64,000 bases of DNA from Candidatus Electrothrix rattekaaiensis (lineage in GTDB: Bacteria; Desulfobacterota; Desulfobulbia; Desulfobulbales; Desulfobulbaceae), in contig JAVQMD010000001.1 in the NCBI GenBank assembly GCA_032595675.1, positions 1,892,640-1,956,639 of the forward strand, read 5' to 3'. Numbering within the stretch: the first letter of the stretch is position 1; the number at the start of each line of letters is the position of its first letter. Below, piece by piece: positions 1-64,000 of this stretch. The translations under genes and the position numbers were made by a program. Below the pieces are notes generated by a model that did no database searches, had not been told where the DNA came from, and was given only the letters and a program-made list of their open reading frames with translations.

Positions 1-1064
1 GTGTACACCTTTCTCATTTTCAAATGCTCAGCTATTCTCTTGACAAAGTCATCCTCGTCATCGCAATAAACGATTTGTCCTTGCAGGACCAATCGGTATT
101 CATCGCTGATATGATCAAGGCAGGTAATCACAAGGCATTTATCATGATCAGCAGCAATCAAGCGATCTCGCTGCATTGCGTATTCCAGTAAAGAAAGATC
201 AAGCAGACTCCGTCTGAATTTTCCCTGAAAACGATTGCGCACATTCGTTTCCTGGGGATTTACTTGAATATTATGGGGAAGGTTCTCATGAGACATAGGG
301 CCTAGTCCATGTCTGGTCTGATAGGCCCTTGTGATCAGATATATTTCCGGCACATGATCTGCGCACAGGGAGAGGATATTATTTGTTCCGGTATTGGAAC
401 GAGTAACATGGGGGAAGAAACCGTAATGCTGATCAAGCAGAAGTCCTTGAGAGCCTTCATAGATATATTCGCTAAACGGCTCTGGGGGCATTCCTCTGCT
501 CATTCGAACCCAAGGGGGTCTGATGAGCACCGAGCAGCAATGTAAAAAATCCTCTAGATCAACATTGCTGGAATATTCGCTATAAAATTCCTTGATAAGT
601 TTAAGACGGGTTTCTAAAACCCAGGGGAAAAAAAGGTCGGCAAAGGTAAGAGAGTAGAAATGTTCCTCCCTGTTGATCGTAGCACCGACGCCAACGCCGC
701 AGCTGCCGTGGGGATGGTGCTGCTGATTATAACGGATATCATAAGGGGTTGTAACAGGGCATTCCGCATCAATATAGAGCAGAGGATCCACGCCTTTGTT
801 TAAGAGGACATCAAGTTCATTCACGATCCCTACGGGATCAATAGTGCAGAATTTTGCAAAATAACTGGGAACCCCCTGCAAGGTTCCTGAGCCAAAATTG
901 GAGAACACATGTCGAACACCGTTATGAACTACCGTGTGACCGGCCTGCTGGCCTCCTGAAAAACGGATAACCAAAGGCCGTTCGGCATTTCGGCAAAGGT
1001 AGTCAGTAAACAGCCCTTTTCCCTCATCGCCGAACCCGGCCCCGATAACAGCTTTATGCCGCAT
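1..1064 (-). CDS. Adenylosuccinate synthetase-like protein, partial at C-terminus
   Basis: The reading frame opens at an ATG at 1064 and runs off the left window edge after about 354 codons. It is a divergent PurA: the N-terminus has FGDEGKG (residues 11-17, with the catalytic Asp13 kept), QAGHTV (His43), a GSCGVGVG loop where PurA has its GRGIGP loop, and later EGSQGLLLD and TRSNTGT. The family joins IMP and aspartate with GTP to make adenylosuccinate. The nucleotide-binding aspartate is retained, unlike phage PurZ enzymes, which carry a serine there. Whether this is the housekeeping PurA or a second divergent paralogue cannot be decided from the window. It lies 78 bp downstream of the VWA gene on the same strand. 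Confidence 0.8.
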   Translation of the reverse strand, partial: MRHKAVIGAGFGDEGKGLFTDYLCRNAERPLVIRFSGGQQAGHTVVHNGVRHVFSNFGSGTLQGVPSYFAKFCTIDPVGIVNELDVLLNKGVDPLLYIDAECPVTTPYDIRYNQQHHPHGSCGVGVGATINREEHFYSLTFADLFFPWVLETRLKLIKEFYSEYSSNVDLEDFLHCCSVLIRPPWVRMSRGMPPEPFSEYIYEGSQGLLLDQHYGFFPHVTRSNTGTNNILSLCADHVPEIYLITRAYQTRHGLGPMSHENLPHNIQVNPQETNVRNRFQGKFRRSLLDLSLLEYAMQRDRLIAADHDKCLVITCLDHISDEYRLVLQGQIVYCDDEDDFVKRIAEHLKMRKVY

Positions 1065-1142
1065 GAAAATTTAATACTCGTCGCAAGGAAGGAGAGAGAT
1101 GAAAATTGGAGTTTGTGAAGCCTTCCAATATAAAGAATCTAC

Positions 1143-1997
1143 TCAGAGGATAATCTCAGTCTTTGAAACCGAAGTAGTATCAGTTACTTCTGAGTCTCTA
1201 AGCGAAACATCAGTAATAATTTTTGGAAGAACCGTGGAAACATCTTCATGTTTTTCAAGAATAATAAGATGATCACCTAAGAGCTGCTGCCAGCCATCCA
1301 TCGTTTCCTGCATACTGCCAGCATAGGTCTGTTTTATATGCAGATGATAAACATGGTAGGACTCTCTGGCCTTGTCAAGCAAGGTGGCAGCGTGATATGA
1401 CGCATACTGCCCATCTCCCATAATAAGCCTGAGGTCATTGGCTGGAATATCAGGCAGGGTCGGCTCATCGCCGATGGTGAAAAGAAAACCCTTTTTCTTT
1501 CTTTTTTCAAAGCAGTCAATCGAAGTATGAAACGCAGCAAAATACCAAGCCAGCAGATAGCTTTCCCCTGTATTGCCCCCTCCCCCGCCTTCAAGATAAA
1601 CATTGGTTAGCCATTTATCCAGCAGGTCATCGCTGGATTCAAACTGCCCGACCTGCAAGGGACTTCGATCATATTCATGGTCACCGAGAGCAAGAAACAT
1701 GAGCTGCGGATCCTTTGTGCCGCTCTGGATAATCCTGCCCATAATTTTCGGCAACCCCTCTCTGACCAAATGATGGGGAATGGAGCCCATTGAACCGGTC
1801 ACATCCAGACCCAAGATAATGGCCACGGATTCGGGATGTTCCTCGGAATCTCTGGCTTCCCGTAGCTTGACGCCGTGCGGGTTCATAGCGCGGTTGATTT
1901 CCCGTTGCGAAAAAATCTCCCGAATAGATCGCGAGGAATATCCTTCCACCTCAGATCGTGCGGCTCGGTTATCGAGCGAGTAGCTCCCCATGCCCAT
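1143..1997 (-). CDS. von Willebrand factor A domain protein
   Basis: This is a 284-residue soluble protein without a signal peptide. A VWA fold is indicated by a hydrophobic beta strand leading into the MIDAS-like motif DVTGSMG at residues 65-71, a later LGDHEYDRSPLQ stretch and a TGES threonine candidate. VWA domains bind metal and partner proteins; no partner is obvious beyond the small upstream gene. The ATG at 1997 has a strong ribosome-binding site (GGAGG, nine bases upstream) that overlaps the stop of that gene, so the two are probably co-translated. The specific role is unknown. Confidence 0.8.
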   Translation of the reverse strand: MGMGSYSLDNRAARSEVEGYSSRSIREIFSQREINRAMNPHGVKLREARDSEEHPESVAIILGLDVTGSMGSIPHHLVREGLPKIMGRIIQSGTKDPQLMFLALGDHEYDRSPLQVGQFESSDDLLDKWLTNVYLEGGGGGNTGESYLLAWYFAAFHTSIDCFEKRKKKGFLFTIGDEPTLPDIPANDLRLIMGDGQYASYHAATLLDKARESYHVYHLHIKQTYAGSMQETMDGWQQLLGDHLIILEKHEDVSTVLPKIITDVSLRDSEVTDTTSVSKTEIIL

Positions 1998-1999
1998 GC

Positions 2000-2347
2000 T
2001 TATTTTCCTCCGAACAGATATTCATAACGCTGTCGAGCAATCTCAAGCGTTATTTCAGTATTCCGAATTTTGATACCCAGGTCAATATCCTTAGCCACAT
2101 ACTCCTCGCAGTTAAAATCACTAGCCAAAATCAGGCTCTGGGTTGAGGTCGGAGACAGATCAAGCATGTACTCCTGTTCCCGTTGCATTTTCTTTATGCT
2201 GATCTCAAGATCTTCTATTTTTCGTTTGTAAACCAGCTGGGTATCTTCAGCAATTGCCGTTGCCCGATCATCTCGAATCTCCCTGTTATTTCGTTTCAGG
2301 GAGTTAATAAAGGCCCCTGACAGCCCGTTATCCTCTTTTCCGTCCAT
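2000..2347 (-). CDS. Hypothetical coiled-coil protein paired with VWA gene
   Basis: This 115-residue charged protein has no signal peptide or membrane segment. The middle (about residues 35-60, KIEDLEISIKKMQREQEY) looks like a coiled coil. Its stop lies two bases from the VWA start, so the two form a translational pair and the products may interact. It starts 27 bp after the end of psd. I do not recognise a family. Confidence 0.6.
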   Translation of the reverse strand: MDGKEDNGLSGAFINSLKRNNREIRDDRATAIAEDTQLVYKRKIEDLEISIKKMQREQEYMLDLSPTSTQSLILASDFNCEEYVAKDIDLGIKIRNTEITLEIARQRYEYLFGGK

Positions 2348-2374
2348 TCCCGTCGAGCCTCCTCTCTTTTTGAA

Positions 2375-3052
2375 TCACCCCTGCTGCCGATTATCCGTGC
2401 CGATATCCGATGACATCCGCCCCAGCACAGTCTCACCGGCCCGGACCTTTCCCCCGACACGGACAGTCACCTCTGTTCTTTTGGGCAGATAGAGATCAAC
2501 CCGAGAGCCGAAACGGATCAAGCCATATCGCTGCCCGCCTGCAATGCGGTCGCCGGGCTCGGTCCAGCAGACAATGCGGCGGGCAATGAGTCCGGCAATC
2601 TGTACAGCAGCATATCGTTGCTGAGATTCAGTCGTGACGATCATGGCACAATGTTCGTTATGCAGGGCTGCCTGATGTTTATCAGCGGAATAAAATTTTC
2701 CCGGTTTAAACAGAATACGCTCAACAGTCCCGGCAAAAGGCACCCGATTAACATGCACATTAAAGACATTCATGAAAATTGAAACCCTGATAACCTCCTG
2801 CTGAAGAAAACGCTCATCAAACATTTCCTTCACGGCAATGACCTTGCCGTCTGCCGGACATATAATGGCATTTTTATCAGCAGGGAGGATGCGAGAGGGA
2901 TCACGGAAGAACCAAGTCACAAAAAATGTTGCCACGAGACCGAAAAAAGTTACAACGGTGTAGCCGAAAACAGCACAAATCAGGGTGACAAAGGCAGAGA
3001 ACAGGATAAACGGAAGCCCTTCCCGGGCAATGGGGATTTCAGGTTTTTTCAT
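2375..3052 (-). CDS. psd: Phosphatidylserine decarboxylase proenzyme, short archaeal type
   Basis: The enzyme decarboxylates phosphatidylserine to phosphatidylethanolamine at the inner membrane. The 225-residue length and two N-terminal hydrophobic segments (about residues 12-48) fit the short PSD-A class. RDPSR (50-54), CPADGKV (65-71), NVHVNR (98-103) and the self-cleavage site FGSRVDLYLP (Gly182-Ser183, where the pyruvoyl group would form) are visible. It follows ilvH by 220 bp but is separated from it by a strong terminator, so it likely has its own promoter. A pssA partner is not in the window. Confidence 0.92.
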   Translation of the reverse strand: MKKPEIPIAREGLPFILFSAFVTLICAVFGYTVVTFFGLVATFFVTWFFRDPSRILPADKNAIICPADGKVIAVKEMFDERFLQQEVIRVSIFMNVFNVHVNRVPFAGTVERILFKPGKFYSADKHQAALHNEHCAMIVTTESQQRYAAVQIAGLIARRIVCWTEPGDRIAGGQRYGLIRFGSRVDLYLPKRTEVTVRVGGKVRAGETVLGRMSSDIGTDNRQQG

Positions 3053-3171
3053 ACTGATTCTGATCTTGATATTGGTGGCGGGGATTTCCCGAATGATGAA
3101 GACAACGCTAACTCACGACTACTTATGCTTCATATCAAATTATTCTACTGGTAGTGCCTCAGTTTGTCAGT

Positions 3172-3213
3172 AAAAAAAAGAGGCATGACACACCCAACGG
3201 TGCATCATACCTC
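3172..3213 (-). terminator. Rho-independent terminator after ilvH
   Basis: On the minus strand a 14-bp stem (3180-3193 pairing with 3200-3213, three G-U wobbles) with a six-base loop is followed directly by eight T residues. It lies about 60 bp past the ilvH stop and should end the ilvBH transcript before psd. Confidence 0.85.
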
Positions 3214-3272
3214 ATAACAAACGCTTCTTTGCTGTGCCCCCCTGCAATCAGGGCACCACCACCACCGCGAGA

Positions 3273-3755
3273 CTATTTCTTTGGAGCACGAGCCATAGCA
3301 ATGGTACCGGTCCGAACAACCTCTTTAATGCCGATGGGACGAAACAGGTCAATCACGGCCTTGATCTTAGATTCAGGCCCTGTAATCTCAACTGCATAGG
3401 AAGTTGGGCTGACATCCACGACCTTGCCGCGAAAAATATCAATCACGCGAAGTACTTCGGCACGAGTATGCGACTCGGCCTTTACCCTGATAAGAACCAT
3501 TTCGCGTTCAACATATTCTCCTTCGCTGATGTCTGATACCTTGATAACGTCAATCAACTTATGAAGCTGTTTGGTGATCTGCTCAATAATGGCGTCACTG
3601 CCCCGGGTCACCAAAGTCAGGCTGGAGACCTTGGGATCAAGGGTTTCTGCCACGCAAAGGCTCTCAATATTAAAACCCCGACCGCTGAAAAGGCCTGTAA
3701 CTCGGGAAAGCGCACCGGGTTTATTCTGGAGTAAAACGGAAAGAGTATGTTTCAT
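3273..3755 (-). CDS. ilvH: Acetolactate synthase small (regulatory) subunit
   Basis: This 160-residue protein matches the usual length of IlvH/IlvN. It opens with an ACT domain (MKHTLSVLLQNKPGALSRV, then GLFSGRGFNIESL), followed by the C-terminal regulatory domain with GKVVDVSPTSYAVEITG. It binds IlvB and confers valine feedback on branched-chain amino acid synthesis. It lies 93 bp downstream of ilvB, with the terminator just behind it. ilvC, which often follows in related gene orders, is absent here. Confidence 0.95.
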   Translation of the reverse strand: MKHTLSVLLQNKPGALSRVTGLFSGRGFNIESLCVAETLDPKVSSLTLVTRGSDAIIEQITKQLHKLIDVIKVSDISEGEYVEREMVLIRVKAESHTRAEVLRVIDIFRGKVVDVSPTSYAVEITGPESKIKAVIDLFRPIGIKEVVRTGTIAMARAPKK

Positions 3756-3848
3756 TGGTTTAATCCTGTTCGAAATTTTCCGGAACCTAGAGATCCGAAT
3801 GTAATATCCGATCCTATAGGCTCCTGAAAGAAAGAAATTAATGTGATA

Positions 3849-5552
3849 TCAGACAAGCAGCATTTCCGTCGTGGCACCGCCAGCTGGAACCATAGGGAAA
3901 ACACACTCTTCACGCTTAATCGCAAAGTCCATAACCACGACTCTGTCCTTAATCGCCAGTGCCTCTTTGATGACCGGTTCAACTTCGCTCTTGGTCTTGG
4001 CACGCAGGCCAGCTGCACCGTAGGCCTTTGCCAACTCAACAAAATCAGGAGTGACCTCCATAACGGTTCCAGCATAGCGCTTATCATAAAACAGCTCCTG
4101 CCACTGACGAACCATACCAAGATAGTTATTATTGAGAATAGCAACCTTGACCGGTGTGTTGTACTGCTTGGCCGTGGCCAACTCCTGGATATTCATCTGA
4201 ATGGAGCCGTCCCCTGCAATATCAATAACCGTGGCATCCGGGAAAGCCATTTGGGCTCCAATGGCCGCAGGCAAACCAAAGCCCATTGTACCAAGTCCAC
4301 CAGAGCTGAGCAGATGGCGCGGCTTATTGAACTTATAGAACTGAGCAGCCCACATCTGATTCTGGCCTACTTCCGTGGAAATGATCGCATCCCCTCCAGT
4401 CAGACGGTTAATGGTCTCAATAACGTACTGAGGTTTGATGATCTCGCCTTCATCGACATAGGCAAGCGGGTGCTTGTCGTTCCACTCATTCACCTGATTA
4501 CGCCACGGCTGATACTTCTCTGCAAGGGACGTCATATCAACGTCCTTTTGGCTATTAAACCAAGCGTTCATTGCAGTGAGAGCGTGCTTACAATCAGCAA
4601 CAATGGGGATATCAACCACAACATTTTTTGAAATAGAGGTTGGATCAATATCAATATGGATAACCTTCGCATCAGGGGCAAACTTATCCAGACGACCCGT
4701 AATACGATCATCAAAGCGAGCACCCACTGCGATCAGCAGGTCGCTCTTGGCCACCATCATATTAGAGGCATAGGAACCGTGCATTCCCAGCATGCCCATA
4801 GACAGAGGATTGGTTCCCGGAAAGCCTCCTAGGCCCATCAGGGTCATGGTCACCGGAATCTGGGTTTTCTCGGCAAGCTCGGTCAATTCTTCGCTTGAAT
4901 TGGAAAGAATAACACCGCCGCCCACGTAGAGAACCGGACGCTTCGCCTCAATAATAGCCTGACAGGCCTTGGCAATCTGCCCAGGATGCGGTTCAACATG
5001 GGGCTGGTAGGTCCGCATACGGATCTCTTCGCGTTCCGGGAAGTCAACCAGCGAGCCGATAATATCTTTGGGCAGATCAACCAGAACCGGACCAGGGCGA
5101 CCAGAAGAAGCCAAGTAAAATGCCTCCCGAATCGTCGGGATAAGATCCTCGGGATTGCTGACCAAATAATTATGCTTGGTACAGGGACGGGTAATACCGA
5201 CAATGTCAACCTCCTGAAAGGCGTCATTGCCGATCAATGCTCTGGGCACCTGACCGGTAAACACGACAACAGGGATGGAATCCATATAGGCGGTGGCAAT
5301 ACCGGTCACGCCGTTGGTGGCTCCGGGACCAGAGGTCAGCAGGGCGACACCCACCTTTCCGCTGGCTCTGGCATAACCGTCCGCAGCGTGGACTGCTCCC
5401 TGTTCATGGCGAACCAGCAGATTCTTAATTGAAGAATTTGCCAATTCATCATACAGGTCAATGATTACACCGCCAGGAAAACCGAAAATGGTATCAACCC
5501 CTTCTTCCTGCAGACATTTTACAAAGGCTTGTGCACCTGTAATTTTGCTCAT
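3849..5552 (-). CDS. ilvB: Acetolactate synthase large (catalytic) subunit
   Basis: This 567-residue ThDP enzyme condenses two pyruvates to acetolactate, or pyruvate with 2-oxobutyrate. The N-terminal FGFPGGVIIDLYDEL is followed by the ThDP-activating glutamate in RHEQGAVHAADGYAR. A central FAD-type domain contains GARFDDRITG, and the C-terminal ThDP motif GDGSIQMNIQELATA ends near NNNYLGMVRQW. The ATG at 5552 is preceded by AAGGAAAGGA. It forms an operon with ilvH. Confidence 0.96.
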   Translation of the reverse strand: MSKITGAQAFVKCLQEEGVDTIFGFPGGVIIDLYDELANSSIKNLLVRHEQGAVHAADGYARASGKVGVALLTSGPGATNGVTGIATAYMDSIPVVVFTGQVPRALIGNDAFQEVDIVGITRPCTKHNYLVSNPEDLIPTIREAFYLASSGRPGPVLVDLPKDIIGSLVDFPEREEIRMRTYQPHVEPHPGQIAKACQAIIEAKRPVLYVGGGVILSNSSEELTELAEKTQIPVTMTLMGLGGFPGTNPLSMGMLGMHGSYASNMMVAKSDLLIAVGARFDDRITGRLDKFAPDAKVIHIDIDPTSISKNVVVDIPIVADCKHALTAMNAWFNSQKDVDMTSLAEKYQPWRNQVNEWNDKHPLAYVDEGEIIKPQYVIETINRLTGGDAIISTEVGQNQMWAAQFYKFNKPRHLLSSGGLGTMGFGLPAAIGAQMAFPDATVIDIAGDGSIQMNIQELATAKQYNTPVKVAILNNNYLGMVRQWQELFYDKRYAGTVMEVTPDFVELAKAYGAAGLRAKTKSEVEPVIKEALAIKDRVVVMDFAIKREECVFPMVPAGGATTEMLLV

Positions 5553-5935
5553 CGGATAATCCTTTCCTTGTTTTTAGGACGCCGGGCTGTGCCCGTACGC
5601 AGAGTCGATGACTCGTTCTTTTTCAGTAAATATATGAGAATTGGTTCGGAATATATAATTCATGAAAATCTCTGTCAAGGCGAAACAGGGCGTTGAAAGG
5701 ACTTTGCCGGTTTTTTCCGACCTAGGAAAGGGGGAAGGATAGATGACCCTTTTTCTTTATTTTACCTTTTTTAGACAGGAGGTTAACGTATATTACACCC
5801 TACTGAAGGGGCTTTCTGGGCAGAGAAAATTGCTTTACATTTTAGTCTTGATACACGTAAAATATGTACACTTTCTTTTCGTTGCCGCCCCTGAAATCCT
5901 CTTGAATCTCAAGAATCACAAAATATCACAAAATA
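5553..5935. other. Divergent intergenic region between ilvB and the DUF362 gene
   Basis: This 383-bp gap carries the ilvB promoter and leader on the minus strand. On the plus strand there is a possible promoter (TTTACA at 5834-5839, 18-bp spacer, TAAAAT at 5858-5863) about 70 bp before the DUF362 start. The plus-strand reading frame starting at 5743 has no family features and is not called. Confidence 0.4.
5650..5678 (-). promoter_or_regulatory. Sigma-70-type promoter of ilvBH
   Basis: The minus strand shows a perfect -35 TTGACA (5673-5678), a 17-bp spacer and -10 TATATT (5650-5655). This places the start of transcription about 90 nt before ilvB. The leader holds a short GAGTC/GACTC hairpin and a GC-rich GGGC-CAGCCC segment, but I see no clear leader peptide. 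Confidence 0.65.
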
Positions 5936-6904
5936 ATGTTGAAAATTTCCCCGGTCGCGCTCACAGCCTGTTCCGGTTATGATAAGCAGGCCCTTTCCCA
6001 AGCCCTTGACCGAGTTCTGACGACGCTTGAACTGCCGACCAACCTTCACTCCTCTGACGTGCTGCTGAAGCCGAACCTGATCAGTGCCAAGGCAGGACCG
6101 CTTGCCTGTACAGAAGGTGCCCTAATCTTGACTGTCGCTCGTCGGTTCCTTGACCAAGGTGCTCGGGTCGGCATTGGAGATTCACCGGCCTTTGGCACAG
6201 CAGCCTCAGTCCTTAAAAATCTTCACCTGCTTGACGAGCTGGCACACCTCGGTGTTCAGATTCGTTCGTTCAAACAAGGTATACCCACCGAACTTCCCGG
6301 CGGCGGACAGGCGGTCCTAGCCCGCGCCGCTTTGGAATGCGACCTGCTCGTTAATATGCCCCGAGTCAAGGCCCATGTTCAGGCTCGACTGACCATGGCC
6401 GTAAAAAACTATTTCGGCTGCCTTGTCGGCTTACGCAAGGCCTGGTGGCATATGGCCTATGGCGGAAACACGCCCTGTACAGAAAAAAGATTCTTTGACC
6501 GCCTTATCCGCATTCCGGCAGCCCTTCCCGCTTCGCTCAGTCTTATTGACGGCATTGTCGCCATGCACAGGAGCGGCCCCATGAACGGCACGCCCTACCC
6601 TTTATCAATCCTTGCGGCCTCGACCAATGCTGTGGCGGCGGACAGGGCTTTTCATGCCGTCCTTCGCGTTGATCCCCAGGATAGCCCGGTAATGGCAGCC
6701 TGCCAACGTGCCAATATGGATGGAGCAGCTCTTGCACAGCTGTCCTTTCCCTTAGCCAGACCGGAAGATCTTCAGATTGATGATTTTCAGGTTCCCGGCA
6801 TCCTCAACCCTGTTCGCTTTAATCCCTTCCGTTTTTTGAAAAGCAGCATCCGCAGGGTTTTCATGAACAACGACAGGTTATTAGAAAAAAATGACCACAA
6901 GTGA
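5936..6904 (+). CDS. DUF362 domain protein
   Basis: The 322-residue protein has the DUF362 layout: KPNLIS early, GDSPAFGTA (glycine-rich loop), then DLLVNMPRVKAHVQARLTMA and KNYFGCLVG, and LSLIDGIVAMHRSGPMNGTP. Members are found with or without ferredoxin domains; no Cys-rich ferredoxin part is present here. The biochemical role of the family is not settled. The chosen ATG lacks a strong Shine-Dalgarno sequence. It is alone on its transcript, or reads on towards fabL 194 bp later. Confidence 0.8.
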   Translation: MLKISPVALTACSGYDKQALSQALDRVLTTLELPTNLHSSDVLLKPNLISAKAGPLACTEGALILTVARRFLDQGARVGIGDSPAFGTAASVLKNLHLLDELAHLGVQIRSFKQGIPTELPGGGQAVLARAALECDLLVNMPRVKAHVQARLTMAVKNYFGCLVGLRKAWWHMAYGGNTPCTEKRFFDRLIRIPAALPASLSLIDGIVAMHRSGPMNGTPYPLSILAASTNAVAADRAFHAVLRVDPQDSPVMAACQRANMDGAALAQLSFPLARPEDLQIDDFQVPGILNPVRFNPFRFLKSSIRRVFMNNDRLLEKNDHK

Positions 6905-7098
6905 ACATAACCATTACTCTTGCAAAGACAATCACCGCAAGGTACATTCACTTGTAAATAATTTATGATAACAATCAGCACGGTCTGTTCTGACCTAAAC
7001 CGACTTCCGGTTTACTCCGACGCGATGAGGAAAAAACGGAGAAATAAACAGGTACCAGTGCTGAACCATTTCTTTTTTTTGCACAGGAGGTGAACTAG

Positions 7099-7851
7099 AT
7101 GTTTCAATTGCAGGGAAAAACAGCTCTCATTACCGGGGGGTCTCGGGGGATCGGGCGGGCAATCGCTGTGCGGCTGGCAGAGCACGGCGTCAATATTGTA
7201 GTAAACTATGTCCGGCACCGTCGAGATGCAGAAGAAACCGTTGCTGCCATTGAAAAATACGGCGTAGGCTGCCTTGCAATTAAGGCCAATGTTGCCAAGG
7301 AAGCAGACGTGCAGAGAATGTTCGACGAAATCCAAGGCACGTATAAGAGCATGGACATCTTGGTTTCCAATGCAGCCTCTGGAGTACTGAAACCGGCTAT
7401 GGAGCTCACCCAGCGTCATTGGGACTGGGCTATGGACATCAATGCCCGAGCCATGCTCACGCTAACCCAGCATGCTGTACCGATGATGCAGAACGGCGGG
7501 AGGATCCTGGGCGTATCCAGCCTCGGCGCAGTACGGGCTGTACCCAACTATACAGTGGTCGGTGCATCCAAGGCAGCCTTGGAATCGCTGGTGCGCCATC
7601 TTGCAGTGGAGCTCGGCCCCAAGGGTATTACCGTCAACACCATCAGTGCCGGTGTGGTGGATACTGATGCTCTGAAAAAATTTCCTAACCGTGATGAAAT
7701 CATCGGGCGCTCCCTTGAAATGACCCCGCTCGGTCGCCTGACCACCCCGGAAGATGTAGCAGACCTTGCTCTGTTTCTGTGCAGCGAGGGAGCTTCCATG
7801 ATCCACGGGCAGGCTGTGGTGGTTGACGGCGGCTACGCCATTCAAGGATAA
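7099..7851 (+). CDS. fabL: Enoyl-[acyl-carrier-protein] reductase III (FabL-type SDR)
   Basis: This 250-residue short-chain dehydrogenase catalyses the last reduction of fatty-acid elongation with NADPH. The Rossmann motif TGGSRGIG (12-19) and NAASGVL are present. The catalytic pair is Tyr151-(x6)-Lys158 (YTVVGASK), the enoyl-reductase spacing, in contrast to YxxxK of ordinary SDRs. Overall sequence order, including HWDWAMDINA and DTDALKKFPNR, closely recalls Bacillus FabL. An excellent ribosome-binding site (GGAGG) precedes the ATG. Confidence 0.88.
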   Translation: MFQLQGKTALITGGSRGIGRAIAVRLAEHGVNIVVNYVRHRRDAEETVAAIEKYGVGCLAIKANVAKEADVQRMFDEIQGTYKSMDILVSNAASGVLKPAMELTQRHWDWAMDINARAMLTLTQHAVPMMQNGGRILGVSSLGAVRAVPNYTVVGASKAALESLVRHLAVELGPKGITVNTISAGVVDTDALKKFPNRDEIIGRSLEMTPLGRLTTPEDVADLALFLCSEGASMIHGQAVVVDGGYAIQG

Positions 7852-7888
7852 AAAGGGAGAAAGGGAGAACAAACAGCAAAAAATTGTA

Positions 7889-7926
7889 TCCGAATCGTAT
7901 TTGAATCGTATCTGAATCGTATTCTC
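7889..7926. repeat. Three 11-bp TATYTGAATCG tandem repeats
   Basis: The spacer after fabL contains three near-identical 11-bp units built on GAATCGTAT. The same GAATCGTAT word recurs in the 23-bp array near 23.9 kb. Confidence 0.7.
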
Positions 7927-8051
7927 TCATTGATTTATCGATTTAAAAACAGGCATCTGCTCCCCGCACCATATCCTTCAACGTGCCGGGAGCAATATCC
8001 TGCAATACTCACTGCCCTGACAGACAGGAACCATACGACTGAATGGATTGA

Positions 8052-8519
8052 ATGGATCTCACACTTACCTCGCCAGCCCTGCTTTTTCCGGCAATTTCCC
8101 TTCTACTGGTGGCTTATACCAACCGTTTCAAAACAATCAGTGAGCGCATTCGCTCTCTGCATGCTCAATATTCGCAAACCCCCACTGATATAATCGTCGG
8201 ACAGATCCGAACCCTACGCAAACGGGTATATCTGATCAGGAATATGCAGGCCTGCGGCGTGGCCAGTTTTTTCCTTTGCGTGCTCTGTTTATTCACCCTG
8301 TTTACAGGAAGTCTGTTTTGGGGCAAGCTGATCTTCAGCACCAGCCTTGTCCTGTTGATGTTTTCCCTTATCCTCTCCTTTTGGGAGATCCTCTTGTCAG
8401 TGCAGGCTCTTGAAATGCAACTCAGTGATATAGAGAAACACCTCCCTAAGAAAAATTACTCCTTTCCCAACGGCAAGAACATTACCACGAGGTTTCGCAA
8501 TAAAATAAAAGAAGAATAG
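8052..8519 (+). CDS. DUF2721 membrane protein
   Basis: This 155-residue protein has an N-terminal SPALLFPAISLLLVAYTNRF segment typical of DUF2721, then a basic stretch, two further hydrophobic helices (about residues 70-118) and a charged tail. It is an inner-membrane protein of unknown function. It is 12 bp upstream of the CDP-alcohol phosphatidyltransferase gene, which suggests a link to the membrane lipid genes. Confidence 0.75.
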   Translation: MDLTLTSPALLFPAISLLLVAYTNRFKTISERIRSLHAQYSQTPTDIIVGQIRTLRKRVYLIRNMQACGVASFFLCVLCLFTLFTGSLFWGKLIFSTSLVLLMFSLILSFWEILLSVQALEMQLSDIEKHLPKKNYSFPNGKNITTRFRNKIKEE

Positions 8520-8531
8520 GAGGACAGCGCG

Positions 8532-9221
8532 ATGGAACACTTTAGAGGCGACAAAAAAGTCGGTCATTCCCTCTTAACCGGCCCGGAAACGCGGCTGAAA
8601 AACTGGGCGGTTCCCAGAATTCCGCCTGAAATTGAAACCTACCACCTCACCTTTACCACCTTGCTCTGGAGCTTCATCAATATTCTTATCGGATTTGAGG
8701 CAAAAGAGCATCTCGACCTGCTCTGGCTGGTCTCCCTGATGATCCTGCTCCAATACCTGACCGACCTGTTCGACGGTGAGCTGGGTCGTCAGCGGGACAC
8801 CGGCCTGATCAAATGGGGCTTTTACATGGATCATTTCCTGGACTACATCTTTCTCTGCTCTCTGGTCTTTGTCGGCTATATGATCTCACCTGTCGGACTG
8901 GAAATCTGGTACTTTGCCCTGCTGGTCATCCTGGGCGGATTCATGGTCAACTCCTTTCTGGCCTTTGGTGCCACCAATGAATTTCAGATCTACCATTACG
9001 GCATCGGCCCCACAGAGATGCGGGTTGTCTTTATCCTGATCAACACCTTTATCATCTCTTTTGGCACGGACTCTTTCAACATTCTTTTGCCTCTCACCGT
9101 GATCCTCTGTTTTATCGGCCTGCTGATCAATACCCTCCAGGTTCATGGGAGGCTCTGGCAATATGATATGCAGGTCAAGGGGCTGCAACAGGAAAAAATA
9201 CGCAAGGAGAAGGAGGGATGA
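8532..9221 (+). CDS. CDP-alcohol phosphatidyltransferase family protein
   Basis: This 229-residue integral membrane protein has several hydrophobic helices. The family signature DxxDG..GR....G...D...D appears as DLFDGELGRQRD and, nine residues on, GFYMDHFLD. Such enzymes transfer a phosphatidyl or related group from a CDP-alcohol to a second alcohol. The canonical alanine of the AR pair is glycine here. The substrate cannot be told. AGGAGG precedes the ATG, and its stop overlaps the start of the next gene (ATGA). Confidence 0.8.
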   Translation: MEHFRGDKKVGHSLLTGPETRLKNWAVPRIPPEIETYHLTFTTLLWSFINILIGFEAKEHLDLLWLVSLMILLQYLTDLFDGELGRQRDTGLIKWGFYMDHFLDYIFLCSLVFVGYMISPVGLEIWYFALLVILGGFMVNSFLAFGATNEFQIYHYGIGPTEMRVVFILINTFIISFGTDSFNILLPLTVILCFIGLLINTLQVHGRLWQYDMQVKGLQQEKIRKEKEG

Positions 9222-9925
9222 CAGGGCAACTCAGTAGGCAAAAACGATTACCTGTCTTGCTGGTGATCGGATACTTCGTGTTCCTCTTGCAAGCAGCAGC
9301 ATGGGCTGATTCTCCTGTGCAGAATTCAGGAAAAACAACATCTATGATCGACCTGAATGCGGAAGAACAGCAGACCGTGCAGGCGCATGAGATCCTTGTC
9401 CGGGAGAGGCCCACCAATGGTCAGCCGGGCAAGACCTTTGAGGCTGTGGCCATCATGGAGGCCGGGCGCGAGGTCATCCGGGATATTGTTATGGATTATC
9501 CAAGCTACCCGGATTTCATGCCCAATGTCAGCCGTATTGAGATCCTTGCGCAGGATGAGAACACAGCCCTGCTCAACCAGACCCTTTCCCTGCCCCTGGG
9601 CAAAATCAAAAAATACCGAATCAAGCTGGAGGCGTCAGAGCCTGATGAGCAGACTTCGCTGATTCAATGGCAGCTCCAACCCTGGCCCGAACTCAAACCG
9701 GAAGAGACCATCCGGGACACCACGGGCTTCTGGCGTATTGAGGAGCTGGATGCCGCGCGTTCGCTGGTGCTGTACCATGTCTCCACTGATCCGGGCAAGG
9801 TTCCCTTTGGGCTGGGCTGGATCGTTGATATCCTCAGCAAGGACTCAGTGCCTGATGTCGTAACAAAGACCAGGGAACGGGCGGAAAGGGTCCGTGCGTT
9901 GCTGAAGGCACAGGAGCAGCAATAA
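9218..9925 (+). CDS. Secreted START/SRPBCC (COQ10-like) protein
   Basis: The 235-residue protein carries an N-terminal signal peptide (about residues 1-31, ending AAAWA-D). The rest resembles the lipid-binding SRPBCC fold, with VIRDIVMDYPSYPDFMPNV at the start and TGFWRIEELD and KVPFGLGWIVDILS later. It would act in the periplasm. Its start overlaps the end of the phosphatidyltransferase gene, and the bidirectional terminator follows. A role in lipid handling is an inference from the fold and the neighbour. Confidence 0.7.
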   Translation: MTGQLSRQKRLPVLLVIGYFVFLLQAAAWADSPVQNSGKTTSMIDLNAEEQQTVQAHEILVRERPTNGQPGKTFEAVAIMEAGREVIRDIVMDYPSYPDFMPNVSRIEILAQDENTALLNQTLSLPLGKIKKYRIKLEASEPDEQTSLIQWQLQPWPELKPEETIRDTTGFWRIEELDAARSLVLYHVSTDPGKVPFGLGWIVDILSKDSVPDVVTKTRERAERVRALLKAQEQQ

Positions 9926-10023
9926 GGCATGAGTGGGCGACCGGCGTATTCTTCATCTCGGGTACAGCGGAGCGCAGCAGCTTTTTGACCGGGTGACAGT
10001 TGTTGAATTCTGGAGGAAGGGTA

Positions 10024-10063
10024 AAAAAAGGCCGTTAGCTATTTAAAGCTGACGGCCTTTTTT
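10024..10063. terminator. Bidirectional rho-independent terminator
   Basis: An 11-bp stem GGCCGTTAGCT/AGCTGACGGCC (one wobble) with a loop of about five bases is flanked by an A run on the left and T6 on the right. It can stop both the 9218-9925 transcript and the convergent barrel-protein gene. Confidence 0.9.
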
Positions 10064-10084
10064 GCATTCCTGTTCTTTTTATAT

Positions 10085-10591
10085 TTAAAATCTTTTGCGT
10101 AGTCCAATAGAGAACCCATCAACATCATCAACAAGCTGCAAAAGAAATTCGGCATTTAAAGAAAATCCATTAAGAAAATCATATTGCAATCCAGCACCTA
10201 AAGAAAAGTCGGTATCGTCATCAGTTATTTCAACTCCAAATATTTCCATAGATGCCTCTGCATGTGAAAAACCAAACAGTCCATATGGGCGAAATTGACC
10301 CGCCCTATACTCCGCACGCAAGTATCCGCCTATATGATAGTCAAGTTGCACATTATCTTCATCAGCAATACTAAAACTCGCCCTCCCTTCAAGAGCCAAA
10401 GGAAGTGGCCCAAGTTTACCAATATACGCTCCAAATACCCCCTGGGCATTAATTCCATAATCATCATATTTGACAATATCTGCGCCAAAATATTTTTCGC
10501 CTACAGAAAAAAAGTCGTCTGCAAAAGCAAACTCAACGCAGCCCAGTGTCAGTAAAAAAATAACAATTGCAGTCATTTTTTTCATTTTCAT
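10085..10591 (-). CDS. Outer-membrane beta-barrel protein
   Basis: This 168-residue protein has a clear signal peptide (MKMKKMTAIVIFLLTLGC to AFA). Alternating polar and aromatic strands follow (GVFGAYIGKLGPLPLALEGR, YLRAEYRAGQFRPYGLFGF) and the last residues are GLRKRF, with a C-terminal Phe as in many porin-like barrels. It resembles small 8-strand OmpA/W-like barrels. Function unknown. CAAGGAGATG lies upstream of the ATG. Confidence 0.75.
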   Translation of the reverse strand: MKMKKMTAIVIFLLTLGCVEFAFADDFFSVGEKYFGADIVKYDDYGINAQGVFGAYIGKLGPLPLALEGRASFSIADEDNVQLDYHIGGYLRAEYRAGQFRPYGLFGFSHAEASMEIFGVEITDDDTDFSLGAGLQYDFLNGFSLNAEFLLQLVDDVDGFSIGLRKRF

Positions 10592-10640
10592 CTCCTTGGT
10601 AAGAATAATTAAAGTTTAATTGAAAAAATATTTTACGTAT

Positions 10641-10657
10641 ATAGAATGAGATTCTAT
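10641..10657. promoter_or_regulatory. Inverted repeat upstream of the barrel gene
   Basis: ATAGAAT-GAG-ATTCTAT is a perfect 7-bp inverted repeat about 50 bp before the barrel-gene start, next to a TTGATA-like -35. It could be an operator or a leader hairpin. Confidence 0.4.
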
Positions 10658-10817
10658 CAAAAGTAAACAAAAAACACCCTCAGCAGAAAAAAAGACACAT
10701 CTCAGTATCACACCCCAAAACCAAACCGCGCAGCCATACGGGTTACAGGCCAGGATCACAGGTTCGAATCCCAATACCTCCCTTTCACACCTTCCCCACC
10801 ACCCCGATCCGACAAAA

Positions 10818-11093
10818 ATTTATCGAGTACCAAACAGATCATTTATCGAGCGTAGAGTAATGTACTCTACGCCCGTAATCCAAAGCATTCATCGAGTATC
10901 AAACAGATCGTTTATCGAGTATCAAACGGATCGTTTATCGAGTACCAAACAGATCATTCATCGGGAATGCCTCGACCCATTTATCGAGTATGCCTCGACC
11001 CATTTATCGAGTATGCCCCGACCAATTCATCGGGAACGCCTCGACCCATTTATCAAGTATACCCCAACCTATTCATCGGCAGTACTTTTTATC
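10818..11093. repeat. Array of twelve 23-bp degenerate tandem repeats
   Basis: Units start exactly every 23 bp at 10818, 10841, 10864, 10887, 10910, 10933, 10956, 10979, 11002, 11025, 11048 and 11071. The 5' half is conserved (ATTYATCGRGTA). The 3' half falls into two classes, CCAAACAGATC in the left part and TGCCTCGACCC in the right part. Units 2 and 3 are replaced by sequence forming a perfect 10-bp-stem hairpin (10850-10872), yet the 23-bp phase is kept. The period is not a multiple of three, so this is not a coding repeat. Confidence 0.9.
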
Positions 11094-11221
11094 AACAGAA
11101 CATGCTCCTTCTCAGCGCAAATAATATTTTTCAAAGCTTGCAATGTTGGTTGATTCATAAGACTATATGTTCCGATACCCTGAGCGTCCTGAAAATTCCG
11201 CATCCTATAAAGAGGAAGGCC

Positions 11222-12157
11222 ATGTTAAGCCAATTAAAACTGAATAAAACAACCGTGGTAACCATTGACTGGGATATGACTCCAGACCTTGCTTTCTGCA
11301 CCTTTTCCGCCAAAGGTCTGCGGGAGGAACTGATCAGCACCAAGGAACGAACCTGTTATTTCTTTATTGATAACTGGGGGGATGAACCTAAGCTCTGCCT
11401 CATGGAGCGTGGGGTACGATATGTGCATATTATGGCGGAGATCACGGCACCCAAGGAGATCGTGCTTGCTTGCATTCACCGGCAGGGAGCCAAGGCATCC
11501 ACCCGTGACAATTTCCCTGTTGATGACATCCTCAAGGAATGGCTGCTGGCCGAGGTCGTGGACCGGAAGGACAGCCCGTATCTTCGACTGACAGTTGCGC
11601 CGCAGCCTGAAGTGGAGGATATGGGGGAACCGCTCCCGTCTCAGGAAAGCAGCGGCTTCAACGGTGAAAAGATACTCCTGCCGTCGGAACCGCGTGAGCT
11701 GTCAGAAGAACAGGTCGAGTTGCTTATCAGAGACGGGAATTTCTACGATGTTCGGCTCAATCCGCAGGGCAACGTTGCCAATGCCTTGACCGACAGCGGG
11801 GACGGACTTACAGTCCTTGACCAAGGTACCGGCCTGCTTTGGCAGCGGACCGGGCTTGACCTCTGTTCGATTCGCACCATGAAGGCAAGAATCGATGAAC
11901 TGAACAGCACAGGTTTTGCCGGTTTCCACGATTGGCGCATGCCCTCCCCGGAAGAGGCCATGTCCCTGATGGAACCGACAGCCAATGCAAAGGGAATGCA
12001 CCTGCACACCTGCTTTTCCAAAGAACAGCCCTTTATCTTTACCAATTCCCGCCGCGCCCCCACTGGCTATTGGTTTGTCGATTATGCCCAGGGCAGGATC
12101 TATTGGTCTTCCGGCACTGTGCCCGGAGGATTTTGTAGGCTGTGCAGGACGCAGTAG
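11222..12157 (+). CDS. DUF1566 (Lcl C-terminal) domain protein
   Basis: I take the ATG at 11222, preceded by AGAGGAAG, which gives 311 residues. The C-terminal third has the DUF1566 pattern: TGLLWQRTG, FAGFHDWRMPSPEEAMSL, and YWFVDYAQGRIYW with a closing CRLCRTQ. The N-terminal 190 residues are not recognised and include IDWDMTPDLAFCTFSAKG. No signal peptide is visible from this start. DUF1566 domains resemble C-lectin/FGE-like folds and often occur in surface or regulatory proteins, but no specific role is evident. Confidence 0.75.
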   Translation: MLSQLKLNKTTVVTIDWDMTPDLAFCTFSAKGLREELISTKERTCYFFIDNWGDEPKLCLMERGVRYVHIMAEITAPKEIVLACIHRQGAKASTRDNFPVDDILKEWLLAEVVDRKDSPYLRLTVAPQPEVEDMGEPLPSQESSGFNGEKILLPSEPRELSEEQVELLIRDGNFYDVRLNPQGNVANALTDSGDGLTVLDQGTGLLWQRTGLDLCSIRTMKARIDELNSTGFAGFHDWRMPSPEEAMSLMEPTANAKGMHLHTCFSKEQPFIFTNSRRAPTGYWFVDYAQGRIYWSSGTVPGGFCRLCRTQ

Positions 12158-12170
12158 TTTAAGGGGCTAA

Positions 12171-12191
12171 GGGGCACGGCGTGCCGTGCCC
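12171..12191. repeat. GC-rich palindrome, copy 1 (REP-like)
   Basis: GGGCACGGC-GT-GCCGTGCCC is a perfect 9-bp inverted repeat in the spacer after the DUF1566 gene. An identical copy stands at 51688-51708. Confidence 0.8.
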
Positions 12192-12231
12192 TGCCCTTAC
12201 CGGAACCGCAAATTCAACCCAGGAGAACCCC

Positions 12232-12441
12232 ATGACTGATCAATCATCCTACACTCTCAAAATAGAAGGCATGAGCTGCAAACATTGCGAAGCCGCTGTC
12301 ACTGAGGCGGCCCAGTCCGTTGCTGGCGTAACAGCAGCCAACGTTGACCTGGAAGCTGGCAAGGTCACTGTGCAAGGTGGTGAACCGGAGGCCGTGATCC
12401 AAGCCATTACTGAGGTAGGCTACACCGCCAACATGATCTAG
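12232..12441 (+). CDS. Heavy-metal-associated (CopZ-like) chaperone
   Basis: The protein has 69 residues from the ATG at 12232, which is preceded by AGGAGAA. It is a single HMA domain with the metal-binding loop GMSCKHC (CxxC) and the ferredoxin-like fold pattern ending EVGYTANMI. It would carry Cu(I) or a related soft metal in the cytoplasm. It sits directly before hoxF, but a likely terminator lies between them, and no copper ATPase is nearby. Confidence 0.88.
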   Translation: MTDQSSYTLKIEGMSCKHCEAAVTEAAQSVAGVTAANVDLEAGKVTVQGGEPEAVIQAITEVGYTANMI

Positions 12442-12494
12442 CCGACCACACCCGATCCGGGGCCTGTCTCTGTGCAAGGCCCTCCAGCAAAGAG

Positions 12495-12528
12495 AGCTGA
12501 ACTGCGGTTTACCCGGCTATTTTTTTTT
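12495..12528 (+). terminator. Possible terminator after the CopZ-like gene
   Basis: AGCTG pairs with CGGCT, with a second short AAC/GTT pairing inside, and is followed by nine T residues. The stem is weak, so the call rests mostly on the T run. Confidence 0.4.
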
Positions 12529-12598
12529 GCAAAAAAAGAGCAGCATGGTACTATGGAACAGAGCTTTTTAAGCCATTCTTCAAAAAGGGGAGAAACCT

Positions 12599-14443
12599 AT
12601 GTCCGACCATATTGCCGCTCTTGCAAATATTGCTGCAAAGTATGATAACGATCCGAACCGGCTGCTTGACATACTCATTGATGTGCAGGCCCAGGAGCGT
12701 TGCGTCACCGATGATGTTGCCCGGCAACTGGCCCAACAAGTGGGACTGTCCTGGGCTGATATCCACCAAACTGTTTCCTTTTATCATTTCCTTTCCGAGA
12801 CACCACGCGGGGAATACACTATCTACCTCAATAATGGCCCGGTTGCCATTATGCAGGGCTATGAAGAGGTTGCTGCCGCATTCAGCGAGGCCGCAGGCTG
12901 TGCCATTGACTCTGTAACAGAAGATGGACGTATCGGCCTCTTTGTCACAGCTGATATCGGTATGGGCGATCAAGAGATCGCCGCCTTGATCAACAGGGTT
13001 GTCTTTACCTGCCTGACCCCGGAAAAGGCCCGTGCCTTGGTCAAAGATATGCAGGAAGGCCTGTCTGTCCAGGACATGGCCAGAAAACACAGAGAATATG
13101 GGGACGGGAATAATAGCCTCCCTGCTATCCATTCTATGGTCCGCAATAATATCCAAAAGGCTGGACCAGTATGTTTAGGCCCATATGAAGTTGGGGTTGC
13201 CCTGCGAAAATGCATCACCCAATCTCCAGAAGATATTCTTTCTCAGATCAAAGCCTCCAAGCTGCGGGGACGTGGCGGGGCTGGATTCCCCACTGCCATG
13301 AAATGGGAATTCTGCGCCAAGGCCCAAGGGCCGGAACGCTGCGTGGTCGCCAATGCCGATGAAGGCGAGCCAGGTACTTTCAAGGATCGGGTGCTGCTCA
13401 CCGAACGGGCAGAACTCCTCTTTGAAGGCATGGCTCTCTGTGCCTATGCGGTCGGGGCCACAACCGGTTCCCTGTATCTGCGCGGAGAATACACCTATCT
13501 CAGGGAATATCTGGAACAGGTGCTGGAGCAGATGCGAGCAGATAACCTGCTGGGCAAAGACATTGCAGGCAAAGCAGGCTTTGATTTCGATATCCGAATA
13601 CAGTTAGGTGCTGGTTCTTATGTCTGCGGCGAAGAATCCGCCTTGCTGGAATCTGCTGAAGGCAAACGAGGCGAGCCAAGAAACCGGCCTCCCTTCCCGG
13701 CCCAGAGCGGCTACCGGGCAATGCCCACGGTCATTGATAATGTGGAGACCCTTGCCTCTGCGGCCCAGATCATTGATAAGGGGGCTGCATGGTTCATGAG
13801 CATGGGGACCGAGGAATCCACAGGCACCAAGGTACTGTCCATCTCTGGAGACTGTGACCGACCCGGCATCTACGAGGTTGAATTCGGCGTCACCATTGGT
13901 GCGTTGCTGGATATGGCCGGGGCCAGAGACCCACAGGCCGTACAGGTGGGTGGCCCCTCCGGCCATTGCCTGAATGCTGAAGCCAGGGACACCATGATCA
14001 GCTTTGAGGGCTGCTCCTCAGCCGGTGCAATCATCATCATCGGAAAACAGCATGATCTGCTGGCTATTATTGATAATTTCATGGAATTCTTTACTGACGA
14101 GTCCTGCGGCTCCTGTGTCCCCTGTCGGTCCGGCACCTGGATGCTGCGTAATACCCTGCGCCGAATCAGGCAGGGACAGGGCACGCGGGAAGATCTCACA
14201 TCCATGCGCCAGTTGAGTGAAGTCATGAAAAAAACCACCAAATGTGGTTTGGGCCATACTGCGCCCCATCCTATCCTCAATACTATGGATAATTTTCCCC
14301 ATCTCTATGAGGCCCTGATCCCTGAACAGAGTGATATCCGGGTCTTTGACCTGAATGCGTCAATCAAGGCCGCCAATGCTGCGGTGGGCAGAACATCTGC
14401 TGCGTCTGAGGAGACTGGGGAAAAAGAGGAGGAACAGTTATGA
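12599..14443 (+). CDS. hoxF: NAD-reducing hydrogenase diaphorase subunit HoxF
   Basis: This 614-residue protein fuses an N-terminal NuoE-like thioredoxin-fold domain (about 1-170) to a NuoF-like FMN/NADH module. GRGGAGFP (near 224) and ANADEGEPGTFKDR form the NADH/FMN site, and ESCGSCVPCRSG plus a later TKCGLG supply the [4Fe-4S] ligands. The NuoE-like domain has lost the usual [2Fe-2S] cysteines (NNGPVAIMQG where CxGTACH is expected). With HoxU it passes hydrogenase electrons to NAD+. GGGGAG precedes the ATG, and its stop overlaps the hoxU start. Confidence 0.93.
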   Translation: MSDHIAALANIAAKYDNDPNRLLDILIDVQAQERCVTDDVARQLAQQVGLSWADIHQTVSFYHFLSETPRGEYTIYLNNGPVAIMQGYEEVAAAFSEAAGCAIDSVTEDGRIGLFVTADIGMGDQEIAALINRVVFTCLTPEKARALVKDMQEGLSVQDMARKHREYGDGNNSLPAIHSMVRNNIQKAGPVCLGPYEVGVALRKCITQSPEDILSQIKASKLRGRGGAGFPTAMKWEFCAKAQGPERCVVANADEGEPGTFKDRVLLTERAELLFEGMALCAYAVGATTGSLYLRGEYTYLREYLEQVLEQMRADNLLGKDIAGKAGFDFDIRIQLGAGSYVCGEESALLESAEGKRGEPRNRPPFPAQSGYRAMPTVIDNVETLASAAQIIDKGAAWFMSMGTEESTGTKVLSISGDCDRPGIYEVEFGVTIGALLDMAGARDPQAVQVGGPSGHCLNAEARDTMISFEGCSSAGAIIIIGKQHDLLAIIDNFMEFFTDESCGSCVPCRSGTWMLRNTLRRIRQGQGTREDLTSMRQLSEVMKKTTKCGLGHTAPHPILNTMDNFPHLYEALIPEQSDIRVFDLNASIKAANAAVGRTSAASEETGEKEEEQL

Positions 14444-15204
14444 GTGAAACGATTGCAACAGCGAGTGAGACAATTACCCTGACCATTGACGGACAGGAAA
14501 TCCAGGCAAAGGCAGGACAGACCATCCTCCAGGCTGCCCAAAAAAACGGGATCTACATCCCCACTCTTTGCGCCCTGCATGCAACCAAGGAAAACGGGCT
14601 GAAAACCGATATTGCCCCAGGCACCTGCCGTATCTGTACGGTCAAAGTCAACGGTCGTACTATGGCGGCTTGCACCACCCCGGTTGCCCAGGATTTTATT
14701 GTGGAGAATGACACCGAGGAACTCAACGACCTGCGCAAAACCATTGTCGAACTGCTCTTTGTTGAGGGCAATCATTTCTGTCCTTCCTGTGAAAAAAGCG
14801 GCTCCTGCGATCTCCAGGCCCTGGCCTATCGTTATCAGATGCTCTCGCCCCGATTTCGCTATGCCTTTAGCTCCCGTGAGGTCAATGCCGAGTCTCCTAA
14901 ACTCCTTTTTGACCGCAACCGCTGTATCCTCTGCCGACGTTGCGTCCTGGCTATCACGACCGAGGACGGGAAACAGCTCTTTGGCTTTACCAAGCGAGGG
15001 GATAAAAGCGGGATTATCATGGATGAAGAGCTGGTCAAAAACATCTCGGAAGAGCAGGCCCAACAGGCCATGCACATCTGTCCGGTGGGAGCCATCATCC
15101 GCAAAGAAAAGGGCTTTGACACCCCCTTTGGTCAGCGGAAATACGATCATAATCCCATCGGTTCGGAGACGGTCTGCACAACCTGCAACGGAGAAAAATC
15201 ATGA
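14440..15204 (+). CDS. hoxU: NAD-reducing hydrogenase diaphorase subunit HoxU
   Basis: This 254-residue iron-sulfur electron-transfer subunit is related to the N-terminal part of NuoG. In order it has a [2Fe-2S] ferredoxin domain (LCALHATKENG, then GTCRICTVKVNG and AACTTPV), a histidine-type [4Fe-4S] segment (NHFCPSCEKSGSCDLQ) and a double-cluster segment (CILCRRC with later HICPVGAI). It bridges HoxY and HoxF. ATGA overlaps join it to both neighbours. Confidence 0.93.
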   Translation: MSETIATASETITLTIDGQEIQAKAGQTILQAAQKNGIYIPTLCALHATKENGLKTDIAPGTCRICTVKVNGRTMAACTTPVAQDFIVENDTEELNDLRKTIVELLFVEGNHFCPSCEKSGSCDLQALAYRYQMLSPRFRYAFSSREVNAESPKLLFDRNRCILCRRCVLAITTEDGKQLFGFTKRGDKSGIIMDEELVKNISEEQAQQAMHICPVGAIIRKEKGFDTPFGQRKYDHNPIGSETVCTTCNGEKS

Positions 15205-15752
15205 AGAAACCGATTATTGCCACTGCTTCCCTGGCAGGCTGCTTCGGCTGTCACATGTCTTTTCTTGACATAGATGAACGCATTCTTGATCTTGTCGAGT
15301 TGGTTCACTGGGGCAAAAGCCCGATTAACGACATCAAGACCTTTGAGCAGGACTGCGATATCGCGCTGATTGAAGGCGGCTGCTGTAATGATGAGCATAT
15401 CCATACCCTGCGCGATTTCCGCAAACATTGCCGTATTCTGGTGGCCGTGGGCGAATGCGCCATCATGGGCGGATTACCAGCCATGCGCAATAATATTCCC
15501 ATCCAGGAATGCCTGGAAGAAGCCTATCTGAACACGCCATCCACGGCCCAGGCAAACCCGGAGCGGATTCTGCCCAATGATGCAGAGCTGCCCGCGCTGC
15601 TGGACAAGGTTTATCCCTGTCACGAGATCGTGAAGATGGATTATTTCCTGCCCGGCTGCCCACCCAGGGCTGACCTGATCTACGGGGCATTAACTGCCCT
15701 GGTAACTGGTCAGGAAGCGGAACTCCCCTATGAAGTCATCAAATTTGATTAA
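15201..15752 (+). CDS. hoxY: NAD-reducing hydrogenase small subunit HoxY
   Basis: The 183-residue small subunit holds the proximal [4Fe-4S] cluster: LAGCFGCHMSFLD at the N-terminus, VGECAIMGG in the middle and LPGCPPRADLI near the end supply the four cysteines. The short length without a Tat signal marks the cytoplasmic group 3d type. It pairs with HoxH. Confidence 0.94.
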   Translation: MKKPIIATASLAGCFGCHMSFLDIDERILDLVELVHWGKSPINDIKTFEQDCDIALIEGGCCNDEHIHTLRDFRKHCRILVAVGECAIMGGLPAMRNNIPIQECLEEAYLNTPSTAQANPERILPNDAELPALLDKVYPCHEIVKMDYFLPGCPPRADLIYGALTALVTGQEAELPYEVIKFD

Positions 15753-15783
15753 GCAACCCAGGAATCGGAGCTGATAAACCATT

Positions 15784-17250
15784 ATGGCACAAAAAATCAC
15801 TATTGAACCGGTCACCCGGGTTGAAGGGCACGGCAAAGTAACCATCCACTTGGACGATAACCATCAGGTCACAGAAAGCCGTCTCCATATTGTCGAATTT
15901 CGCGGCTTTGAACGCTTTGTCTGCGGTCGCCCCTTTTGGGAGGCACCTGTTCTGGTCCAGCGACTCTGTGGCATCTGTCCGGTCAGCCATCATCTGGCTG
16001 CGGCCAAGGCTATGGATATGCTTGTCGGGGCTGGAGACGGCAACGGCCTGACCCCGGTGGCGGAAAAGATGCGCCGCCTTATGCATTATGGCCAGATCTT
16101 CCAATCTCATGTCCTCCATTTCTTCCATCTGGCCTCGCCTGACCTGCTCTTTGGCATGGATGCAGACCCGGAGCGGAGAAATGTCATCGGCGTTATCCTG
16201 GAACATCCTGATCTGGCCAAACAGGCCGTGCTCATGCGCAAGTACGGGCAGGAAATAATTGCGGCCACAGCAGGCAAAAAGATTCACGGCACCGGGGCTG
16301 TTCCCGGCGGCATCAATAAGAATCTCAGTCTTGAGGATCGGGATGCCTTTCTCAACGGCATTAACGGCAATCCTGATCTCTCTGCGGACAAGATGATTGA
16401 GTGGTCGGAAGCGGCCTTGGCTCTGCTGCTGGATTATCACAGCAGCCATACCGATTTCCTGGACGGCTTTGCCACCTTTCCCTCCAACCACCTGTCGCTG
16501 GTTCGCCCGGACGGGGCCTTGGATCTCTATCACGGCGTGATTCGTGCTGTTGATCCTGAAGGAAAACGGATTGTCAATGACGTGGACAGCCGGGATTATC
16601 TGGATGTGGTGGAGGAAGAAGTCCGTTCCTGGAGCTATATGAAATTCCCGTATATCAAGAAACTGGGGCCGAAGGAGGGCTGGTACCGGGTTGGTCCGCT
16701 GGCCCGGCTCAATGTCTGCGATTTCATTCCCTCGCCCAAGGCCCAGGCAGCCTTTGAGCAGTTCCGCGCCTACACCAAGGGCAAGCCCAATCATATGAGC
16801 ATGCATTACCACTGGGCACGCCTGATCGAGACCCTGCATGCGGCGGAGATGATGAAGGAGCTGCTCCTTGACCCGGATCTTCAGGGCACAAATCTGGTCA
16901 CCAAGGGCGAGCGTTGCGGCGAGGGCATCGGCCTGCTTGAGGCACCCCGAGGCACCCTGTTCCACCATTACCGAGTCAATGAGCAGGATCTGATCACCAT
17001 GTGCAATCTCATTGTCTCAACCACCAATAATAACGAGCCCATGAATCGGGCCGTCAATGCGGCAGCTGTTGCTCAGATGACCGGCAAGGCCGAAATCACC
17101 GAGCCGATGATGAACGCGGTTGAGGTGGCGATCCGCGCATACGATCCCTGCCTGAGCTGCGCCACCCATGCTATGGGCCAGATGCCCCTGGAGGTCACCC
17201 TCTACGATGCTGCTGGAGCTGTGGTTGATCAGCAAAGGAAGGGTATGTGA
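15784..17250 (+). CDS. hoxH: NAD-reducing [NiFe] hydrogenase large subunit HoxH
   Basis: This 488-residue catalytic subunit carries the L1 motif RLCGICPVSHH (Cys62, Cys65) and the L2 motif DPCLSCATH (Cys456, Cys459), which bind the Ni-Fe(CN)2CO centre. The N-terminus TRVEGHGKVTIHL is typical. The 26 residues after His462 should be removed by a maturation protease, most likely HoxW encoded next. The nickel-binding residues are cysteines, not selenocysteine, even though the window encodes selenium machinery. The GTGA overlap with hoxW indicates coupling. Confidence 0.96.
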   Translation: MAQKITIEPVTRVEGHGKVTIHLDDNHQVTESRLHIVEFRGFERFVCGRPFWEAPVLVQRLCGICPVSHHLAAAKAMDMLVGAGDGNGLTPVAEKMRRLMHYGQIFQSHVLHFFHLASPDLLFGMDADPERRNVIGVILEHPDLAKQAVLMRKYGQEIIAATAGKKIHGTGAVPGGINKNLSLEDRDAFLNGINGNPDLSADKMIEWSEAALALLLDYHSSHTDFLDGFATFPSNHLSLVRPDGALDLYHGVIRAVDPEGKRIVNDVDSRDYLDVVEEEVRSWSYMKFPYIKKLGPKEGWYRVGPLARLNVCDFIPSPKAQAAFEQFRAYTKGKPNHMSMHYHWARLIETLHAAEMMKELLLDPDLQGTNLVTKGERCGEGIGLLEAPRGTLFHHYRVNEQDLITMCNLIVSTTNNNEPMNRAVNAAAVAQMTGKAEITEPMMNAVEVAIRAYDPCLSCATHAMGQMPLEVTLYDAAGAVVDQQRKGM

Positions 17251-17735
17251 AGTCACCCCCTTCCGTACTTGTCTACGGCTTCGGCAATCCGGGCCGGGAA
17301 GATGACGGGGCCGGTGTCGCTCTGGCAGAACGCATCCGGGCAGCAGCCCTGCCCGGTGTCACCACGGACAGCAATTACCAGCTCAATGTGGAAGATGCCC
17401 TGCTCCTCAGCGAGCACGACCTCGTTATCTTTGCCGACGCCACCCGCAACCCGGTTGATGGTTTTCGATTTTCCCGGCTGGAGCCTGACCCCTCTGTTTC
17501 CTTTACCACCCATGCCATGTCGCCGGGATCGGTGCTGGCCCTCTGCACACAGCTCTATGGAAAAACTCCGCCCGCCTATATGCTGGAGATTGCCGGGGTG
17601 TCTTTTGAGCTGCGTGAGGGGATGACTGCTGAGGGGGAGAAAAACGCCCTTGCTGCTGGACGGTTTTTGAAGGGATTGTTGGAGAGGGCTGATATTGCTG
17701 ATTTTGAGGCTGTGGCAAGCCTTCCTCTGAGGTAA
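17247..17735 (+). CDS. hoxW: Hydrogenase maturation endopeptidase HoxW
   Basis: The 162-residue HyaD/HybD-type protease is predicted to remove the HoxH C-terminal peptide after nickel insertion. It shows VYGFGNPGREDDGAG near the start with the metal-binding acidic residue, VIFADATRNP with a second acidic ligand, and THAMSPGSVLAL with the conserved His. The start is GTG overlapping the hoxH stop. A second, broken copy of its central part lies near 23.1 kb. Confidence 0.9.
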   Translation: MKSPPSVLVYGFGNPGREDDGAGVALAERIRAAALPGVTTDSNYQLNVEDALLLSEHDLVIFADATRNPVDGFRFSRLEPDPSVSFTTHAMSPGSVLALCTQLYGKTPPAYMLEIAGVSFELREGMTAEGEKNALAAGRFLKGLLERADIADFEAVASLPLR

Positions 17736-17882
17736 GGGGGTCAGAAGAAAATAATCATCCAGGATACTATCTTTCAGACAGACACCCTGTAGAACATCCA
17801 GGCCAATTGGATAAATATTACTTTCCCCCTCCCTAAACTATTGCATATGATTCTCGTACCACTACATTTCCGCATTTGATCG

Positions 17883-17958
17883 ACTTTCCATGTTTAACAC
17901 TTGAGTATCAGCAAGGTGGAAAATACGGTAATATATTACCGTCAATAGCATGGAAAGT
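17883..17958. repeat. Nested inverted repeats
   Basis: Outer arms ACTTTCCATG (17883-17892) and CATGGAAAGT (17949-17958) are perfectly complementary. Between them lies a perfect 18-bp palindrome, ACGGTAATATATTACCGT (17925-17942). It could be a double-site operator, a structured small RNA or a recombination site. Confidence 0.75.
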
Positions 17959-18006
17959 TTTCTGATTTTAATACTGTTATGCGCCTTTCACCTGAACCAC
18001 GTTTGT

Positions 18007-18029
18007 CGAATGTCATGATATGACATTCG
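18007..18029. repeat. Perfect palindrome before the DUF6035-like gene
   Basis: CGAATGTCAT-GAT-ATGACATTCG has 10-bp arms and ends about 50 bp before the start of the next gene, a position suited to an operator. There is no T tract, so a terminator is less likely. Confidence 0.65.
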
Positions 18030-18081
18030 TCGAGCGTATGCGCTATATTTGGGAAAACATACCCTCAAATAGAGATATGGC

Positions 18082-19896
18082 ATGAGCAAACTAACATTAG
18101 AAAATGTATATGATGTGGAGTCTAAAAAATATATCAACTCTGATAAATTTTTTTCCAAAACTGAGGAAGATATTTTCAAAGTAAGGGCTGAACTAGAACG
18201 GGCTTATCAAAATAAAAAACTCATGTACGTATGTCCTATTTGCTTTCAACCAGTTGCTATTAAAGGAAAGCCTAGTGGGAAAGTGAGAATACATTTCGCT
18301 CATATCAAAAATGAGGAAAATTGCCCTCTAAAATCAGATAAAGGAAGAAGTAAAAGCGAGATTGAAGCTGCAAAATACAGAGGTTTTCAAGAAAGCGCTC
18401 TTCATAAAGAATTAAAATTCCAAATAGCCTACCTGTTGAAGTACATAGAAAATATTTCCGAAATCCAGGTTGAAAAATCGATCAAAAATGGAGAAAAAGA
18501 GTGGAAAAAACCTGATGTCCAAGCTGTATACAAAAAACAACAAAACATAGTATTCGAGTTGCAACTTTCAACTACGTTCCTCAGTGAAATCATCAAAAGA
18601 GAAGATTTTTATCATAATGCAAATATTTTTACAATTTGGTTTTTTCACCATTTTGATAAAGAAGGAATGAGATTTTCCGAAAAAGATATTCTTTATGCAA
18701 GTAAAAATCATGCCTTTATTATTGACCAAACTACTATTCAAAAATCAAGAGAAGCTAAAGATTTCCTAATAGACTGTTATTATCAAGCTGTATGTATTAA
18801 AAATAACGCCATCGAAACATCATGGCAACATACATTGATTTCATTTGATGATCTACAATTTGATTTTGAACTAATGAAATTATACTATTATGACTACGAA
18901 AAAGAAAAAGGTAAGTTATACGAACAACTCCTTGTCTCCAACAAATTGTCAGAAAAATGTAGTTGGCATTCTTATCTCCAATCGCAAATGAATAAATCTG
19001 AGCTTGATGTTATAGTTAAAGGGAAGCGTAGTCTTGACAGTAGATTTGCATATATAAAAACCCCAGGAAATAAAGTCATAGAGTTAGTTCATGGCTCTAT
19101 TTCCGAAGAAGAGATCATAGATACCGAGCGTTTTTACTGCTCTTTGCATATGAACTTGATCTGGTTTGTCAACTTAAGTTCGTTTTCAGAAGAAATATTA
19201 ATTGAGAACTATGCAATTCGCTTGAAAAAAATACAAGAGGATAACTTTCATCGGAAAGTTGCACTTAAGCGAGATATACTAGCTAAAGAACAAGAGGGAT
19301 GCAACTTTCTATTATCTTCTACTGAAGAGAAAATAGATGATCTAATTATTGGGATTGAATTGAAATCCAAAGAGAAAGGGTCTTTATCCAACAAATTATC
19401 AGCCCTTGAAATGTTTTCCAATCAACTCCAAGCTATGCACGAGCAATCCGTAGCGAGAATTCGAGCTTATATCAAGAATCAAGAAGAAATATTACCATAT
19501 TCCTTGAAAAATTGGACCTTTCAAAGAGAGTTTGATTCGGATTGCGAGGCAGTTGAAAAAATTGAGTCAGACACAAAAAGGATAAAAGAACAGTTAAGGG
19601 ATATGCAATCTCTTCGCACGTATCACAGTGTAAACCCAGAGTTAAATGGGCTAAGAGTGCTCAAAGAGGAATATATTACAAAAGAAAATCGCTCAGAGAT
19701 AAAATTAACTCCAATATCAAAACAGCCTAGTTTGTTCGAAACATACGATGTGTTGAAAACTGATAGAGAACTTGAATGGGCTATGAGGAGGAAGTCCGAG
19801 TACAACTTTTTAATGGATATTACTGAAGAACTAAAATCCCTCAATCATGATCTAGAAATTAGTAAATCAACCCTCTTGTCTGCAAAAAAAACTTGA
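18082..19896 (+). CDS. CoiA/DUF6035-like putative nuclease with coiled-coil tail
   Basis: The 604-residue protein begins with a zinc-ribbon-like part (YVCPIC near residue 50, HFAH near 71, then a Cys) of the kind seen in competence CoiA proteins. It continues with a PD-(D/E)xK-like core (KKPDVQAVY, then IVFELQLSTT near 158). The second half is strongly charged and coiled-coil. It ends in an A8 run (19884-19891) where a -1 shift would fuse it in frame to the next reading frame. AT-rich composition suggests transfer. Defence or DNA uptake are possible roles; none is shown. Confidence 0.65.
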   Translation: MSKLTLENVYDVESKKYINSDKFFSKTEEDIFKVRAELERAYQNKKLMYVCPICFQPVAIKGKPSGKVRIHFAHIKNEENCPLKSDKGRSKSEIEAAKYRGFQESALHKELKFQIAYLLKYIENISEIQVEKSIKNGEKEWKKPDVQAVYKKQQNIVFELQLSTTFLSEIIKREDFYHNANIFTIWFFHHFDKEGMRFSEKDILYASKNHAFIIDQTTIQKSREAKDFLIDCYYQAVCIKNNAIETSWQHTLISFDDLQFDFELMKLYYYDYEKEKGKLYEQLLVSNKLSEKCSWHSYLQSQMNKSELDVIVKGKRSLDSRFAYIKTPGNKVIELVHGSISEEEIIDTERFYCSLHMNLIWFVNLSSFSEEILIENYAIRLKKIQEDNFHRKVALKRDILAKEQEGCNFLLSSTEEKIDDLIIGIELKSKEKGSLSNKLSALEMFSNQLQAMHEQSVARIRAYIKNQEEILPYSLKNWTFQREFDSDCEAVEKIESDTKRIKEQLRDMQSLRTYHSVNPELNGLRVLKEEYITKENRSEIKLTPISKQPSLFETYDVLKTDRELEWAMRRKSEYNFLMDITEELKSLNHDLEISKSTLLSAKKT

Positions 19897-20324
19897 TAAG
19901 CAATTATATTTCTTCATGTATCAAAGAGAGAGATAGCATTCAATCATCAATCCAAGAAATAGAGTTAGATCTACGAAACCTGATAAAACAAAAGGGCGTG
20001 GAACAAAATACTTTTTCAAGTACTCAGAAGCAATTATCCCACATAGTAAATGTAAAGCAGGAACAACTAAAAGAGACTCTCAAACAATTAAAATTAGAGT
20101 GTGAAGAAAATTGTCGAGATTTAGACAGGACGCATGAAAAGAAATATAGAGTAAACTTCATCAGCAACAAATGGAAAGCTATCAAATCCCAACTATATCT
20201 GAGTCATCCAGAATCAGAAAATCTAATGAGAGTCGATTCACAGTCTGAGGGATTTGCTCTTAAGGCTACGCAGGAACTTCTGCATCTACAAGAGAAAAGT
20301 GTAGAACAAGTCGTCGCGCCCTGA
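19893..20324 (+). CDS. Coiled-coil continuation of the preceding gene (-1 frame)
   Basis: The 143-codon frame starts at a TTG overlapping the previous stop (TTGA). It translates to a charged helical sequence (CIKERDSIQSSIQEIELDL and onwards) that continues the coiled-coil character of the 604-residue protein. Read through with a -1 shift at A AAA AAA C the join is SAKKNLISNY. It may be translated by frameshifting, by coupling, or be one gene broken by a homopolymer error. It is unlikely to be an independent gene. Confidence 0.55.
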   Translation: MISNYISSCIKERDSIQSSIQEIELDLRNLIKQKGVEQNTFSSTQKQLSHIVNVKQEQLKETLKQLKLECEENCRDLDRTHEKKYRVNFISNKWKAIKSQLYLSHPESENLMRVDSQSEGFALKATQELLHLQEKSVEQVVAP

Positions 20325-20535
20325 CGAAATACTCCCCTCCTTCAACAACATAACATTTGCCATACTGACACCTTTTTTGCGGTTCCGGGGCTGTATGCGA
20401 ATTGGAAGAAGGATCTTCATTTGCCTGCACAGCTGCGTAGGTCCGATTGAGTGTAACGAAATCAGACAATTCACGATATGCACTGTCCGTTTTCGTTGCA
20501 CTCAAACAGACCTACTTGAACTATAAGGAACAAAT

Positions 20536-21678
20536 ATGAGTGAATACCAGTATTATGAATTTCAGGCCATAGATAAACCTTTATCTCAAAAAGATCAACA
20601 AGTGCTTCGGGATATATCCTCCAGAGCGCAGATCACCTCCACAAGTTTTGTCAATGAATACAACTATGGCAACTTCAAAGGTAACCCATTAAAGCTGGTA
20701 GAAAAATATTTTGATGCGTTTTTATATGTCTCCAACTGGGGAACCCATCAGCTTCTTCTGAGAATTCCACGAAAATTAATAGATTTGGATCTGGCAAGTA
20801 AATATTGCATCGGAGACAGTTGGACTATCTATGAAAAGGGAGATTACCTGATCTTTGATTTTACATCTGAAACCGAAGATTATGATTGGGAAGAAGGTGA
20901 AGGTTATCTCTCTCCATTGATTTCATTACGTTCCGATCTTATCCAGGGGGACTATCGATGCTTGTATCTTGCCTGGCTCTTTTGTGCGCAGATGGATGAG
21001 CTGGAAGACGATGAAGAAGAACCACCTGTTCCTGCAAATCTTGGAAATTTAAATGCTTCCCTTGAAAGTTTCGCAGATTTCATGCGGCTCGATAAGGATC
21101 TTATCCAGGTGGCCGCTGAAAAGAGTATTGCGGAACAAAAATCAATTCAAAATGATCAAAAGCTAAAAATCTGGATAGATGAGCTGCCCAAGAGCGAAAA
21201 AAATACAATTATTTTTCGGCTCATCAATGACGGCGATCCTCATATAGGAAACGAACTGTTGCAGCGGTTTAGCAAGACCCTATCAAAAAAAGATAGCAAA
21301 AGTGAAGAGAAGAAATCACGCACTGTAATGGAACTGCTCCAAAAAACAGAGGCATACACAAAAGAAAAGGATCGGCAGATCGCTGAACAGAAAGCAAAGG
21401 AAAAAGCACGCAAGGAAAAGGAAGCGGCCATCGCAAGAGAAAAATATTTGAACGGACTGGCCGGAAGAGAAAATGAAATATGGGAGAAAGTTAACGCCCT
21501 TATTCTGACCAGAAACCCGAAGAACTATGATGAAGCAATTAAACTTCTGATCGATTTGAAGGATCTTGCAAAAAAGAATAATGTAACCAGTTTGTTTAAG
21601 TCAAAACTGATGACCATTCAGGAAGAGCATAGGCGAAAGCCAAGTTTTATACGTCGTCTTGATTCAGCTAACCTATAA
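20536..21678 (+). CDS. Conserved hypothetical protein
   Basis: This 380-residue acidic soluble protein has an ordered N-terminal domain (YQYYEFQAIDKPLS, then SFVNEYNYGNFKG and KYFDAFLYVSNWGTHQLLLR) and a Lys/Glu-rich helical C-terminal half. I recall similar N-termini in proteins encoded beside SWIM zinc-finger proteins, but no such neighbour is here. AAGGAA precedes the ATG. Function unknown. Confidence 0.65.
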   Translation: MSEYQYYEFQAIDKPLSQKDQQVLRDISSRAQITSTSFVNEYNYGNFKGNPLKLVEKYFDAFLYVSNWGTHQLLLRIPRKLIDLDLASKYCIGDSWTIYEKGDYLIFDFTSETEDYDWEEGEGYLSPLISLRSDLIQGDYRCLYLAWLFCAQMDELEDDEEEPPVPANLGNLNASLESFADFMRLDKDLIQVAAEKSIAEQKSIQNDQKLKIWIDELPKSEKNTIIFRLINDGDPHIGNELLQRFSKTLSKKDSKSEEKKSRTVMELLQKTEAYTKEKDRQIAEQKAKEKARKEKEAAIAREKYLNGLAGRENEIWEKVNALILTRNPKNYDEAIKLLIDLKDLAKKNNVTSLFKSKLMTIQEEHRRKPSFIRRLDSANL

Positions 21679-21870
21679 AATCTTTCTTTCATTTTTCCCA
21701 ATAAATATTTTCAACTCAGGCCAGCACGTCTCGGAACCCCCGCTGAATTCTTCAACAAGCAGTCCATTACCCTCATGCTCTGCGGCCTCCATATTCACCC
21801 CTCTACTTTTGTCCAGCCAGTAAAATCAACAAACTATACGACACAGCGACTTGCACTTGCGGATCACGAC

Positions 21871-21903
21871 GAAATGCTATATACTTTCAGTATATAGCAT
21901 TTC
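21871..21903. promoter_or_regulatory. VapBC operator
   Basis: A perfect 14-bp inverted repeat, GAAATGCTATATAC and its complement separated by TTTCA, ends 14 bp before vapB and contains TATATA promoter-like boxes. It is the expected site for autoregulation by a VapB/VapC complex. Confidence 0.75.
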
Positions 21904-21917
21904 AAAGGAGGTTCTCT

Positions 21918-22151
21918 ATGCATACCGGATCAGTTTTTGTCAATAATCGAACCCAGGCGGTCAGGCTGCCTGTAGAAACCCGTTTTCCTGGCTCAGTGAA
22001 AAAGGTTATCGTGCGAGTTGTAGGAAAAGATCGTGTACTTTCACCGGTTGAAAATACTTGGGACAGTTTTTTCAGGTCCGACGAAAAAGTGACAGATGAT
22101 TTCATGACAGAACGCGCTTCGCAGGAACAACAGGAAAGGGAAGCGTTCTGA
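21918..22151 (+). CDS. vapB: VapB-type antitoxin
   Basis: This 77-residue protein has an AbrB/SpoVT-like N-terminal DNA-binding part (VFVNNRTQAVRLPVE, typical of VapB) and an acidic, flexible tail that would wrap the toxin. GGAGG lies upstream of the ATG. Its stop TGA overlaps the vapC start (TGATG). Confidence 0.85.
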   Translation: MHTGSVFVNNRTQAVRLPVETRFPGSVKKVIVRVVGKDRVLSPVENTWDSFFRSDEKVTDDFMTERASQEQQEREAF

Positions 22152-22549
22152 TGTTGAAATACATGCTCGACACCAACATTGCTATCTACGTCATCAAACG
22201 GCGACCATTAGAGGTGCTGGATACGTTCAATCGCCATGCCGGTCAGATGTGCATCAGCTCAATCACTTTTGCCGAGTTAATGCACGGGGTGGAAAAATCT
22301 GCCAAGCCGGAACATAACCTGCGACAGGTGGAGGAATTTTCTTCCCGACTGGACATTTTGGAGTATGGCAAGAAAGCAGCTGAACATTACGGCGACATCC
22401 GTACTGATCTGGAACGGCGGGGAACACCGATTGGGGTAAATGATTTGCATATTGCTGGACATGCCCGCAGCGAGGGGTTGCTTGTTGTCACGAACAATTT
22501 GAGGGAGTTTGAACGGGTAGCCGGGTTACGGGTGGCGAATTGGCTGTAA
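22151..22549 (+). CDS. vapC: VapC toxin, PIN-domain ribonuclease
   Basis: The 132-residue PIN protein has the four acidic positions of the family: MLDTNI (Asp7 region), FAELMHG (Glu), NDLHIAGHA (Asp) and the later NLREFERV. VapC toxins cut tRNA or rRNA when released from the antitoxin. It is translationally coupled to vapB. Confidence 0.9.
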   Translation: MLKYMLDTNIAIYVIKRRPLEVLDTFNRHAGQMCISSITFAELMHGVEKSAKPEHNLRQVEEFSSRLDILEYGKKAAEHYGDIRTDLERRGTPIGVNDLHIAGHARSEGLLVVTNNLREFERVAGLRVANWL

Positions 22550-22596
22550 TGGACTGCGTATACGGCCCATGTCCTGCATAGCCAGCCATCTCCAAA

Positions 22597-22660
22597 GATG
22601 GGGGGGAATGTTGAACGGTTTGAGGAGGCTATTGCATCTCATTCAATCCGATCTCATTAA
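22597..22660 (+). pseudogene. Direct-repeat remnant, copy 1 (tail of a hoxW-like gene?)
   Basis: GATGGGGGGG onwards matches 23189-23238 at roughly 85% by eye. In one frame both copies read VERFE--IASH and end at a stop, so they look like related C-terminal coding tails. This copy precedes the nucleotidyltransferase gene; the other follows it. Confidence 0.5.
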
Positions 22661-22774
22661 ATCCGATGAGCCTTTCTCCAGTGATATTCCCTATTGACAG
22701 AGAAAGTTCCGGTTCTTATGCTGACCGAATAATGGAATGCACTGATGAATGATGGAAATACAATCTGATCAATC

Positions 22775-23065
22775 ATGAAAGAACTCGAAAGAATACAGCG
22801 ACAAAAAAAGAACATCCTCGCCATTGCCCAGCAGCACGGGATTGTCCGGCTACGAATATTCGGTTCTGTCATCCGAGGTGAAGAAACTCCGCAGAGTGAT
22901 ATTGACCTGCTTGTCGAGCTGGAGCCGGGGCGCAGCATGCTGGATATCGGCGGGGCACTGATCAGGCTGCAAGAACTGCTGGGTCGAAAGGTGGATATCG
23001 TGACGGAACGCGGCCTGCATTGGTATCTGAAAGAGAAGATTATGCAGGAAGCGATACAATTATGA
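22775..23065 (+). CDS. MNT-type minimal nucleotidyltransferase (orphan)
   Basis: This 96-residue protein has the pol-beta-type signature FGSVIRGEETPQSDIDLLVE and a third acidic residue in KVDIVTE. Such MntA antitoxins usually pair with a HEPN toxin (HepT) and inactivate it by AMPylation. No HEPN gene follows; instead a hoxW-like fragment and the K+ channel do. The gene is complete, but it is flanked by direct-repeat remnants, so a partner may have been lost. Confidence 0.82.
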   Translation: MKELERIQRQKKNILAIAQQHGIVRLRIFGSVIRGEETPQSDIDLLVELEPGRSMLDIGGALIRLQELLGRKVDIVTERGLHWYLKEKIMQEAIQL

Positions 23066-23077
23066 AGGAAGAGTTGG

Positions 23078-23240
23078 GCTGAAGACCGACGCTTCTGTCT
23101 CCTCTACCACCCATGCCATGTCACCGGGATCGGTGCTAGCCCTCTGCTCCCGGCTCTATGGAAAAACTCCGGCTGCTTATATGCTGGAGATAGGGGGGGG
23201 GTGTTGAGCGGTTTGAGAAAGATATTGCATCTCATCAAGA
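23078..23240 (+). pseudogene. Truncated hoxW paralogue fragment
   Basis: Bases 23092-23193 align without gaps to 17491-17592 of hoxW with about 12 differences in 102, mostly silent (reading STTHAMSPGSVLALC and LYGKTPAAYMLEI). After that a G-rich run shifts the frame and a short tail ends in a stop. There is no start codon or N-terminal half. It is a remnant of a second hydrogenase maturation protease gene. Confidence 0.8.
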
Positions 23241-23264
23241 TTGTTAACCATCAGGAGTTAGTCC

Positions 23265-23777
23265 TTGAAAATGAATGCTAAACCACGCTGGTTGCGATTC
23301 GTCAATTTGACAATACTTGTCGTAGTTGGTGGCAGAAGCACTCAAGAAATATGGGGCGGAGCTACTGGTCCTCTTCTTTGGCTTGGGTTGGCATTCTTTG
23401 GATTCCTTTTTCTGGGCGTGAATCTGGTATTTGCGCAAGAACTCATACGATTCGTTCAAACCCCACGAAAAAGTCGAGAGGCTGTAAAGGAATTTATCAT
23501 TGTATTCCTCACCGGGATTTCAAATGTGTTCATATTCGCTTTTATCTACAGTATTTACGGCATTGCTTCTGGAACCGATATAATAAAAGGCGATCTTGTT
23601 ACAAGTCTCTATTTTTCTATCGTCACATGGACAACTCTTGGCTACGGCGATTTCAGTCCATTACCTGCTCTCCGACTGGTTGCCGCCTTCGAAGCATTTC
23701 TCGGCTATTTATACATGGCGATATTGGTAGGGATGTTTCTTGATGTTCTGCAATACATTACGAAAACCAAAGAGTAA
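23265..23777 (+). CDS. Two-helix potassium channel protein
   Basis: The 170-residue membrane protein has several hydrophobic helices and a pore loop ending in the K+ selectivity filter TTLGYGD (in SIVTWTTLGYGDFSPL), followed by a final helix. There is no cytoplasmic RCK domain. I keep the TTG start at 23265 because AGGAG is seven bases upstream; the ATG at 23271 is too far from it. Function beyond K+ flux is unknown. Confidence 0.8.
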   Translation: MKMNAKPRWLRFVNLTILVVVGGRSTQEIWGGATGPLLWLGLAFFGFLFLGVNLVFAQELIRFVQTPRKSREAVKEFIIVFLTGISNVFIFAFIYSIYGIASGTDIIKGDLVTSLYFSIVTWTTLGYGDFSPLPALRLVAAFEAFLGYLYMAILVGMFLDVLQYITKTKE

Positions 23778-24170
23778 AAGTAACCTCGTCATCCGGTCCA
23801 CCCTATAATCTCACATAAAAACAACTAGGTTCTATGTTGTCCTGCTCATAGATATAGTGATACCTATCACGGCAGACTCGTCATACATATCACGACCGAA
23901 TCGCATCGGGTATCACGGCAGACTTGTCATGCGTATCACGACAGAATCGTATCGGGTATCCTTTACTCCCGTGCGGTCGGTACCCGCAGCGAGCATCAAT
24001 ACGGAACGCTGACCTATAAGGGGGAAGTCGTCCACGGGCAGGAACTCGGGGAAGAGAAAGACACGGATCTGGGATTGGTGCGATATTACGGCGAATCACC
24101 AAGTGAAATGTCGCCCTGGAAACGCACCGGTTGACATTTTTATTGATCCACCTGCTCTTCTGTCTGCAAG
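23778..24170. other. Intergenic region with 23-bp array and coding remnant
   Basis: This 393-bp gap contains the second 23-bp repeat array (23865-23956) and, from about 23967 to 24134, an open frame without a start codon (HQYGTLTYKGEVVHGQ to LVRYYGESPSEMSPW then stop) that looks like a C-terminal gene remnant of unknown family. Confidence 0.5.
23865..23956. repeat. Four 23-bp tandem repeats (two 46-bp units)
   Basis: Units start at 23865, 23888, 23911 and 23934, each beginning TATCACGRC. Units 1 and 3 (GGCAGAC-TGTCAT) and units 2 and 4 (GAATCGYATCGGG) are the closer pairs, giving a 46-bp higher-order repeat. A partial fifth unit (TATCC) follows. Confidence 0.85.
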
Positions 24171-24581
24171 TCATAACAAAGGATTACTCACTTTAATCCC
24201 GGAATAATATTGGCCTGCATTCAAGTCCTCAGAGTAGATACAGTCGCACCCGGCTGATTCAGCCGCACTGATAATGCAGGAATCCCAAAAGCTGATACTG
24301 TAACTGCTTCGTATTTCGATGGCACGCCGAATCAGGACGGGCTCAATGAGCACAACATCAAATGATTCCAGCAGGGTCAGCTGACGAAGAACGATAGCAT
24401 GATCCTGTTTCAACTTACTGAGAGCAACACTGGAATATTCCTGCAAAACCTGTGTGGAAATAACCCCCAGCCCGTTATCCATAAGCTCTTTGACCAGCTC
24501 AATCGCCTTGCGCTGCTTTTGTGGATCACGGCGATCATTGGCGTAAACGATCAGATTTGTGTCGATGAATATTTTTTTCAT
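24171..24581 (-). CDS. PIN-domain toxin
   Basis: This 136-residue PIN ribonuclease has FIDTNLIVYAND at the start, a glutamate in LQEYSSVAL, and FWDSCIISAAE with YSEDLNAGQ near the end, giving the acidic metal site. It overlaps the antitoxin gene by four bases (ATGA) and is probably autoregulated with it. Confidence 0.88.
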   Translation of the reverse strand: MKKIFIDTNLIVYANDRRDPQKQRKAIELVKELMDNGLGVISTQVLQEYSSVALSKLKQDHAIVLRQLTLLESFDVVLIEPVLIRRAIEIRSSYSISFWDSCIISAAESAGCDCIYSEDLNAGQYYSGIKVSNPLL

Positions 24582-24817
24582 GCCCTGCGATTCCGGTCAT
24601 GAATTTCATCTCTGTCAAATTTGTAGCCGGGTTCCGAACAACCGGCCCCGGTTTCTGCCAATTGAGCAAATTCCTGGGAACTTGCTCTTCTATCATTTTT
24701 CCCGCTGATATTTTCCAGAAAATCCCTGATGATATTATTCAGGGAGGTACCCTGCTTTTTTGCGTATTCTCGGCTTTTTCTTATAAGTTCCTGGTCTGCT
24801 GAAAGTGTAATATTCAC
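24578..24817 (-). CDS. Antitoxin of the PIN toxin pair
   Basis: This 79-residue protein has an N-terminal MNITLSADQELIRKSREYAKK and a following helix NNIIRDFLENIS, as in ribbon-helix-helix-like/DUF6364 antitoxins. The C-terminal part is charged and probably unstructured. Its position directly before, and overlapping, the PIN gene supports the call. Confidence 0.75.
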   Translation of the reverse strand: MNITLSADQELIRKSREYAKKQGTSLNNIIRDFLENISGKNDRRASSQEFAQLAETGAGCSEPGYKFDRDEIHDRNRRA

Positions 24818-24840
24818 CCTACTCTCCTCTGTATAACTTA

Positions 24841-24875
24841 TACCTTATGTGCATCCTGTGTATTACAGTAAGGTA
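24841..24875. promoter_or_regulatory. Candidate operator of the PIN toxin-antitoxin pair
   Basis: Perfect 7-bp arms TACCTTA (24841-24847) and TAAGGTA (24869-24875) are separated by 21 bp, just upstream of the antitoxin start. Confidence 0.4.
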
Positions 24876-24895
24876 AAACTTCAGTAAAGTCAATA

Positions 24896-24924
24896 TTGAC
24901 AGCAAGTGCTTTGCAGCGTACTCT
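24896..24924 (+). promoter_or_regulatory. Possible promoter of the EndoQ-UvrD gene
   Basis: TTGACA (24896-24901), a 17-bp spacer and TACTCT (24919-24924) on the plus strand lie about 190 bp before the proposed start. Confidence 0.35.
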
Positions 24925-24970
24925 GTTGAAATTATTTATCCACACTGTTTTACAGGGACTACCTGAATGA

Positions 24971-25014
24971 GCTGTTCGACCTCTAGCTGTTCGACCTCTA
25001 GCTGTTCGACCTCT
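24971..25014. repeat. Three 15-bp tandem repeats
   Basis: GCTGTTCGACCTCTA is repeated three times (last base missing in the third) in the leader of the EndoQ-UvrD gene, between the possible promoter and the start codon. Confidence 0.85.
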
Positions 25015-25112
25015 CCTTCCCCTTGACATCCCCTGCACATGCCTTTAAGTTGCACCCTCGCAACCTCCCCGACATCAGGGAACCAGACCAACCCCAGCCA
25101 GCAGCAGACACC

Positions 25113-28100
25113 ATGCCCTCCATGCCTTATATCGCCGACCTCCACATCCACTCCCGCTACTCCCGTGCCACCAGCAAGGCCAGCAACCTGCACGGTCTGG
25201 CCGCCTGGGCCGCCATCAAAGGCATTGATGTTGTTGCCACTGGAGACTTCACCCATCCAGGCTGGTTCGCGCATCTGGCCGACAACTTGGAACCGGCAGA
25301 ACCCGGCCTCTTCCGCCTCAAGGAGCAGCCGAACTTTACTGAGCTGGCCCCGATCCTGCCGCCGGGTGTGCAGCCGGACTGCTCACAGATTCGTTTCCTC
25401 CTCAGCGCGGAAATCAGCTCCATCTATAAGCGGGGCGGCAAGGTGCGCAAGATCCATAACCTGCTCTATGTCCCGGACCTGGACGCAGTGCGGCGGATCA
25501 ACACGGTGCTGGCCGGGATCGGTAATCTCCATTCCGACGGACGCCCCATTCTCGGCCTGGATTCCAAGATCCTCCTGGAGATCCTGCTGGAGCAGGCCCC
25601 GGAAGGCTTTCTGGTGCCTGCCCATATCTGGACCCCCTGGTTTTCTCTGTTCGGGTCCAAGTCCGGCTTTGACAGTATTGAGGAATGCTTTGACGACCTG
25701 AGCAGCGAGATCTTTGCTCTGGAAACCGGCCTGTCCTCAGACCCGGAGATGAATCGCCATATCTCGGCCCTGGACCGTTTCTCTCTGATCTCTAACTCGG
25801 ACTGCCATTCCCCGTCCAAGCTGGGTCGGGAGGTCAATATCTTTGCCACCGAGCTGAGTTTCCCTGCTCTCAAAGAGGCCCTGCGCAACCCGGTGGATGA
25901 ACAGGGTAAGCAACGCTTTCAGGCCACAGTGGAATTCTACCCGGAAGAGGGCAAGTACCATTGCGATGGTCATCGCAAATGCGGGGTCTGTCTGGAACCT
26001 GCCCAGACTGTGGAGGCCGAAGGCATCTGCCCGCAATGCGGCAGGCCCATGACCATCGGAGTGCTCTACCGGGTCATGGAGCTGGCTGATCGAGACAAGC
26101 CGCAATGGCCCGAGGGTTCCCCGGTAGTACACAGCCTGATCCCCCTGGCCGAGATGCTGGGCGAACTCTTTAGCTGCGGGCCAGCGACCAAGAAAGTTGA
26201 TACGGTCTACGGCAAGCTTATCAAGAGCTTCGGTTCCGAATTCACCATCCTCTTGGACACACCCATTGAGGAGCTGAATACAGCCTCGCCCCTGCTGGGC
26301 ACAGCTATTCAGCGGGTACGAGAGAACAAGGTCATCCGCAAGCCCGGCTTTGACGGTGAGTTCGGGGTAATCCGGGTCTTTGAGGAGGATGAACGAAATC
26401 AGCTGGCTGGCCAGCTCAATCTCTTCGGCGTAACCCCGGCCAAGCCCCGCAAGAAGACCACCCGGAAGGCGGTAATCAGCAGAAAGAAGAGTCGAGTCAG
26501 CCCCTTGCAGGCCAGGAAGGAACTCAACCCGGCACAGCAGGCAGCAGTGGACAGCGAGGCCCGCCGGATCATTGTCCAGGCAGGGCCGGGTACGGGCAAG
26601 ACCCATACCCTGGTGCAGCGGGTGAGCCGTCTGCTGGAGGCTGAACAAAAGGCTATCACGGTTATCACCTTTACCAATAAGGCAGCGGATGAACTCCGCC
26701 AACGACTGGCTTTGGTGGATGGCTCCCCTTCTGTCCGAGTGGACACCTTCCACAGCTTCTGTCTTTATTGGCTACGCCGCTATGACCCTGCCCTACAACT
26801 GGCTGGCCCGGAAATGCGGACCTGGATCTTCCGCAAGCAGTATCCCCAGCTCAGCGAGCGAAAGCGCAAACAGCTCCGGCAGGAGGCTGGTCTCTTCCTT
26901 GCCGAGCAGTCAGTCCTGCCGGAACCTGCCGCCTGCCCGGATGCCCTCCGGCCCTATTTCACGGCTCTCCGCGAGCAGCACCTGCTGGATCTGGATGAGA
27001 TCGTGCCAGCCTGCACGGCCCTGCTCCAGAATGATGCATCCTTTGCCGAGGAGCTGCGCAAGGCCACGGCCCATCTGCTGGTGGATGAGTTCCAGGATCT
27101 CAATGCGGCCCAGTACGAGCTGGTTCGCCTGCTGGCAGAGACAGCCACAGTCTTTGCCATTGGTGACCCGGACCAGGCTATTTACGGCTTTCGCGGTTCC
27201 CGGCCTGTCTGGTTCCGCCGCTTTATCACGGAGCAGGAACCCGAATGCCACCAACTGGCAACCAACTACCGCAGTGGGGCGGATATCCTCCGGGCTGCGG
27301 GTGCGGTGATTGCGGCTAATCATGAAGAGGAGACTGGAGGGGCGACCCCCTGTGTTCGCCCTTGCCCACCGGAAAGGCACAGAGGCCTGACCCTACAACA
27401 TATACCGAAAACGGGGGCCATCTTCTGCCAGCTTGCCCCGACCGCCAAGGCAGAAGCCGCATTCATTGCCGGGCAGATCCAGCAGCTGATCGGTGGCACC
27501 TCGCATCGGGAAATCGACCGTATCACCGGTACCGAGGGCGGGCTGGCCCTGTCCGATATTGCGGTACTCTATCGCACCTCTCGGCAGGCCGAAGCCGTTG
27601 CCCAGGCCCTGGCAGAACGCACCCTTCCCTGCCAGCTGGTGGATATGCAGCCTTTTTATCTGCACGGTGAGATCAAACGCCTCTACTACGGACTCCTGCT
27701 GGCCGCAGAGCGGATTGATGCGGCGGAGCTGCTCTTTCTTCTGGCTCAGGAAAAGGGTGTCGGTGCCAAAACCCTAGCTGCTGCCGAGTCGGTGCTCAGC
27801 GAGGATAAGGACAGGCAACCGCTGGCCGCTCTTATCTGTGCTACCGGTGCTGCCGGGGCCGATCTGCCCAAAACCCTTCAGAAGCGTATTAACGAGCTGA
27901 ACAAGCTTGCTGTTCGGCTGTCCGAACAAGAATCTGTTGTTGAGACGGTGGATCTGCTCTGCGAAGAGTACCACCTGGACCGGGAAGATCCTGAGCTGAT
28001 CCGCTTCCGCCAGATGGCTATATCCTCCCCTTCCCTGTCTGCCTTTGCCCAACATCTGCGCAGACATCAGGACAGCCTTATCTATGACGAGCGGGCTGAG

Positions 28101-28448
28101 GCCGTGCTGCTGGCAACCCTACATGCGGCCAAGGGCCTGGAGTTCCGAGCCGTGTTCATGATCGGATGCGAAGAGGGGCTACTCCCGCTAACTCTGCGCG
28201 GCGAACTGGGCTCGGAGGCGGAGCAGGAGCATATTCAGGAGGAGCGGCGGCTCTTCTTTGTCGGCATGACCCGAGCTGCTGAGGTGCTCTATCTCACCGG
28301 GGCTGAGGAGCGACTGGGCTTTGCCGGGCTTGAACAGCGGATGCCGTCCCGCTTCCTGAATGAGATTCCTCCGGAGTTGTTGCAGAATTCGCTGACCGTG
28401 CAGAAGCAACGGAAGAAGAGTGCTGGTAAGCAGTTGAGTCTGTTCTGA
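25113..28448 (+). CDS. Endonuclease Q-like PHP module fused to UvrD helicase
   Basis: The gene encodes 1111 residues from the ATG at 25113; an upstream TTG at 25023 is possible. The N-terminal half reads as endonuclease Q: a PHP metallo-phosphoesterase start (DLHIHSRYS, then ATGDFTHPGW), LLSAEISSIY, SNSDCHSPSKLGRE, and a zinc site CGVC (near 290) with CPQCGRPMTIGVLYRV (near 306). A basic linker leads to a complete superfamily 1 helicase: Walker A AGPGTGKTHT (near 490), VDEFQDLN (near 657), QAIYGFRGS, ATLHAAKGLEF (near 1002) and FFVGMTRA. EndoQ cuts DNA 5' of deaminated bases, so a coupled nick-and-unwind repair enzyme is inferred. Confidence 0.8.
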   Translation: MPSMPYIADLHIHSRYSRATSKASNLHGLAAWAAIKGIDVVATGDFTHPGWFAHLADNLEPAEPGLFRLKEQPNFTELAPILPPGVQPDCSQIRFLLSAEISSIYKRGGKVRKIHNLLYVPDLDAVRRINTVLAGIGNLHSDGRPILGLDSKILLEILLEQAPEGFLVPAHIWTPWFSLFGSKSGFDSIEECFDDLSSEIFALETGLSSDPEMNRHISALDRFSLISNSDCHSPSKLGREVNIFATELSFPALKEALRNPVDEQGKQRFQATVEFYPEEGKYHCDGHRKCGVCLEPAQTVEAEGICPQCGRPMTIGVLYRVMELADRDKPQWPEGSPVVHSLIPLAEMLGELFSCGPATKKVDTVYGKLIKSFGSEFTILLDTPIEELNTASPLLGTAIQRVRENKVIRKPGFDGEFGVIRVFEEDERNQLAGQLNLFGVTPAKPRKKTTRKAVISRKKSRVSPLQARKELNPAQQAAVDSEARRIIVQAGPGTGKTHTLVQRVSRLLEAEQKAITVITFTNKAADELRQRLALVDGSPSVRVDTFHSFCLYWLRRYDPALQLAGPEMRTWIFRKQYPQLSERKRKQLRQEAGLFLAEQSVLPEPAACPDALRPYFTALREQHLLDLDEIVPACTALLQNDASFAEELRKATAHLLVDEFQDLNAAQYELVRLLAETATVFAIGDPDQAIYGFRGSRPVWFRRFITEQEPECHQLATNYRSGADILRAAGAVIAANHEEETGGATPCVRPCPPERHRGLTLQHIPKTGAIFCQLAPTAKAEAAFIAGQIQQLIGGTSHREIDRITGTEGGLALSDIAVLYRTSRQAEAVAQALAERTLPCQLVDMQPFYLHGEIKRLYYGLLLAAERIDAAELLFLLAQEKGVGAKTLAAAESVLSEDKDRQPLAALICATGAAGADLPKTLQKRINELNKLAVRLSEQESVVETVDLLCEEYHLDREDPELIRFRQMAISSPSLSAFAQHLRRHQDSLIYDERAEAVLLATLHAAKGLEFRAVFMIGCEEGLLPLTLRGELGSEAEQEHIQEERRLFFVGMTRAAEVLYLTGAEERLGFAGLEQRMPSRFLNEIPPELLQNSLTVQKQRKKSAGKQLSLF

Positions 28449-28570
28449 ATGTTTCCCTTGAGGGAGAAAGAAAGGTGTTCTTCTTACGGGTTGATTGAGA
28501 GACCACCTCAACGGTGAGCAAAGAAGCTTTGTCCTTGCTTCCCGAAAGGGTTCCTCTTTCAGAGGAAAAA

Positions 28571-29260
28571 CTATTTTTTGGCAGCTGGTTTATTCCAGAG
28601 GAAATAATACGAACCGTAGCGGCCTTTTCTCTTTTCACCGCCTGCCTTTTGCTTGCCTTTCTCTGTCAGCTCATACCCATCATTGGTTATGGTCAGATAT
28701 TCCTTTTTTACCAATATTCCGAATATTTCGTTAGTGGTTTTCCCGACATGGGCAGCAAGCTTGGCCGTTGTCAGTTTCGTGTACTCTTGTGCTTTCTCAA
28801 CACCGACTTTTTTCTGCTGCGCACCGTCGGCCTTGTCGCTCTCCTCGCTGATGCGAATGAGCCGCTGTACTTCCTTATAGGCATCAACATAGAGCGACCT
28901 GTCCTGTGATTTATGCAGGCCAATTCCCATCTCGTTATTATTCACCTGACTGAAATCATACAGGTTCATACTGGTAACAATGCAGTAATTTTCATTCAGA
29001 TAACATTTGGCATGGAGATTTTTACAAAACCCGATTTTAATGCGCTTCTGCTCGGCAAGCCATTTCCTTTCTTCCGGCTGCAAATCCTTTTTGCCATAGA
29101 TAATCATGATATCAACCTGTCCGCTCTGATCACGCAGCAGCTCTCTGACCCGCTCGTTCAACTTGAGATACGGACTGACCAGAACCAGCTCTTCCTTGGC
29201 TGTCCGAATCAGTTCCTCCAACAAAAAATTCAATGCGCTAGTATTGAGAAAATTCGCCAT
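28571..29260 (-). CDS. Phospholipase D-like nuclease with winged-helix tail
   Basis: This 229-residue protein has one PLD/HKD half-site (NLHAKCYLNE, then TSMNL) after an N-terminal EELVLVSPYLKLN strand. A single motif implies an active dimer. The C-terminal 80 residues look like a winged helix (LTTAKLAAHVGKTTNEIFG, then LTITNDGYELTEKGK). It is convergent with the EndoQ-UvrD gene and may act on DNA; no direct evidence for the substrate is seen. Confidence 0.75.
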   Translation of the reverse strand: MANFLNTSALNFLLEELIRTAKEELVLVSPYLKLNERVRELLRDQSGQVDIMIIYGKKDLQPEERKWLAEQKRIKIGFCKNLHAKCYLNENYCIVTSMNLYDFSQVNNNEMGIGLHKSQDRSLYVDAYKEVQRLIRISEESDKADGAQQKKVGVEKAQEYTKLTTAKLAAHVGKTTNEIFGILVKKEYLTITNDGYELTEKGKQKAGGEKRKGRYGSYYFLWNKPAAKK

Positions 29261-29364
29261 TCCCTTCTCGCTTGCCTCCGGGGTTCTTTGCTCGCTCTCT
29301 TGCTCGTTCAGTGTGCCTGTTGATTACCCTTGGTTTATAAACACAATCCTTGCATTGCCGCAAT

Positions 29365-29393
29365 AAAAAAGGGGTACCGCAAAACGGTCCCCC
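29365..29393 (-). terminator. Terminator after transketolase
   Basis: On the minus strand a GGGGACCG/CGGTACCCC stem with one bulged base is followed by six T residues, about 30 bp past the tkt stop. Confidence 0.75.
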
Positions 29394-29424
29394 TTTATCC
29401 TGCAAAGATGTACGCTGCGCAGAA

Positions 29425-31362
29425 TCAGCCAAGCAGCTCCTGCACAGTCGCGGCAATGGACGCACCATCCAGGCCCTGCTGTTTGTACAGATCCGCAGGA
29501 CTGCCGGAACCGCCGTACTGCTTCACCCCGAGGCGACGCAGTTTCGGAGAAAGCCCCTTGTCCATCAGGGTCACGGCAACAGAGGCACCCAGACCGGTAT
29601 CCGCATGATGATCCTCCGCCGTGACAATGGGACCGATCGCCGCAGCCTCGGCAATGGCCTGCTCATCCAGAGGGATCAGGGATGCCATGTTAAGCACGCC
29701 CACGGATTTGCCGGCATCTTTAAGGATCTGCCAAGCCTCAATACAGGCCGGAGTGACCGCGCCGTAGGTGATAATGGTGGCATCGGTGCCCTGACGCAGC
29801 CAGTCGGCCTTGCCCGGTGTGAACACATAATCCGCATCAAAGAAGACCGAGCCGTCTTCCTTGGTCGTGGTCGGCATCTTAGACCGCCCCATCCCGACAA
29901 AATGATTGCCCGGCTGGGTAGCGATGTAGCGGATAATCCGGTCGGTCTGATTGGGATCACAGGGAACAAAGGCAGAAAAACGGAAGTAGTTTTTCATCAG
30001 CCCCAGATAATCAATACACTGATGGGTGGGTCCGTCCTCGCCTACATCCAGGCCTACATGGGTGGCTACCACCTTGACATTGGTATGATTAAAGTCGTTC
30101 AGGCGATTCTGGTTATAGGCCTCGGACACGGCAAAGGAACCAAAGGTGGAAAAGAAGGTGACCATATTCTCACAGCTCAAAGCACCGGCTGCGGCTGCGG
30201 CATGATGCTCCTGAATGCCCAGCTCCAGATAGCCTTCCGGCGAATGCTTATGAAAACCGCCCATCTTGACCGAGCCTTCCAGATCGCAGGACACCCCGGT
30301 AATCACTGGCGGCTCACCCGGTTTATTATTGGCCTCGGCCAAGCTCAACAGGGCATTACCATACCCGGAACGGCAGTCGGTCTTTTCATCCGCAGCATAG
30401 ACAATGGGCGCACCCGGCTGAATCTTCGGATAATCAGCCCGGGGCGGCATAATAGTTGCAGTACTGACCGGCTCTTTGCGCCGCTCCTGCCATTGCGCGA
30501 AATCATTGTCCACGCCCAGCTCGGCCAGAGCATCGGCCAGCATGTCCGGCGGCAGCGGTGAACCGTGGTACTTGGCTTTATTTTCCATAAAGGAAATACC
30601 CTTGCCCATCACGGTCTTCACGACCAGCACGGTAGGCACTCCGCTGATATTGCGGTAGGCATCCCGCATGGCCTGATACAGGGCCTGATAATCATGCCCC
30701 TCTTTCACGACCACGGCATGAAAGCCCAAGCCACCGTACAGCTTCTGCATACATTGCGGCATAATATCTTCGGTGCTGCCGCAAATCTGAAGTTTATTTC
30801 GGTCAATAAGCACGGTCAGGTTATCCAGCTTATACTTGACCGCATGGCGAATAGCCTCGGCAATCTGACCCTTTTGCTGCTCACCGTCTCCCATCAGACA
30901 GAAGACCCGATTTTTCTTGCCTTGGATCTTAAAGGCATGGGCCATACCCACGGCGGTTGACAGCCCCTGACCCAGGTTGCCGGTATCCCATTCCACACCG
31001 GGCACGATGGATTCCACATGACCCGGAAAACCGGAACCGGTGCGACGGAAGCCGATCAGGAAATCCTCTTCTGTAAAATAACCGTTCTCAGCCAGCACGC
31101 TGTAGACCCCCGGTGAAATATGACCAATGGACTCCACCATCCGGTCGCGTTCCGCCATGCGAGGATTGGCTGGATCATGGTTGATCATACCATAGGCCAC
31201 CAGCAGCATATCCAGCGAGGACAGCGATCCGCCCGGATGACCCGAGGCTGCCAGCGAGGTGGACAGCAGGATGCGGCGAGCGCAACGGGTACGCATCTCC
31301 TTCAGGGTTGCGATTTCCTCGGTGGTCAGTTCAGCCGCCGCAGGATTGAATTTCAGGGACAT
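29425..31362 (-). CDS. tkt: Transketolase
   Basis: The ATG at 31362 (GAGGAG eight bases upstream) gives 645 residues, a normal full-length transketolase; the open frame extends 94 codons further upstream without family sequence. ThDP sites are visible (SGHPGGSLSSLD near 37, GDGEQQKGQIAEAIRHA, then DRNKLQICG). The pyrimidine domain has GLDVGEDGPTHQ with the sugar-binding His, and the C-terminal domain is complete. It transfers two-carbon units between sugar phosphates in the non-oxidative pentose phosphate pathway. Confidence 0.95.
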   Translation of the reverse strand: MSLKFNPAAAELTTEEIATLKEMRTRCARRILLSTSLAASGHPGGSLSSLDMLLVAYGMINHDPANPRMAERDRMVESIGHISPGVYSVLAENGYFTEEDFLIGFRRTGSGFPGHVESIVPGVEWDTGNLGQGLSTAVGMAHAFKIQGKKNRVFCLMGDGEQQKGQIAEAIRHAVKYKLDNLTVLIDRNKLQICGSTEDIMPQCMQKLYGGLGFHAVVVKEGHDYQALYQAMRDAYRNISGVPTVLVVKTVMGKGISFMENKAKYHGSPLPPDMLADALAELGVDNDFAQWQERRKEPVSTATIMPPRADYPKIQPGAPIVYAADEKTDCRSGYGNALLSLAEANNKPGEPPVITGVSCDLEGSVKMGGFHKHSPEGYLELGIQEHHAAAAAGALSCENMVTFFSTFGSFAVSEAYNQNRLNDFNHTNVKVVATHVGLDVGEDGPTHQCIDYLGLMKNYFRFSAFVPCDPNQTDRIIRYIATQPGNHFVGMGRSKMPTTTKEDGSVFFDADYVFTPGKADWLRQGTDATIITYGAVTPACIEAWQILKDAGKSVGVLNMASLIPLDEQAIAEAAAIGPIVTAEDHHADTGLGASVAVTLMDKGLSPKLRRLGVKQYGGSGSPADLYKQQGLDGASIAATVQELLG

Positions 31363-31448
31363 TATAAACTCCTCTTCTTCAAATAGAAGAAATATAAAAA
31401 ACAGATCGGACAAAAGGACTTGCCCGGTTAATTCAGATGCTTTATCAA

Positions 31449-31472
31449 GGGAGACGATGTAAACAGTCTCCC
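31449..31472. promoter_or_regulatory. Inverted repeat in the tkt leader
   Basis: GGGAGAC and GTCTCCC form perfect 7-bp arms around a 10-bp spacer, between the divergent tkt and dus genes. It may be an operator or a leader hairpin. Confidence 0.4.
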
Positions 31473-31606
31473 GTGCAGGTCTCCTATACAGGGAATGCAC
31501 ACAATCCGTTATAATACAATGATGCAGAAAGACAACTGTAAACAGCAACCGTTCCGAGCAAAATATCCGCCCCTGTTCCAGGGTATCTGAAAGCAATAAT
31601 AATACC

Positions 31607-32575
31607 ATGAAAATAGCCTCTCTTCTTCTTGAAAATCCATTCATCCTCGCCCCGCTTGCTGGCTACACAGATCTCTCGTTTCGACTCCTGTGCCGGGAAA
31701 TGGGAGCGGGTCTGGTCGTCTCGGAAATGATCAGCTGCCACGGTCTGATTTATAGTCAAGAAAAAACCCTGGCTATGCTGAAAACCGTACCGGAAGAACG
31801 TCCCTGGGCGGTGCAGCTCTTCGGCAACGAGCCGGAGCTTATGGGCCGGGCAGCCGCTCTTGTCTCGGAGCGACCGGTGGATTGCATTGATATCAATATG
31901 GGCTGTCCGGTACGCAAAGTCGTTAAAAAGGGTTCAGGGGCAGCCCTGATGAAAGAGGAAAACCTGGGGACCGCAGAGGACATTATCCGGGCCGTGGTCG
32001 CCAATACCCCTTGTCCGGTCACGGTCAAATTTCGCAGCGGCTGGAACGACAGCAAGATCATCGCCCCGGAGTTCGCGCAGATGGCCGAGGCTGCCGGGGC
32101 CGCCGCCGTAACTGTTCACGCCCGAACCTGGGCCCAGCAATTCGGGGGCAAGGCGGATCGCCGGGTTATTGCTGCGGTAAAACAGGCGGTGAACATCCCG
32201 GTGATCGGTAACGGGGATATCCTGTGCTATGAAGACGGGCAGGAGATGATGGCGGAGACCGGCTGCGACGGGGTTATGGTCGGACGCGGAGCCTTAGGAA
32301 ACCCCTGGGTTTTCCAAGCAGAAGGCATGCCGGAGAGCTTGGCTGCCCGCCTGCCTGTGATCCTGCGCTATCTGGAACTTGCTCAAGAGTATCTGGACAC
32401 AGAACGGCTGCTCTTTCGGGTCAAAAATCATACCTGTCGCTATTTTACCGGGCTGCGCGGGGCAGCCGAGATCCGCAAACACATTATTGACTGCCGTTCT
32501 CTTGATGAAATCAGGGAAACCCTGTACAATCCCGGCCTGACTGAGATCGCGGAACCGGATCTTCTTTCACCTTGA
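31607..32575 (+). CDS. dusB: tRNA-dihydrouridine synthase (DusB type)
   Basis: This 322-residue flavin TIM-barrel enzyme reduces uridines in tRNA D-loops. Family motifs include LAPLAGYTDLSFR, the catalytic-cysteine motif NMGCPVRKVVKKGSGAAL, TVKFRSGW, VTVHARTWAQ, IGNGDI and GRGALGNPWVF. The C-terminal RNA-binding helical domain is present. It is divergent from tkt and lies 169 bp upstream of selD. Confidence 0.93.
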   Translation: MKIASLLLENPFILAPLAGYTDLSFRLLCREMGAGLVVSEMISCHGLIYSQEKTLAMLKTVPEERPWAVQLFGNEPELMGRAAALVSERPVDCIDINMGCPVRKVVKKGSGAALMKEENLGTAEDIIRAVVANTPCPVTVKFRSGWNDSKIIAPEFAQMAEAAGAAAVTVHARTWAQQFGGKADRRVIAAVKQAVNIPVIGNGDILCYEDGQEMMAETGCDGVMVGRGALGNPWVFQAEGMPESLAARLPVILRYLELAQEYLDTERLLFRVKNHTCRYFTGLRGAAEIRKHIIDCRSLDEIRETLYNPGLTEIAEPDLLSP

Positions 32576-32617
32576 CAATCCCCTGCCCCGCTTTTACTCT
32601 ACTCTGAACGATTCCCC

Positions 32618-32661
32618 GGTATCGGGTATCGGGTATCGGGTATCGGGAAGAGCGGCAGAGC
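32618..32661. repeat. GGTATCG heptamer tandem repeat plus GCGGCAGA doublet
   Basis: Four exact GGTATCG units (32618-32645) are followed by two GCGGCAGA units in the short spacer before selD. They are non-coding and about 85 bp upstream of its start. Confidence 0.85.
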
Positions 32662-32744
32662 GGCAGAGAGAAGAGAGGCGGACCGGTCGGCAGAAAGGTG
32701 ACGGGCTTTATCCATTTATCCCATGAAACAAGGAGGTGCTCACA

Positions 32745-33794
32745 GTGTTTTTTAAGAAAAAGACCCTGACAGGGCTGGCTCGCACCTGCGGTTGAGCGGC
32801 AAAAATCGGTCCGACGGATCTGTCGGACGCGCTTGCAGGACTCACCCCGCCCAACGACCCGAAGCTGCTGGTCGGCATCGAAACCTCGGATGATGCAGCG
32901 GTGTATCGTCTCAACGACGAGGTGGCCATGATCAACACGGTTGACTTTATCACCCCGCCGGTTGATGATCCGTATTGGTTCGGCCAGATTGCAGCGGCCA
33001 ACTCCATCTCCGATGTCTACTCTATGGGCGGCAGACCGGTGACAGCCCTGAATGTCGTCATGTTTCCTTCCAAGCATCTGGACATGGGCCTGCTCAAGGA
33101 AATCCTGCGCGGCGGTCATGACAAGGTTGTAGAAGCCGGGGCCTGCCTTGTTGGCGGACATACGGTTGATGATGAGGAACCGAAATACGGACTCTGCGTT
33201 AACGGCACAGTCCATCCTGAACGGGTTATCACCAATGCAGGCTCTTTGCCCGGAGATGCTCTTATCCTGACCAAGCCTTTGGGCTCGGGTGTCCTGTTCA
33301 ACGCTGTTCGCTCCGGCAAAATGCCGTTTAAAGAGGTTGAACAGGAGATGCTCCCTTCTCTGGCCGCCCTGAACGGCCCGGCCATGGAAACAGCCTTGCG
33401 ATTCAGTCTGCGGGCCTGCACCGACATTACCGGGTTCGGCATTCTCGGTCACCTACTGGAGGTTGCGCACGGTGCCAATGCACGAGTCCTGCTCAAACAG
33501 AGTGCCCTGCCCTTCTATGCCGGTGCCCTAGATATGTATAAAAAAGGTGAGACAACGGGCAGCAATAAGGCCAACCGTGCCTTAGTAGCGAAGCATCATC
33601 TGGAGATGCGTGCCTCCCTCTCAATTCATGAGGAAGAATTGCTCTATGACCCCCAGACATCGGGCGGCCTTCTCCTTTCCGTGCCGCAAGATCAGGCAGA
33701 CGAATTGGTGACCACCTTGCACCGTAACGGTGTCCATGCAGCAGTGCGCATCGGGGAGGTGCTGGACGAACCGGCAGGCATCACCGTCGAATAG
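32745..33794 (+). CDS. selD: Selenide, water dikinase with in-frame UGA (selenocysteine)
   Basis: The true gene starts at GTG 32745 behind a near-perfect AAGGAGGTG and has 349 residues. Codon 17 is TGA (32793-32795), in the context TCG-U-AAKIGP, exactly where other SelD proteins carry the catalytic Cys or Sec (Cys17 in E. coli), with Lys20 kept. Downstream motifs are normal: DDAAVY, NTVDFITPPVDDP, GGHTVDDEEP and TDITGFGILGHLLE. SelD makes selenophosphate from selenide and ATP for Sec-tRNA synthesis, so this gene needs its own product. A SECIS-like hairpin follows the TGA, and selB is 5.7 kb away. Confidence 0.93.
32809..32828 (+). promoter_or_regulatory. Bacterial SECIS element of selD
   Basis: A perfect 7-bp stem GTCCGAC/GTCGGAC with the six-base loop GGATCT starts 13 bases after the TGA. 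The loop begins with two guanines and the loop-to-UGA distance is about 20 bases, both as in known bacterial SECIS hairpins bound by SelB. Confidence 0.85.
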
Positions 33795-33912
33795 CATCAC
33801 GGTCGAGTAAGCGGTGGGGCGGCAGGGAGAAAACGGCCCTGCCCTCCTGAACACAACCCGACCAAGAGATCATTCAAGATTTCATTATCAAGGTACTGCG
33901 CGGTGTTAAAAA

Positions 33913-34692
33913 ATGGAACTGCAACTCCTGACAGGTTGTCTCGGGCTGTTTGTCGGATTTTTTTCCGGCCTGCTGGGGATCGGGGGCGGTATTCTCATGG
34001 CACCGCTGCTCCTCTACATCCCCGGCTGGATTGGCCTTCCCCCTCTGCCCATGCGAGATATCGCGGGTCTGACCATTGTTCAAGGGCTGGCCGCCTGCCT
34101 GTCCGGTGCCCTGACCCATAAAAAATTTCATTTTGTATCAAATCGCCTGACCGGCTGGATGGGCATCACCATCTTCCTGACCGCCTTGGTCGGAGGGGCC
34201 GCAGCCGGGCACGCAACCAATACGCTTTTATTGGTTGTCTTCGCTGCCATGTCCCTGCTTGCCGCTCTGCTGATTCTCATCCCGCCAAAAAGGGACAGCG
34301 AATCTCCAGACATGACGAAATTCACCTTCAGCCGGATCAAAGCGGTGCTTATTGCCGGTTCTGTTGGCCTGACAGGCGGGCTTGTCGGCCAGGGCGGTTC
34401 CTTTCTCCTTATCCCTATGATGACCTTCTTTCTGCAAGTACCCACCAGGATTGCCATTGGCAGCAACCTTGCAATCGTCCTTCTCTCCTCCTCAGCCGCA
34501 TTTCTCGGCAAAGCCCTGACCGGACAGATTATCTGGCCCCTGGCCCTGCCTATTATCCTGACCGTCATTCCGGCAGCTCATCTGGGCGGGCTGGTCAGTC
34601 ACCGCGTCCCTGTGGCCTCACTGCGGCACCTGCTCGCCTGCTGCATTGCCCTGGCAGCCCTGCGGATCGGTTTTTCCGCTGCGGGATTTTGA
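33913..34692 (+). CDS. TSUP (TauE/SafE) family permease
   Basis: This 259-residue integral membrane protein has about seven to eight hydrophobic helices. Two internally related halves carry the TSUP glycine motifs: FFSGLLGIGGGILMAPLLL near the start and LTGGLVGQGGSFLLIPMM in the middle. The family moves sulfite, sulfonates, thiosulfate or related anions. Its place 118 bp after selD allows a role in selenium-oxyanion or sulfur transport, but that is inference. Confidence 0.85.
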   Translation: MELQLLTGCLGLFVGFFSGLLGIGGGILMAPLLLYIPGWIGLPPLPMRDIAGLTIVQGLAACLSGALTHKKFHFVSNRLTGWMGITIFLTALVGGAAAGHATNTLLLVVFAAMSLLAALLILIPPKRDSESPDMTKFTFSRIKAVLIAGSVGLTGGLVGQGGSFLLIPMMTFFLQVPTRIAIGSNLAIVLLSSSAAFLGKALTGQIIWPLALPIILTVIPAAHLGGLVSHRVPVASLRHLLACCIALAALRIGFSAAGF

Positions 34693-34913
34693 TCCACCTG
34701 CTCCGGGGGAATTCCGCCGAACAGCAGAAGGACGACAAGCCTTGGCAGCCGTAGCGCAGGAACCTGTGGCAGAGCCGGATCAGAGTTTGCTCATTGTTCA
34801 GAAAAGCTCCTCCAACGCCACAGAAAAACCGGACAGGACAACTGACTTTGCCGCACCTTTTCCCTCGACCTCCTGGTGGAGCTGAAATTTCTTCCCGCTG
34901 TTGCTGAACACCT

Positions 34914-35453
34914 CTACGCTCTTCCGCTCAAGATCAACAATCCAAGTTCGTACTTCCGAAGAGCCTTGCTGAATGCCGAGGTTGTCGCCGGATTAAAGCA
35001 ACAGATGGAGACACTTGCAATCTTTCCGGGATGCGCATTGAGGAAGTCCGTGATCTCTCGTACAGCGATGTCCGCTGCCTGCTTGATGGGATAACCGTAA
35101 ACACCGCAGCTTATGGCGGGAAAGGCGACAGTGCGCAGATTATGCTGCACGGCAAGCTCCAGCGAGGTGCGGTAGCAGCTGGCAAGCAGTTCAGGCTCGT
35201 GATGATTGCCGCCACGCCAGATCGGCCCGACAGTATGAATGACATGGCGGGCAGGCAGGTCGTAGCCCCCGGTGATCTTGGCCTTGCCGGTATCGCAACC
35301 CTTGAGTTGCCTGCACTCTTCAAGAAGTTCCGGTCCGGCTGCACGGTGAATCGCCCCGTCAACGCCGCCGCCCCCGAGCAGTGAGCGGTTTGCGGCATTG
35401 ACAATGGCATCGACGTGGAGAGTTGTTATGTCTGCTTTGATTACTTTAATCAT
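34914..35453 (-). CDS. Macrodomain protein (O-acetyl-ADP-ribose deacetylase type)
   Basis: From the ATG at 35453 the protein has 179 residues and a complete macrodomain: [23 protein letters not shown] binds ADP-ribose, then [17 protein letters not shown] and [12 protein letters not shown]. It is close to YmdB-type enzymes that hydrolyse O-acetyl-ADP-ribose or protein ADP-ribosylation. It follows the restriction-modification genes by 59 bp on the same strand. Confidence 0.9.
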
Positions 35454-35512
35454 GATGCTATGTTGCCGTTTCATTTTTGCCAAGGGCACCTTGCTGTCCG
35501 GGAACGCAAGCA

Positions 35513-36706
35513 CTATCTTTTTTCAAGCAATTCATTCAGTTGCATTGCTGGAGATTTTAATACCTCCATATCTTCAGGCACAGGAAGAGCATCAAATAAA
35601 CCGCAATTATTATTTGTTTGTATTAAAATAGATTTCTTTGATTTTTTTGCCTTCATAGCTTTGGCAAGTAAAGAAACTGCATCATTCACAGACTCATTAT
35701 TTCTTTGCACTCTGACCAATATTGGAGCACCTTCATATTGCTCTATTAAAATAGCATCTATACCTTTATTCCTATGCACCGGATTAAACGCTATACCGCT
35801 TAACAGGCTTAATGCTGCCTTATCTGCATTAACATAGGATTCCCTGCCATTTTTGAGTACATTCGATTCAGTCTTAACGGGGTTCGATATGCGACTCTTT
35901 GACAATTCAACGGCTTCTATTGATTTGTCTATTCCAATATAATTTCTCCCGAGCCTACTGGCCGCAACACAGGTGGTTCCGCTCCCACAAAAAGGATCAA
36001 GTACAGTATCTCCTTTACTGGTCACAAGCTGCACTATTCTCTCTAATAGAATCAAAGGCTTTTGTGTAGGATATCCGACCCGCTCCTTGGCTTTTGGATT
36101 TAAGTATGGAATATCCCAAACATCACTCAGCGGAACTCCTTTTTTCTTATCGCCATGCTTAAAGCTTCCATCGCTATTTTTAGCATAAACTGATTTATTA
36201 TATTCATCACGAGTTCTCAGTTGAAGTATTTGATCCACATTCGTGGTTTCGGAATATGAGGTGTATATAGTGTTAAACTTAAACTCCTTACTCTTTGAAT
36301 AAAAATAGATATTTTGGTGGTTAGGCAATAAACCTTTCTTTGAATTTGACCACCTCTTGTAACTCCATATTATTTCAGATTGAAAATTTTTCTTGCCAAA
36401 AATATTATCGAGAATTGCACGAACGATATGCTCACCACTCTTATCACAATGGACAAATATTGAACCATCGTCCTTGAGTAAATTTCTCATGATTTCTATT
36501 CGTTCTTTGAGAAATTCTGCGTAACCTTTATCGCTCCCCCAAATATCATCAAAGCTAAATTCCTTGTCTCGCTCCTTATTCGTTAATCTGTGTTTTTTTT
36601 CGGTGAAAAATGGAGGATCAAGATATATAAGATCAATTGAGAATTCCTCAATTGATCTCATTATTTCTAAACAGTCTCCCTCAACAATCTTATTTATCAT
36701 TCGCAT
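35513..36706 (-). CDS. DNA methyltransferase (beta-type N6-A/N4-C) of a type II R-M system
   Basis: This protein of about 397 residues (ATG at 36706; a further in-frame TTG lies at 36730) has catalytic motif IV YLDPPF early and the AdoMet-binding motif [13 protein letters not shown] late, the beta-class order, with the target-recognition part between them. [12 protein letters not shown] is also typical. The start overlaps the end of the restriction gene. The AT-rich codon use differs from the flanking genes and suggests transfer. The extra C-terminal 100 residues after ELSKSRI are not recognised. Confidence 0.9.
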
Positions 36707-37484
36707 CTTTTTTATTTCTGGAATCGGCAATTTCCATGAGTATTGCTTTTAAATCATAACCACTTACTTGCTGTAAATAATCCCAAGCCTCATCTCCAGC
36801 ATAGTATTCCCCATTAACACCGGTGTAGATGGTTTTTAAAGTTTCTTGAATTCGTATAGCTTGCTCACGTTGAGGATAAAAAAACATTATCCTTATGGGA
36901 CGGTAACCGTGGCTTTGAATCACTTTTACTCTAGTATGTTCTTTAGTTATATGATCACCATCAGTTGTGGCGTCACGCCATTTTATTTCAATAGCATCAT
37001 TATCGTTTAAAAAATCGATTTCAAATTTTTTAGGCTTACTTCCTTGCGTATTTTCCACAAGAACTTTACCGCCATTGCTGTTTGCAAAAAATAGGCACAT
37101 TGAGGCAGCTTCTTCCAAAAAAGATCCTGCATATTTATACAGAAACCTGCCCGTATTTTGGTATTCGTCAATTAGAAATCCTTCTTCATAGGAAATTCCA
37201 AGTACTCTGTATATGAGATAATGAGAATTATCATCTTTTTTCATCTCCTCTTTTCTGGAAATAATCTTCTGATTCAAATTGGAAGCATGTTCGTCAGCCA
37301 ATGCATTGATTTTTGACCTTAGCAGATCCAAACAATTTCCGTCTTTTCTTGCTTTGCCAATAATAGCTCTGTCATGCTCATATACAGCTTGAATGAGTTC
37401 TGTTTTTTTCTTATTCTTTATTTCAATTCCAATTCGTTCACAATACTCATCTAATTCTTTTTTTTTCAATCTTTCTAATTTCAT
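36690..37484 (-). CDS. Type II restriction endonuclease, ApaLI-like
   Basis: This 264-residue protein starts at the ATG at 37484, preceded by AAAGGGA; a GTG at 37514 is less likely. A PD-(D/E)xK-like core is seen in KFEIDFLNDNDAIEIKW (Asp, then Glu-x-Lys). The surrounding LIYRVLGISYEEG, GRFLYKYAGSFLEEA and TKEHTRVKVIQSHGYRPIRI recall the ApaLI restriction family (GTGCAC), a match made from memory. Its overlap with a methylase gene makes a restriction role very likely. AT-rich, probably acquired. Confidence 0.75.
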   Translation of the reverse strand: MKLERLKKKELDEYCERIGIEIKNKKKTELIQAVYEHDRAIIGKARKDGNCLDLLRSKINALADEHASNLNQKIISRKEEMKKDDNSHYLIYRVLGISYEEGFLIDEYQNTGRFLYKYAGSFLEEAASMCLFFANSNGGKVLVENTQGSKPKKFEIDFLNDNDAIEIKWRDATTDGDHITKEHTRVKVIQSHGYRPIRIMFFYPQREQAIRIQETLKTIYTGVNGEYYAGDEAWDYLQQVSGYDLKAILMEIADSRNKKDANDK

Positions 37485-37500
37485 ATAATCCCTTTGCGGG

Positions 37501-39507
37501 TTAGCACAAATCACTTTTCCTCAGAAGCTCAACAATCCCCTCCGCTGGTAGCGGCCTACTAAAATAATACCCTTGCACCTCTTCACATCCCATCTTTTTC
37601 AGCAACTCCAGCTGCCCTTTGGTCTCAACCCCTTCGGCAACGACCTTGAGATGCAGACTCTCGGCCATAGAGAGAATGGAAGTAACAATGGCTGCATCAT
37701 TCCTGTCACGCACTATATCTGTAATAAATGCCTGATCAATCTTCAAAGTATTGACGGGAAATCTTTTCAGATAAGCAAGCGAAGAGTAGCCAGTGCCGAA
37801 ATCGTCAATCGCTATCCGAACCCCCAAGTTTCTGATATCACCAAGTAACAGTGCTGTCTCATCAGGATTTTCCATAAGAATACTTTCCGTGATCTCCAGC
37901 TCCAATACCTCCGGCTTGATCCCGTGCTGATCAAGGCTTTCAATAAGAACGCGCAACAGCTGTTTATCCTGAAACTGCTTTGAGGAAAGATTGACCGCCA
38001 CAGACAAAATCCCCAGTCCTTGATCCTGCCAAGCCCTGACCTGACGGCAGGCTTCCCCAAGTCCCCACTCCCCGATGGCAAGAATAAGACTACTTCCCTC
38101 GGCAACAGGAATAAATTCAGCCGGAGCAATAATCCCCTTTACCGGGTGTTGCCAGCGCATGAGTGCTTCCGTCCCGACGATTTCCCCTGTCAAGATATTG
38201 TACTTAGGTTGGTAGTAGTGGATAAACTCTTCATGCTCCACGGCATGTCGCAGCTCTCTTTCCACCGTCACCCGATGCACCAGATTTTCATTCATCTGCG
38301 CACAAAAAAACTGATAACTGCCCTGCCCTCTCTTTTGCGCGAAACTCATCGCAGTATCCGCATTCCTGAGCAAACTTTCCGCATCCCGGCCATCTTCAGG
38401 ATAGACACTGATACCTATACAGGTATCAATAAAAACCTCCTCACCTGCAATATGAAAGGGTTGTTGCAGAACATGCAGTAAATGGCGAGCCAAGTGCCCC
38501 ACACAATCTTTGAGCTTCACCTCGGAAAGAAGAATCATGAATTCATCAGCGTTTATCCTTGATACTGTATCCGTTTCCCGCACACAACTTCGGATTCTTT
38601 TCGAAACCTGTATCAAAAGCTCGTCACCGGCCTTATAGCCGAGCACATCATTGACATCCTTAAAACGATGCAGGTCAATACAGAGAAGAATCAAAGGTTC
38701 ATCATGAAACTGACTGTTCAGCAAGGCCTGCGAAAGAAACTCTTCAAAAAGAGTCCGATTGGGAAGGCCTGTGAGCGGATCGTAAAAAAGCAGCTTTTTC
38801 AACTGCCGTTCCACCGCCCTTTTTTCCGTAATATCGGTAAACATGCCCACATAATTGATTATATGACCGCTATTATCATATATTGCATTGATTGTGAGCC
38901 ATTTTTGGTACACCTCACCGTTCTTGCGCCGATCCCATATTTCTCCCGACCATTTACCGGTCTCCCGTAATGCCTTCCACATAACCTCATAAAAAGCATG
39001 ATCATGATGCCCGGACTGCGATATGCGAGGATTTTTCCCGATTATTTCTTTCGGCTCATAGCCTGTAATCCGGGTAAAGGCCCTGTTAACCTCCACAATC
39101 GAAGCATCGGCATCCGTGATAACAACAGCTTCTCCGGTATGCTCCAGGATCTTCCGCTCCAACTGCGGCTGAGAATCATTGAGCACCTCGGATAATCTTT
39201 TTTTCGTGCTCTCAAGCTCTTCATGATGTCCCCAGAGTTTTTTCATTGCATCCCTGCAAGAACTCAACAAAAAAAGGCTGCACAACAGGTAGGTAAAAAA
39301 AAGCGGGAGGTGCAGAAACCACCAAGGAAAATTCCGACAGGAGGAAAAAAATGTAAGGAATGCAGGACCGGTACCGGGAAAAAACAGCAGAAGTATTCCG
39401 CAGGCAAGGCAAATGCTCCCGATCAGCCAAGGTACGAATTTCAACACCCTCAGAAACAGCCTCCTTCCCCGCAACCTATCAGATTGCCCTGTCAATCCCC
39501 TGCTCAT
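37501..39507 (-). CDS. Membrane PAS-GGDEF-EAL protein, probable c-di-GMP phosphodiesterase
   Basis: The 668-residue protein has two N-terminal membrane helices (about 24-44 and 62-82), then a PAS domain (EAVVITDADASIVEVNRAF to TDITEKR), a GGDEF domain and an EAL domain. The GGDEF signature is degenerate (RINADEF), so cyclase activity is unlikely. The EAL domain keeps EALMRW, VNLSSKQF, LEITES, IDDFGTGYSSL, LKIDQAF and VAEGVET, so it should hydrolyse c-di-GMP. Its start overlaps the selB stop (ATGA). Confidence 0.92.
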   Translation of the reverse strand: MSRGLTGQSDRLRGRRLFLRVLKFVPWLIGSICLACGILLLFFPGTGPAFLTFFSSCRNFPWWFLHLPLFFTYLLCSLFLLSSCRDAMKKLWGHHEELESTKKRLSEVLNDSQPQLERKILEHTGEAVVITDADASIVEVNRAFTRITGYEPKEIIGKNPRISQSGHHDHAFYEVMWKALRETGKWSGEIWDRRKNGEVYQKWLTINAIYDNSGHIINYVGMFTDITEKRAVERQLKKLLFYDPLTGLPNRTLFEEFLSQALLNSQFHDEPLILLCIDLHRFKDVNDVLGYKAGDELLIQVSKRIRSCVRETDTVSRINADEFMILLSEVKLKDCVGHLARHLLHVLQQPFHIAGEEVFIDTCIGISVYPEDGRDAESLLRNADTAMSFAQKRGQGSYQFFCAQMNENLVHRVTVERELRHAVEHEEFIHYYQPKYNILTGEIVGTEALMRWQHPVKGIIAPAEFIPVAEGSSLILAIGEWGLGEACRQVRAWQDQGLGILSVAVNLSSKQFQDKQLLRVLIESLDQHGIKPEVLELEITESILMENPDETALLLGDIRNLGVRIAIDDFGTGYSSLAYLKRFPVNTLKIDQAFITDIVRDRNDAAIVTSILSMAESLHLKVVAEGVETKGQLELLKKMGCEEVQGYYFSRPLPAEGIVELLRKSDLC

Positions 39508-41447
39508 CCGGTATTTTTGCGCAGAATACGCTTATCGCCTACCCGAATGGTCAATTTAATTTTATCAAAGTACTCCAATAAAGGGATGGAGTATTTGCGG
39601 GAGAGTCCGGTGAGATCTTTAAAGCCTGGGGCATCGATTTCCCCTTCCCTGCCCAGATACTTCTGCAAAGTATCAGCCAGCCGATGCAGTTCATCAGCAT
39701 GGAAAAATAAGGCTTCATTAATCTTGATCAAGGTATTGTTCTGCAACAGTAGATCAATGACCTGGCGAATTTGCTTTTCTGGAAATTCCGCAAATAATGC
39801 CAGCACATCTTTCAGATTCGGCGGACGTAAGCCAGCCTCTTTGTATAGCCTGCCGATTTTCTCCTGCATTTCCTGTTCGTCGACCTGCAGGGTCACCTCG
39901 TGACTGCTCAGACGAACCTCGGCCCCTTCCTGGACAATATGACCGTTTTTGACAAGGCCAGTCATCATATACTGAAACAGCTTCTGATCCACTGGTGGTC
40001 TGAGCCGGGAGCGTATCTCCTCCCGTGCTAAACCGCTCTTGAGCGGATTTTCCTTATGATACTGATCCAGTAGATGAAGAATAGACTGATTCAGCTGCTC
40101 GACAACCTGGGCTGCAAGCAAACGCTGGCTTTCCGATTCCACCACCAGTACTTTTTTCGAGGAGACAGGCACCTGGAGCTGTTTTTTCAGCTTTTTGCCG
40201 AATACTCCCAGTCGGGTGGAAAGCTGGTCCGCTGTAATCCCTTGTCTTCCGCTTTCTTCAAGAAAGAGAAGCATCTTATCAATCAGGGCCTCTCCGCCGC
40301 TGTCTGCCTTGTAAATGGAAAAGACAGCCTGATTACGCGCTCTGTCACGCTCCGTGGCGCGTTTCCTCTTTGGCGGCGCATTATTAAGAATCACCCCGCC
40401 CCCCAAGGTCGCAACCGGTGAATAACTGCGCAGAACAAAACGGTCCCCCGGCCAGACAGCCACAGGTTCCTGGATAATAAGCTGGATATCGGCATTTTCT
40501 CCCGGCTCCACAGTATCCTTTTCCATGAACACCACACGGGCAAGGATTTCCCGGGTGCCCACATGCAGGCGCACCTGCGTCCTGTTCTTCAATTTTCGCG
40601 AATTATTGGCCAGAAAATGGAAATCAGCATCCAGTAGGGTTGAGGATTGCATGGTGCCGGGGGTGGCTGCAAGATCGCCCCGATTGATATCCTCTTTTTC
40701 AATACCTTGCAGGTTGATGGCCGTACGATGCCCGGCCTCGACAACCTCCTGCTCTTTGCCGTGGACCTGAATTCCCCGGATCTTTGCGGTCAACCCGCCC
40801 GGATAAAACATCAGGTCTTCTCCCACAGCAACCCGCCCGGAAAGAGAGGAGCCGGTAATAACGGTTCCAAAGCCCTTCATGGAAAACACCCGATCCACGG
40901 CTAAACGAAAGGGCCCGAATTCCTCCTGAAAATTAATTTTTCGTACCTTTTCATCCAGCACCGCTTTCACAGCATCAATGCCCTCACCGGTGGTGGAGGA
41001 CACTGCCAGGATCGGAGCCTCTTCTAGAAAGCTGTCCGCAAAAAAATCCCTGACCTCCTCCTCCACCATTTCCAGCCATTCTTCCTCGACCATATCTTTT
41101 TTGGTCAGAATGATCAGGCCGTCTTTCACGCCAAGCAGTTTGCAGATATCAAAATGTTCTCTGGTTTGGGGCATAATTCCCTCGTCCGCCGCCACAATAA
41201 AAGCCACCATGTCCATGCCAGCGGCTCCGGCCACCATATTACGAACAAATTTTTCATGGCCCGGCACATCAACAATGCCCAGACGATGCCCGCAGGCAAG
41301 ATCAATATAGGCGAAGCCCAGTTCAATGGTGATGCCCCGCTTTTTTTCTTCCTGTAGCCGGTCGGTTTCAATACCGGTCAAGGCGCGGATCAGACTTGTT
41401 TTGCCGTGGTCAACATGACCGGCGGTGCCGAGAATTATTTCACGCAT
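39504..41447 (-). CDS. selB: Selenocysteine-specific elongation factor
   Basis: This 647-residue SelB has GTPase motifs [29 protein letters not shown] and LTKKDM, then EF-Tu-like domains 2 and 3. The C-terminal half is a run of winged helices that bind SECIS RNA ([48 protein letters not shown]). It delivers Sec-tRNA to UGA codons such as that in selD. selA and selC are not in the window. It is 12 bp after the monoheme cytochrome gene and overlaps the GGDEF-EAL gene. Confidence 0.96.
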
Positions 41448-41459
41448 AAATATTTCTGC

Positions 41460-41792
41460 TTATTTTTCACTGTCAGCCTGCGGACTCTTCCGAGAGGCCA
41501 GAAAATCAATAACAATCTCTTTTTCCTTCTGATTCAAAAAATCCATCTGATCGGAATAACGCATCATCTTTGCTATGGTCTGCTCCCATTCCGAATGCGT
41601 CTTTTTCGCCCCGTAAACTCGATCTATGCTGTGACAGATTGTGCATTTTTTTTCGACCAGGGTTTTTCCTGCCGGTTCGCTCGGCTCGCCGCTTTCCTCC
41701 GCCGTTACAGCAGACAAAGAAGCTGTCAGTATAAGGGAGGAGAACAGTACAGCACCGAAGACAGATCTTGCATACATTTTCCAGCTGTTCAT
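41460..41792 (-). CDS. Periplasmic monoheme cytochrome c
   Basis: From the ATG at 41792 (GAGGA upstream) the protein has 110 residues: a signal peptide (MNSWKMYARSVFGAVLFS to AVTA) and a single heme domain with CTICHSIDRVYGAKKT, a distal Met candidate in KMMRYSDQM, and FLNQKEKEIVIDFLASR. The domain closely resembles the second heme domain of the membrane diheme protein at 43966-44868. It probably carries electrons in the periplasm. Confidence 0.85.
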   Translation of the reverse strand: MNSWKMYARSVFGAVLFSSLILTASLSAVTAEESGEPSEPAGKTLVEKKCTICHSIDRVYGAKKTHSEWEQTIAKMMRYSDQMDFLNQKEKEIVIDFLASRKSPQADSEK

Positions 41793-41882
41793 AACAACAT
41801 CCTCATTTTTCTCTGCTTTCAGATTATGCGCAATTCGCATTGTTAGAAACTGTTTTAAATTGGATTCTGAGCTGAAGTATTA

Positions 41883-42251
41883 TCATTTGAATTCAACCGG
41901 ATGCATAGCCTTTACACCATTCACCGAGATAATATTATTTGCTAGGTCATCGGCCATCTTCGGAATCAAACGCTTCATATTGTCATCGTATGTTTTCGGC
42001 CATATTTCCTGGAGTTTCTTCCGACCATCCTCATTTATATACAATTTTTTATCAAGTGTAATCAATACCATCGCCACGTGACCGGAGTTTTCGTTGACAA
42101 TAAATACAAAGTCGTCTTTATCTTTTATTAAGCCCTGATACCAATAATCAATATGCTCCTCCATATCATATTCATAAAGAGAGTAGGGCATTTTTCCTCC
42201 TTTTACCAACGCATTATACAGGAGGATTTTAATTTCTGCTTTCTTTGTCAT
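41883..42251 (-). CDS. Hypothetical protein
   Basis: This 122-residue soluble protein has no signal peptide. It is charged and rich in aromatic residues (YSLYEYDMEEHIDYWYQG). It lies 14 bp after the membrane-anchored 42266 gene and before the monoheme cytochrome gene. No family recognised. Confidence 0.6.
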   Translation of the reverse strand: MTKKAEIKILLYNALVKGGKMPYSLYEYDMEEHIDYWYQGLIKDKDDFVFIVNENSGHVAMVLITLDKKLYINEDGRKKLQEIWPKTYDDNMKRLIPKMADDLANNIISVNGVKAMHPVEFK

Positions 42252-42265
42252 CTGAGCTGAATCCT

Positions 42266-42760
42266 CTATTTTTTTGTTACCTGAATTTCAATATTTTTGC
42301 CTTCGTAATCAACATGCAGGATCTGCACAAAAAAACCACCGACTGAGGAGGTGAATTCCTGAGTATATCCAGCCAGCACGGCATGGGTAGAAGAGTTGTT
42401 ACCGTCCGGCGCGATAGTGAGACTGGCGACTTTTTCGCCGAGCACGTCATGAAAAACGACAGACAGGTTAGTTTGGGCCGATTCAACAAATTGGGATTGA
42501 TTTTCATGGATAGTGTATTGGGACGAGCCGCGATGTACCGGTTCTTCAGGTCGTTCGGTTACTTCAGACGGTTCTTGTTCAATCTCCAAGTTCGATTCCG
42601 GGCTTTGTACTGTGGGGTGCGTTCCTTCCAGCTGAGGAGGTACGGTTTCTTTTTCAAAGCCGAAAAACACTCTGATTTCAGGAACGGTAAATGTTGCCAC
42701 CAGAGTCAAAACGGCAATAACCAGAGCGAGTAACGCAATAATATGATTTTTGTCCCTCAT
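42266..42760 (-). CDS. Membrane-anchored hypothetical protein
   Basis: This 164-residue protein has one N-terminal membrane helix (IIALLALVIAVLTLVATF). A Pro/Glu-rich linker (about 40-80) follows, then a small globular domain (FHDVLGEKVASLTIAPDG to HVDYEGKNIEIQV) that would sit in the periplasm. It follows the FlgO-like gene by 12 bp. No family recognised. Confidence 0.6.
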   Translation of the reverse strand: MRDKNHIIALLALVIAVLTLVATFTVPEIRVFFGFEKETVPPQLEGTHPTVQSPESNLEIEQEPSEVTERPEEPVHRGSSQYTIHENQSQFVESAQTNLSVVFHDVLGEKVASLTIAPDGNNSSTHAVLAGYTQEFTSSVGGFFVQILHVDYEGKNIEIQVTKK

Positions 42761-42772
42761 TGTTGTAAAATG

Positions 42773-43969
42773 CTAATCTGCTAATGGTGTAATTTTAATA
42801 TTGTCAAAAGCTATACGAAATTCTTCATCTCCACCATCCCAGTCTTTATAATGCTGCATTAAACTTATTGATCCATATGAATAAGTCGTATCATATACTT
42901 GGCTAGCTTTCATGTCATTTATATAGGCCGTAAATACACCATTCATGACTTCAATTTTTACACGAACTTCTTGCTTTTTAGATGTTTTTATCTCTACCCG
43001 ACCAACAGGCTCCCCATTGTTTCCATCCTTGGAAATAACCCAGTAAAATTTATTAAAGTCATATACATTTCCCGCCATACCAAAGCAGACTTTTTCCTGC
43101 GGTGTTACCTCTCTTGGACAGACAAATGCGTAGTATGTAGGATTATGAGTGTATCCCGGTGTAATATCAGCAGTAAAAATAAAATTCTTCCATTTTTTAC
43201 CCTTAAGAAGGGTAGCATAAGTTGTCTTACTGTTTATATTAGTTACGGTATATTTACCATTTGCCATTGTCCAGTCGCCACTGATCGATTTCCAATCCGA
43301 CTTCGGTCCCGTATTGAAATCATCAAAAAAGGTACCGCTGGTACCAGACTGTAATTGCGCCTCTTTTATTGAGGTACTTCCGGCCTCCTTTTTCTCCGTT
43401 TCCTGTACAGCGGCAACAGCTATTCCTTTGCCAAGCAGCTCCTCAATTCCCTGCGTCTTGGCAATATTCCCCCTTGCCGCATCAATAATCTCCGCCGTAG
43501 CCGTATCCAAAACCTTAACCGCAATCCGAACATTCTCCCCAAACGGTGTCAGCGTCCCTGTAATCAACGCCTGAACTCCGATGATTTTTCCTAATTTCCG
43601 CGCTGTTTCAGGATCAATCAAGCCGGTCGCCGACAGCTTATTTTCTTTGATGATACTGTTCAGATGCGTTCTGTCCACCACCTTAAACCCTTTGCCTGCT
43701 CCGGCAAGAGCCGTGGAAAATTCTTCGGCAATAAACCTCCCAAGCTGCGTCACATTGCCCTCAAGATCGGTAAAATCAACCACCGCCACAGAGGTTCTGT
43801 CCGCCTTGGCAATCTTTTCCGACATTGCAGCGGACAGCGCATTAATTTCTTTTTCATACGCAAAAGAAGAAGCAGCTAATATCAGCGACAAAAGAACAGA
43901 TGCGCAGTTGACACAGCAAAAGAACAGTTTTTGTTTTCTCACAGCGGTATTCACTATCCCTCCAATCAT
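42773..43969 (-). CDS. FlgO/CsgG-like protein with C-terminal lectin-like domain
   Basis: The 398-residue exported protein has a hydrophobic signal segment (ending SFAYEKE). An N-terminal FlgO/CsgG-like domain follows (SVAVVDFTDLEGNVTQLG, VVDRTHLNSIIKE, GVQALITGTLTPFGENVRI, TAEIIDAARG). The C-terminal 190 residues resemble a concanavalin-type jelly roll (FFDDFNTGPKSDWKSISGDW to EEFRIAFDNIKI). It may sit at the outer membrane or bind glycan. Its start overlaps the diheme cytochrome stop. Confidence 0.78.
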   Translation of the reverse strand: MIGGIVNTAVRKQKLFFCCVNCASVLLSLILAASSFAYEKEINALSAAMSEKIAKADRTSVAVVDFTDLEGNVTQLGRFIAEEFSTALAGAGKGFKVVDRTHLNSIIKENKLSATGLIDPETARKLGKIIGVQALITGTLTPFGENVRIAVKVLDTATAEIIDAARGNIAKTQGIEELLGKGIAVAAVQETEKKEAGSTSIKEAQLQSGTSGTFFDDFNTGPKSDWKSISGDWTMANGKYTVTNINSKTTYATLLKGKKWKNFIFTADITPGYTHNPTYYAFVCPREVTPQEKVCFGMAGNVYDFNKFYWVISKDGNNGEPVGRVEIKTSKKQEVRVKIEVMNGVFTAYINDMKASQVYDTTYSYGSISLMQHYKDWDGGDEEFRIAFDNIKITPLAD

Positions 43970-44868
43970 TTCGCGTCCTCCGACCGCGAGGAACTCCGGC
44001 TGGAGAGAAATTCAAGAACAACCTCTTTTTCGTATGGGCTCAGAAAATCCGCCTGTTCGGAATAACCGACCATGTTCTCCACTGTCTGCACCCATTCTTT
44101 ATGCGTTTTTTTAGCTATATAAATCCTATCCAACTTGTGACAAAAGGAGCATTTCTGTTCGACCACATTCCTCCCAATCTTTCCCTGAGATCCTGAAGCC
44201 TCGGTAACTAATTTTTCCCGCCGTTTCTGTTGAGTGATAAGATAGTTAAGAATCTGTTTACCTTGGGATTCACTGATACTGGACGGGTCAAAGGATACCA
44301 TACGATTGACCGTCTCAGTCCAACCCTGATCAGTCTTATGGGCCTTGAAAACCCGCTCTAACGTATGGCATTTTCCACATTTTTTCCCCACCAATTCTTG
44401 TCCTTTTTTCTCGTCCAACACAGCTGCATCTTTTTCAGACAAGGACAGCTTACCGATATCACTCTGATGAAGGAAGTAATACCCAGCAGTCATGCTGTTG
44501 AGTAAAAAAAGTGCCAGGAATACGGCAAGCCCTATTCCCGGAATCCGCTTTTCAAAGCGTTTAAAACGCCGAATAATAAGAATCTTAAAAAACAGAAGCG
44601 GGATAACCAGCAGTGCCAGCGAGATATGCAGGATAGTCCGTGGCGAAAACTCTTCCTGATAGGTTCCGGCCTTGGAAAGCATAACCCCTAGGATAACAAT
44701 AAAAAAGGCGATAAAAATGTATCCTGTCACTTTATGCGCCTTGATCAAACGCTGATTCGCCTTGCTGTCTTTCCGAGGATTGCCCCGCAACTCCAACATC
44801 AGGAGCATGGCGCAGGCACCGGTCAGCGTGGCGATAAGGCCGGAGATGGAAGTTATTATTGGGTTCAT
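43966..44868 (-). CDS. Membrane-bound diheme cytochrome c
   Basis: This 300-residue protein has four N-terminal membrane helices (about residues 5-25, 46-66, 78-100, 112-133). Two periplasmic c-type heme domains follow, with CGKCHTLERVFKAHKT and CSFCHKLDRIYIAKKT, each followed by W..TV..MV. The shared CHxLxRVxxAxKTxxxW pattern recalls heme domains of quinohemoprotein dehydrogenases. A role passing electrons from the quinone pool to the periplasm is inferred. First gene of the train that leads to selB. Confidence 0.85.
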   Translation of the reverse strand: MNPIITSISGLIATLTGACAMLLMLELRGNPRKDSKANQRLIKAHKVTGYIFIAFFIVILGVMLSKAGTYQEEFSPRTILHISLALLVIPLLFFKILIIRRFKRFEKRIPGIGLAVFLALFLLNSMTAGYYFLHQSDIGKLSLSEKDAAVLDEKKGQELVGKKCGKCHTLERVFKAHKTDQGWTETVNRMVSFDPSSISESQGKQILNYLITQQKRREKLVTEASGSQGKIGRNVVEQKCSFCHKLDRIYIAKKTHKEWVQTVENMVGYSEQADFLSPYEKEVVLEFLSSRSSSRSEDAK

Positions 44869-44918
44869 AAAAAATCCCTCTGTCGCTTATTCCGCGTACT
44901 TAAAACTGCAGGGTTTGC

Positions 44919-46079
44919 TCAAGGCGTTTCAAAATGAAGAATAAGACGAAGTATCTCACCTTCTTCCTGATACCGCAGTCGTTTTCCCATTTCCCTTTTC
45001 ATCATGGGCACACCGCGCCCGAGGCCGTCGACAAACTTCATATTATCCAAGTATTTCAGAAGAAAATGATTTCTCGGAGCCGAGTTGCCTGTCAGAATTT
45101 TTTCTATGGTCAAGGTATTGGGAAGTCTGCCCGGAGAAATAACCTCCAGGCGGTCACGGAAGATGTACACGGCGGTCTTCCTGTTGGCAATGGAATAGTC
45201 GCGGTGACAAACCGCATTCACAACCGCCTCTCTGATGACATTATCCGAAACAGCAGGACGCTCTTCACGTTGAAGACCGGAAAAGGTCGCCGGACGTGGA
45301 AGAAAGGTGCGTATCTTTGCCCTTGTTTGACGAATCAGCTCTGGCAGGGTTCCGACAATTTCCTGTTTATCGAGCAAATCATCAATAAGCTCTGCTCCGT
45401 CAAAGACCGCAAACACAAGAGCACTCTGCGGCAGTCTTCGTTGCGGTTCACGACCAAACAGCAACAGCCCGCCGACGCTTACCTGTTCCTCACCTTCCCG
45501 GTTAAGCAGGATATCGGCATTGACCAGCAAACGTCGTTTATCAACCTCTTCCAGCGCAAGATAATCAATACTGTAATAATCCGACCAGTAGTCATGCAGT
45601 TTTTTTTCATCCAGATCCGCCTGCTGCGTTCCTTCCAACGGAGCAATATCAAAATGTACTAATCCGGCCTGTTGAAACAATCGGCTCAATTCCTCTTTAG
45701 TCGCCATACGGTTGGTGGAACCGACCCTGACCCAGAACTTGCCGTCAATAGTTTGATACGGTTTATCAAGACCGCGCGGGACTTCAATAATAAGCAGCTG
45801 CTTCCCCCCGAATCTGCATAGAAATATTTCCGGTCGGGTTGCTGGTACAACATTATTACGCACAACATTGGCGGCCCATTCTTCGATATCCTTTCTGCTG
45901 CCGATACCTGTCACAGTGCCGTTGTCATCTACCCCGATCAGGAGCGTTCCGCCGTTGGTATTGGAAAAAGCTACGATCTCCTTGGCCAGACTCTCTGGAC
46001 GAACATCCGACCGTTTAAACTCAACACCCCCGTTTTCTCCCTGCTCTATCAGCGACTGAATTTCCGCCATACTCCTCAT
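44919..46079 (-). CDS. AlbA_2/RecG-like putative regulator
   Basis: The 386-residue protein has an N-terminal Schlafen/AlbA_2 domain (GVEFKRSDVRPESLAKEIVAFSNTNGGTLLIGVDDNG) and a C-terminal ATPase-like helix-turn domain of the kind annotated as RecG-related (REAVVNAVCHRDYS, LEVISPGRLPNTLT, GLGRGVPMM). It has no helicase motifs. Such proteins are probably transcriptional regulators or nucleic-acid-binding stress proteins. Confidence 0.82.
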   Translation of the reverse strand: MRSMAEIQSLIEQGENGGVEFKRSDVRPESLAKEIVAFSNTNGGTLLIGVDDNGTVTGIGSRKDIEEWAANVVRNNVVPATRPEIFLCRFGGKQLLIIEVPRGLDKPYQTIDGKFWVRVGSTNRMATKEELSRLFQQAGLVHFDIAPLEGTQQADLDEKKLHDYWSDYYSIDYLALEEVDKRRLLVNADILLNREGEEQVSVGGLLLFGREPQRRLPQSALVFAVFDGAELIDDLLDKQEIVGTLPELIRQTRAKIRTFLPRPATFSGLQREERPAVSDNVIREAVVNAVCHRDYSIANRKTAVYIFRDRLEVISPGRLPNTLTIEKILTGNSAPRNHFLLKYLDNMKFVDGLGRGVPMMKREMGKRLRYQEEGEILRLILHFETP

Positions 46080-46116
46080 GTGTCACCTTGAACCCGCCGA
46101 TATTGACAACAGATAT

Positions 46117-46593
46117 TTACAATTCAATATATAAGGGAAAATCAGGAACCAATCCAGATCGTTTAAGCTCCCCCTTACGGTCAAAAAAACTCATATTACC
46201 CTGCTCCGTACAAAGCCAGAATTCCAACGCCCCCTGTTCAAAATAAAGCATTCTTTTTTCATCCATTTCCTTATGTGTATTGCTGGAAGAAAAGACCTCA
46301 ACGCAGATTTCCGGGCAGACCGAACACTCTATCTCATTTTTTATTATTGAAAAAACCGCATCCGAAGCCCAGGCTACATCAGCCACCTTTGTTCCCTTTC
46401 CGGTGGCAACAGCGCATTCCGGCAAAGTCTTTCCTGTTTGGAGCAAAGATCGCAAGAGAAATTCCAGCTCACCCTGAAAGGCTGAATGAGAGACTTTCAC
46501 CGGAGTCATGAGTATTTTTCCATCTTCATCAAGCTCAATCTTAAACGGCAGATTTTTCAGCCTCGGATGTTCACAGACTTCCTGCCAATTCAT
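46117..46593 (-). CDS. Uma2 family (DUF820) putative nuclease
   Basis: This 158-residue protein shows the Uma2 pattern of a PD-(D/E)xK-type fold: VADVAWAS (Asp), EICVEVFSSSN (Glu) and LYFEQGALEFWLCT near the C-terminus. Uma2 proteins are abundant, poorly characterised and often multicopy. It is just upstream of the AlbA_2 gene. Confidence 0.82.
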   Translation of the reverse strand: MNWQEVCEHPRLKNLPFKIELDEDGKILMTPVKVSHSAFQGELEFLLRSLLQTGKTLPECAVATGKGTKVADVAWASDAVFSIIKNEIECSVCPEICVEVFSSSNTHKEMDEKRMLYFEQGALEFWLCTEQGNMSFFDRKGELKRSGLVPDFPLYIEL

Positions 46594-46651
46594 AACAACC
46601 GCCTCATATAGATTTTATCTGTTGAAAATAATTTCTCGGAGGTACCCTGGG

Positions 46652-47278
46652 TCAAAAATAAGGATTCCCTTCCGCCTCATCCCCGATGGTCGATTGAAAA
46701 CCGCCATAGCCGTGCCCAGGCCAGACAACCGTTTCCGACGGCAGGGTCAGTAGACGTTTCCGGATGGACTGAGAAAGCTGCGGCATGGAACCGCCCGGAA
46801 AATCGGTACGCCCAACCCCTCCGACAAAAAGGGTGTCACCGGTAAAACAATTCGGCTTATTATACAGACAGACCCCGCCCGGAGTATGCCCCGGCGTGTG
46901 AATTACGGTCAGTGTTTCTTCACCGATGATAATCTTTTCGCCATCTTCAATCACAATATCAGCCGGAGGTGATTCCGGCAACCCGAGCATAGAAAAATAG
47001 CTCTTTGCGTCTGCGGTGCTGAAAAACTCGGCATCTGATCGATGCATGAGAATCTGTGCCCCTGTGGCCTCCCGAATAGGCCCGTTAGAGCAGACATGGT
47101 CAGGATGACCGTGGGTATTGATGATGTATATCACATCAAGATTATGCTCTTTGCATGCAGCGAGAATTTTTTCTTCATCTCCGCCCGGATCAATGACGGC
47201 TGCCTTGCCTGTCTTTTCACAGGAAACAATATAGCAGCAAACGCTCATCATACCGACTGTCAGCTGTTGTATTTTCAT
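46652..47278 (-). CDS. MBL-fold metallo-hydrolase (glyoxalase II-like)
   Basis: From the ATG at 47278 the protein has 208 residues. Metal ligands are clear: NTHGHPDHVCSNG, HTPGHTPGG and the aspartate of CFTGDTLFVGGVGR, then WPGHGYG. It resembles compact GloB/YcbL-type thioester hydrolases. It lies downstream of mrp on the same strand, separated by 139 bp. Confidence 0.88.
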   Translation of the reverse strand: MKIQQLTVGMMSVCCYIVSCEKTGKAAVIDPGGDEEKILAACKEHNLDVIYIINTHGHPDHVCSNGPIREATGAQILMHRSDAEFFSTADAKSYFSMLGLPESPPADIVIEDGEKIIIGEETLTVIHTPGHTPGGVCLYNKPNCFTGDTLFVGGVGRTDFPGGSMPQLSQSIRKRLLTLPSETVVWPGHGYGGFQSTIGDEAEGNPYF

Positions 47279-47417
47279 AGTAACGGATTCTACTCTCTTC
47301 TGTTCAGGTGGATCGGGTATCAACCAAAAGCCGTCCCGTTAATTCCGATTTGGCTTCTGGTTGCAAAAAGCTTCTTGCTTCTTAATAAAAGCTGCCCTTG
47401 GACTTAGGACTCAGGAC

Positions 47418-48419
47418 TCAGCAATCGCATTTATCTGGGTCACATCCGCCGTCGCCGCAACCGCATCCACAGCTGGACTCAGCAACGTTTTGCAAAGCAG
47501 TTGCCATTTTCAAGCCTCCTGCTGGCTTAATTTCTTCCCGTTTAACCGGCAAACGCCGTTCAACGGCTTCCACCACAGCGGCAAAAGCCTGCACAGCCGG
47601 ACTGTTCTCATCGGATGAAAGATAAGGTTGCCCGCTGTCGCCACCGATAACGACTCTCGGGTCCATAGGTACTTTGCCGAGAAAGGGCAGCTCAAAGTCA
47701 CGGGCGGTCTTTTCCCCGCCGCCGGAACTGAAAATATCCACGGTTTTCTGACAATGGGGACAGATAAAACCGGACATATTTTCAACCACCCCGATAATGG
47801 GCATTTCAACGGTCTTGCAAAAGTTTATGGATTTACGAACATCAGCCAGAGCCACAGCCTGGGGAGTGGTGACAACTAGAGCCTGCACATTGGGAATGGT
47901 TTGCGCCACGGATAAAGGCTCGTCACCGGTTCCCGGAGGAGCGTCAACAACAAGATAGTCCAGTTCGCCCCAGTCCATATCAGCGACAAACTGACGAATA
48001 GCCTGGATTTTCAGCGGACCGCGCCAGATAATCGCCTCATCCCTGTCCTTCATCATATATTCTAGGGAAACCACTTTCACATTCTCATTATACAGCAACG
48101 GCGGCACTAAACCGTTTGCTGACTGGCGAGTCTCCAAGGATTCAGTTAAATCGAGCATCCGGCAGATATCCGGCCCGTGCAGATCCACATCCATCAGGCC
48201 GACTCTATGCCCCTTTTTAGCAAGACCTAGAGCAAGATTCACAGCAACGGTGGATTTCCCAACGCCGCCCTTACCGCTCATCACCAAAATTTTATGTCTG
48301 ATCTTACCGAGTGATCGGGTAATAGCAATATCCTGTTGAGCAACTTGTGCATCGGCAGAATGGCACGTTGAATGGTCCTCACTCTCACATGAACCGCATG
48401 AACTCATCATATCCTCCAT
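47418..48419 (-). CDS. mrp: Mrp/ApbC-type Fe-S carrier ATPase
   Basis: The 333-residue protein has a deviant Walker A motif SGKGGVGKSTVAVNLA, DVDLHGPD, DAPPGTGDEPLS and the cluster-binding CPHC pair of the Mrp/NBP35 family. N-terminal cysteines (SSCGSCESEDHSTC) and a Cys-rich tail (CGCGCGDGGC and DPDKCDC) are extra metal-site candidates. It would assemble and transfer iron-sulfur clusters, fitting a genome with many Fe-S and heme enzymes. Confidence 0.92.
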   Translation of the reverse strand: MEDMMSSCGSCESEDHSTCHSADAQVAQQDIAITRSLGKIRHKILVMSGKGGVGKSTVAVNLALGLAKKGHRVGLMDVDLHGPDICRMLDLTESLETRQSANGLVPPLLYNENVKVVSLEYMMKDRDEAIIWRGPLKIQAIRQFVADMDWGELDYLVVDAPPGTGDEPLSVAQTIPNVQALVVTTPQAVALADVRKSINFCKTVEMPIIGVVENMSGFICPHCQKTVDIFSSGGGEKTARDFELPFLGKVPMDPRVVIGGDSGQPYLSSDENSPAVQAFAAVVEAVERRLPVKREEIKPAGGLKMATALQNVAESSCGCGCGDGGCDPDKCDC

Positions 48420-48658
48420 TGAATAACGAGATAAAAACTACGAAAAAAGGCGAGTGAGCAATCTTCCCGATCAATCGCCTTTGAAAAATAAATCATAATC
48501 ATCCTGAGTCCAACGCTGCTCAGAGGGCAACAGAAGTCAGGATGCGACATGACATTTATGTCGTATTTACATGATCTGCATTCTAACGCCGCCCCTCTGA
48601 AAAGCAATAAAAAAACTTCAACACACGCAACCGACTCTCATATCGTGTAAAAACTTTC

Positions 48659-51043
48659 TTACTCTCTGGTCCGCGCCAAAGGATGATAGCGATTTAAATC
48701 AAAAAGCCCTGCTTCAACCGGTTGTTCCTGAAAAAAGCGTTGCTGAAACCAATCATACTCCTGCCAAAATTGCGGGTCAGCCCGGTTGATGCCGTACCCG
48801 ACAAAACGGTCGATCTCAGCCTCTTCCGCCTTTTCTTTATTGGACAGCAGTTCTAGGAAATCTGGAAGTTCCTGCTCATGAATTTTGAAAAAATAATTCG
48901 GATATGACCCGACAAAACCGGGCAGAATATCCAGATTGTCCTTTGAGGAATCCAGCACATTTTTTTCAAGGAGCATAGCGTAATAAGAGACATTATCATG
49001 CCAGCGATTGACCACGATGGTAAAACAGGCATCCGGTCTGTTCTCGCGCACTATGCGGACAAACGCCAGATTGGCCTTATAACTGTTGAAATACGACAAC
49101 AGTGCCGAATCCGGCCCGGTCACCGCGCGAAATCCTTTCAGGATTTCCTGATCCGTTTCCAGACGCGCTGGTACCGGCGGCGCACTGCTGTCCGCCTTGA
49201 GATAATTTACCGGATCAAAGCTTATCTCTGCTGAAGGCGGGATCTCTTGACGAACGATGTGCTCGATAAACTCTCTTTTCGGATCATCCGAAGTAAAGGA
49301 AATTGCGGCAGGCAGAAAAGGAGCTGTGGCATCAAGTAAAGTACTCTCCGCACCGAGGTACCAGGACTGTTGCATCTTTATCCGCTGATCCGCTGGCATA
49401 AAATTGAGAAAACCAAGCTCGCCTTCCCGGCGTAACTTATCCATGTACAGACGTACTGCTGTCTGATGGCCCAGCGTGCCGTACACATCAAAGCCAGCAA
49501 CCAGAGAATAATAAATGCGCTCAAGCAAAGGATAATCAACCACCCAAAGCGTTCGAGGCAGACTGCCCAGGACGCCCCGATGCACGGATGCACTGTCAAA
49601 ATGGCGATACACTGTCAGCAGCGGTGCATCTTTGACCCGTTCGCCTTTCCAGATCGCTTCATAGCCCAGCCCTTTATCATAATTGGCTGTATAAAAATCC
49701 TGCCGGGATCGAAGATAGCGGAGCGATGCTTGATGGTACTTATTATCGATAACAGCAGTAATCATTTCCTTCATGGAAAATTCCGAGCCTCGCTCAATAG
49801 GCATTATCAGATTGTTCTCATTCATACGGAGAAAGCCCGGATACTTGATACTCAGATCATATTTCGGATCAAAAAACATGATCCAGAAATGATCGTTAAT
49901 CACATTGAGCGCAACCTGCCCTCGGCAGACCGGACCGCGAATAAAGGTCATGATGATATAGTGCGCATTATCCAGAAGGAAACGATAGCGGGAGGTAGCC
50001 GGGATCTGTTCAAAAACAACAAAGGGATTGGCACTGAGCTTGATGTCGTAGCCGACAAGATGTGGCTCCTCTACCCATTTCGACATAATAAATAATTCCT
50101 TGAAGCGGGCCAGCATCCAGCTATCAAAATGAACAACCATATGGGTCTTGTGAACAAGAGTGGAATGGATCTTTCGGAAACGATAAAAAAAGGTATCGGT
50201 TTCAGGGTCATCATAAGGCCGGACAGTGGCAATCAGATCAATGGGCTGACCAGGAGGCGTTCTGGACCGCACCAGCTCATAATATTCGTTGGTATCAGTC
50301 TGAAACTTAATATGGGCAAGAAAATAATGCTCGTAGAGGTAGCGAGAGGTCATCCTGTGCTTAGGATCAGCCATATTCAGAAAGGCTTCCCAACGTTCTA
50401 TCCGGGCCTGATCCGCCGGTTTAGGGATAATCAGCTTCTGCTGCTGTTCCGAGGTCGGCCCTTGCCCACCCTGAGCCAGCCAACCGGCAATCAGGCTGAA
50501 CTCCTGTTTTGTTAACGGAGGAAAACCAAAGGGCATTCCCCGGTTGGGATGTTTGTCCAGATAACTCCCCAGCTCGTTTCCGTTTTCAGCACAGGTTAAA
50601 TCGTCCGCCTCTGACTGATACTCACCGCTGCTCTTCGGGTGCTCCATCTTATGGGCAAGCAACCGTAACAGAAGAGAGTCATTGAAACCGGCTTCAGCGG
50701 TATTTTTAGTTACCGTATAAAAGCCCTTGTCCCGCCATTCTTCGGTTGTTCTGGCATCAAAAAAGAGTCGGGTGGGATCCATCGTCTTCAAGCGTTGCGC
50801 ATTATAGATGGCCTCTTTGCTCGCTCCCCGATCCAAGCCCTCGTAGGAACTGAGCTTCAATTGGCAGGGAGAATTATAGCAGGAATGGCAGACCACGCAG
50901 CGTTTATCCAGCAAAGGCTTGACATCACGCAAATAGTCAACCGGGCGGTCCGGCATCAGTATTTGAACAGGGGGAGGGGGGGGTGCACAGGCGGTCAGCA
51001 GGGCAAAAAGAAGGGCGTAGAGGAACAATTTGACGGGGGACAT
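48659..51043 (-). CDS. cti: Fatty acid cis/trans isomerase (heme lipoprotein)
   Basis: This 794-residue exported protein has a lipoprotein signal (LLFALLTAC, Cys19), so it is probably membrane-anchored in the periplasm. A c-type heme motif (CVVCH, 49-53) within CVVCHSCYNSPCQLKLSSYEG and the following GASKEAIYNAQRL, DPTRLFFDA and NRGMPFGFPPLTKQEF are typical of Cti. The enzyme turns cis into trans unsaturated fatty acids in situ, stiffening membranes under solvent or heat stress. Confidence 0.93.
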   Translation of the reverse strand: MSPVKLFLYALLFALLTACAPPPPPVQILMPDRPVDYLRDVKPLLDKRCVVCHSCYNSPCQLKLSSYEGLDRGASKEAIYNAQRLKTMDPTRLFFDARTTEEWRDKGFYTVTKNTAEAGFNDSLLLRLLAHKMEHPKSSGEYQSEADDLTCAENGNELGSYLDKHPNRGMPFGFPPLTKQEFSLIAGWLAQGGQGPTSEQQQKLIIPKPADQARIERWEAFLNMADPKHRMTSRYLYEHYFLAHIKFQTDTNEYYELVRSRTPPGQPIDLIATVRPYDDPETDTFFYRFRKIHSTLVHKTHMVVHFDSWMLARFKELFIMSKWVEEPHLVGYDIKLSANPFVVFEQIPATSRYRFLLDNAHYIIMTFIRGPVCRGQVALNVINDHFWIMFFDPKYDLSIKYPGFLRMNENNLIMPIERGSEFSMKEMITAVIDNKYHQASLRYLRSRQDFYTANYDKGLGYEAIWKGERVKDAPLLTVYRHFDSASVHRGVLGSLPRTLWVVDYPLLERIYYSLVAGFDVYGTLGHQTAVRLYMDKLRREGELGFLNFMPADQRIKMQQSWYLGAESTLLDATAPFLPAAISFTSDDPKREFIEHIVRQEIPPSAEISFDPVNYLKADSSAPPVPARLETDQEILKGFRAVTGPDSALLSYFNSYKANLAFVRIVRENRPDACFTIVVNRWHDNVSYYAMLLEKNVLDSSKDNLDILPGFVGSYPNYFFKIHEQELPDFLELLSNKEKAEEAEIDRFVGYGINRADPQFWQEYDWFQQRFFQEQPVEAGLFDLNRYHPLARTRE

Positions 51044-51370
51044 GGCGGCTCCGGGATTACAGGTTTACAACTATCTGCTTTCTCCTCATATACTTTTTTT
51101 AGCAGGGAATTTCGTCAAGCTTCTGTCGGATGAAGAGCAAATGTGTTTGTAATAGACTTGTTCCCATATAGTAAAATATTTCTTGTTGAATCCCTTACAA
51201 AAAAAATCGGACAGATGACGATATTTTCATTTTTCCGCAGCCGCTCCTGTCACCTCGGCAGGGTATAAAAAAAGCAGAAAGGGGAAGAAGAAGACAGGGG
51301 CAGATCATTCTCGCAGGATTATCTTTCTTCCTTATGCACCTAAATCATTTCATTATTCAAGGAGAACACC
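51044..51370. other. Intergenic region between cti and the 51.4-kb gene
   Basis: This 327-bp divergent spacer must hold both promoters. A TATAAA box at 51263-51268 may serve the plus-strand gene. I see no repeat or RNA structure that stands out. Confidence 0.4.
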
Positions 51371-51679
51371 ATGAAAAAACAAACAGCAATTTTCGTTCTG
51401 GCCCTATTGAGCATCTGTTCTGTTCATGCTTTTGCCGCCGATGATTCACGACGTGGAGAAAGACGGGAAGGAGGACATCACCAGCCACCACCGGAAGCGT
51501 ACACTGCTTGTGAAGGAAAGAAGAGCGGAGATCAGGCTGAGCTCACCGGCCCTCGGGGAGACAGCGTCACAGGTACTTGTGTCGAAGAAAAGAACGGTGA
51601 TCGTCTTTTTCTTCGACCAGACCGACCGCCTGAAAGATCTAAAGACCGCCGAGGCGGTGAAGAACAATCAAGGAACTAG
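51371..51679 (+). CDS. Small periplasmic protein, unknown function
   Basis: This 102-residue protein has a signal peptide (MKKQTAIFVLALLSICSVHA, FA-A cut). The mature part is very charged, rich in Arg, Gly and Pro, with two cysteines (AYTACEGKK and TGTCVEEK) that could form a disulfide or bind metal. AGGAG precedes the ATG. The REP-like palindrome follows the stop. No family identified. Confidence 0.7.
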   Translation: MKKQTAIFVLALLSICSVHAFAADDSRRGERREGGHHQPPPEAYTACEGKKSGDQAELTGPRGDSVTGTCVEEKNGDRLFLRPDRPPERSKDRRGGEEQSRN

Positions 51680-51687
51680 AAAGGTAG

Positions 51688-51708
51688 GGGGCACGGCGTG
51701 CCGTGCCC
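51688..51708. repeat. GC-rich palindrome, copy 2 (REP-like)
   Basis: Identical to the GGGCACGGC-GT-GCCGTGCCC element at 12171-12191. It stands in the 75-bp space between two convergent genes. Confidence 0.8.
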
Positions 51709-51754
51709 TTATGTTACGCGATACCCGTTCACAAACCGACAGCCTGTCATTTCC

Positions 51755-52249
51755 TCATACTGACTCCCTTGCAAAGGCAGGAAAGACCTCACGCAAGAGA
51801 TGCTCGTCAACCTGTTCCATGAGCTGCTCCTCATATTCATCTTCAGAAAAATAATGCGAGACGATTCTATCGTCCGGCTCTGGATCAGTTGATCTCCCGA
51901 CAAAATCAGGGGACAGGAGAACAGACTCTATTTCATCAAGACATGAGCGGTTATTCTCTATCCAGCGCTGACAATCGTCGTGGCTGCCGATATAGGTAAA
52001 GATCAGACGGTGTTCCCGTTTCAAACCAATCAAACGAAATCCGCAGGACAGGCTGTATTTCCGGCAATCTTTGAGACGAAATTCTCCGTTATACGTGCGC
52101 CTGCATTCTGCTTTCTTGTCCAAAGAATTTTGCTGCAAACGGGTCATGATGCTCTCCGCTCGCTGCAAGATATCCCGCTCTTTTTTTCCACCCTTACGCA
52201 TGGCTTCGAACTGCTTTACAAGATTTCTAGTTTGATGAATTTCCAACAT
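51755..52249 (-). CDS. RelE/ParE-like toxin-fold protein
   Basis: The 164-residue protein has a central RelE-type pattern: FRLKDCRKYSLSCGFRLIGL, then HRLIFTYIGSHDDCQRWIENN. The acidic C-terminal 55 residues are additional. A good ribosome-binding site (GGAG) precedes the ATG. No antitoxin gene is visible on either side, so it may be an orphan, or the acidic tail may serve a regulatory role. Confidence 0.6.
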   Translation of the reverse strand: MLEIHQTRNLVKQFEAMRKGGKKERDILQRAESIMTRLQQNSLDKKAECRRTYNGEFRLKDCRKYSLSCGFRLIGLKREHRLIFTYIGSHDDCQRWIENNRSCLDEIESVLLSPDFVGRSTDPEPDDRIVSHYFSEDEYEEQLMEQVDEHLLREVFPAFARESV

Positions 52250-52636
52250 GATAGGAGCTCCTTCTCGTGGTCACCGACAGTCTGGCAGCTTTGCTAACTT
52301 CGCCTTGATGACAGAAGAAGAGATGCCAGTACAGTGAAATAAATTCGTTCAGACGACTCGTTGTTCGCCTGATTTGCCGGAAAGAAAAAGCAAGACATGG
52401 GGTGATAATGATAATCACCAAGGGTCTGAGATTAAGGCGTAACAGGCAGGAATAAAGTCGCCGTGTTTTTTTGCCGTCCCGGACCGGGTCGGCTGTTATT
52501 ACGGCATACTCAGATGCAGCGATGAGGGGCAGTCAACATTATGTCGTTTCTCAGCAAGTGTTCTTCTCCTGAGCCTTTCTGGATCAGTCAGGTTCAGGAG
52601 AAGATGGGTAGCAATAAGGTTAAAATCAGGTCAGGA
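52250..52636. other. Intergenic region before the RelE-like gene
   Basis: This 387-bp gap holds the RelE-like gene leader, a CCCGG-A-CCGGG palindrome near 52481 and the strong hairpin at 52563-52603. A minus-strand frame at 52227-52421 overlaps the gene start and lacks family features, so no gene is called. Confidence 0.5.
52563..52603 (-). terminator. Strong hairpin after the DsbC-like gene
   Basis: A 13-bp stem (52563-52575 with 52591-52603, one G-U pair) around a 15-base loop lies about 35 bp after the stop. There is no T tract, so it may be an mRNA 3' stabiliser or attenuated stop signal in place of a classical terminator. Confidence 0.5.
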
Positions 52637-53452
52637 TTATTTTTTCTTTTCTTCTTTCTCCATCTCCTTGAGGGAGGATATAATCTGATCCGCCTTTTTA
52701 AATCCAGGAAGAACTCGTCCGTCAGGCATAATCAAAGTCGGCGTGGAGGTTATGTAAAACTCTTTGGCTAAGGCGATATTCTTATCAACGACATCACTAT
52801 CGCAGTCCGGTGCAGCCAGATGCTTCTTGGCCAAGCTGTCTTCCAGGAGTTTTATGGCTTTGTCATTTTCTCCTTTCAGTCTGGCACAGACGATGGTTTG
52901 CGCCTTGGACTTGGCATTCGGGTGCATAGCCAAAGGAAACATTTTAATAAAAAAAGCGATATCGGGCTGCTGCTCAACAACTTTTTTCATTTCTGAATGC
53001 AGCTTGCTACAGTAGGCACACTCTGGATCATCAAATACTATGATCTTATTTTCCGCAGCAGAATCGCCGAGAACAAGGGCATCATCCAAGGGGATCTTCG
53101 AACGATCAATCTTGTTCATTTTAACAAAATTTTCCTGGGTCACATTTTCATTACTCTTCAGCCTGATCACGTTCCCGCTAATCAGATAGCTCTTTGAAAA
53201 ATCAAGATAAAAGGGAAGCTTTTGGCCGTTATAAACAGCCTCGACATCCCAAAGCCCTGGCACTTCGCTGCGTTTAACATCCAGAACATCCGTAACCTTG
53301 CCTTTGAGCAATTGGGCGACCTCATCTCGGTTAACAGAATGACAATCCCGACAATCGCCAGCACCGCAACCCGCTTCTTGAAAGGCTATTGCCTGGCTAC
53401 TAGAGAGCAAAGTAACAATAAAAAAAGAAAGAATAATTTTATGGTGTTTCAT
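52637..53452 (-). CDS. DsbC-like thiol-disulfide protein with N-terminal heme motif
   Basis: The 271-residue protein has a signal peptide (to SSSQAIAF). A CGAGDCRDCHS segment containing a c-type heme motif (CRDCH) follows, then a DsbC-type N-terminal domain (VTDVLDVKRSEVPGLWDVEA) and a thioredoxin fold with the active site DDPECAYCSKL and cis-Pro TSTPTLIMPDGR. It probably isomerises or reduces disulfides in the periplasm, perhaps in cytochrome c maturation. Heme attachment is a prediction from the motif. Confidence 0.85.
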   Translation of the reverse strand: MKHHKIILSFFIVTLLSSSQAIAFQEAGCGAGDCRDCHSVNRDEVAQLLKGKVTDVLDVKRSEVPGLWDVEAVYNGQKLPFYLDFSKSYLISGNVIRLKSNENVTQENFVKMNKIDRSKIPLDDALVLGDSAAENKIIVFDDPECAYCSKLHSEMKKVVEQQPDIAFFIKMFPLAMHPNAKSKAQTIVCARLKGENDKAIKLLEDSLAKKHLAAPDCDSDVVDKNIALAKEFYITSTPTLIMPDGRVLPGFKKADQIISSLKEMEKEEKKK

Positions 53453-53761
53453 AATAGCTATAAAAAAATAATAAGTTTTTTCCGTTTATTCGACAAACCA
53501 GTGTTCATCCTCTGTCGGTTTTGGCAAGACATGTATTAAATCCAGCACCGCGTACACAAGAATCAGTCTACAATTTTTCATCCATAAAAGCAAGGTTGGT
53601 TCATTTGTTAAAAACTCCTGGTGTATTTGATATTTTTTTCTCAAACAAACATAGAAAAATAGGCATAAAAAAAGATCGCAAGCTTTTGCCCGCGACCCTT
53701 TTCTTACGTCCAATATCCTTTACCGCGACTCAAGACACCTCTGAACCGTAAAAAATCCCTC
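53453..53761. other. Intergenic region with terminator
   Basis: This 309-bp spacer contains the terminator of the 53762 gene and the leader of the DsbC-like gene. A minus-strand frame (53486-53713) runs through the terminator and is not called. Confidence 0.5.
53667..53697 (-). terminator. Rho-independent terminator
   Basis: The minus strand reads GGTCGCGGGC-AAAA-GCTTGCGATC followed by seven T residues: a 10-bp stem with G-U wobbles. It ends the 53762-53998 gene. Confidence 0.85.
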
Positions 53762-53998
53762 TTATGCCTTTTTTCCTTTCTCTATACGAACGTCCAAACC
53801 GGCCTTGCGGTATGCCTGAGAAAACTTTTCTACTTTCGCTTTATCATCGGAACTGAAAAGCTTACGAGGACGACCATTTAACAACGTCTTCCGCACCCGC
53901 TCCTCAGACAACTTCGTGATGCGCTGTATCATCACGATACATTCCTTTTCTTTGGCTCCAGTAAACAAACGCCCCTGAGAAATTAAATGGTATTCCAT
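53762..53998 (-). CDS. Small conserved-looking hypothetical protein
   Basis: This 78-residue basic protein has the pattern YHLISQGRLFTGAKEKE, then RITKLSEERVRKTLLNG and a closing KFSQAYRKAGLDVRIEKG. This recalls short alpha-beta domains found at the N-terminus of some membrane proteins (a G-x-LxxG...A..Y...L..AG pattern). The resemblance is weak. Its own terminator supports a real gene. Confidence 0.6.
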   Translation of the reverse strand: MEYHLISQGRLFTGAKEKECIVMIQRITKLSEERVRKTLLNGRPRKLFSSDDKAKVEKFSQAYRKAGLDVRIEKGKKA

Positions 53999-54138
53999 CG
54001 ACAGCCCCTATCTTCAAATCATTAAAAAATGATGATTCTTAATTAACATACGTGCCCCGCTGATACTAAAAAATTATCTTACAGTTTTTTATATGTTCCA
54101 GCAACAATCTTCTTTCTGTCGGCACGCCCTGTTACCGA

Positions 54139-56562
54139 TCATCTTGCATCCCTGATGCTGTTCGCAAGCCCTTCATTCTTAGGATCAAGCAGTAAAGCCT
54201 GTTCATATGCTTTCATCGCCTGATCCTTATCCCCTCTCTTTAAATATATCTCACCGAGAAGGATATGAAAAGGTGCATAACTCGGCAAATGCCGAATACC
54301 AAGCCGCAACACTTCTTCGGCCTTTGCCTCTTTTTTTTCTGTGCGATAATAACGGGCCACCTCGGTAAAATAGCGTGAAGACACCTTGGGATCATTATCA
54401 ATGAAATCAAGAGAATATTCCAAGACAAATGCATACTCTTCTGTTTTGCCCTCCCTCTTCATTTGATCCCAAAAGCCTATCCAGGCAGATGTCCGCTCCG
54501 GCAGCACTGCGGCTACTTCCTTCTGATCAAGCTGATACTTACCCAGGAAGGGGTAAGCAACACGCAGGATCCTGGGATCCTGTTCAAACTCTTTTTTTAA
54601 TCTCTCAAGTCCTTGTTTCCTAGGATAATGAGAAAGTTCAAATTCCGCCCATGTTCGAAAAGAGAGAGACTTTTGATTAGCCCTTCTATAGCCGGTTTCC
54701 AGCAATTGCTGAGCTCTACTCGAATCAGCAAGAATGATTAAATGACCAAGCTGTTGCAAATAAGCAAAATTCATAGGTTGCCGCATCACAGCTTCTGAGG
54801 ACAAAAAAACAGCCTCCTTATTTCTCTGCTGCAATCCTCTTAGATTCGCCAGACCGTATGCATACAATCCGGTCAATGGATCAATGATTTTAGCCTCTTG
54901 AAGCAACTTAACCATTTTTTCTCTTTTGACGACTGATTGCAGGCTGGATAGTGATGCAATCAGCCTTGCCTGCTGATAATATCTTTCAGCCAAGGCAATT
55001 CTTCCTTGGAACAACAAAGTTGCACAGAAAAAAATAAGCAGAGCGGTGAAAGCCATCCCTCTCATCCGCTGACTTGACCTCATCGGAATCAGCAAGGTAG
55101 GAGAATCCTGATAATGCCTCCGAGTATTCCCGGCTGACACCAACAACCCACAAAAAAAAGCAAAATACAGCCCGTTTGCTCCGTTATGCAGATTAAAATC
55201 AGACATACTGTACACAAGGAGTCCGGCAAGACCGCTGAATGCACCAATTGCAAGAATGACAGAGACGCTGTCCTTCCTTAAACGGATCTGCCTGTACCCT
55301 GACTTCAATACACTCATGATAAACCACAAACCTGCCCCACCGGCAATAAGTCCCCCGTCAGTGAGCAACTCCAAAAAATCATTATGAGCGTGTTCATACA
55401 GAAGGTCATCCGGGAGACTTTTGTAGCTGGGAAAGATATCCACAAAGGTCCCGAAACCGCTTCCGGTAAGGGGAAAATCCGCTATTATCTTCAGGGCGTC
55501 TGCCCAGATCAGCAGTCGATCATCCTTTATCTCTCCAGTTCCACTATCAATAATAATACTGAAGCGCTCCCAAATAGGCTCCCAGCTGTACCACCCCACG
55601 ATAATAACTAATCCGGTTAGAAGAAGGAGGAGTGGGAGTTTACCTAGCCGCTTCTGGTGTCGGGCAATAAGAAGAAAAAAAAGCAATATCCCACAAATAA
55701 TACTGAGAATGCCACCACGTGACTGGGCAAGAAAAACTGAGGCAAGGATGACAATGCTCCCAAAGCCCCAAAAGAGATATTCCGTAACTCCGTTCTCCGA
55801 AAAAAAAGCAAGAATCTTTTCTCTGAGTGTCTGGAGATGGTCCAACGAAGGACGGTGGATCAAAAATTGCGACAGTACGAGCGGACAGAGCATAACCATG
55901 AAGCCCGCATAGTGATTCTTATACACCCAAGGACCGAAGGCTGTTTTTCCTTCAGTCAATTTACGAAACCAGAAAAGAGTATCAGGTGCTGTTATTCTTT
56001 GCAGAATAGAAAGGAAGGAAATACAGAGTGCCAGCCCGCTGACCGTCTTAATTGTTATCAATAACCTCCTGCTGCTGGTGAGCAGTTGAACGGTCACCAA
56101 ATAAAAAAACGCGTATGAACTGACCCGAAGGGCCTCCAGCAAGGTTGCCTTACGGTTGACTGTCAGCGGAATCCAATTATCGAAAGAACTCAGACCGGGG
56201 AGATCAAGGCCCGGTTGATAGGCCAGAAAGATGTTCGGGACAATCACGCGCACAACCGGAAGAGGCAGGGGGAGGGTTTGAAAAAACATCCAGGCAAGCA
56301 GCAACAGCAGCGGAAGCAAACCTGGAACTCGATAGCATACTGCTTTTTCCCCGAAGTATGGAAAAAAATAAAAAAATCCGGTAAGAGCAATAAGCAACTC
56401 TACCGTGATCATTGACCAAGTTTCTGTCGTTCCAAAGGCCAGTGGGGCAAAAAATAAGGTAAGCAAAAAGAGAAAAAAAGCAATTTGCCCTTTCGTGCCC
56501 CCCTCTTGCCCTTTAGCCCTAGCCCTAGCCCTAGCCTTTCTTCTGTTCCGTATAATACCCAC
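54139..56562 (-). CDS. O-antigen ligase/polymerase family protein with TPR tail
   Basis: I give about 807 residues from a GTG at 56562; the frame is open to an ATG at 56616, and both overlap the kinase gene. About a dozen membrane helices and the Wzy_C region (WFRKLTEGKTAFGPWVYKNHYAGFM, AQSRGGILS, YEHAHNDFLELLTDGG) mark a ligase or polymerase. The C-terminal 250 residues form TPR-like helices ending ILLGEIYLKRGDKDQAMKAY. It would polymerise or ligate the exopolysaccharide made by this locus. Confidence 0.85.
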   Translation of the reverse strand: MGIIRNRRKARARARAKGQEGGTKGQIAFFLFLLTLFFAPLAFGTTETWSMITVELLIALTGFFYFFPYFGEKAVCYRVPGLLPLLLLLAWMFFQTLPLPLPVVRVIVPNIFLAYQPGLDLPGLSSFDNWIPLTVNRKATLLEALRVSSYAFFYLVTVQLLTSSRRLLITIKTVSGLALCISFLSILQRITAPDTLFWFRKLTEGKTAFGPWVYKNHYAGFMVMLCPLVLSQFLIHRPSLDHLQTLREKILAFFSENGVTEYLFWGFGSIVILASVFLAQSRGGILSIICGILLFFLLIARHQKRLGKLPLLLLLTGLVIIVGWYSWEPIWERFSIIIDSGTGEIKDDRLLIWADALKIIADFPLTGSGFGTFVDIFPSYKSLPDDLLYEHAHNDFLELLTDGGLIAGGAGLWFIMSVLKSGYRQIRLRKDSVSVILAIGAFSGLAGLLVYSMSDFNLHNGANGLYFAFFCGLLVSAGNTRRHYQDSPTLLIPMRSSQRMRGMAFTALLIFFCATLLFQGRIALAERYYQQARLIASLSSLQSVVKREKMVKLLQEAKIIDPLTGLYAYGLANLRGLQQRNKEAVFLSSEAVMRQPMNFAYLQQLGHLIILADSSRAQQLLETGYRRANQKSLSFRTWAEFELSHYPRKQGLERLKKEFEQDPRILRVAYPFLGKYQLDQKEVAAVLPERTSAWIGFWDQMKREGKTEEYAFVLEYSLDFIDNDPKVSSRYFTEVARYYRTEKKEAKAEEVLRLGIRHLPSYAPFHILLGEIYLKRGDKDQAMKAYEQALLLDPKNEGLANSIRDAR

Positions 56563-58807
56563 CCTTCCCTTTGCGTGAATAGTACGAATAATATCCGTAA
56601 TAACCCTGCCCGGCATTTTTTTTCGTTACGCGATTAAGGACAAATCCCAACAGTTGGGCCTGACTTTCCCGTAATTTTTTTATACCGCTGTCCAGCATAT
56701 CAAAGGTGGTTCTTCCAGAACGAAGGACAGTAACAGTACCATCAACGAGACCGGCTAATAAAAGACCATCTGTCACCTGTTGCACTGGCGGGGAATCAAG
56801 AAGAACAAAATCAAAACGTTCTATGGATTTATTGAGTAGTGTTTTCATTCTTTTTGACCCTAATAACTCAGCAGGGTTTGGAGGTATTGGCCCAGAGGGG
56901 AGAACCGAGATTTTGCTATCTGGAACCTGCTTGATCATACTTGCTTGCTGTTCGTCGGTGTTTCCGGAAAGATAATTACTGAGCCCATAGGAATTATCCA
57001 CCTCAAACATGGAATGCTGTGTTGGGCGCCGCATATCGCAGTCGACAATTAAAACTTTTTTATCATTCTGTGCTAAAATATAGGCAAGATTCTTGGTTGT
57101 GGTACTTTTCCCCTCCTGCTGCATCATACTGGTAATGAGGAGGGTACGTGGTGGACGATCTGGAGTGGAAAGAAGCAAACTGGAGCGAATAAGCCTGTAG
57201 CTTTCTGTAAAAGCAGAAAGAGGGTTATCTTGAATAAATGTTTCAATATTCTTGCTCTTCTTCGGAAGTTCCTCCACTGCGCCGAGAACGTTCAGGCCGT
57301 ACCTTTTTTCCAGCTCTTCGCCAGCTGAGACCGTATTGTCGAGGTAATCAAGAAAAAAGACCAAGGCAATACCAATACTCAGACCAATGGCCAACCCGAG
57401 TATCAATTCTTTCTTTTTATTTGGCTTTGAGGGAGCAAGGGGAAGATCCGCTTTTTTGATCGCCCAAATTCTAATGTCCATGGACTGCGCTGTGACATTG
57501 GTTTTCTTAATACTGCTCGACAATGCATCGTACACGGTCCGGTTCATCTCCTTATCTCGGTTCAGGATGGTATATTGAACAAACAGCTCGTTCATATTCA
57601 GCATTTCTGCCTTTGTCTTCTCCATCATCTTAGCTAAATCTTTAACCCGCGTTTTGGCAAGTTCATAATTGTTTTTGGCGACCTTAATTACCCGTTCAAT
57701 CTCTCCTCGCTTCTTTTTTCGCAACAGTTCCTGATCTGCCCGAGCCTTTATCATCATCGGATGCTTTTCACCGTACCTTTTGGATAACTCTCTCATGCTC
57801 TGCTCAGCAGAAAAAAGTTCTCCACGAAGAGCCTGCAGCTCGCTATTATCGGAGAGCAAAGGGATCGCCTCAAGTTTTTTTTCATTCTTCCCGGCTTGTT
57901 TTATCTGACGATAGACAGCGGCATGTTTTTTCTCCTCTGTTTGCGCGGCAGAGAGGTCTGAGCTGAATTGGGAAAGACGCTCCGGGAGAATAGTTATTTT
58001 ATTCTCCACAGTCACAATATCGTTTTTCCGCATGTACTCCTGCAAGGCTCTTTCCGAATCCTCTAACTTTTTCCTTTCCTCATCTGCCTTGACAGTCATC
58101 CAGTTCAGGCTTTGCCTCGTAGTACTTGTTTTGATATCCAAAATTTCTTCAATATAGGCTTGGACCAAGGCATTAGCAACAAGTCGGGCAATCTCTGGAA
58201 CTCGATGTGTATAGCTTATTTTGACGATTTTTGTATCGCGCACAGGAGTAAGTGTGAGCGCACTCTGAATCATGGCAGCAATCTGTTCTGCGTCACTTTT
58301 TGACTCACTCCTGGGTATTATTTTATCTTGGCTCCCCCCATCAGCTGTATCGGGAATATTCAAAGCTGAGTCGAAACGTATTAATGACGACAACAAGGAT
58401 GTTGCAGACTTTCTTACCGACTCAATGAGACCGGAAGAAGCAGAAGGAGTACTTCCTAAAAAATAATGCTTGTACTCTGTATCAAGCTGCTGATTCTTCA
58501 CAGCCCTGAAAGCTACATTGAAACTGCGTATCAGCTCAAACTGGGTTGCCTTAAAATCAGGATCCCATGCAATAGAGCTCGACAGCCCCTCAAGACGACC
58601 CTTATCCTGATTTTTTTCAACCAAAACATCAGTAGTTGCCGTATACAACGGTATTTTTGAAAAAGTAGATAATGCTGTTGTCAGAAAAATTATTGCTGCA
58701 ACCGTCATAATCAACCATTTTCTCTTCTGTAAAACACGAAGATAATCAATGAGATGTTTGGACGTTACCTGTTGAGACTTTTCTGCTGTAGATTCTTCTG
58801 GATACAT
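56531..58807 (-). CDS. Polysaccharide co-polymerase/tyrosine autokinase (Wzc-like)
   Basis: The 758-residue protein has an N-terminal Wzz domain with a first membrane helix (near 34-54), a long periplasmic coiled coil with a GNVR-type region, and a second helix (GLAIGLSIGIALVFFL). A cytoplasmic BY-kinase follows: Walker A MMQQEGKSTTTKN (near 565), Walker A' VLIVDCDMRRP and Walker B FDFVLLDSPP. The C-terminal tyrosine cluster (QGYYGYYSYYSRKGKGGYY) is the autophosphorylation tail. It controls chain length and export together with the SLBB protein. Confidence 0.93.
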   Translation of the reverse strand: MYPEESTAEKSQQVTSKHLIDYLRVLQKRKWLIMTVAAIIFLTTALSTFSKIPLYTATTDVLVEKNQDKGRLEGLSSSIAWDPDFKATQFELIRSFNVAFRAVKNQQLDTEYKHYFLGSTPSASSGLIESVRKSATSLLSSLIRFDSALNIPDTADGGSQDKIIPRSESKSDAEQIAAMIQSALTLTPVRDTKIVKISYTHRVPEIARLVANALVQAYIEEILDIKTSTTRQSLNWMTVKADEERKKLEDSERALQEYMRKNDIVTVENKITILPERLSQFSSDLSAAQTEEKKHAAVYRQIKQAGKNEKKLEAIPLLSDNSELQALRGELFSAEQSMRELSKRYGEKHPMMIKARADQELLRKKKRGEIERVIKVAKNNYELAKTRVKDLAKMMEKTKAEMLNMNELFVQYTILNRDKEMNRTVYDALSSSIKKTNVTAQSMDIRIWAIKKADLPLAPSKPNKKKELILGLAIGLSIGIALVFFLDYLDNTVSAGEELEKRYGLNVLGAVEELPKKSKNIETFIQDNPLSAFTESYRLIRSSLLLSTPDRPPRTLLITSMMQQEGKSTTTKNLAYILAQNDKKVLIVDCDMRRPTQHSMFEVDNSYGLSNYLSGNTDEQQASMIKQVPDSKISVLPSGPIPPNPAELLGSKRMKTLLNKSIERFDFVLLDSPPVQQVTDGLLLAGLVDGTVTVLRSGRTTFDMLDSGIKKLRESQAQLLGFVLNRVTKKNAGQGYYGYYSYYSRKGKGGYYTEQKKG

Positions 58808-58984
58808 TATTCAATGTTATGGATAGAAGCTAACTCTATCTTTATATTTTGATAGAATCTTTCATAATTTGCACTCAGCAGCGCAAAAAACATAGTCGTT
58901 GAAATCTTGCCGGAGGGCTTTACTCATGATAGGAAAGGATGCTCTGTATGTACTTCATAAGAAGATTTATCAAGACCGAAGATA

Positions 58985-60895
58985 TTAAAAAAAGCTTTCC
59001 GGTACGACAATAACATCCTCGGGGAGGAGTAAGGTGTCAAGGTCTACATCTTCCATAGTCTGTTTTTTTCCGTTAACCACACGATTAATTTCAATACTTG
59101 ATTCCGCAGCAATGCCGGTAAAACTACCAGCTAATGAAACCAGTTTCAAGACAGTGGTATTTCTACCGCAAGGATATGCTCCGGGTTTCCTCACCTGCCC
59201 GGTGATATAACAGACCGCTTCTTTTGCGGTTTTTTTAGCAAAATTTGTAGGCACGATAACAACATCTTCCGGCAACAATAACGTATCCTTGCTCACAGCT
59301 TTGAGAACCCGTTTGCCGCCATTAACCTGTCGATTGATCTCAAGTCCTGACTCAAGGGCTTTGTCGGTAAAGCCGCCCGCTCGGGTCAACAGCTTCAGGA
59401 TACTTGTATTTCTAAAACAAGGATACGCACCGGGTCGACTCACTTCACCGGTGATATAGCAGACCGCTTCTTTTGCAGTTTCTTTAGCAAAACTTGCGGG
59501 CACGACAACAACATCTTCCGGCAACAATAACGTGTCCTTACTCACACCTTTGAGAACCCGTTTGCCGCCATTAACCTGTCGATTGATCTCAATTCCTGAT
59601 TCAAGGGCTTTGTCGGTAAAGCCGCCTGCTCGGGTCAACAGCTTCAGGATACTTGTATTTCTAAAACAAGGATACGCACCGGGTCGACTCACTTCCCCGG
59701 TAATGTAGCAAACCGCTTCCTTTGCGGTTTTTTTAGCAAAATTTGTAGGCACGATAACAACATCTTCCGGCAACAATAACGTGTCCTTACTCACACCTTT
59801 GAGAACCCGTTTGCCGCCATTAACCTGTCGATTGATCTCAATTCCTGATTCAAGGGCTTTGTCGGTAAAACCGCCTGCTCGGGTCAACAGCTTCAGGATA
59901 CTCGTATTTCTCGAACAAGGGTACGCACCGGGTCGAGTCACTTCACCGCTTACAAAACAAAGCTTTTCTTCTTCCTTACTTACTGTCCGTTCCGGCACAA
60001 CAATAACATCATCGGGCTGGACAAGCGTATCCTGGTTGACATTTTGCAGAATACGCTTACTCCCATTGATCGTTCGATTAATCTTTATACCCGATTCTAG
60101 TGCTTTTTCAGTAAAACTTCCTGCCTGAGAAACAACTTTGAGGACTGTCACGTTACGCCCACAGGGATACTCACCCGGCTGATTGACCTCACCGGTAACA
60201 AAACAAACAGCTCCTTCAGCAATTGAAACCGTATCTCCTCCCTGAATCTGAATATTCTGTTGTGGATCTCCGGTTCTTATCAACAGATCAAGATCAACAG
60301 AAATATTTCTCTGCGCACCGTTTTCCTGTCTTTTAATCGTTGCTGTTTGTCCCGCATTATCTTTTAGTCCACCAACTTGAGACATCAACTCCAGCAAAGT
60401 TATCGGACCGTTCAATTCAACAAGGCCTGGGTTATGCACTGGACCAAGAACAACAACTTTTTTGCTTTTGAACTGTTCGACAAAGATGGTCACCTGAGGC
60501 TCAACAATATAACCGTCGGCCAAACCTGCCTCTATACGTTCTGACGCTGCTGTTATCCCGAGTCCACCGACATGAACTTCACCGATCAAAGGAAAATCAA
60601 TCGTTTCTGCTTCAGAAACCCGCACTTTTACTGTTAATTCTTCATGATCATAGACTTTGATAGAAAGAACATCCCCGGCCCCGATTGCATAATCAGGCTT
60701 ACTGTTTGATACATTGAGCGGCGTAGATTTTACAGTGGAGTTGGCAACAGATGCATTTATATAACCGGCTGCCAAGGCAGAAGATACTGCCAGCTGGATT
60801 AAGAAAGAAATGATGGTCAGCAAGATTCCACATCTCACTGTTCTGCGTTTCAAACAGCTTGTTCTTTTCTTTAACATGACTTTTGCCAGCTTCAC
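58985..60895 (-). CDS. Polysaccharide export protein with six SLBB repeats (Wza-like)
   Basis: The 636-residue exported protein has a signal segment (about 24-43), a Poly_export domain (PDYAIGAGDVLSIKVYDHEEL to TIFVEQFKSKKV) and then six SLBB modules. Five begin C[FY][IV][TS]G[EQ]V. Three are almost identical in DNA with an exact 249-bp period. The outer-membrane export channel is the expected role. The number of SLBB copies is higher than in Wza and may vary by recombination. Confidence 0.9.
   Translation of the reverse strand: MKLAKVMLKKRTSCLKRRTVRCGILLTIISFLIQLAVSSALAAGYINASVANSTVKSTPLNVSNSKPDYAIGAGDVLSIKVYDHEELTVKVRVSEAETIDFPLIGEVHVGGLGITAASERIEAGLADGYIVEPQVTIFVEQFKSKKVVVLGPVHNPGLVELNGPITLLELMSQVGGLKDNAGQTATIKRQENGAQRNISVDLDLLIRTGDPQQNIQIQGGDTVSIAEGAVCFVTGEVNQPGEYPCGRNVTVLKVVSQAGSFTEKALESGIKINRTINGSKRILQNVNQDTLVQPDDVIVVPERTVSKEEEKLCFVSGEVTRPGAYPCSRNTSILKLLTRAGGFTDKALESGIEINRQVNGGKRVLKGVSKDTLLLPEDVVIVPTNFAKKTAKEAVCYITGEVSRPGAYPCFRNTSILKLLTRAGGFTDKALESGIEINRQVNGGKRVLKGVSKDTLLLPEDVVVVPASFAKETAKEAVCYITGEVSRPGAYPCFRNTSILKLLTRAGGFTDKALESGLEINRQVNGGKRVLKAVSKDTLLLPEDVVIVPTNFAKKTAKEAVCYITGQVRKPGAYPCGRNTTVLKLVSLAGSFTGIAAESSIEINRVVNGKKQTMEDVDLDTLLLPEDVIVVPESFF
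59217..59963. repeat. Three near-identical 249-bp repeats inside the export gene
   Basis: Copies begin at 59217, 59466 and 59715 (exactly 249 bp, 83 codons apart) and differ at few positions. They encode successive SLBB modules, so unequal crossing-over could change the channel length in frame. Confidence 0.88.
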
Positions 60896-60949
60896 ATAAA
60901 ATTATCAGGGTTATTAATTTACTGTAAAGATATTATCTTCTTGAAGATG

Positions 60950-62482
60950 TTAAAAAGTACCACGGGCACCGATACCCAGGGTATTTGTTTCGTAATCCAG
61001 CTCATCAAAATTAGAATCTTTCTTGTCAAAGCTGTAATACAGGGAGCAGGACAGCCATTTTTTTATTGCAAAATCAATGCTTGGGCTGAAATTCCACCGT
61101 TCATCAAGCCGAGAGCTGCCATCAAATTGAGCATAGTCAGAATCTTCATAAATAAAATTCAATGTCCCTCTGATGCGACCGGTAAATCGATATCCATAGG
61201 CCAATCGGGAGGCCCAAACTGTTTTATTCAGGGCGTAACGACTGTCTGACTGTTCAATATTATACTTCGAGTTCAGCAAAAAATTGCTTTTGCGAGTTGC
61301 CTGCCATATGGCCTGCGCCTCAAAATGAAATGTATCTTCACCGTCGTTTAACGTATCAGCAATAGCTTGAGATCCATCATTATTCCAATCTTCATCATAA
61401 TCTACCGTCTGATAGCCAGCTTTAAGCATAAAAGCTGTCTTAACAGTGGCCTGCCAATTCATTCCTGCATGCAAAAAGATATTATCATTATCCGGCATAT
61501 CATCTTCTTCATAGCCAGCCGTCAGCAGGGAGCCGCCAATAAAGAAATTCGTTTTCGGACTGTAATCATACGACAAAGATCCATTAAAACCATCATCGGA
61601 ACGATCCATGAAGTTATTAACATCAAGGTCATAAAGCAACACATGGTTTGTATATCCTACTTGTACAGATATTTTATCGGAAAAGTGCCAGTCGATTCCC
61701 GCTTTGAACACATTGGTATCATAAACCCGGTTGTTTTCTGAAGTAGCCTCTGTGATATTAAAAATATCCTGACTATGAGAGTAGTTATCCATGAGCTGCA
61801 AGGCAAGGCGCTCATACGGCTTATACAACACCTGTCCCTGTACACTACTTTCAGCATGATCAAGTTCTGAATCTGCCGAATAGGTCATAAAATCCATTTT
61901 TCCGGCAAGGTAGACCTGAAACTTGTTATAAATATCATACTCGGACTGACTGTACTGCAAACCGCCTACTGCTGTATTATCCGCAGCAACCTGAAGCGGA
62001 CGTCTACTTCTTCTCGGCCACGTCAACCATACAGAAGGAGAGATTCTCGTCAAAAAGTTTTCTTCTTTCTCTGTATCAGTATTGTACAAATTGTCTGTCC
62101 ATTCACCGCTCACTCCCAAGGCGGCATGAAGAAATCCATTTCGATAGCCAAACACTCTGCCGTCAGCATCAACATTTTCTTCTTCCTCGACCAAATCCTG
62201 ATTACCGACCTGATTATCGACAGCCTCGCTCTCTGGCTCTGATAGTATTACAGGGGCTCCTTGATCTTGATATTGATCTTGAACGAGAACTTGATCCTGA
62301 TATACAGAAGATCCTTGGTCTTGGATCTGGTCATTGTATATCACCGTTGCCATCGGCAAATCAGAGGGGGACGACATCCCAACCTTATTGTACTCCTGTG
62401 CCCCTGAAAAATTCGCTTGTGAGCTCACCAACAGAAGCAACGCACTGCTCATATATTTATATTTTTTAGACCGACTATCCAT
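60950..62482 (-). CDS. Exopolysaccharide outer-membrane beta-barrel protein
   Basis: The 510-residue protein has a signal peptide (MDSRSKKYKYMSSALLLLVS to SGA) and an acidic low-complexity stretch (about 45-105, rich in QDQ). A large barrel of alternating strands follows, ending GIGARGTF with C-terminal Phe. It matches the barrel proteins (BBP2/EpsL type) found beside Wza-like genes. It probably takes part in polymer secretion. Confidence 0.8.
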   Translation of the reverse strand: MDSRSKKYKYMSSALLLLVSSQANFSGAQEYNKVGMSSPSDLPMATVIYNDQIQDQGSSVYQDQVLVQDQYQDQGAPVILSEPESEAVDNQVGNQDLVEEEENVDADGRVFGYRNGFLHAALGVSGEWTDNLYNTDTEKEENFLTRISPSVWLTWPRRSRRPLQVAADNTAVGGLQYSQSEYDIYNKFQVYLAGKMDFMTYSADSELDHAESSVQGQVLYKPYERLALQLMDNYSHSQDIFNITEATSENNRVYDTNVFKAGIDWHFSDKISVQVGYTNHVLLYDLDVNNFMDRSDDGFNGSLSYDYSPKTNFFIGGSLLTAGYEEDDMPDNDNIFLHAGMNWQATVKTAFMLKAGYQTVDYDEDWNNDGSQAIADTLNDGEDTFHFEAQAIWQATRKSNFLLNSKYNIEQSDSRYALNKTVWASRLAYGYRFTGRIRGTLNFIYEDSDYAQFDGSSRLDERWNFSPSIDFAIKKWLSCSLYYSFDKKDSNFDELDYETNTLGIGARGTF

Positions 62483-62588
62483 TTATCTTCTCTCACTTCT
62501 TAAAATAAAAAAAAACGATTCACCAATCCTAACATACTGGAAACAAAAGTAGAATATTTTCAAATATGCCGAGAAAGGGCGGAATGAG

Positions 62589-63080
62589 TTACGGGCTTGA
62601 AGGACTCGAAGGGCGAGGCCTTGTGGGCGGGGTAACATGCTCAGGTAATATGACATGTTCCGGCAGAGGAACAAGATCACGGTCACCCAGTCCGAACCTA
62701 TTTCCGGGCCTATCATCAATAATATCACGGTCACTCAAGGTCAGCTTATCTCCACACTCCGCGATACTTTCTTCAAGAGCCTTGCTCAAATCTTCAACAG
62801 TAATGCCGAGTTTATTTGCCGCCTCTCGGACAGCATCCCTATCAACACCGGCGCAGTAAAGAGCCTTTAATCCCTTTTTCGCTTCAAATTTTTCGCTATT
62901 ACTAATGATAAAAGTAAGAATTGCATTCGGGCTCACATCATCGTTCAAGGCATCTTCCACAGCCACACTCATCCCGAACTCATCATAATTTTCCATAAAA
63001 TCGTCTTGCCATGCAGCCTGTGCAACCCCGGCCCCCAACAGCAACAGCAACAGCAACATTGTGCAAAGATTTTTTTTCAT
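62589..63080 (-). CDS. Secreted hypothetical protein
   Basis: This 163-residue protein has a leucine-rich signal peptide (MKKNLCTMLLLLLLLGAGVA, QA-A). A helical domain follows (NYDEFGMSVAVEDALNDD to AREAANKLGITVEDLSKAL), with two cysteines, and a Pro-rich tail (VTPPTRPRPSSPSSP). It sits upstream of the polysaccharide genes on the same strand. Function unknown. Confidence 0.7.
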   Translation of the reverse strand: MKKNLCTMLLLLLLLGAGVAQAAWQDDFMENYDEFGMSVAVEDALNDDVSPNAILTFIISNSEKFEAKKGLKALYCAGVDRDAVREAANKLGITVEDLSKALEESIAECGDKLTLSDRDIIDDRPGNRFGLGDRDLVPLPEHVILPEHVTPPTRPRPSSPSSP

Positions 63081-63279
63081 CTTCCCCTCCAGCCAATATG
63101 TAATATTTTTTTCTCAGGCACCAAAGTACAAAATATCTTACCCGGCGAGCAAGCAAAAGTAAATACATCTTTCTTTGTGCATTTTCTTTGGCATTATCCT
63201 AAAAAATTTAATCAAACCATACGCGCCCTGTCCATCATCACGGAATGTATCGACATAGCGTAGAACGTATTAGCAACTA

Positions 63280-63780
63280 TCAGCGTTCTTCCCTGAATGT
63301 AAGCAATATGGTGTCACGCTCTATCCGGAACTGCCTGTATTGCACGCCGGATTTTTTCAACATAATTTTTGATGCCCTGACCGAATCAGTCTGTTTATAC
63401 TTATCAGAGAGGTAGATAATTTCTCTGATACCTGACTGGATGATCACTTTTGTGCATTCATTGCAGGGGAAAAGAGCCACGTAGATTCGGCAGCCGGAAA
63501 GGCTACGGGAGGTCGCGTTCAGGACGGCATTCAATTCTGCATGACAGACATAAGGATATTTGGTATCCAAGTAATCCCCCTCACGGTTCCAAGGCAGCTC
63601 ATCATCGGAACAGCCCCAAGGAAAACCATTATAACCGACACCGACGATCTTATTACCAGCATCCGCCACGCAGGCTCCGACTCGTGTATTCGGATCCTTT
63701 GAACGCTGCCCGGAAAGCAAAGCAACGGCCATAAAATACTCATCCCATGACAGACAATCTGTCCGTTTTTCCGTCCCCAT
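63280..63780 (-). CDS. Deoxycytidylate (dCMP) deaminase family protein
   Basis: This 166-residue zinc deaminase has the catalytic HAE in CHAELNAVLN and the zinc ligands PCNECTK, with DPNTRVGACV and VGYNGFPWGCSDDELPW typical of dCMP deaminase/ComEB. It would turn dCMP into dUMP for thymidylate synthesis. Start is the ATG at 63780, 14 bp after the end of the gene at the window edge. Confidence 0.92.
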   Translation of the reverse strand: MGTEKRTDCLSWDEYFMAVALLSGQRSKDPNTRVGACVADAGNKIVGVGYNGFPWGCSDDELPWNREGDYLDTKYPYVCHAELNAVLNATSRSLSGCRIYVALFPCNECTKVIIQSGIREIIYLSDKYKQTDSVRASKIMLKKSGVQYRQFRIERDTILLTFREER

Positions 63781-63794
63781 AGTCCTCCGCTTTT

Positions 63795-64000
63795 CTATTC
63801 AACAAGGGCTTGCTTTTTCTTGAATTTCTTTCGCCGGTTCCGCCAGTCCGAGTCCCCGGTAGTTTTTTCAATAAATTGCTGAATCGCCATAAAATAATAT
63901 TTTCCACCGATACTGATTAAAGAATTATGATCAGCACCCGGCACCACCTGAAGCTCCTTCATACGGGCCCCGCTGTCAGCATGTAATTTTTCCGCCTGCC
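63795..64000 (-). CDS. Alpha/beta hydrolase, C-terminal fragment (runs off window)
   Basis: Only the last 68 codons are present. VVPGADHNSLISIGG followed by YYFMAIQQFI matches the end of alpha/beta hydrolases, where the His of GADHN is the catalytic base. A basic tail (WRNRRKKFKKKQ) follows. The start lies beyond the right edge. Confidence 0.65.
   Translation of the reverse strand, partial: QAEKLHADSGARMKELQVVPGADHNSLISIGGKYYFMAIQQFIEKTTGDSDWRNRRKKFKKKQALVE

Follow-up and report, generated by a model that had tools for sequence, protein, structure and literature searches.

A single open reading frame on the forward strand, at positions 25113–28448 of the 64,000-nucleotide stretch of DNA analysed here (the window), encodes an intact endonuclease Q (EndoQ) module followed by a complete superfamily 1A (SF1A) helicase. 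The frame had been proposed in a first-pass annotation of the sequence, and an ORF check on the window confirmed that it comprises 1111 residues without an internal stop. In sequence searches against the PDB, residues 8–426 align with EndoQ of Pyrococcus furiosus (PfuEndoQ) and residues 469–1095 with PcrA. A likely start is M4 at position 25122, as Met occupies this place in four of five congeneric orthologues, a count that is weak evidence because the script picked the Met nearest to the DLHIHS motif.

The EndoQ module (residues 1–432, positions 25113–26408) consists of a PHP nuclease, a zinc domain and a helical domain, as judged by phmmer, the TIGR00375 profile and fold matching. The suspected EndoQ identity of this half was borne out by both sequence (E 1.6e-52 against PfuEndoQ 5zb8 in phmmer) and predicted fold, which matches the 5zb8 crystal structure with Z 40.8 and rmsd 2.7 over 385 aligned residues, and 7k30, EndoQ with a dU duplex, with Z 39.5. 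The match to TIGR00375 (E 1e-52) covers only positions 76–374 of the profile, and its 179.8 bits (165.4 bits in the genome search) lie below the curated equivalog cut-off of 326.6 bits; the module is therefore homologous to that equivalog but not filed in it. All of the PHP metal residues (D9, H11, H13, E100, H115, H171, E204, D230 and H232) are present. They are invariant in 61/61 EndoQ domains, so that the metal motifs recognised at first sight survive alignment without a single loss, and they do not vary in an alignment of 62 fused proteins either. G206 and S208 of the lesion pocket, which correspond to G169 and S171 of PfuEndoQ, are likewise invariant in all 61 domains; in the Pfu enzyme, this Gly/Ser pair is described as excluding T and A (PMC8307549).

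The zinc site had been read from the sequence as CxxC...CxxC. A zinc site of the CPxCG type does exist and C306 and C309 are kept, but the first CxxC was wrong, as C293 is Cys in just 26 of the 62 fused proteins and 18 of the 61 EndoQ domains. C290, C306 and C309 are invariant, and H287 is found in 59/62 fused proteins. Conservation and the alignment with PfuEndoQ, which has Cys at the position of His287, thus suggest H287, C290, C306 and C309 (positions 25971–26039) as the zinc ligands, rather than the CxxC at 290–293. Together with the window protein, alignment A2 comprises 61 fused loci out of 67 that are complete (L127, L134, L140, L154, L157 and L171 were left out).

The remainder of the chain includes a helicase of the UvrD/PcrA/Rep type (residues 467–1093, positions 26511–28391), with Walker A at 490–497 and DEFQD at 658–662. 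It matches Pfam PF00580 (E 3.3e-52) and PF13361 (E 7.2e-37) as well as PDB entries by sequence and fold. SF1A helicases of such a family are 3'-to-5' translocases, and the helicase half is expected to share this polarity. Residues Q475, K496, D658-E659, R694, R720 and R1054, which we take to be those of the Q motif, Walker A, DExQ and motifs IV–VI, are kept in 35/35 and, in a second set, 62/62 fused proteins, and the claim that the chain contains a complete superfamily 1 helicase therefore stands. However, it is not an orthologue of PcrA, UvrD or Rep by the equivalog cut-offs (269 bits against a cut-off of 911 for the PcrA model, at E 7.4e-80), nor does it belong to the canonical clade. In a tree built from every third fused protein, the window protein and four of six adjacent separate helicases, the fused helicases fall outside the 23 canonical helicase rows (support 98), which are mostly PcrA-like paralogues from the same order, while three of the four adjacent helicases sit nearer to the canonical ones (support 88). 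Entry to the canonical set required a frame of at least 600 aa with a Walker pattern; L203 and L207 were excluded as fused, L199 and L204–L206 did not qualify, and L208 was left out. Residues ~742–773 of the helicase (positions 27336–27431), a loop modelled with low confidence, contain an in-frame insert of a dispersed genomic repeat, which is found in two of five congeners.

The two modules are joined by a basic and probably flexible linker (residues 439–466, positions 26427–26510) in a region where AF2 pLDDT falls below 50 (residues 436–467), and the model does not place them reliably relative to each other (pTM 0.64). Both halves are under purifying selection within the genus, with dN/dS of 0.04–0.08 for the EndoQ half and 0.14–0.24 for the helicase half in five pairs.

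Pentapeptides of the QL[SD]LF type are the consensus for binding to the beta clamp. The window protein ends in such a motif, QLSLF (residues 1107–1111, positions 28431–28445), located in a tail with pLDDT below 50 that is predicted to be accessible, as in a clamp client, and a second, QLNLF (residues 434–438, positions 26412–26426), directly follows the EndoQ module. The C-terminal motif is found in 85/102 fused proteins, compared with a shuffle mean of 0.7, and several of the 17 that miss the pattern have near variants; three contig-cut fusions were not counted, and frame-shifted L127 was kept as a miss. It is also present in 6/6 adjacent separate helicases and 10/36 non-fused EndoQs, but in none of the 23 canonical helicase paralogues, of which the last 14 residues were inspected. 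The internal motif is looser, being found in 61/102 fused proteins with a permissive pattern and a count made without a null. As judged by these motifs, QLSLF and QLNLF may dock the fused protein on the beta clamp. For comparison, the clamp motifs of MutS are given as QMSLL and QLSFF (PMC8034640). Archaeal EndoQ is reported to bind PCNA via a C-terminal PIP box and to be stimulated by it, and bacterial EndoQ has already been noted to carry a beta-clamp consensus in its C-terminal region (PMC4858679).

The EndoQ-helicase fusion is widespread in bacteria. Of the 80 EndoQ loci closest to the window protein, 70 are fused, under many phylum labels, and in three more the helicase gene is adjacent; as these are the best 80 of at least 585 loci, ranked by likeness to the EndoQ part of the window protein, this proportion overstates the fused share. 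Among 60 phylum regions, chosen by hand from the matches listed so as to cover diverse groups rather than at random, 23 have EndoQ without the helicase, and coupling in one chain is therefore dispensable in other lineages. Three of these 23 stand-alone-EndoQ genomes have a helicase with a clamp-like end on another contig, five have no helicase match at 1e-50, and in the others the match lacks the pattern or is cut. Strain-titled records with the fusion belong to Thermodesulfobacteriota, Balneolota and Actinomycetota. Several single-phylum matches come from metagenome bins, where contamination is possible. The NCBI label Myxococcota on 'Deltaproteobacteria bacterium' assemblies probably arose from naming and was not counted as an independent phylum. 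Six of the eight genomes of the genus carry the fusion; completeness is 89% and 69% in the two without a match. Neither the wide spread of the fusion nor its pair of clamp-like motifs had been noted in the first-pass annotation. No description of the fusion was found in the open-access literature searched, though earlier notice is possible.

The window protein shares with PfuEndoQ and its Thermococcus counterpart TkoEndoQ the whole fold, the metal site, the pocket Gly/Ser and, immediately following the module, a sliding-clamp motif. However, the archaeal enzyme is a stand-alone protein of ~400–424 aa with a PIP box for PCNA, whereas the window protein adds an SF1A helicase. With PcrA, UvrD and Rep it has the SF1A motifs and fold in common, but the fused helicase ends in a clamp-like motif and not the usual tail. 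In UvrABC-UvrD and MutH/MutL-UvrD excision, too, a UvrD-type helicase removes the strand after a nick. There the nuclease is a different protein from the helicase, whereas the window protein has both in one chain; the action of UvrD after the MutH nick is covered in PMC8034640. Bacterial EndoQs are also represented by the Bacillus pumilus and B. subtilis enzymes, the activity of the former having been shown (cited in PMC6202378), and the text of PMC4858679 mentions a Desulfovibrio homologue. The cited passages record no helicase for the stand-alone Bacillus proteins, while the activity of the window protein is predicted. The AGT-EndoV fusion reported from Ferroplasma (PMC4357722) similarly joins a deaminated-base endonuclease to another repair domain, but there the endonuclease, EndoV, incises on the 3' side of the base and is coupled to an alkyltransferase domain.

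The fused protein is probably a housekeeping enzyme of alternative excision repair that, tethered to the clamp, nicks the DNA and then displaces the lesion strand, such that one chain would recognise, nick and unwind. The EndoQ module would flip out a deaminated base (uracil or hypoxanthine, with xanthine and abasic sites as further probable targets) and nick 5' of it, so that a 3'-OH primer lies on one side of the nick and the strand with the lesion starts with a 5'-phosphate on the other. Loading onto the intact strand at the nick, the helicase would peel the lesion-bearing strand off as a 5' flap, with a polymerase extending the 3'-OH during peeling. The flap would be trimmed by a flap nuclease (the Pol I 5' nuclease, for example) before ligase seals the strand. 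Docking on the beta clamp through the two motifs would favour newly replicated DNA and pass the nick to a clamp-bound polymerase. As late as 2021, a review described the processing of the EndoQ nick as elusive (PMC8438529). The natural fusion points to an SF1A helicase as the next actor after this nick and to the beta clamp as a likely platform, and the roles of both become testable in mesophilic bacteria.

In one family (f42, called Desulfovibrionaceae-like on the EndoQ tree alone), EndoQ is carried by 113/119 genomes and EndoV by 2/119. EndoQ is present in 77 of the 79 f42 genomes without a detected uracil-DNA glycosylase (UDG), and none of the 79 carries EndoV, where absence of UDG or EndoV refers to Pfam searches that could miss diverged genes. 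The two exceptions without EndoQ are 54% and 67% complete, and the difference between UDG carriers and non-carriers in lacking EndoQ (4/40 versus 2/79) is not significant (Fisher p 0.18). In some sulfate reducers, the fused protein may be a main starter of deaminated-base repair. A bolder reading, which we hold only tentatively, is that a widespread, clamp-tethered single-chain excision machine combines incision, displacement and polymerase hand-over, and that in most Desulfovibrionaceae-like genomes it alone, of the three families tested, starts the repair of uracil and hypoxanthine, in place of UDG and EndoV. Across the phylum (a sample of 297 genomes), UDG is found in 179/192 EndoQ carriers and 86/105 others, and 19/297 genomes have neither EndoQ nor UDG. 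Given this positive association, EndoQ as a phylum-wide substitute for UDG was rejected.

Excision from two sides, in which EndoQ incises on the 5' side of the base, EndoV on the 3' side, and the helicase only takes out the short piece, corresponds to the right-hand pathway proposed by Shiraishi 2015 (PMC4357722), and EndoV is present in 80/192 phylum-sample genomes that carry EndoQ. This route is very unlikely for the window protein, as Pfam searches gave no EndoV match in its own genome or the other six sampled genomes of its family, and EndoV is rare in f42 where EndoQ is nearly constant. Alternatively, a clamp-bound enzyme could mark new strands by nicking misincorporated uracil, with the helicase mainly providing entry for mismatch repair or patch removal. 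The clamp-like motifs and the vicinity of dnaN would suit such a role, and the mismatch-repair helicase is described as unclear in bacteria without MutH (PMC8034640). However, none of six recurrent neighbour families looked up is a mismatch-repair gene and the EndoQ pocket suits deaminated bases, not mismatches, which makes this explanation improbable.

An anti-phage system directed against uracil-containing or otherwise modified phage DNA would accord with the matches of the helicase half to GajB models (best E 8.7e-74) and with an antiviral role suggested earlier for bacterial EndoQ (PMC8307549). The GajB matches reflect the common UvrD fold, PcrA being matched as well (E 7.4e-80, from a library of different size), and the eight neighbouring ORFs scanned include no GajA-like ATPase-TOPRIM gene as in Gabija. 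Furthermore, the presence of the fusion in 6/8 genus genomes and of EndoQ in 113/119 f42 genomes is unlike that of patchy defence genes, and no relatives were found in viral contigs (pattern-seeded scan) or in plasmid or phage records. We accordingly give this explanation very little weight. The same applies to a chance fusion in which the helicase half is just a DNA-loading or clamp-recruiting part without coupled unwinding. The EndoQ tree does show 15 changes between the fused and unfused states, but the ATPase and translocation motifs are invariant in both sets of fused proteins, and adjacent two-gene versions of EndoQ and helicase occur in six loci.

Phage or plasmid origin was rejected as a separate matter, on the searches of viral contigs, plasmid and phage records given above. 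Two features flanking the gene had also attracted attention in the first-pass annotation, and both are real, though their relevance is not supported. The 15-bp triplicate in the leader (24970–25014) is not conserved in the genus: no exact copy of its unit lies within 250 nt upstream of five congeneric orthologues, and it was rejected as a regulatory element. The convergent PLD nuclease gene (28571–29260) was rejected as a partner because it is matched in 2/8 genus genomes, one of these without a fusion match, compared with 6/8 for the fusion. The eight neighbouring ORFs scanned encode PIN, nucleotidyltransferase, ion channel, PIN, PLD, transketolase and Dus proteins and one without a family. 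No universal partner emerged from the recurrent neighbour families looked at. In a Desulfobacterales-type context dnaN, gyrB and an RdgC-like gene recur, and dnaN lies within the fetched flank in 12/140 loci, ten in one shared context and two in Melainabacteria.

The open reading frame at 25113-28448 (+ strand) is real and intact, and the encoded protein of 1111 amino acids was split by phmmer comparison with solved structures into a part matching endonuclease Q of Pyrococcus furiosus (PfuEndoQ; residues 8-426, E 1.6e-52) and a part matching PcrA (residues 469-1095, E 5.8e-53). The first-pass annotation, which described an EndoQ-like PHP module fused to a UvrD-type helicase, was correct as to the domains. 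At a threshold of E 0.001, Pfam reported helicase models only, namely PF00580 (E 3.3e-52), PF13361 (E 7.2e-37) and related AAA models. The NCBIfam model TIGR00375, which has matches in the control genomes of B. subtilis, M. jannaschii and M. acetivorans, covers residues 110-420 at a score below its curated cut-off.

An AlphaFold2 model, built with an alignment of 62 full-length fused proteins, had a mean pLDDT of 87.6 and a pTM of 0.64, with pLDDT below 50 in the linker (436-467), two loops (750-764 and 803-808) and the tail (1094-1111). In comparisons for which Foldseek was also used, the predicted fold of residues 4-434 matched PfuEndoQ (5zb8_B; Z 40.8, rmsd 2.7 over 385 residues), the structural check proposed for the N-terminal half. 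The model also matched EndoQ bound to a dU duplex (7k30_A; Z 39.5), and its helicase half matched UvrD (4c30_D; Z 42.8). The prediction is no guide to how the two halves are placed relative to each other.

In an alignment of 61 EndoQ domains (35 fused, including that of the window protein, and 26 not fused), D9, H11, H13, E100, H115, H171, E204, G206, S208, D230, H232, C290, C306 and C309 are invariant, and the possible loss of PHP metal residues was thus not observed. Using the Pfu numbering found in PMC4357722 and PMC8307549, H11, H13, E100, H115, H171 and E204 align with Pfu H8, H10, E76, H84, H139 and E167, and G206, S208, D230 and H232 with Pfu G169, S171, D192 and H194; PMC8307549 assigns roles to E76, H84, H139, G169 and S171. 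The invariant cysteines align with those of the Pfu zinc domain. However, the CxxC...CxxC site originally assigned holds only in part, as C293 is variable, and H287, present in 59 of 62 fused proteins, occupies a position where Pfu has Cys. Hence, the zinc set is probably H287/C290/C306/C309. The SF1A motif residues are likewise invariant in 35/35 fused proteins and in 62/62 of a second fused set. Within the genus, dN/dS for five pairs is 0.04-0.08 for EndoQ and 0.14-0.24 for the helicase, and purifying selection is acting on both halves.

EndoQ has been described as restricted to Euryarchaea and limited bacterial groups (PMC8438529, PMC6202378). An EndoQ match was found in 192 of 297 sampled genomes of the phylum, and 60 regions chosen by hand for diversity included 34 with the helicase in the same chain, 23 with EndoQ alone and 3 with a separate adjacent helicase gene. 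A scan of genome contigs with the EndoQ alignment confirmed at least 585 relatives, and the best 80, which are biased towards relatives of the fused query, comprised 70 fused, 7 alone and 3 adjacent, under NCBI labels including Thermodesulfobacteriota, Actinomycetota, Balneolota, Melainabacteria, Elusimicrobiota, Planctomycetota and Binatota. On a quick EndoQ tree of 141 rows, rooted for drawing only, the fused label changes 15 times, versus 32 in shuffles. One group of 22 rows is mainly stand-alone (19 alone, 3 adjacent); outside it, unfused rows are dispersed among the fused, a pattern that loss of the helicase or breaks in the assembly would produce. In a 61-row helicase tree, 23 canonical paralogues, mostly PcrA-like and taken from related genomes, are separated by one branch (98*) from all 34 fused helicases; the fused helicase therefore does not resemble a recent duplicate of the host's PcrA/UvrD. 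Of the 4 adjacent helicases included, three are placed beside the canonical paralogues (88), and the fourth lies amid the fused ones.

The C-terminal residues of the window protein are QLSLF. Among 102 complete fused proteins, 85 have the pattern Q[LMI]x[LMIF][FLIM], and 70 its strict form Q[LM]xLF, in their final 15 residues; shuffling the final 40 residues gave means of 0.71 and 0.055, respectively. Elsewhere in these proteins, the pattern was present in 29 of 6952 windows of 15 residues. A clamp-like end is present in 6/6 adjacent helicases and, as judged from their terminal residues, absent from 23/23 canonical paralogues. Of the 36 EndoQs that are not fused, ten carry the motif C-terminally, at a position corresponding to the internal copy of fused proteins (QLNLF, 434-438, in the window protein). 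The internal copy is looser, with a raw count of 61/102 by a permissive pattern. A paper of 2016 (PMC4858679) had already noted a beta-clamp consensus in the C-terminal part of bacterial EndoQs, and the second, helicase-borne copy would be new here unless the supplement of that paper shows it.

At six loci (L060, L073, L079, L160, L172 and L177), the helicase is encoded by its own gene after EndoQ, and its C-terminus is clamp-like. A related motif is on both separate proteins at L073, L079, L172 and L177, though that of the L172 EndoQ (QGTLF) is outside the pattern. The helicase frames of L060 and L160 lack Walker A by the pattern used, and these loci may therefore be broken fusions. The clamp gene dnaN is in the fetched flank of 12 of 140 loci, two in Melainabacteria and ten in one Desulfobacterales-type context, with gyrB in 9/10 and an RdgC-like gene in 9/10. 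This is suggestive, though most of it reflects one shared ancestry. The RdgC-like gene (a PF04381 match in L158) and/or dnaN-gyrB is divergent from the EndoQ-helicase gene in L060, L067, L120, L122, L124, L127, L129, L130, L135, L142, L149 and L158.

Replacement of uracil-DNA glycosylase (UDG) by EndoQ was rejected across the phylum sample, and the Electrothrix genome itself has one UDG-superfamily match (E 3.1e-20). A possible exception is a Desulfovibrionaceae-like family, f42, placed on the EndoQ tree together with named members of Desulfovibrionaceae and Desulfohalobiaceae. EndoQ was detected in 113 of its 119 sampled genomes (98 of 99 good ones), UDG in 40 (35 of 99) and endonuclease V (EndoV) in two, both UDG carriers. 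Thus, 79 genomes have neither UDG nor EndoV as detected here; EndoQ was found in all but two of them (77), and those two have completeness values of 54% and 67%. The ten f42 genomes included in the phylum sample all carry EndoQ but neither UDG nor EndoV. In 104 of 113 carriers, the open frame holding the top EndoQ match is at least 800 residues long, a length compatible with a fusion. In three f42 genomes (G353, G410 and G421, of which only G353 has a UDG match) the EndoQ match contains an internal TAG, a possible decay of the system.

Beyond the architecture, we infer each step of the repair route. EndoQ would nick 5' of the base, leaving the lesion on the downstream strand. SF1A helicases move 3'-to-5', and one acting on the intact strand would peel off the lesion strand in the direction of synthesis. 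The left-hand pathway of Shiraishi 2015 (PMC4357722) includes this displacement step; in the fusion, the motor would be built in. With clamp docking, repair would follow the replication fork in the manner of MutS and MutL (PMC8034640). The two-sided EndoQ/EndoV pathway cannot be the general route, because EndoV was not found in the Electrothrix genome, in six other sampled genomes of its family or in 117 of 119 f42 genomes.

Three features probably do not belong to the system: the triplicate in the leader, the PLD gene and a repeat within the helicase. The leader triplicate originally reported does exist as three exact tandem 15-mers (24970-25014), but the 250 nt preceding the gene in five congeneric orthologues contain no exact copy. 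Similarly, the convergent PLD-family gene is present (28571-29260, - strand; weak DrmC, MkoB and TrmB-like matches) but was matched in only 2/8 genus genomes. The repeat at 27336-27431 (GGGGCGACCCCCTGTGTTCGCCC...) lies in frame in a low-confidence helicase loop and has related stretches at four other places in the genome. Two of five orthologues from the genus contain it and three lack it; it appears like a mobile palindromic element tolerating coding sequence. Small genes at 22151-24581 resemble toxin-antitoxin modules; the first and last encode PIN domain proteins, and genes for a nucleotidyltransferase and an ion-channel protein lie between them.
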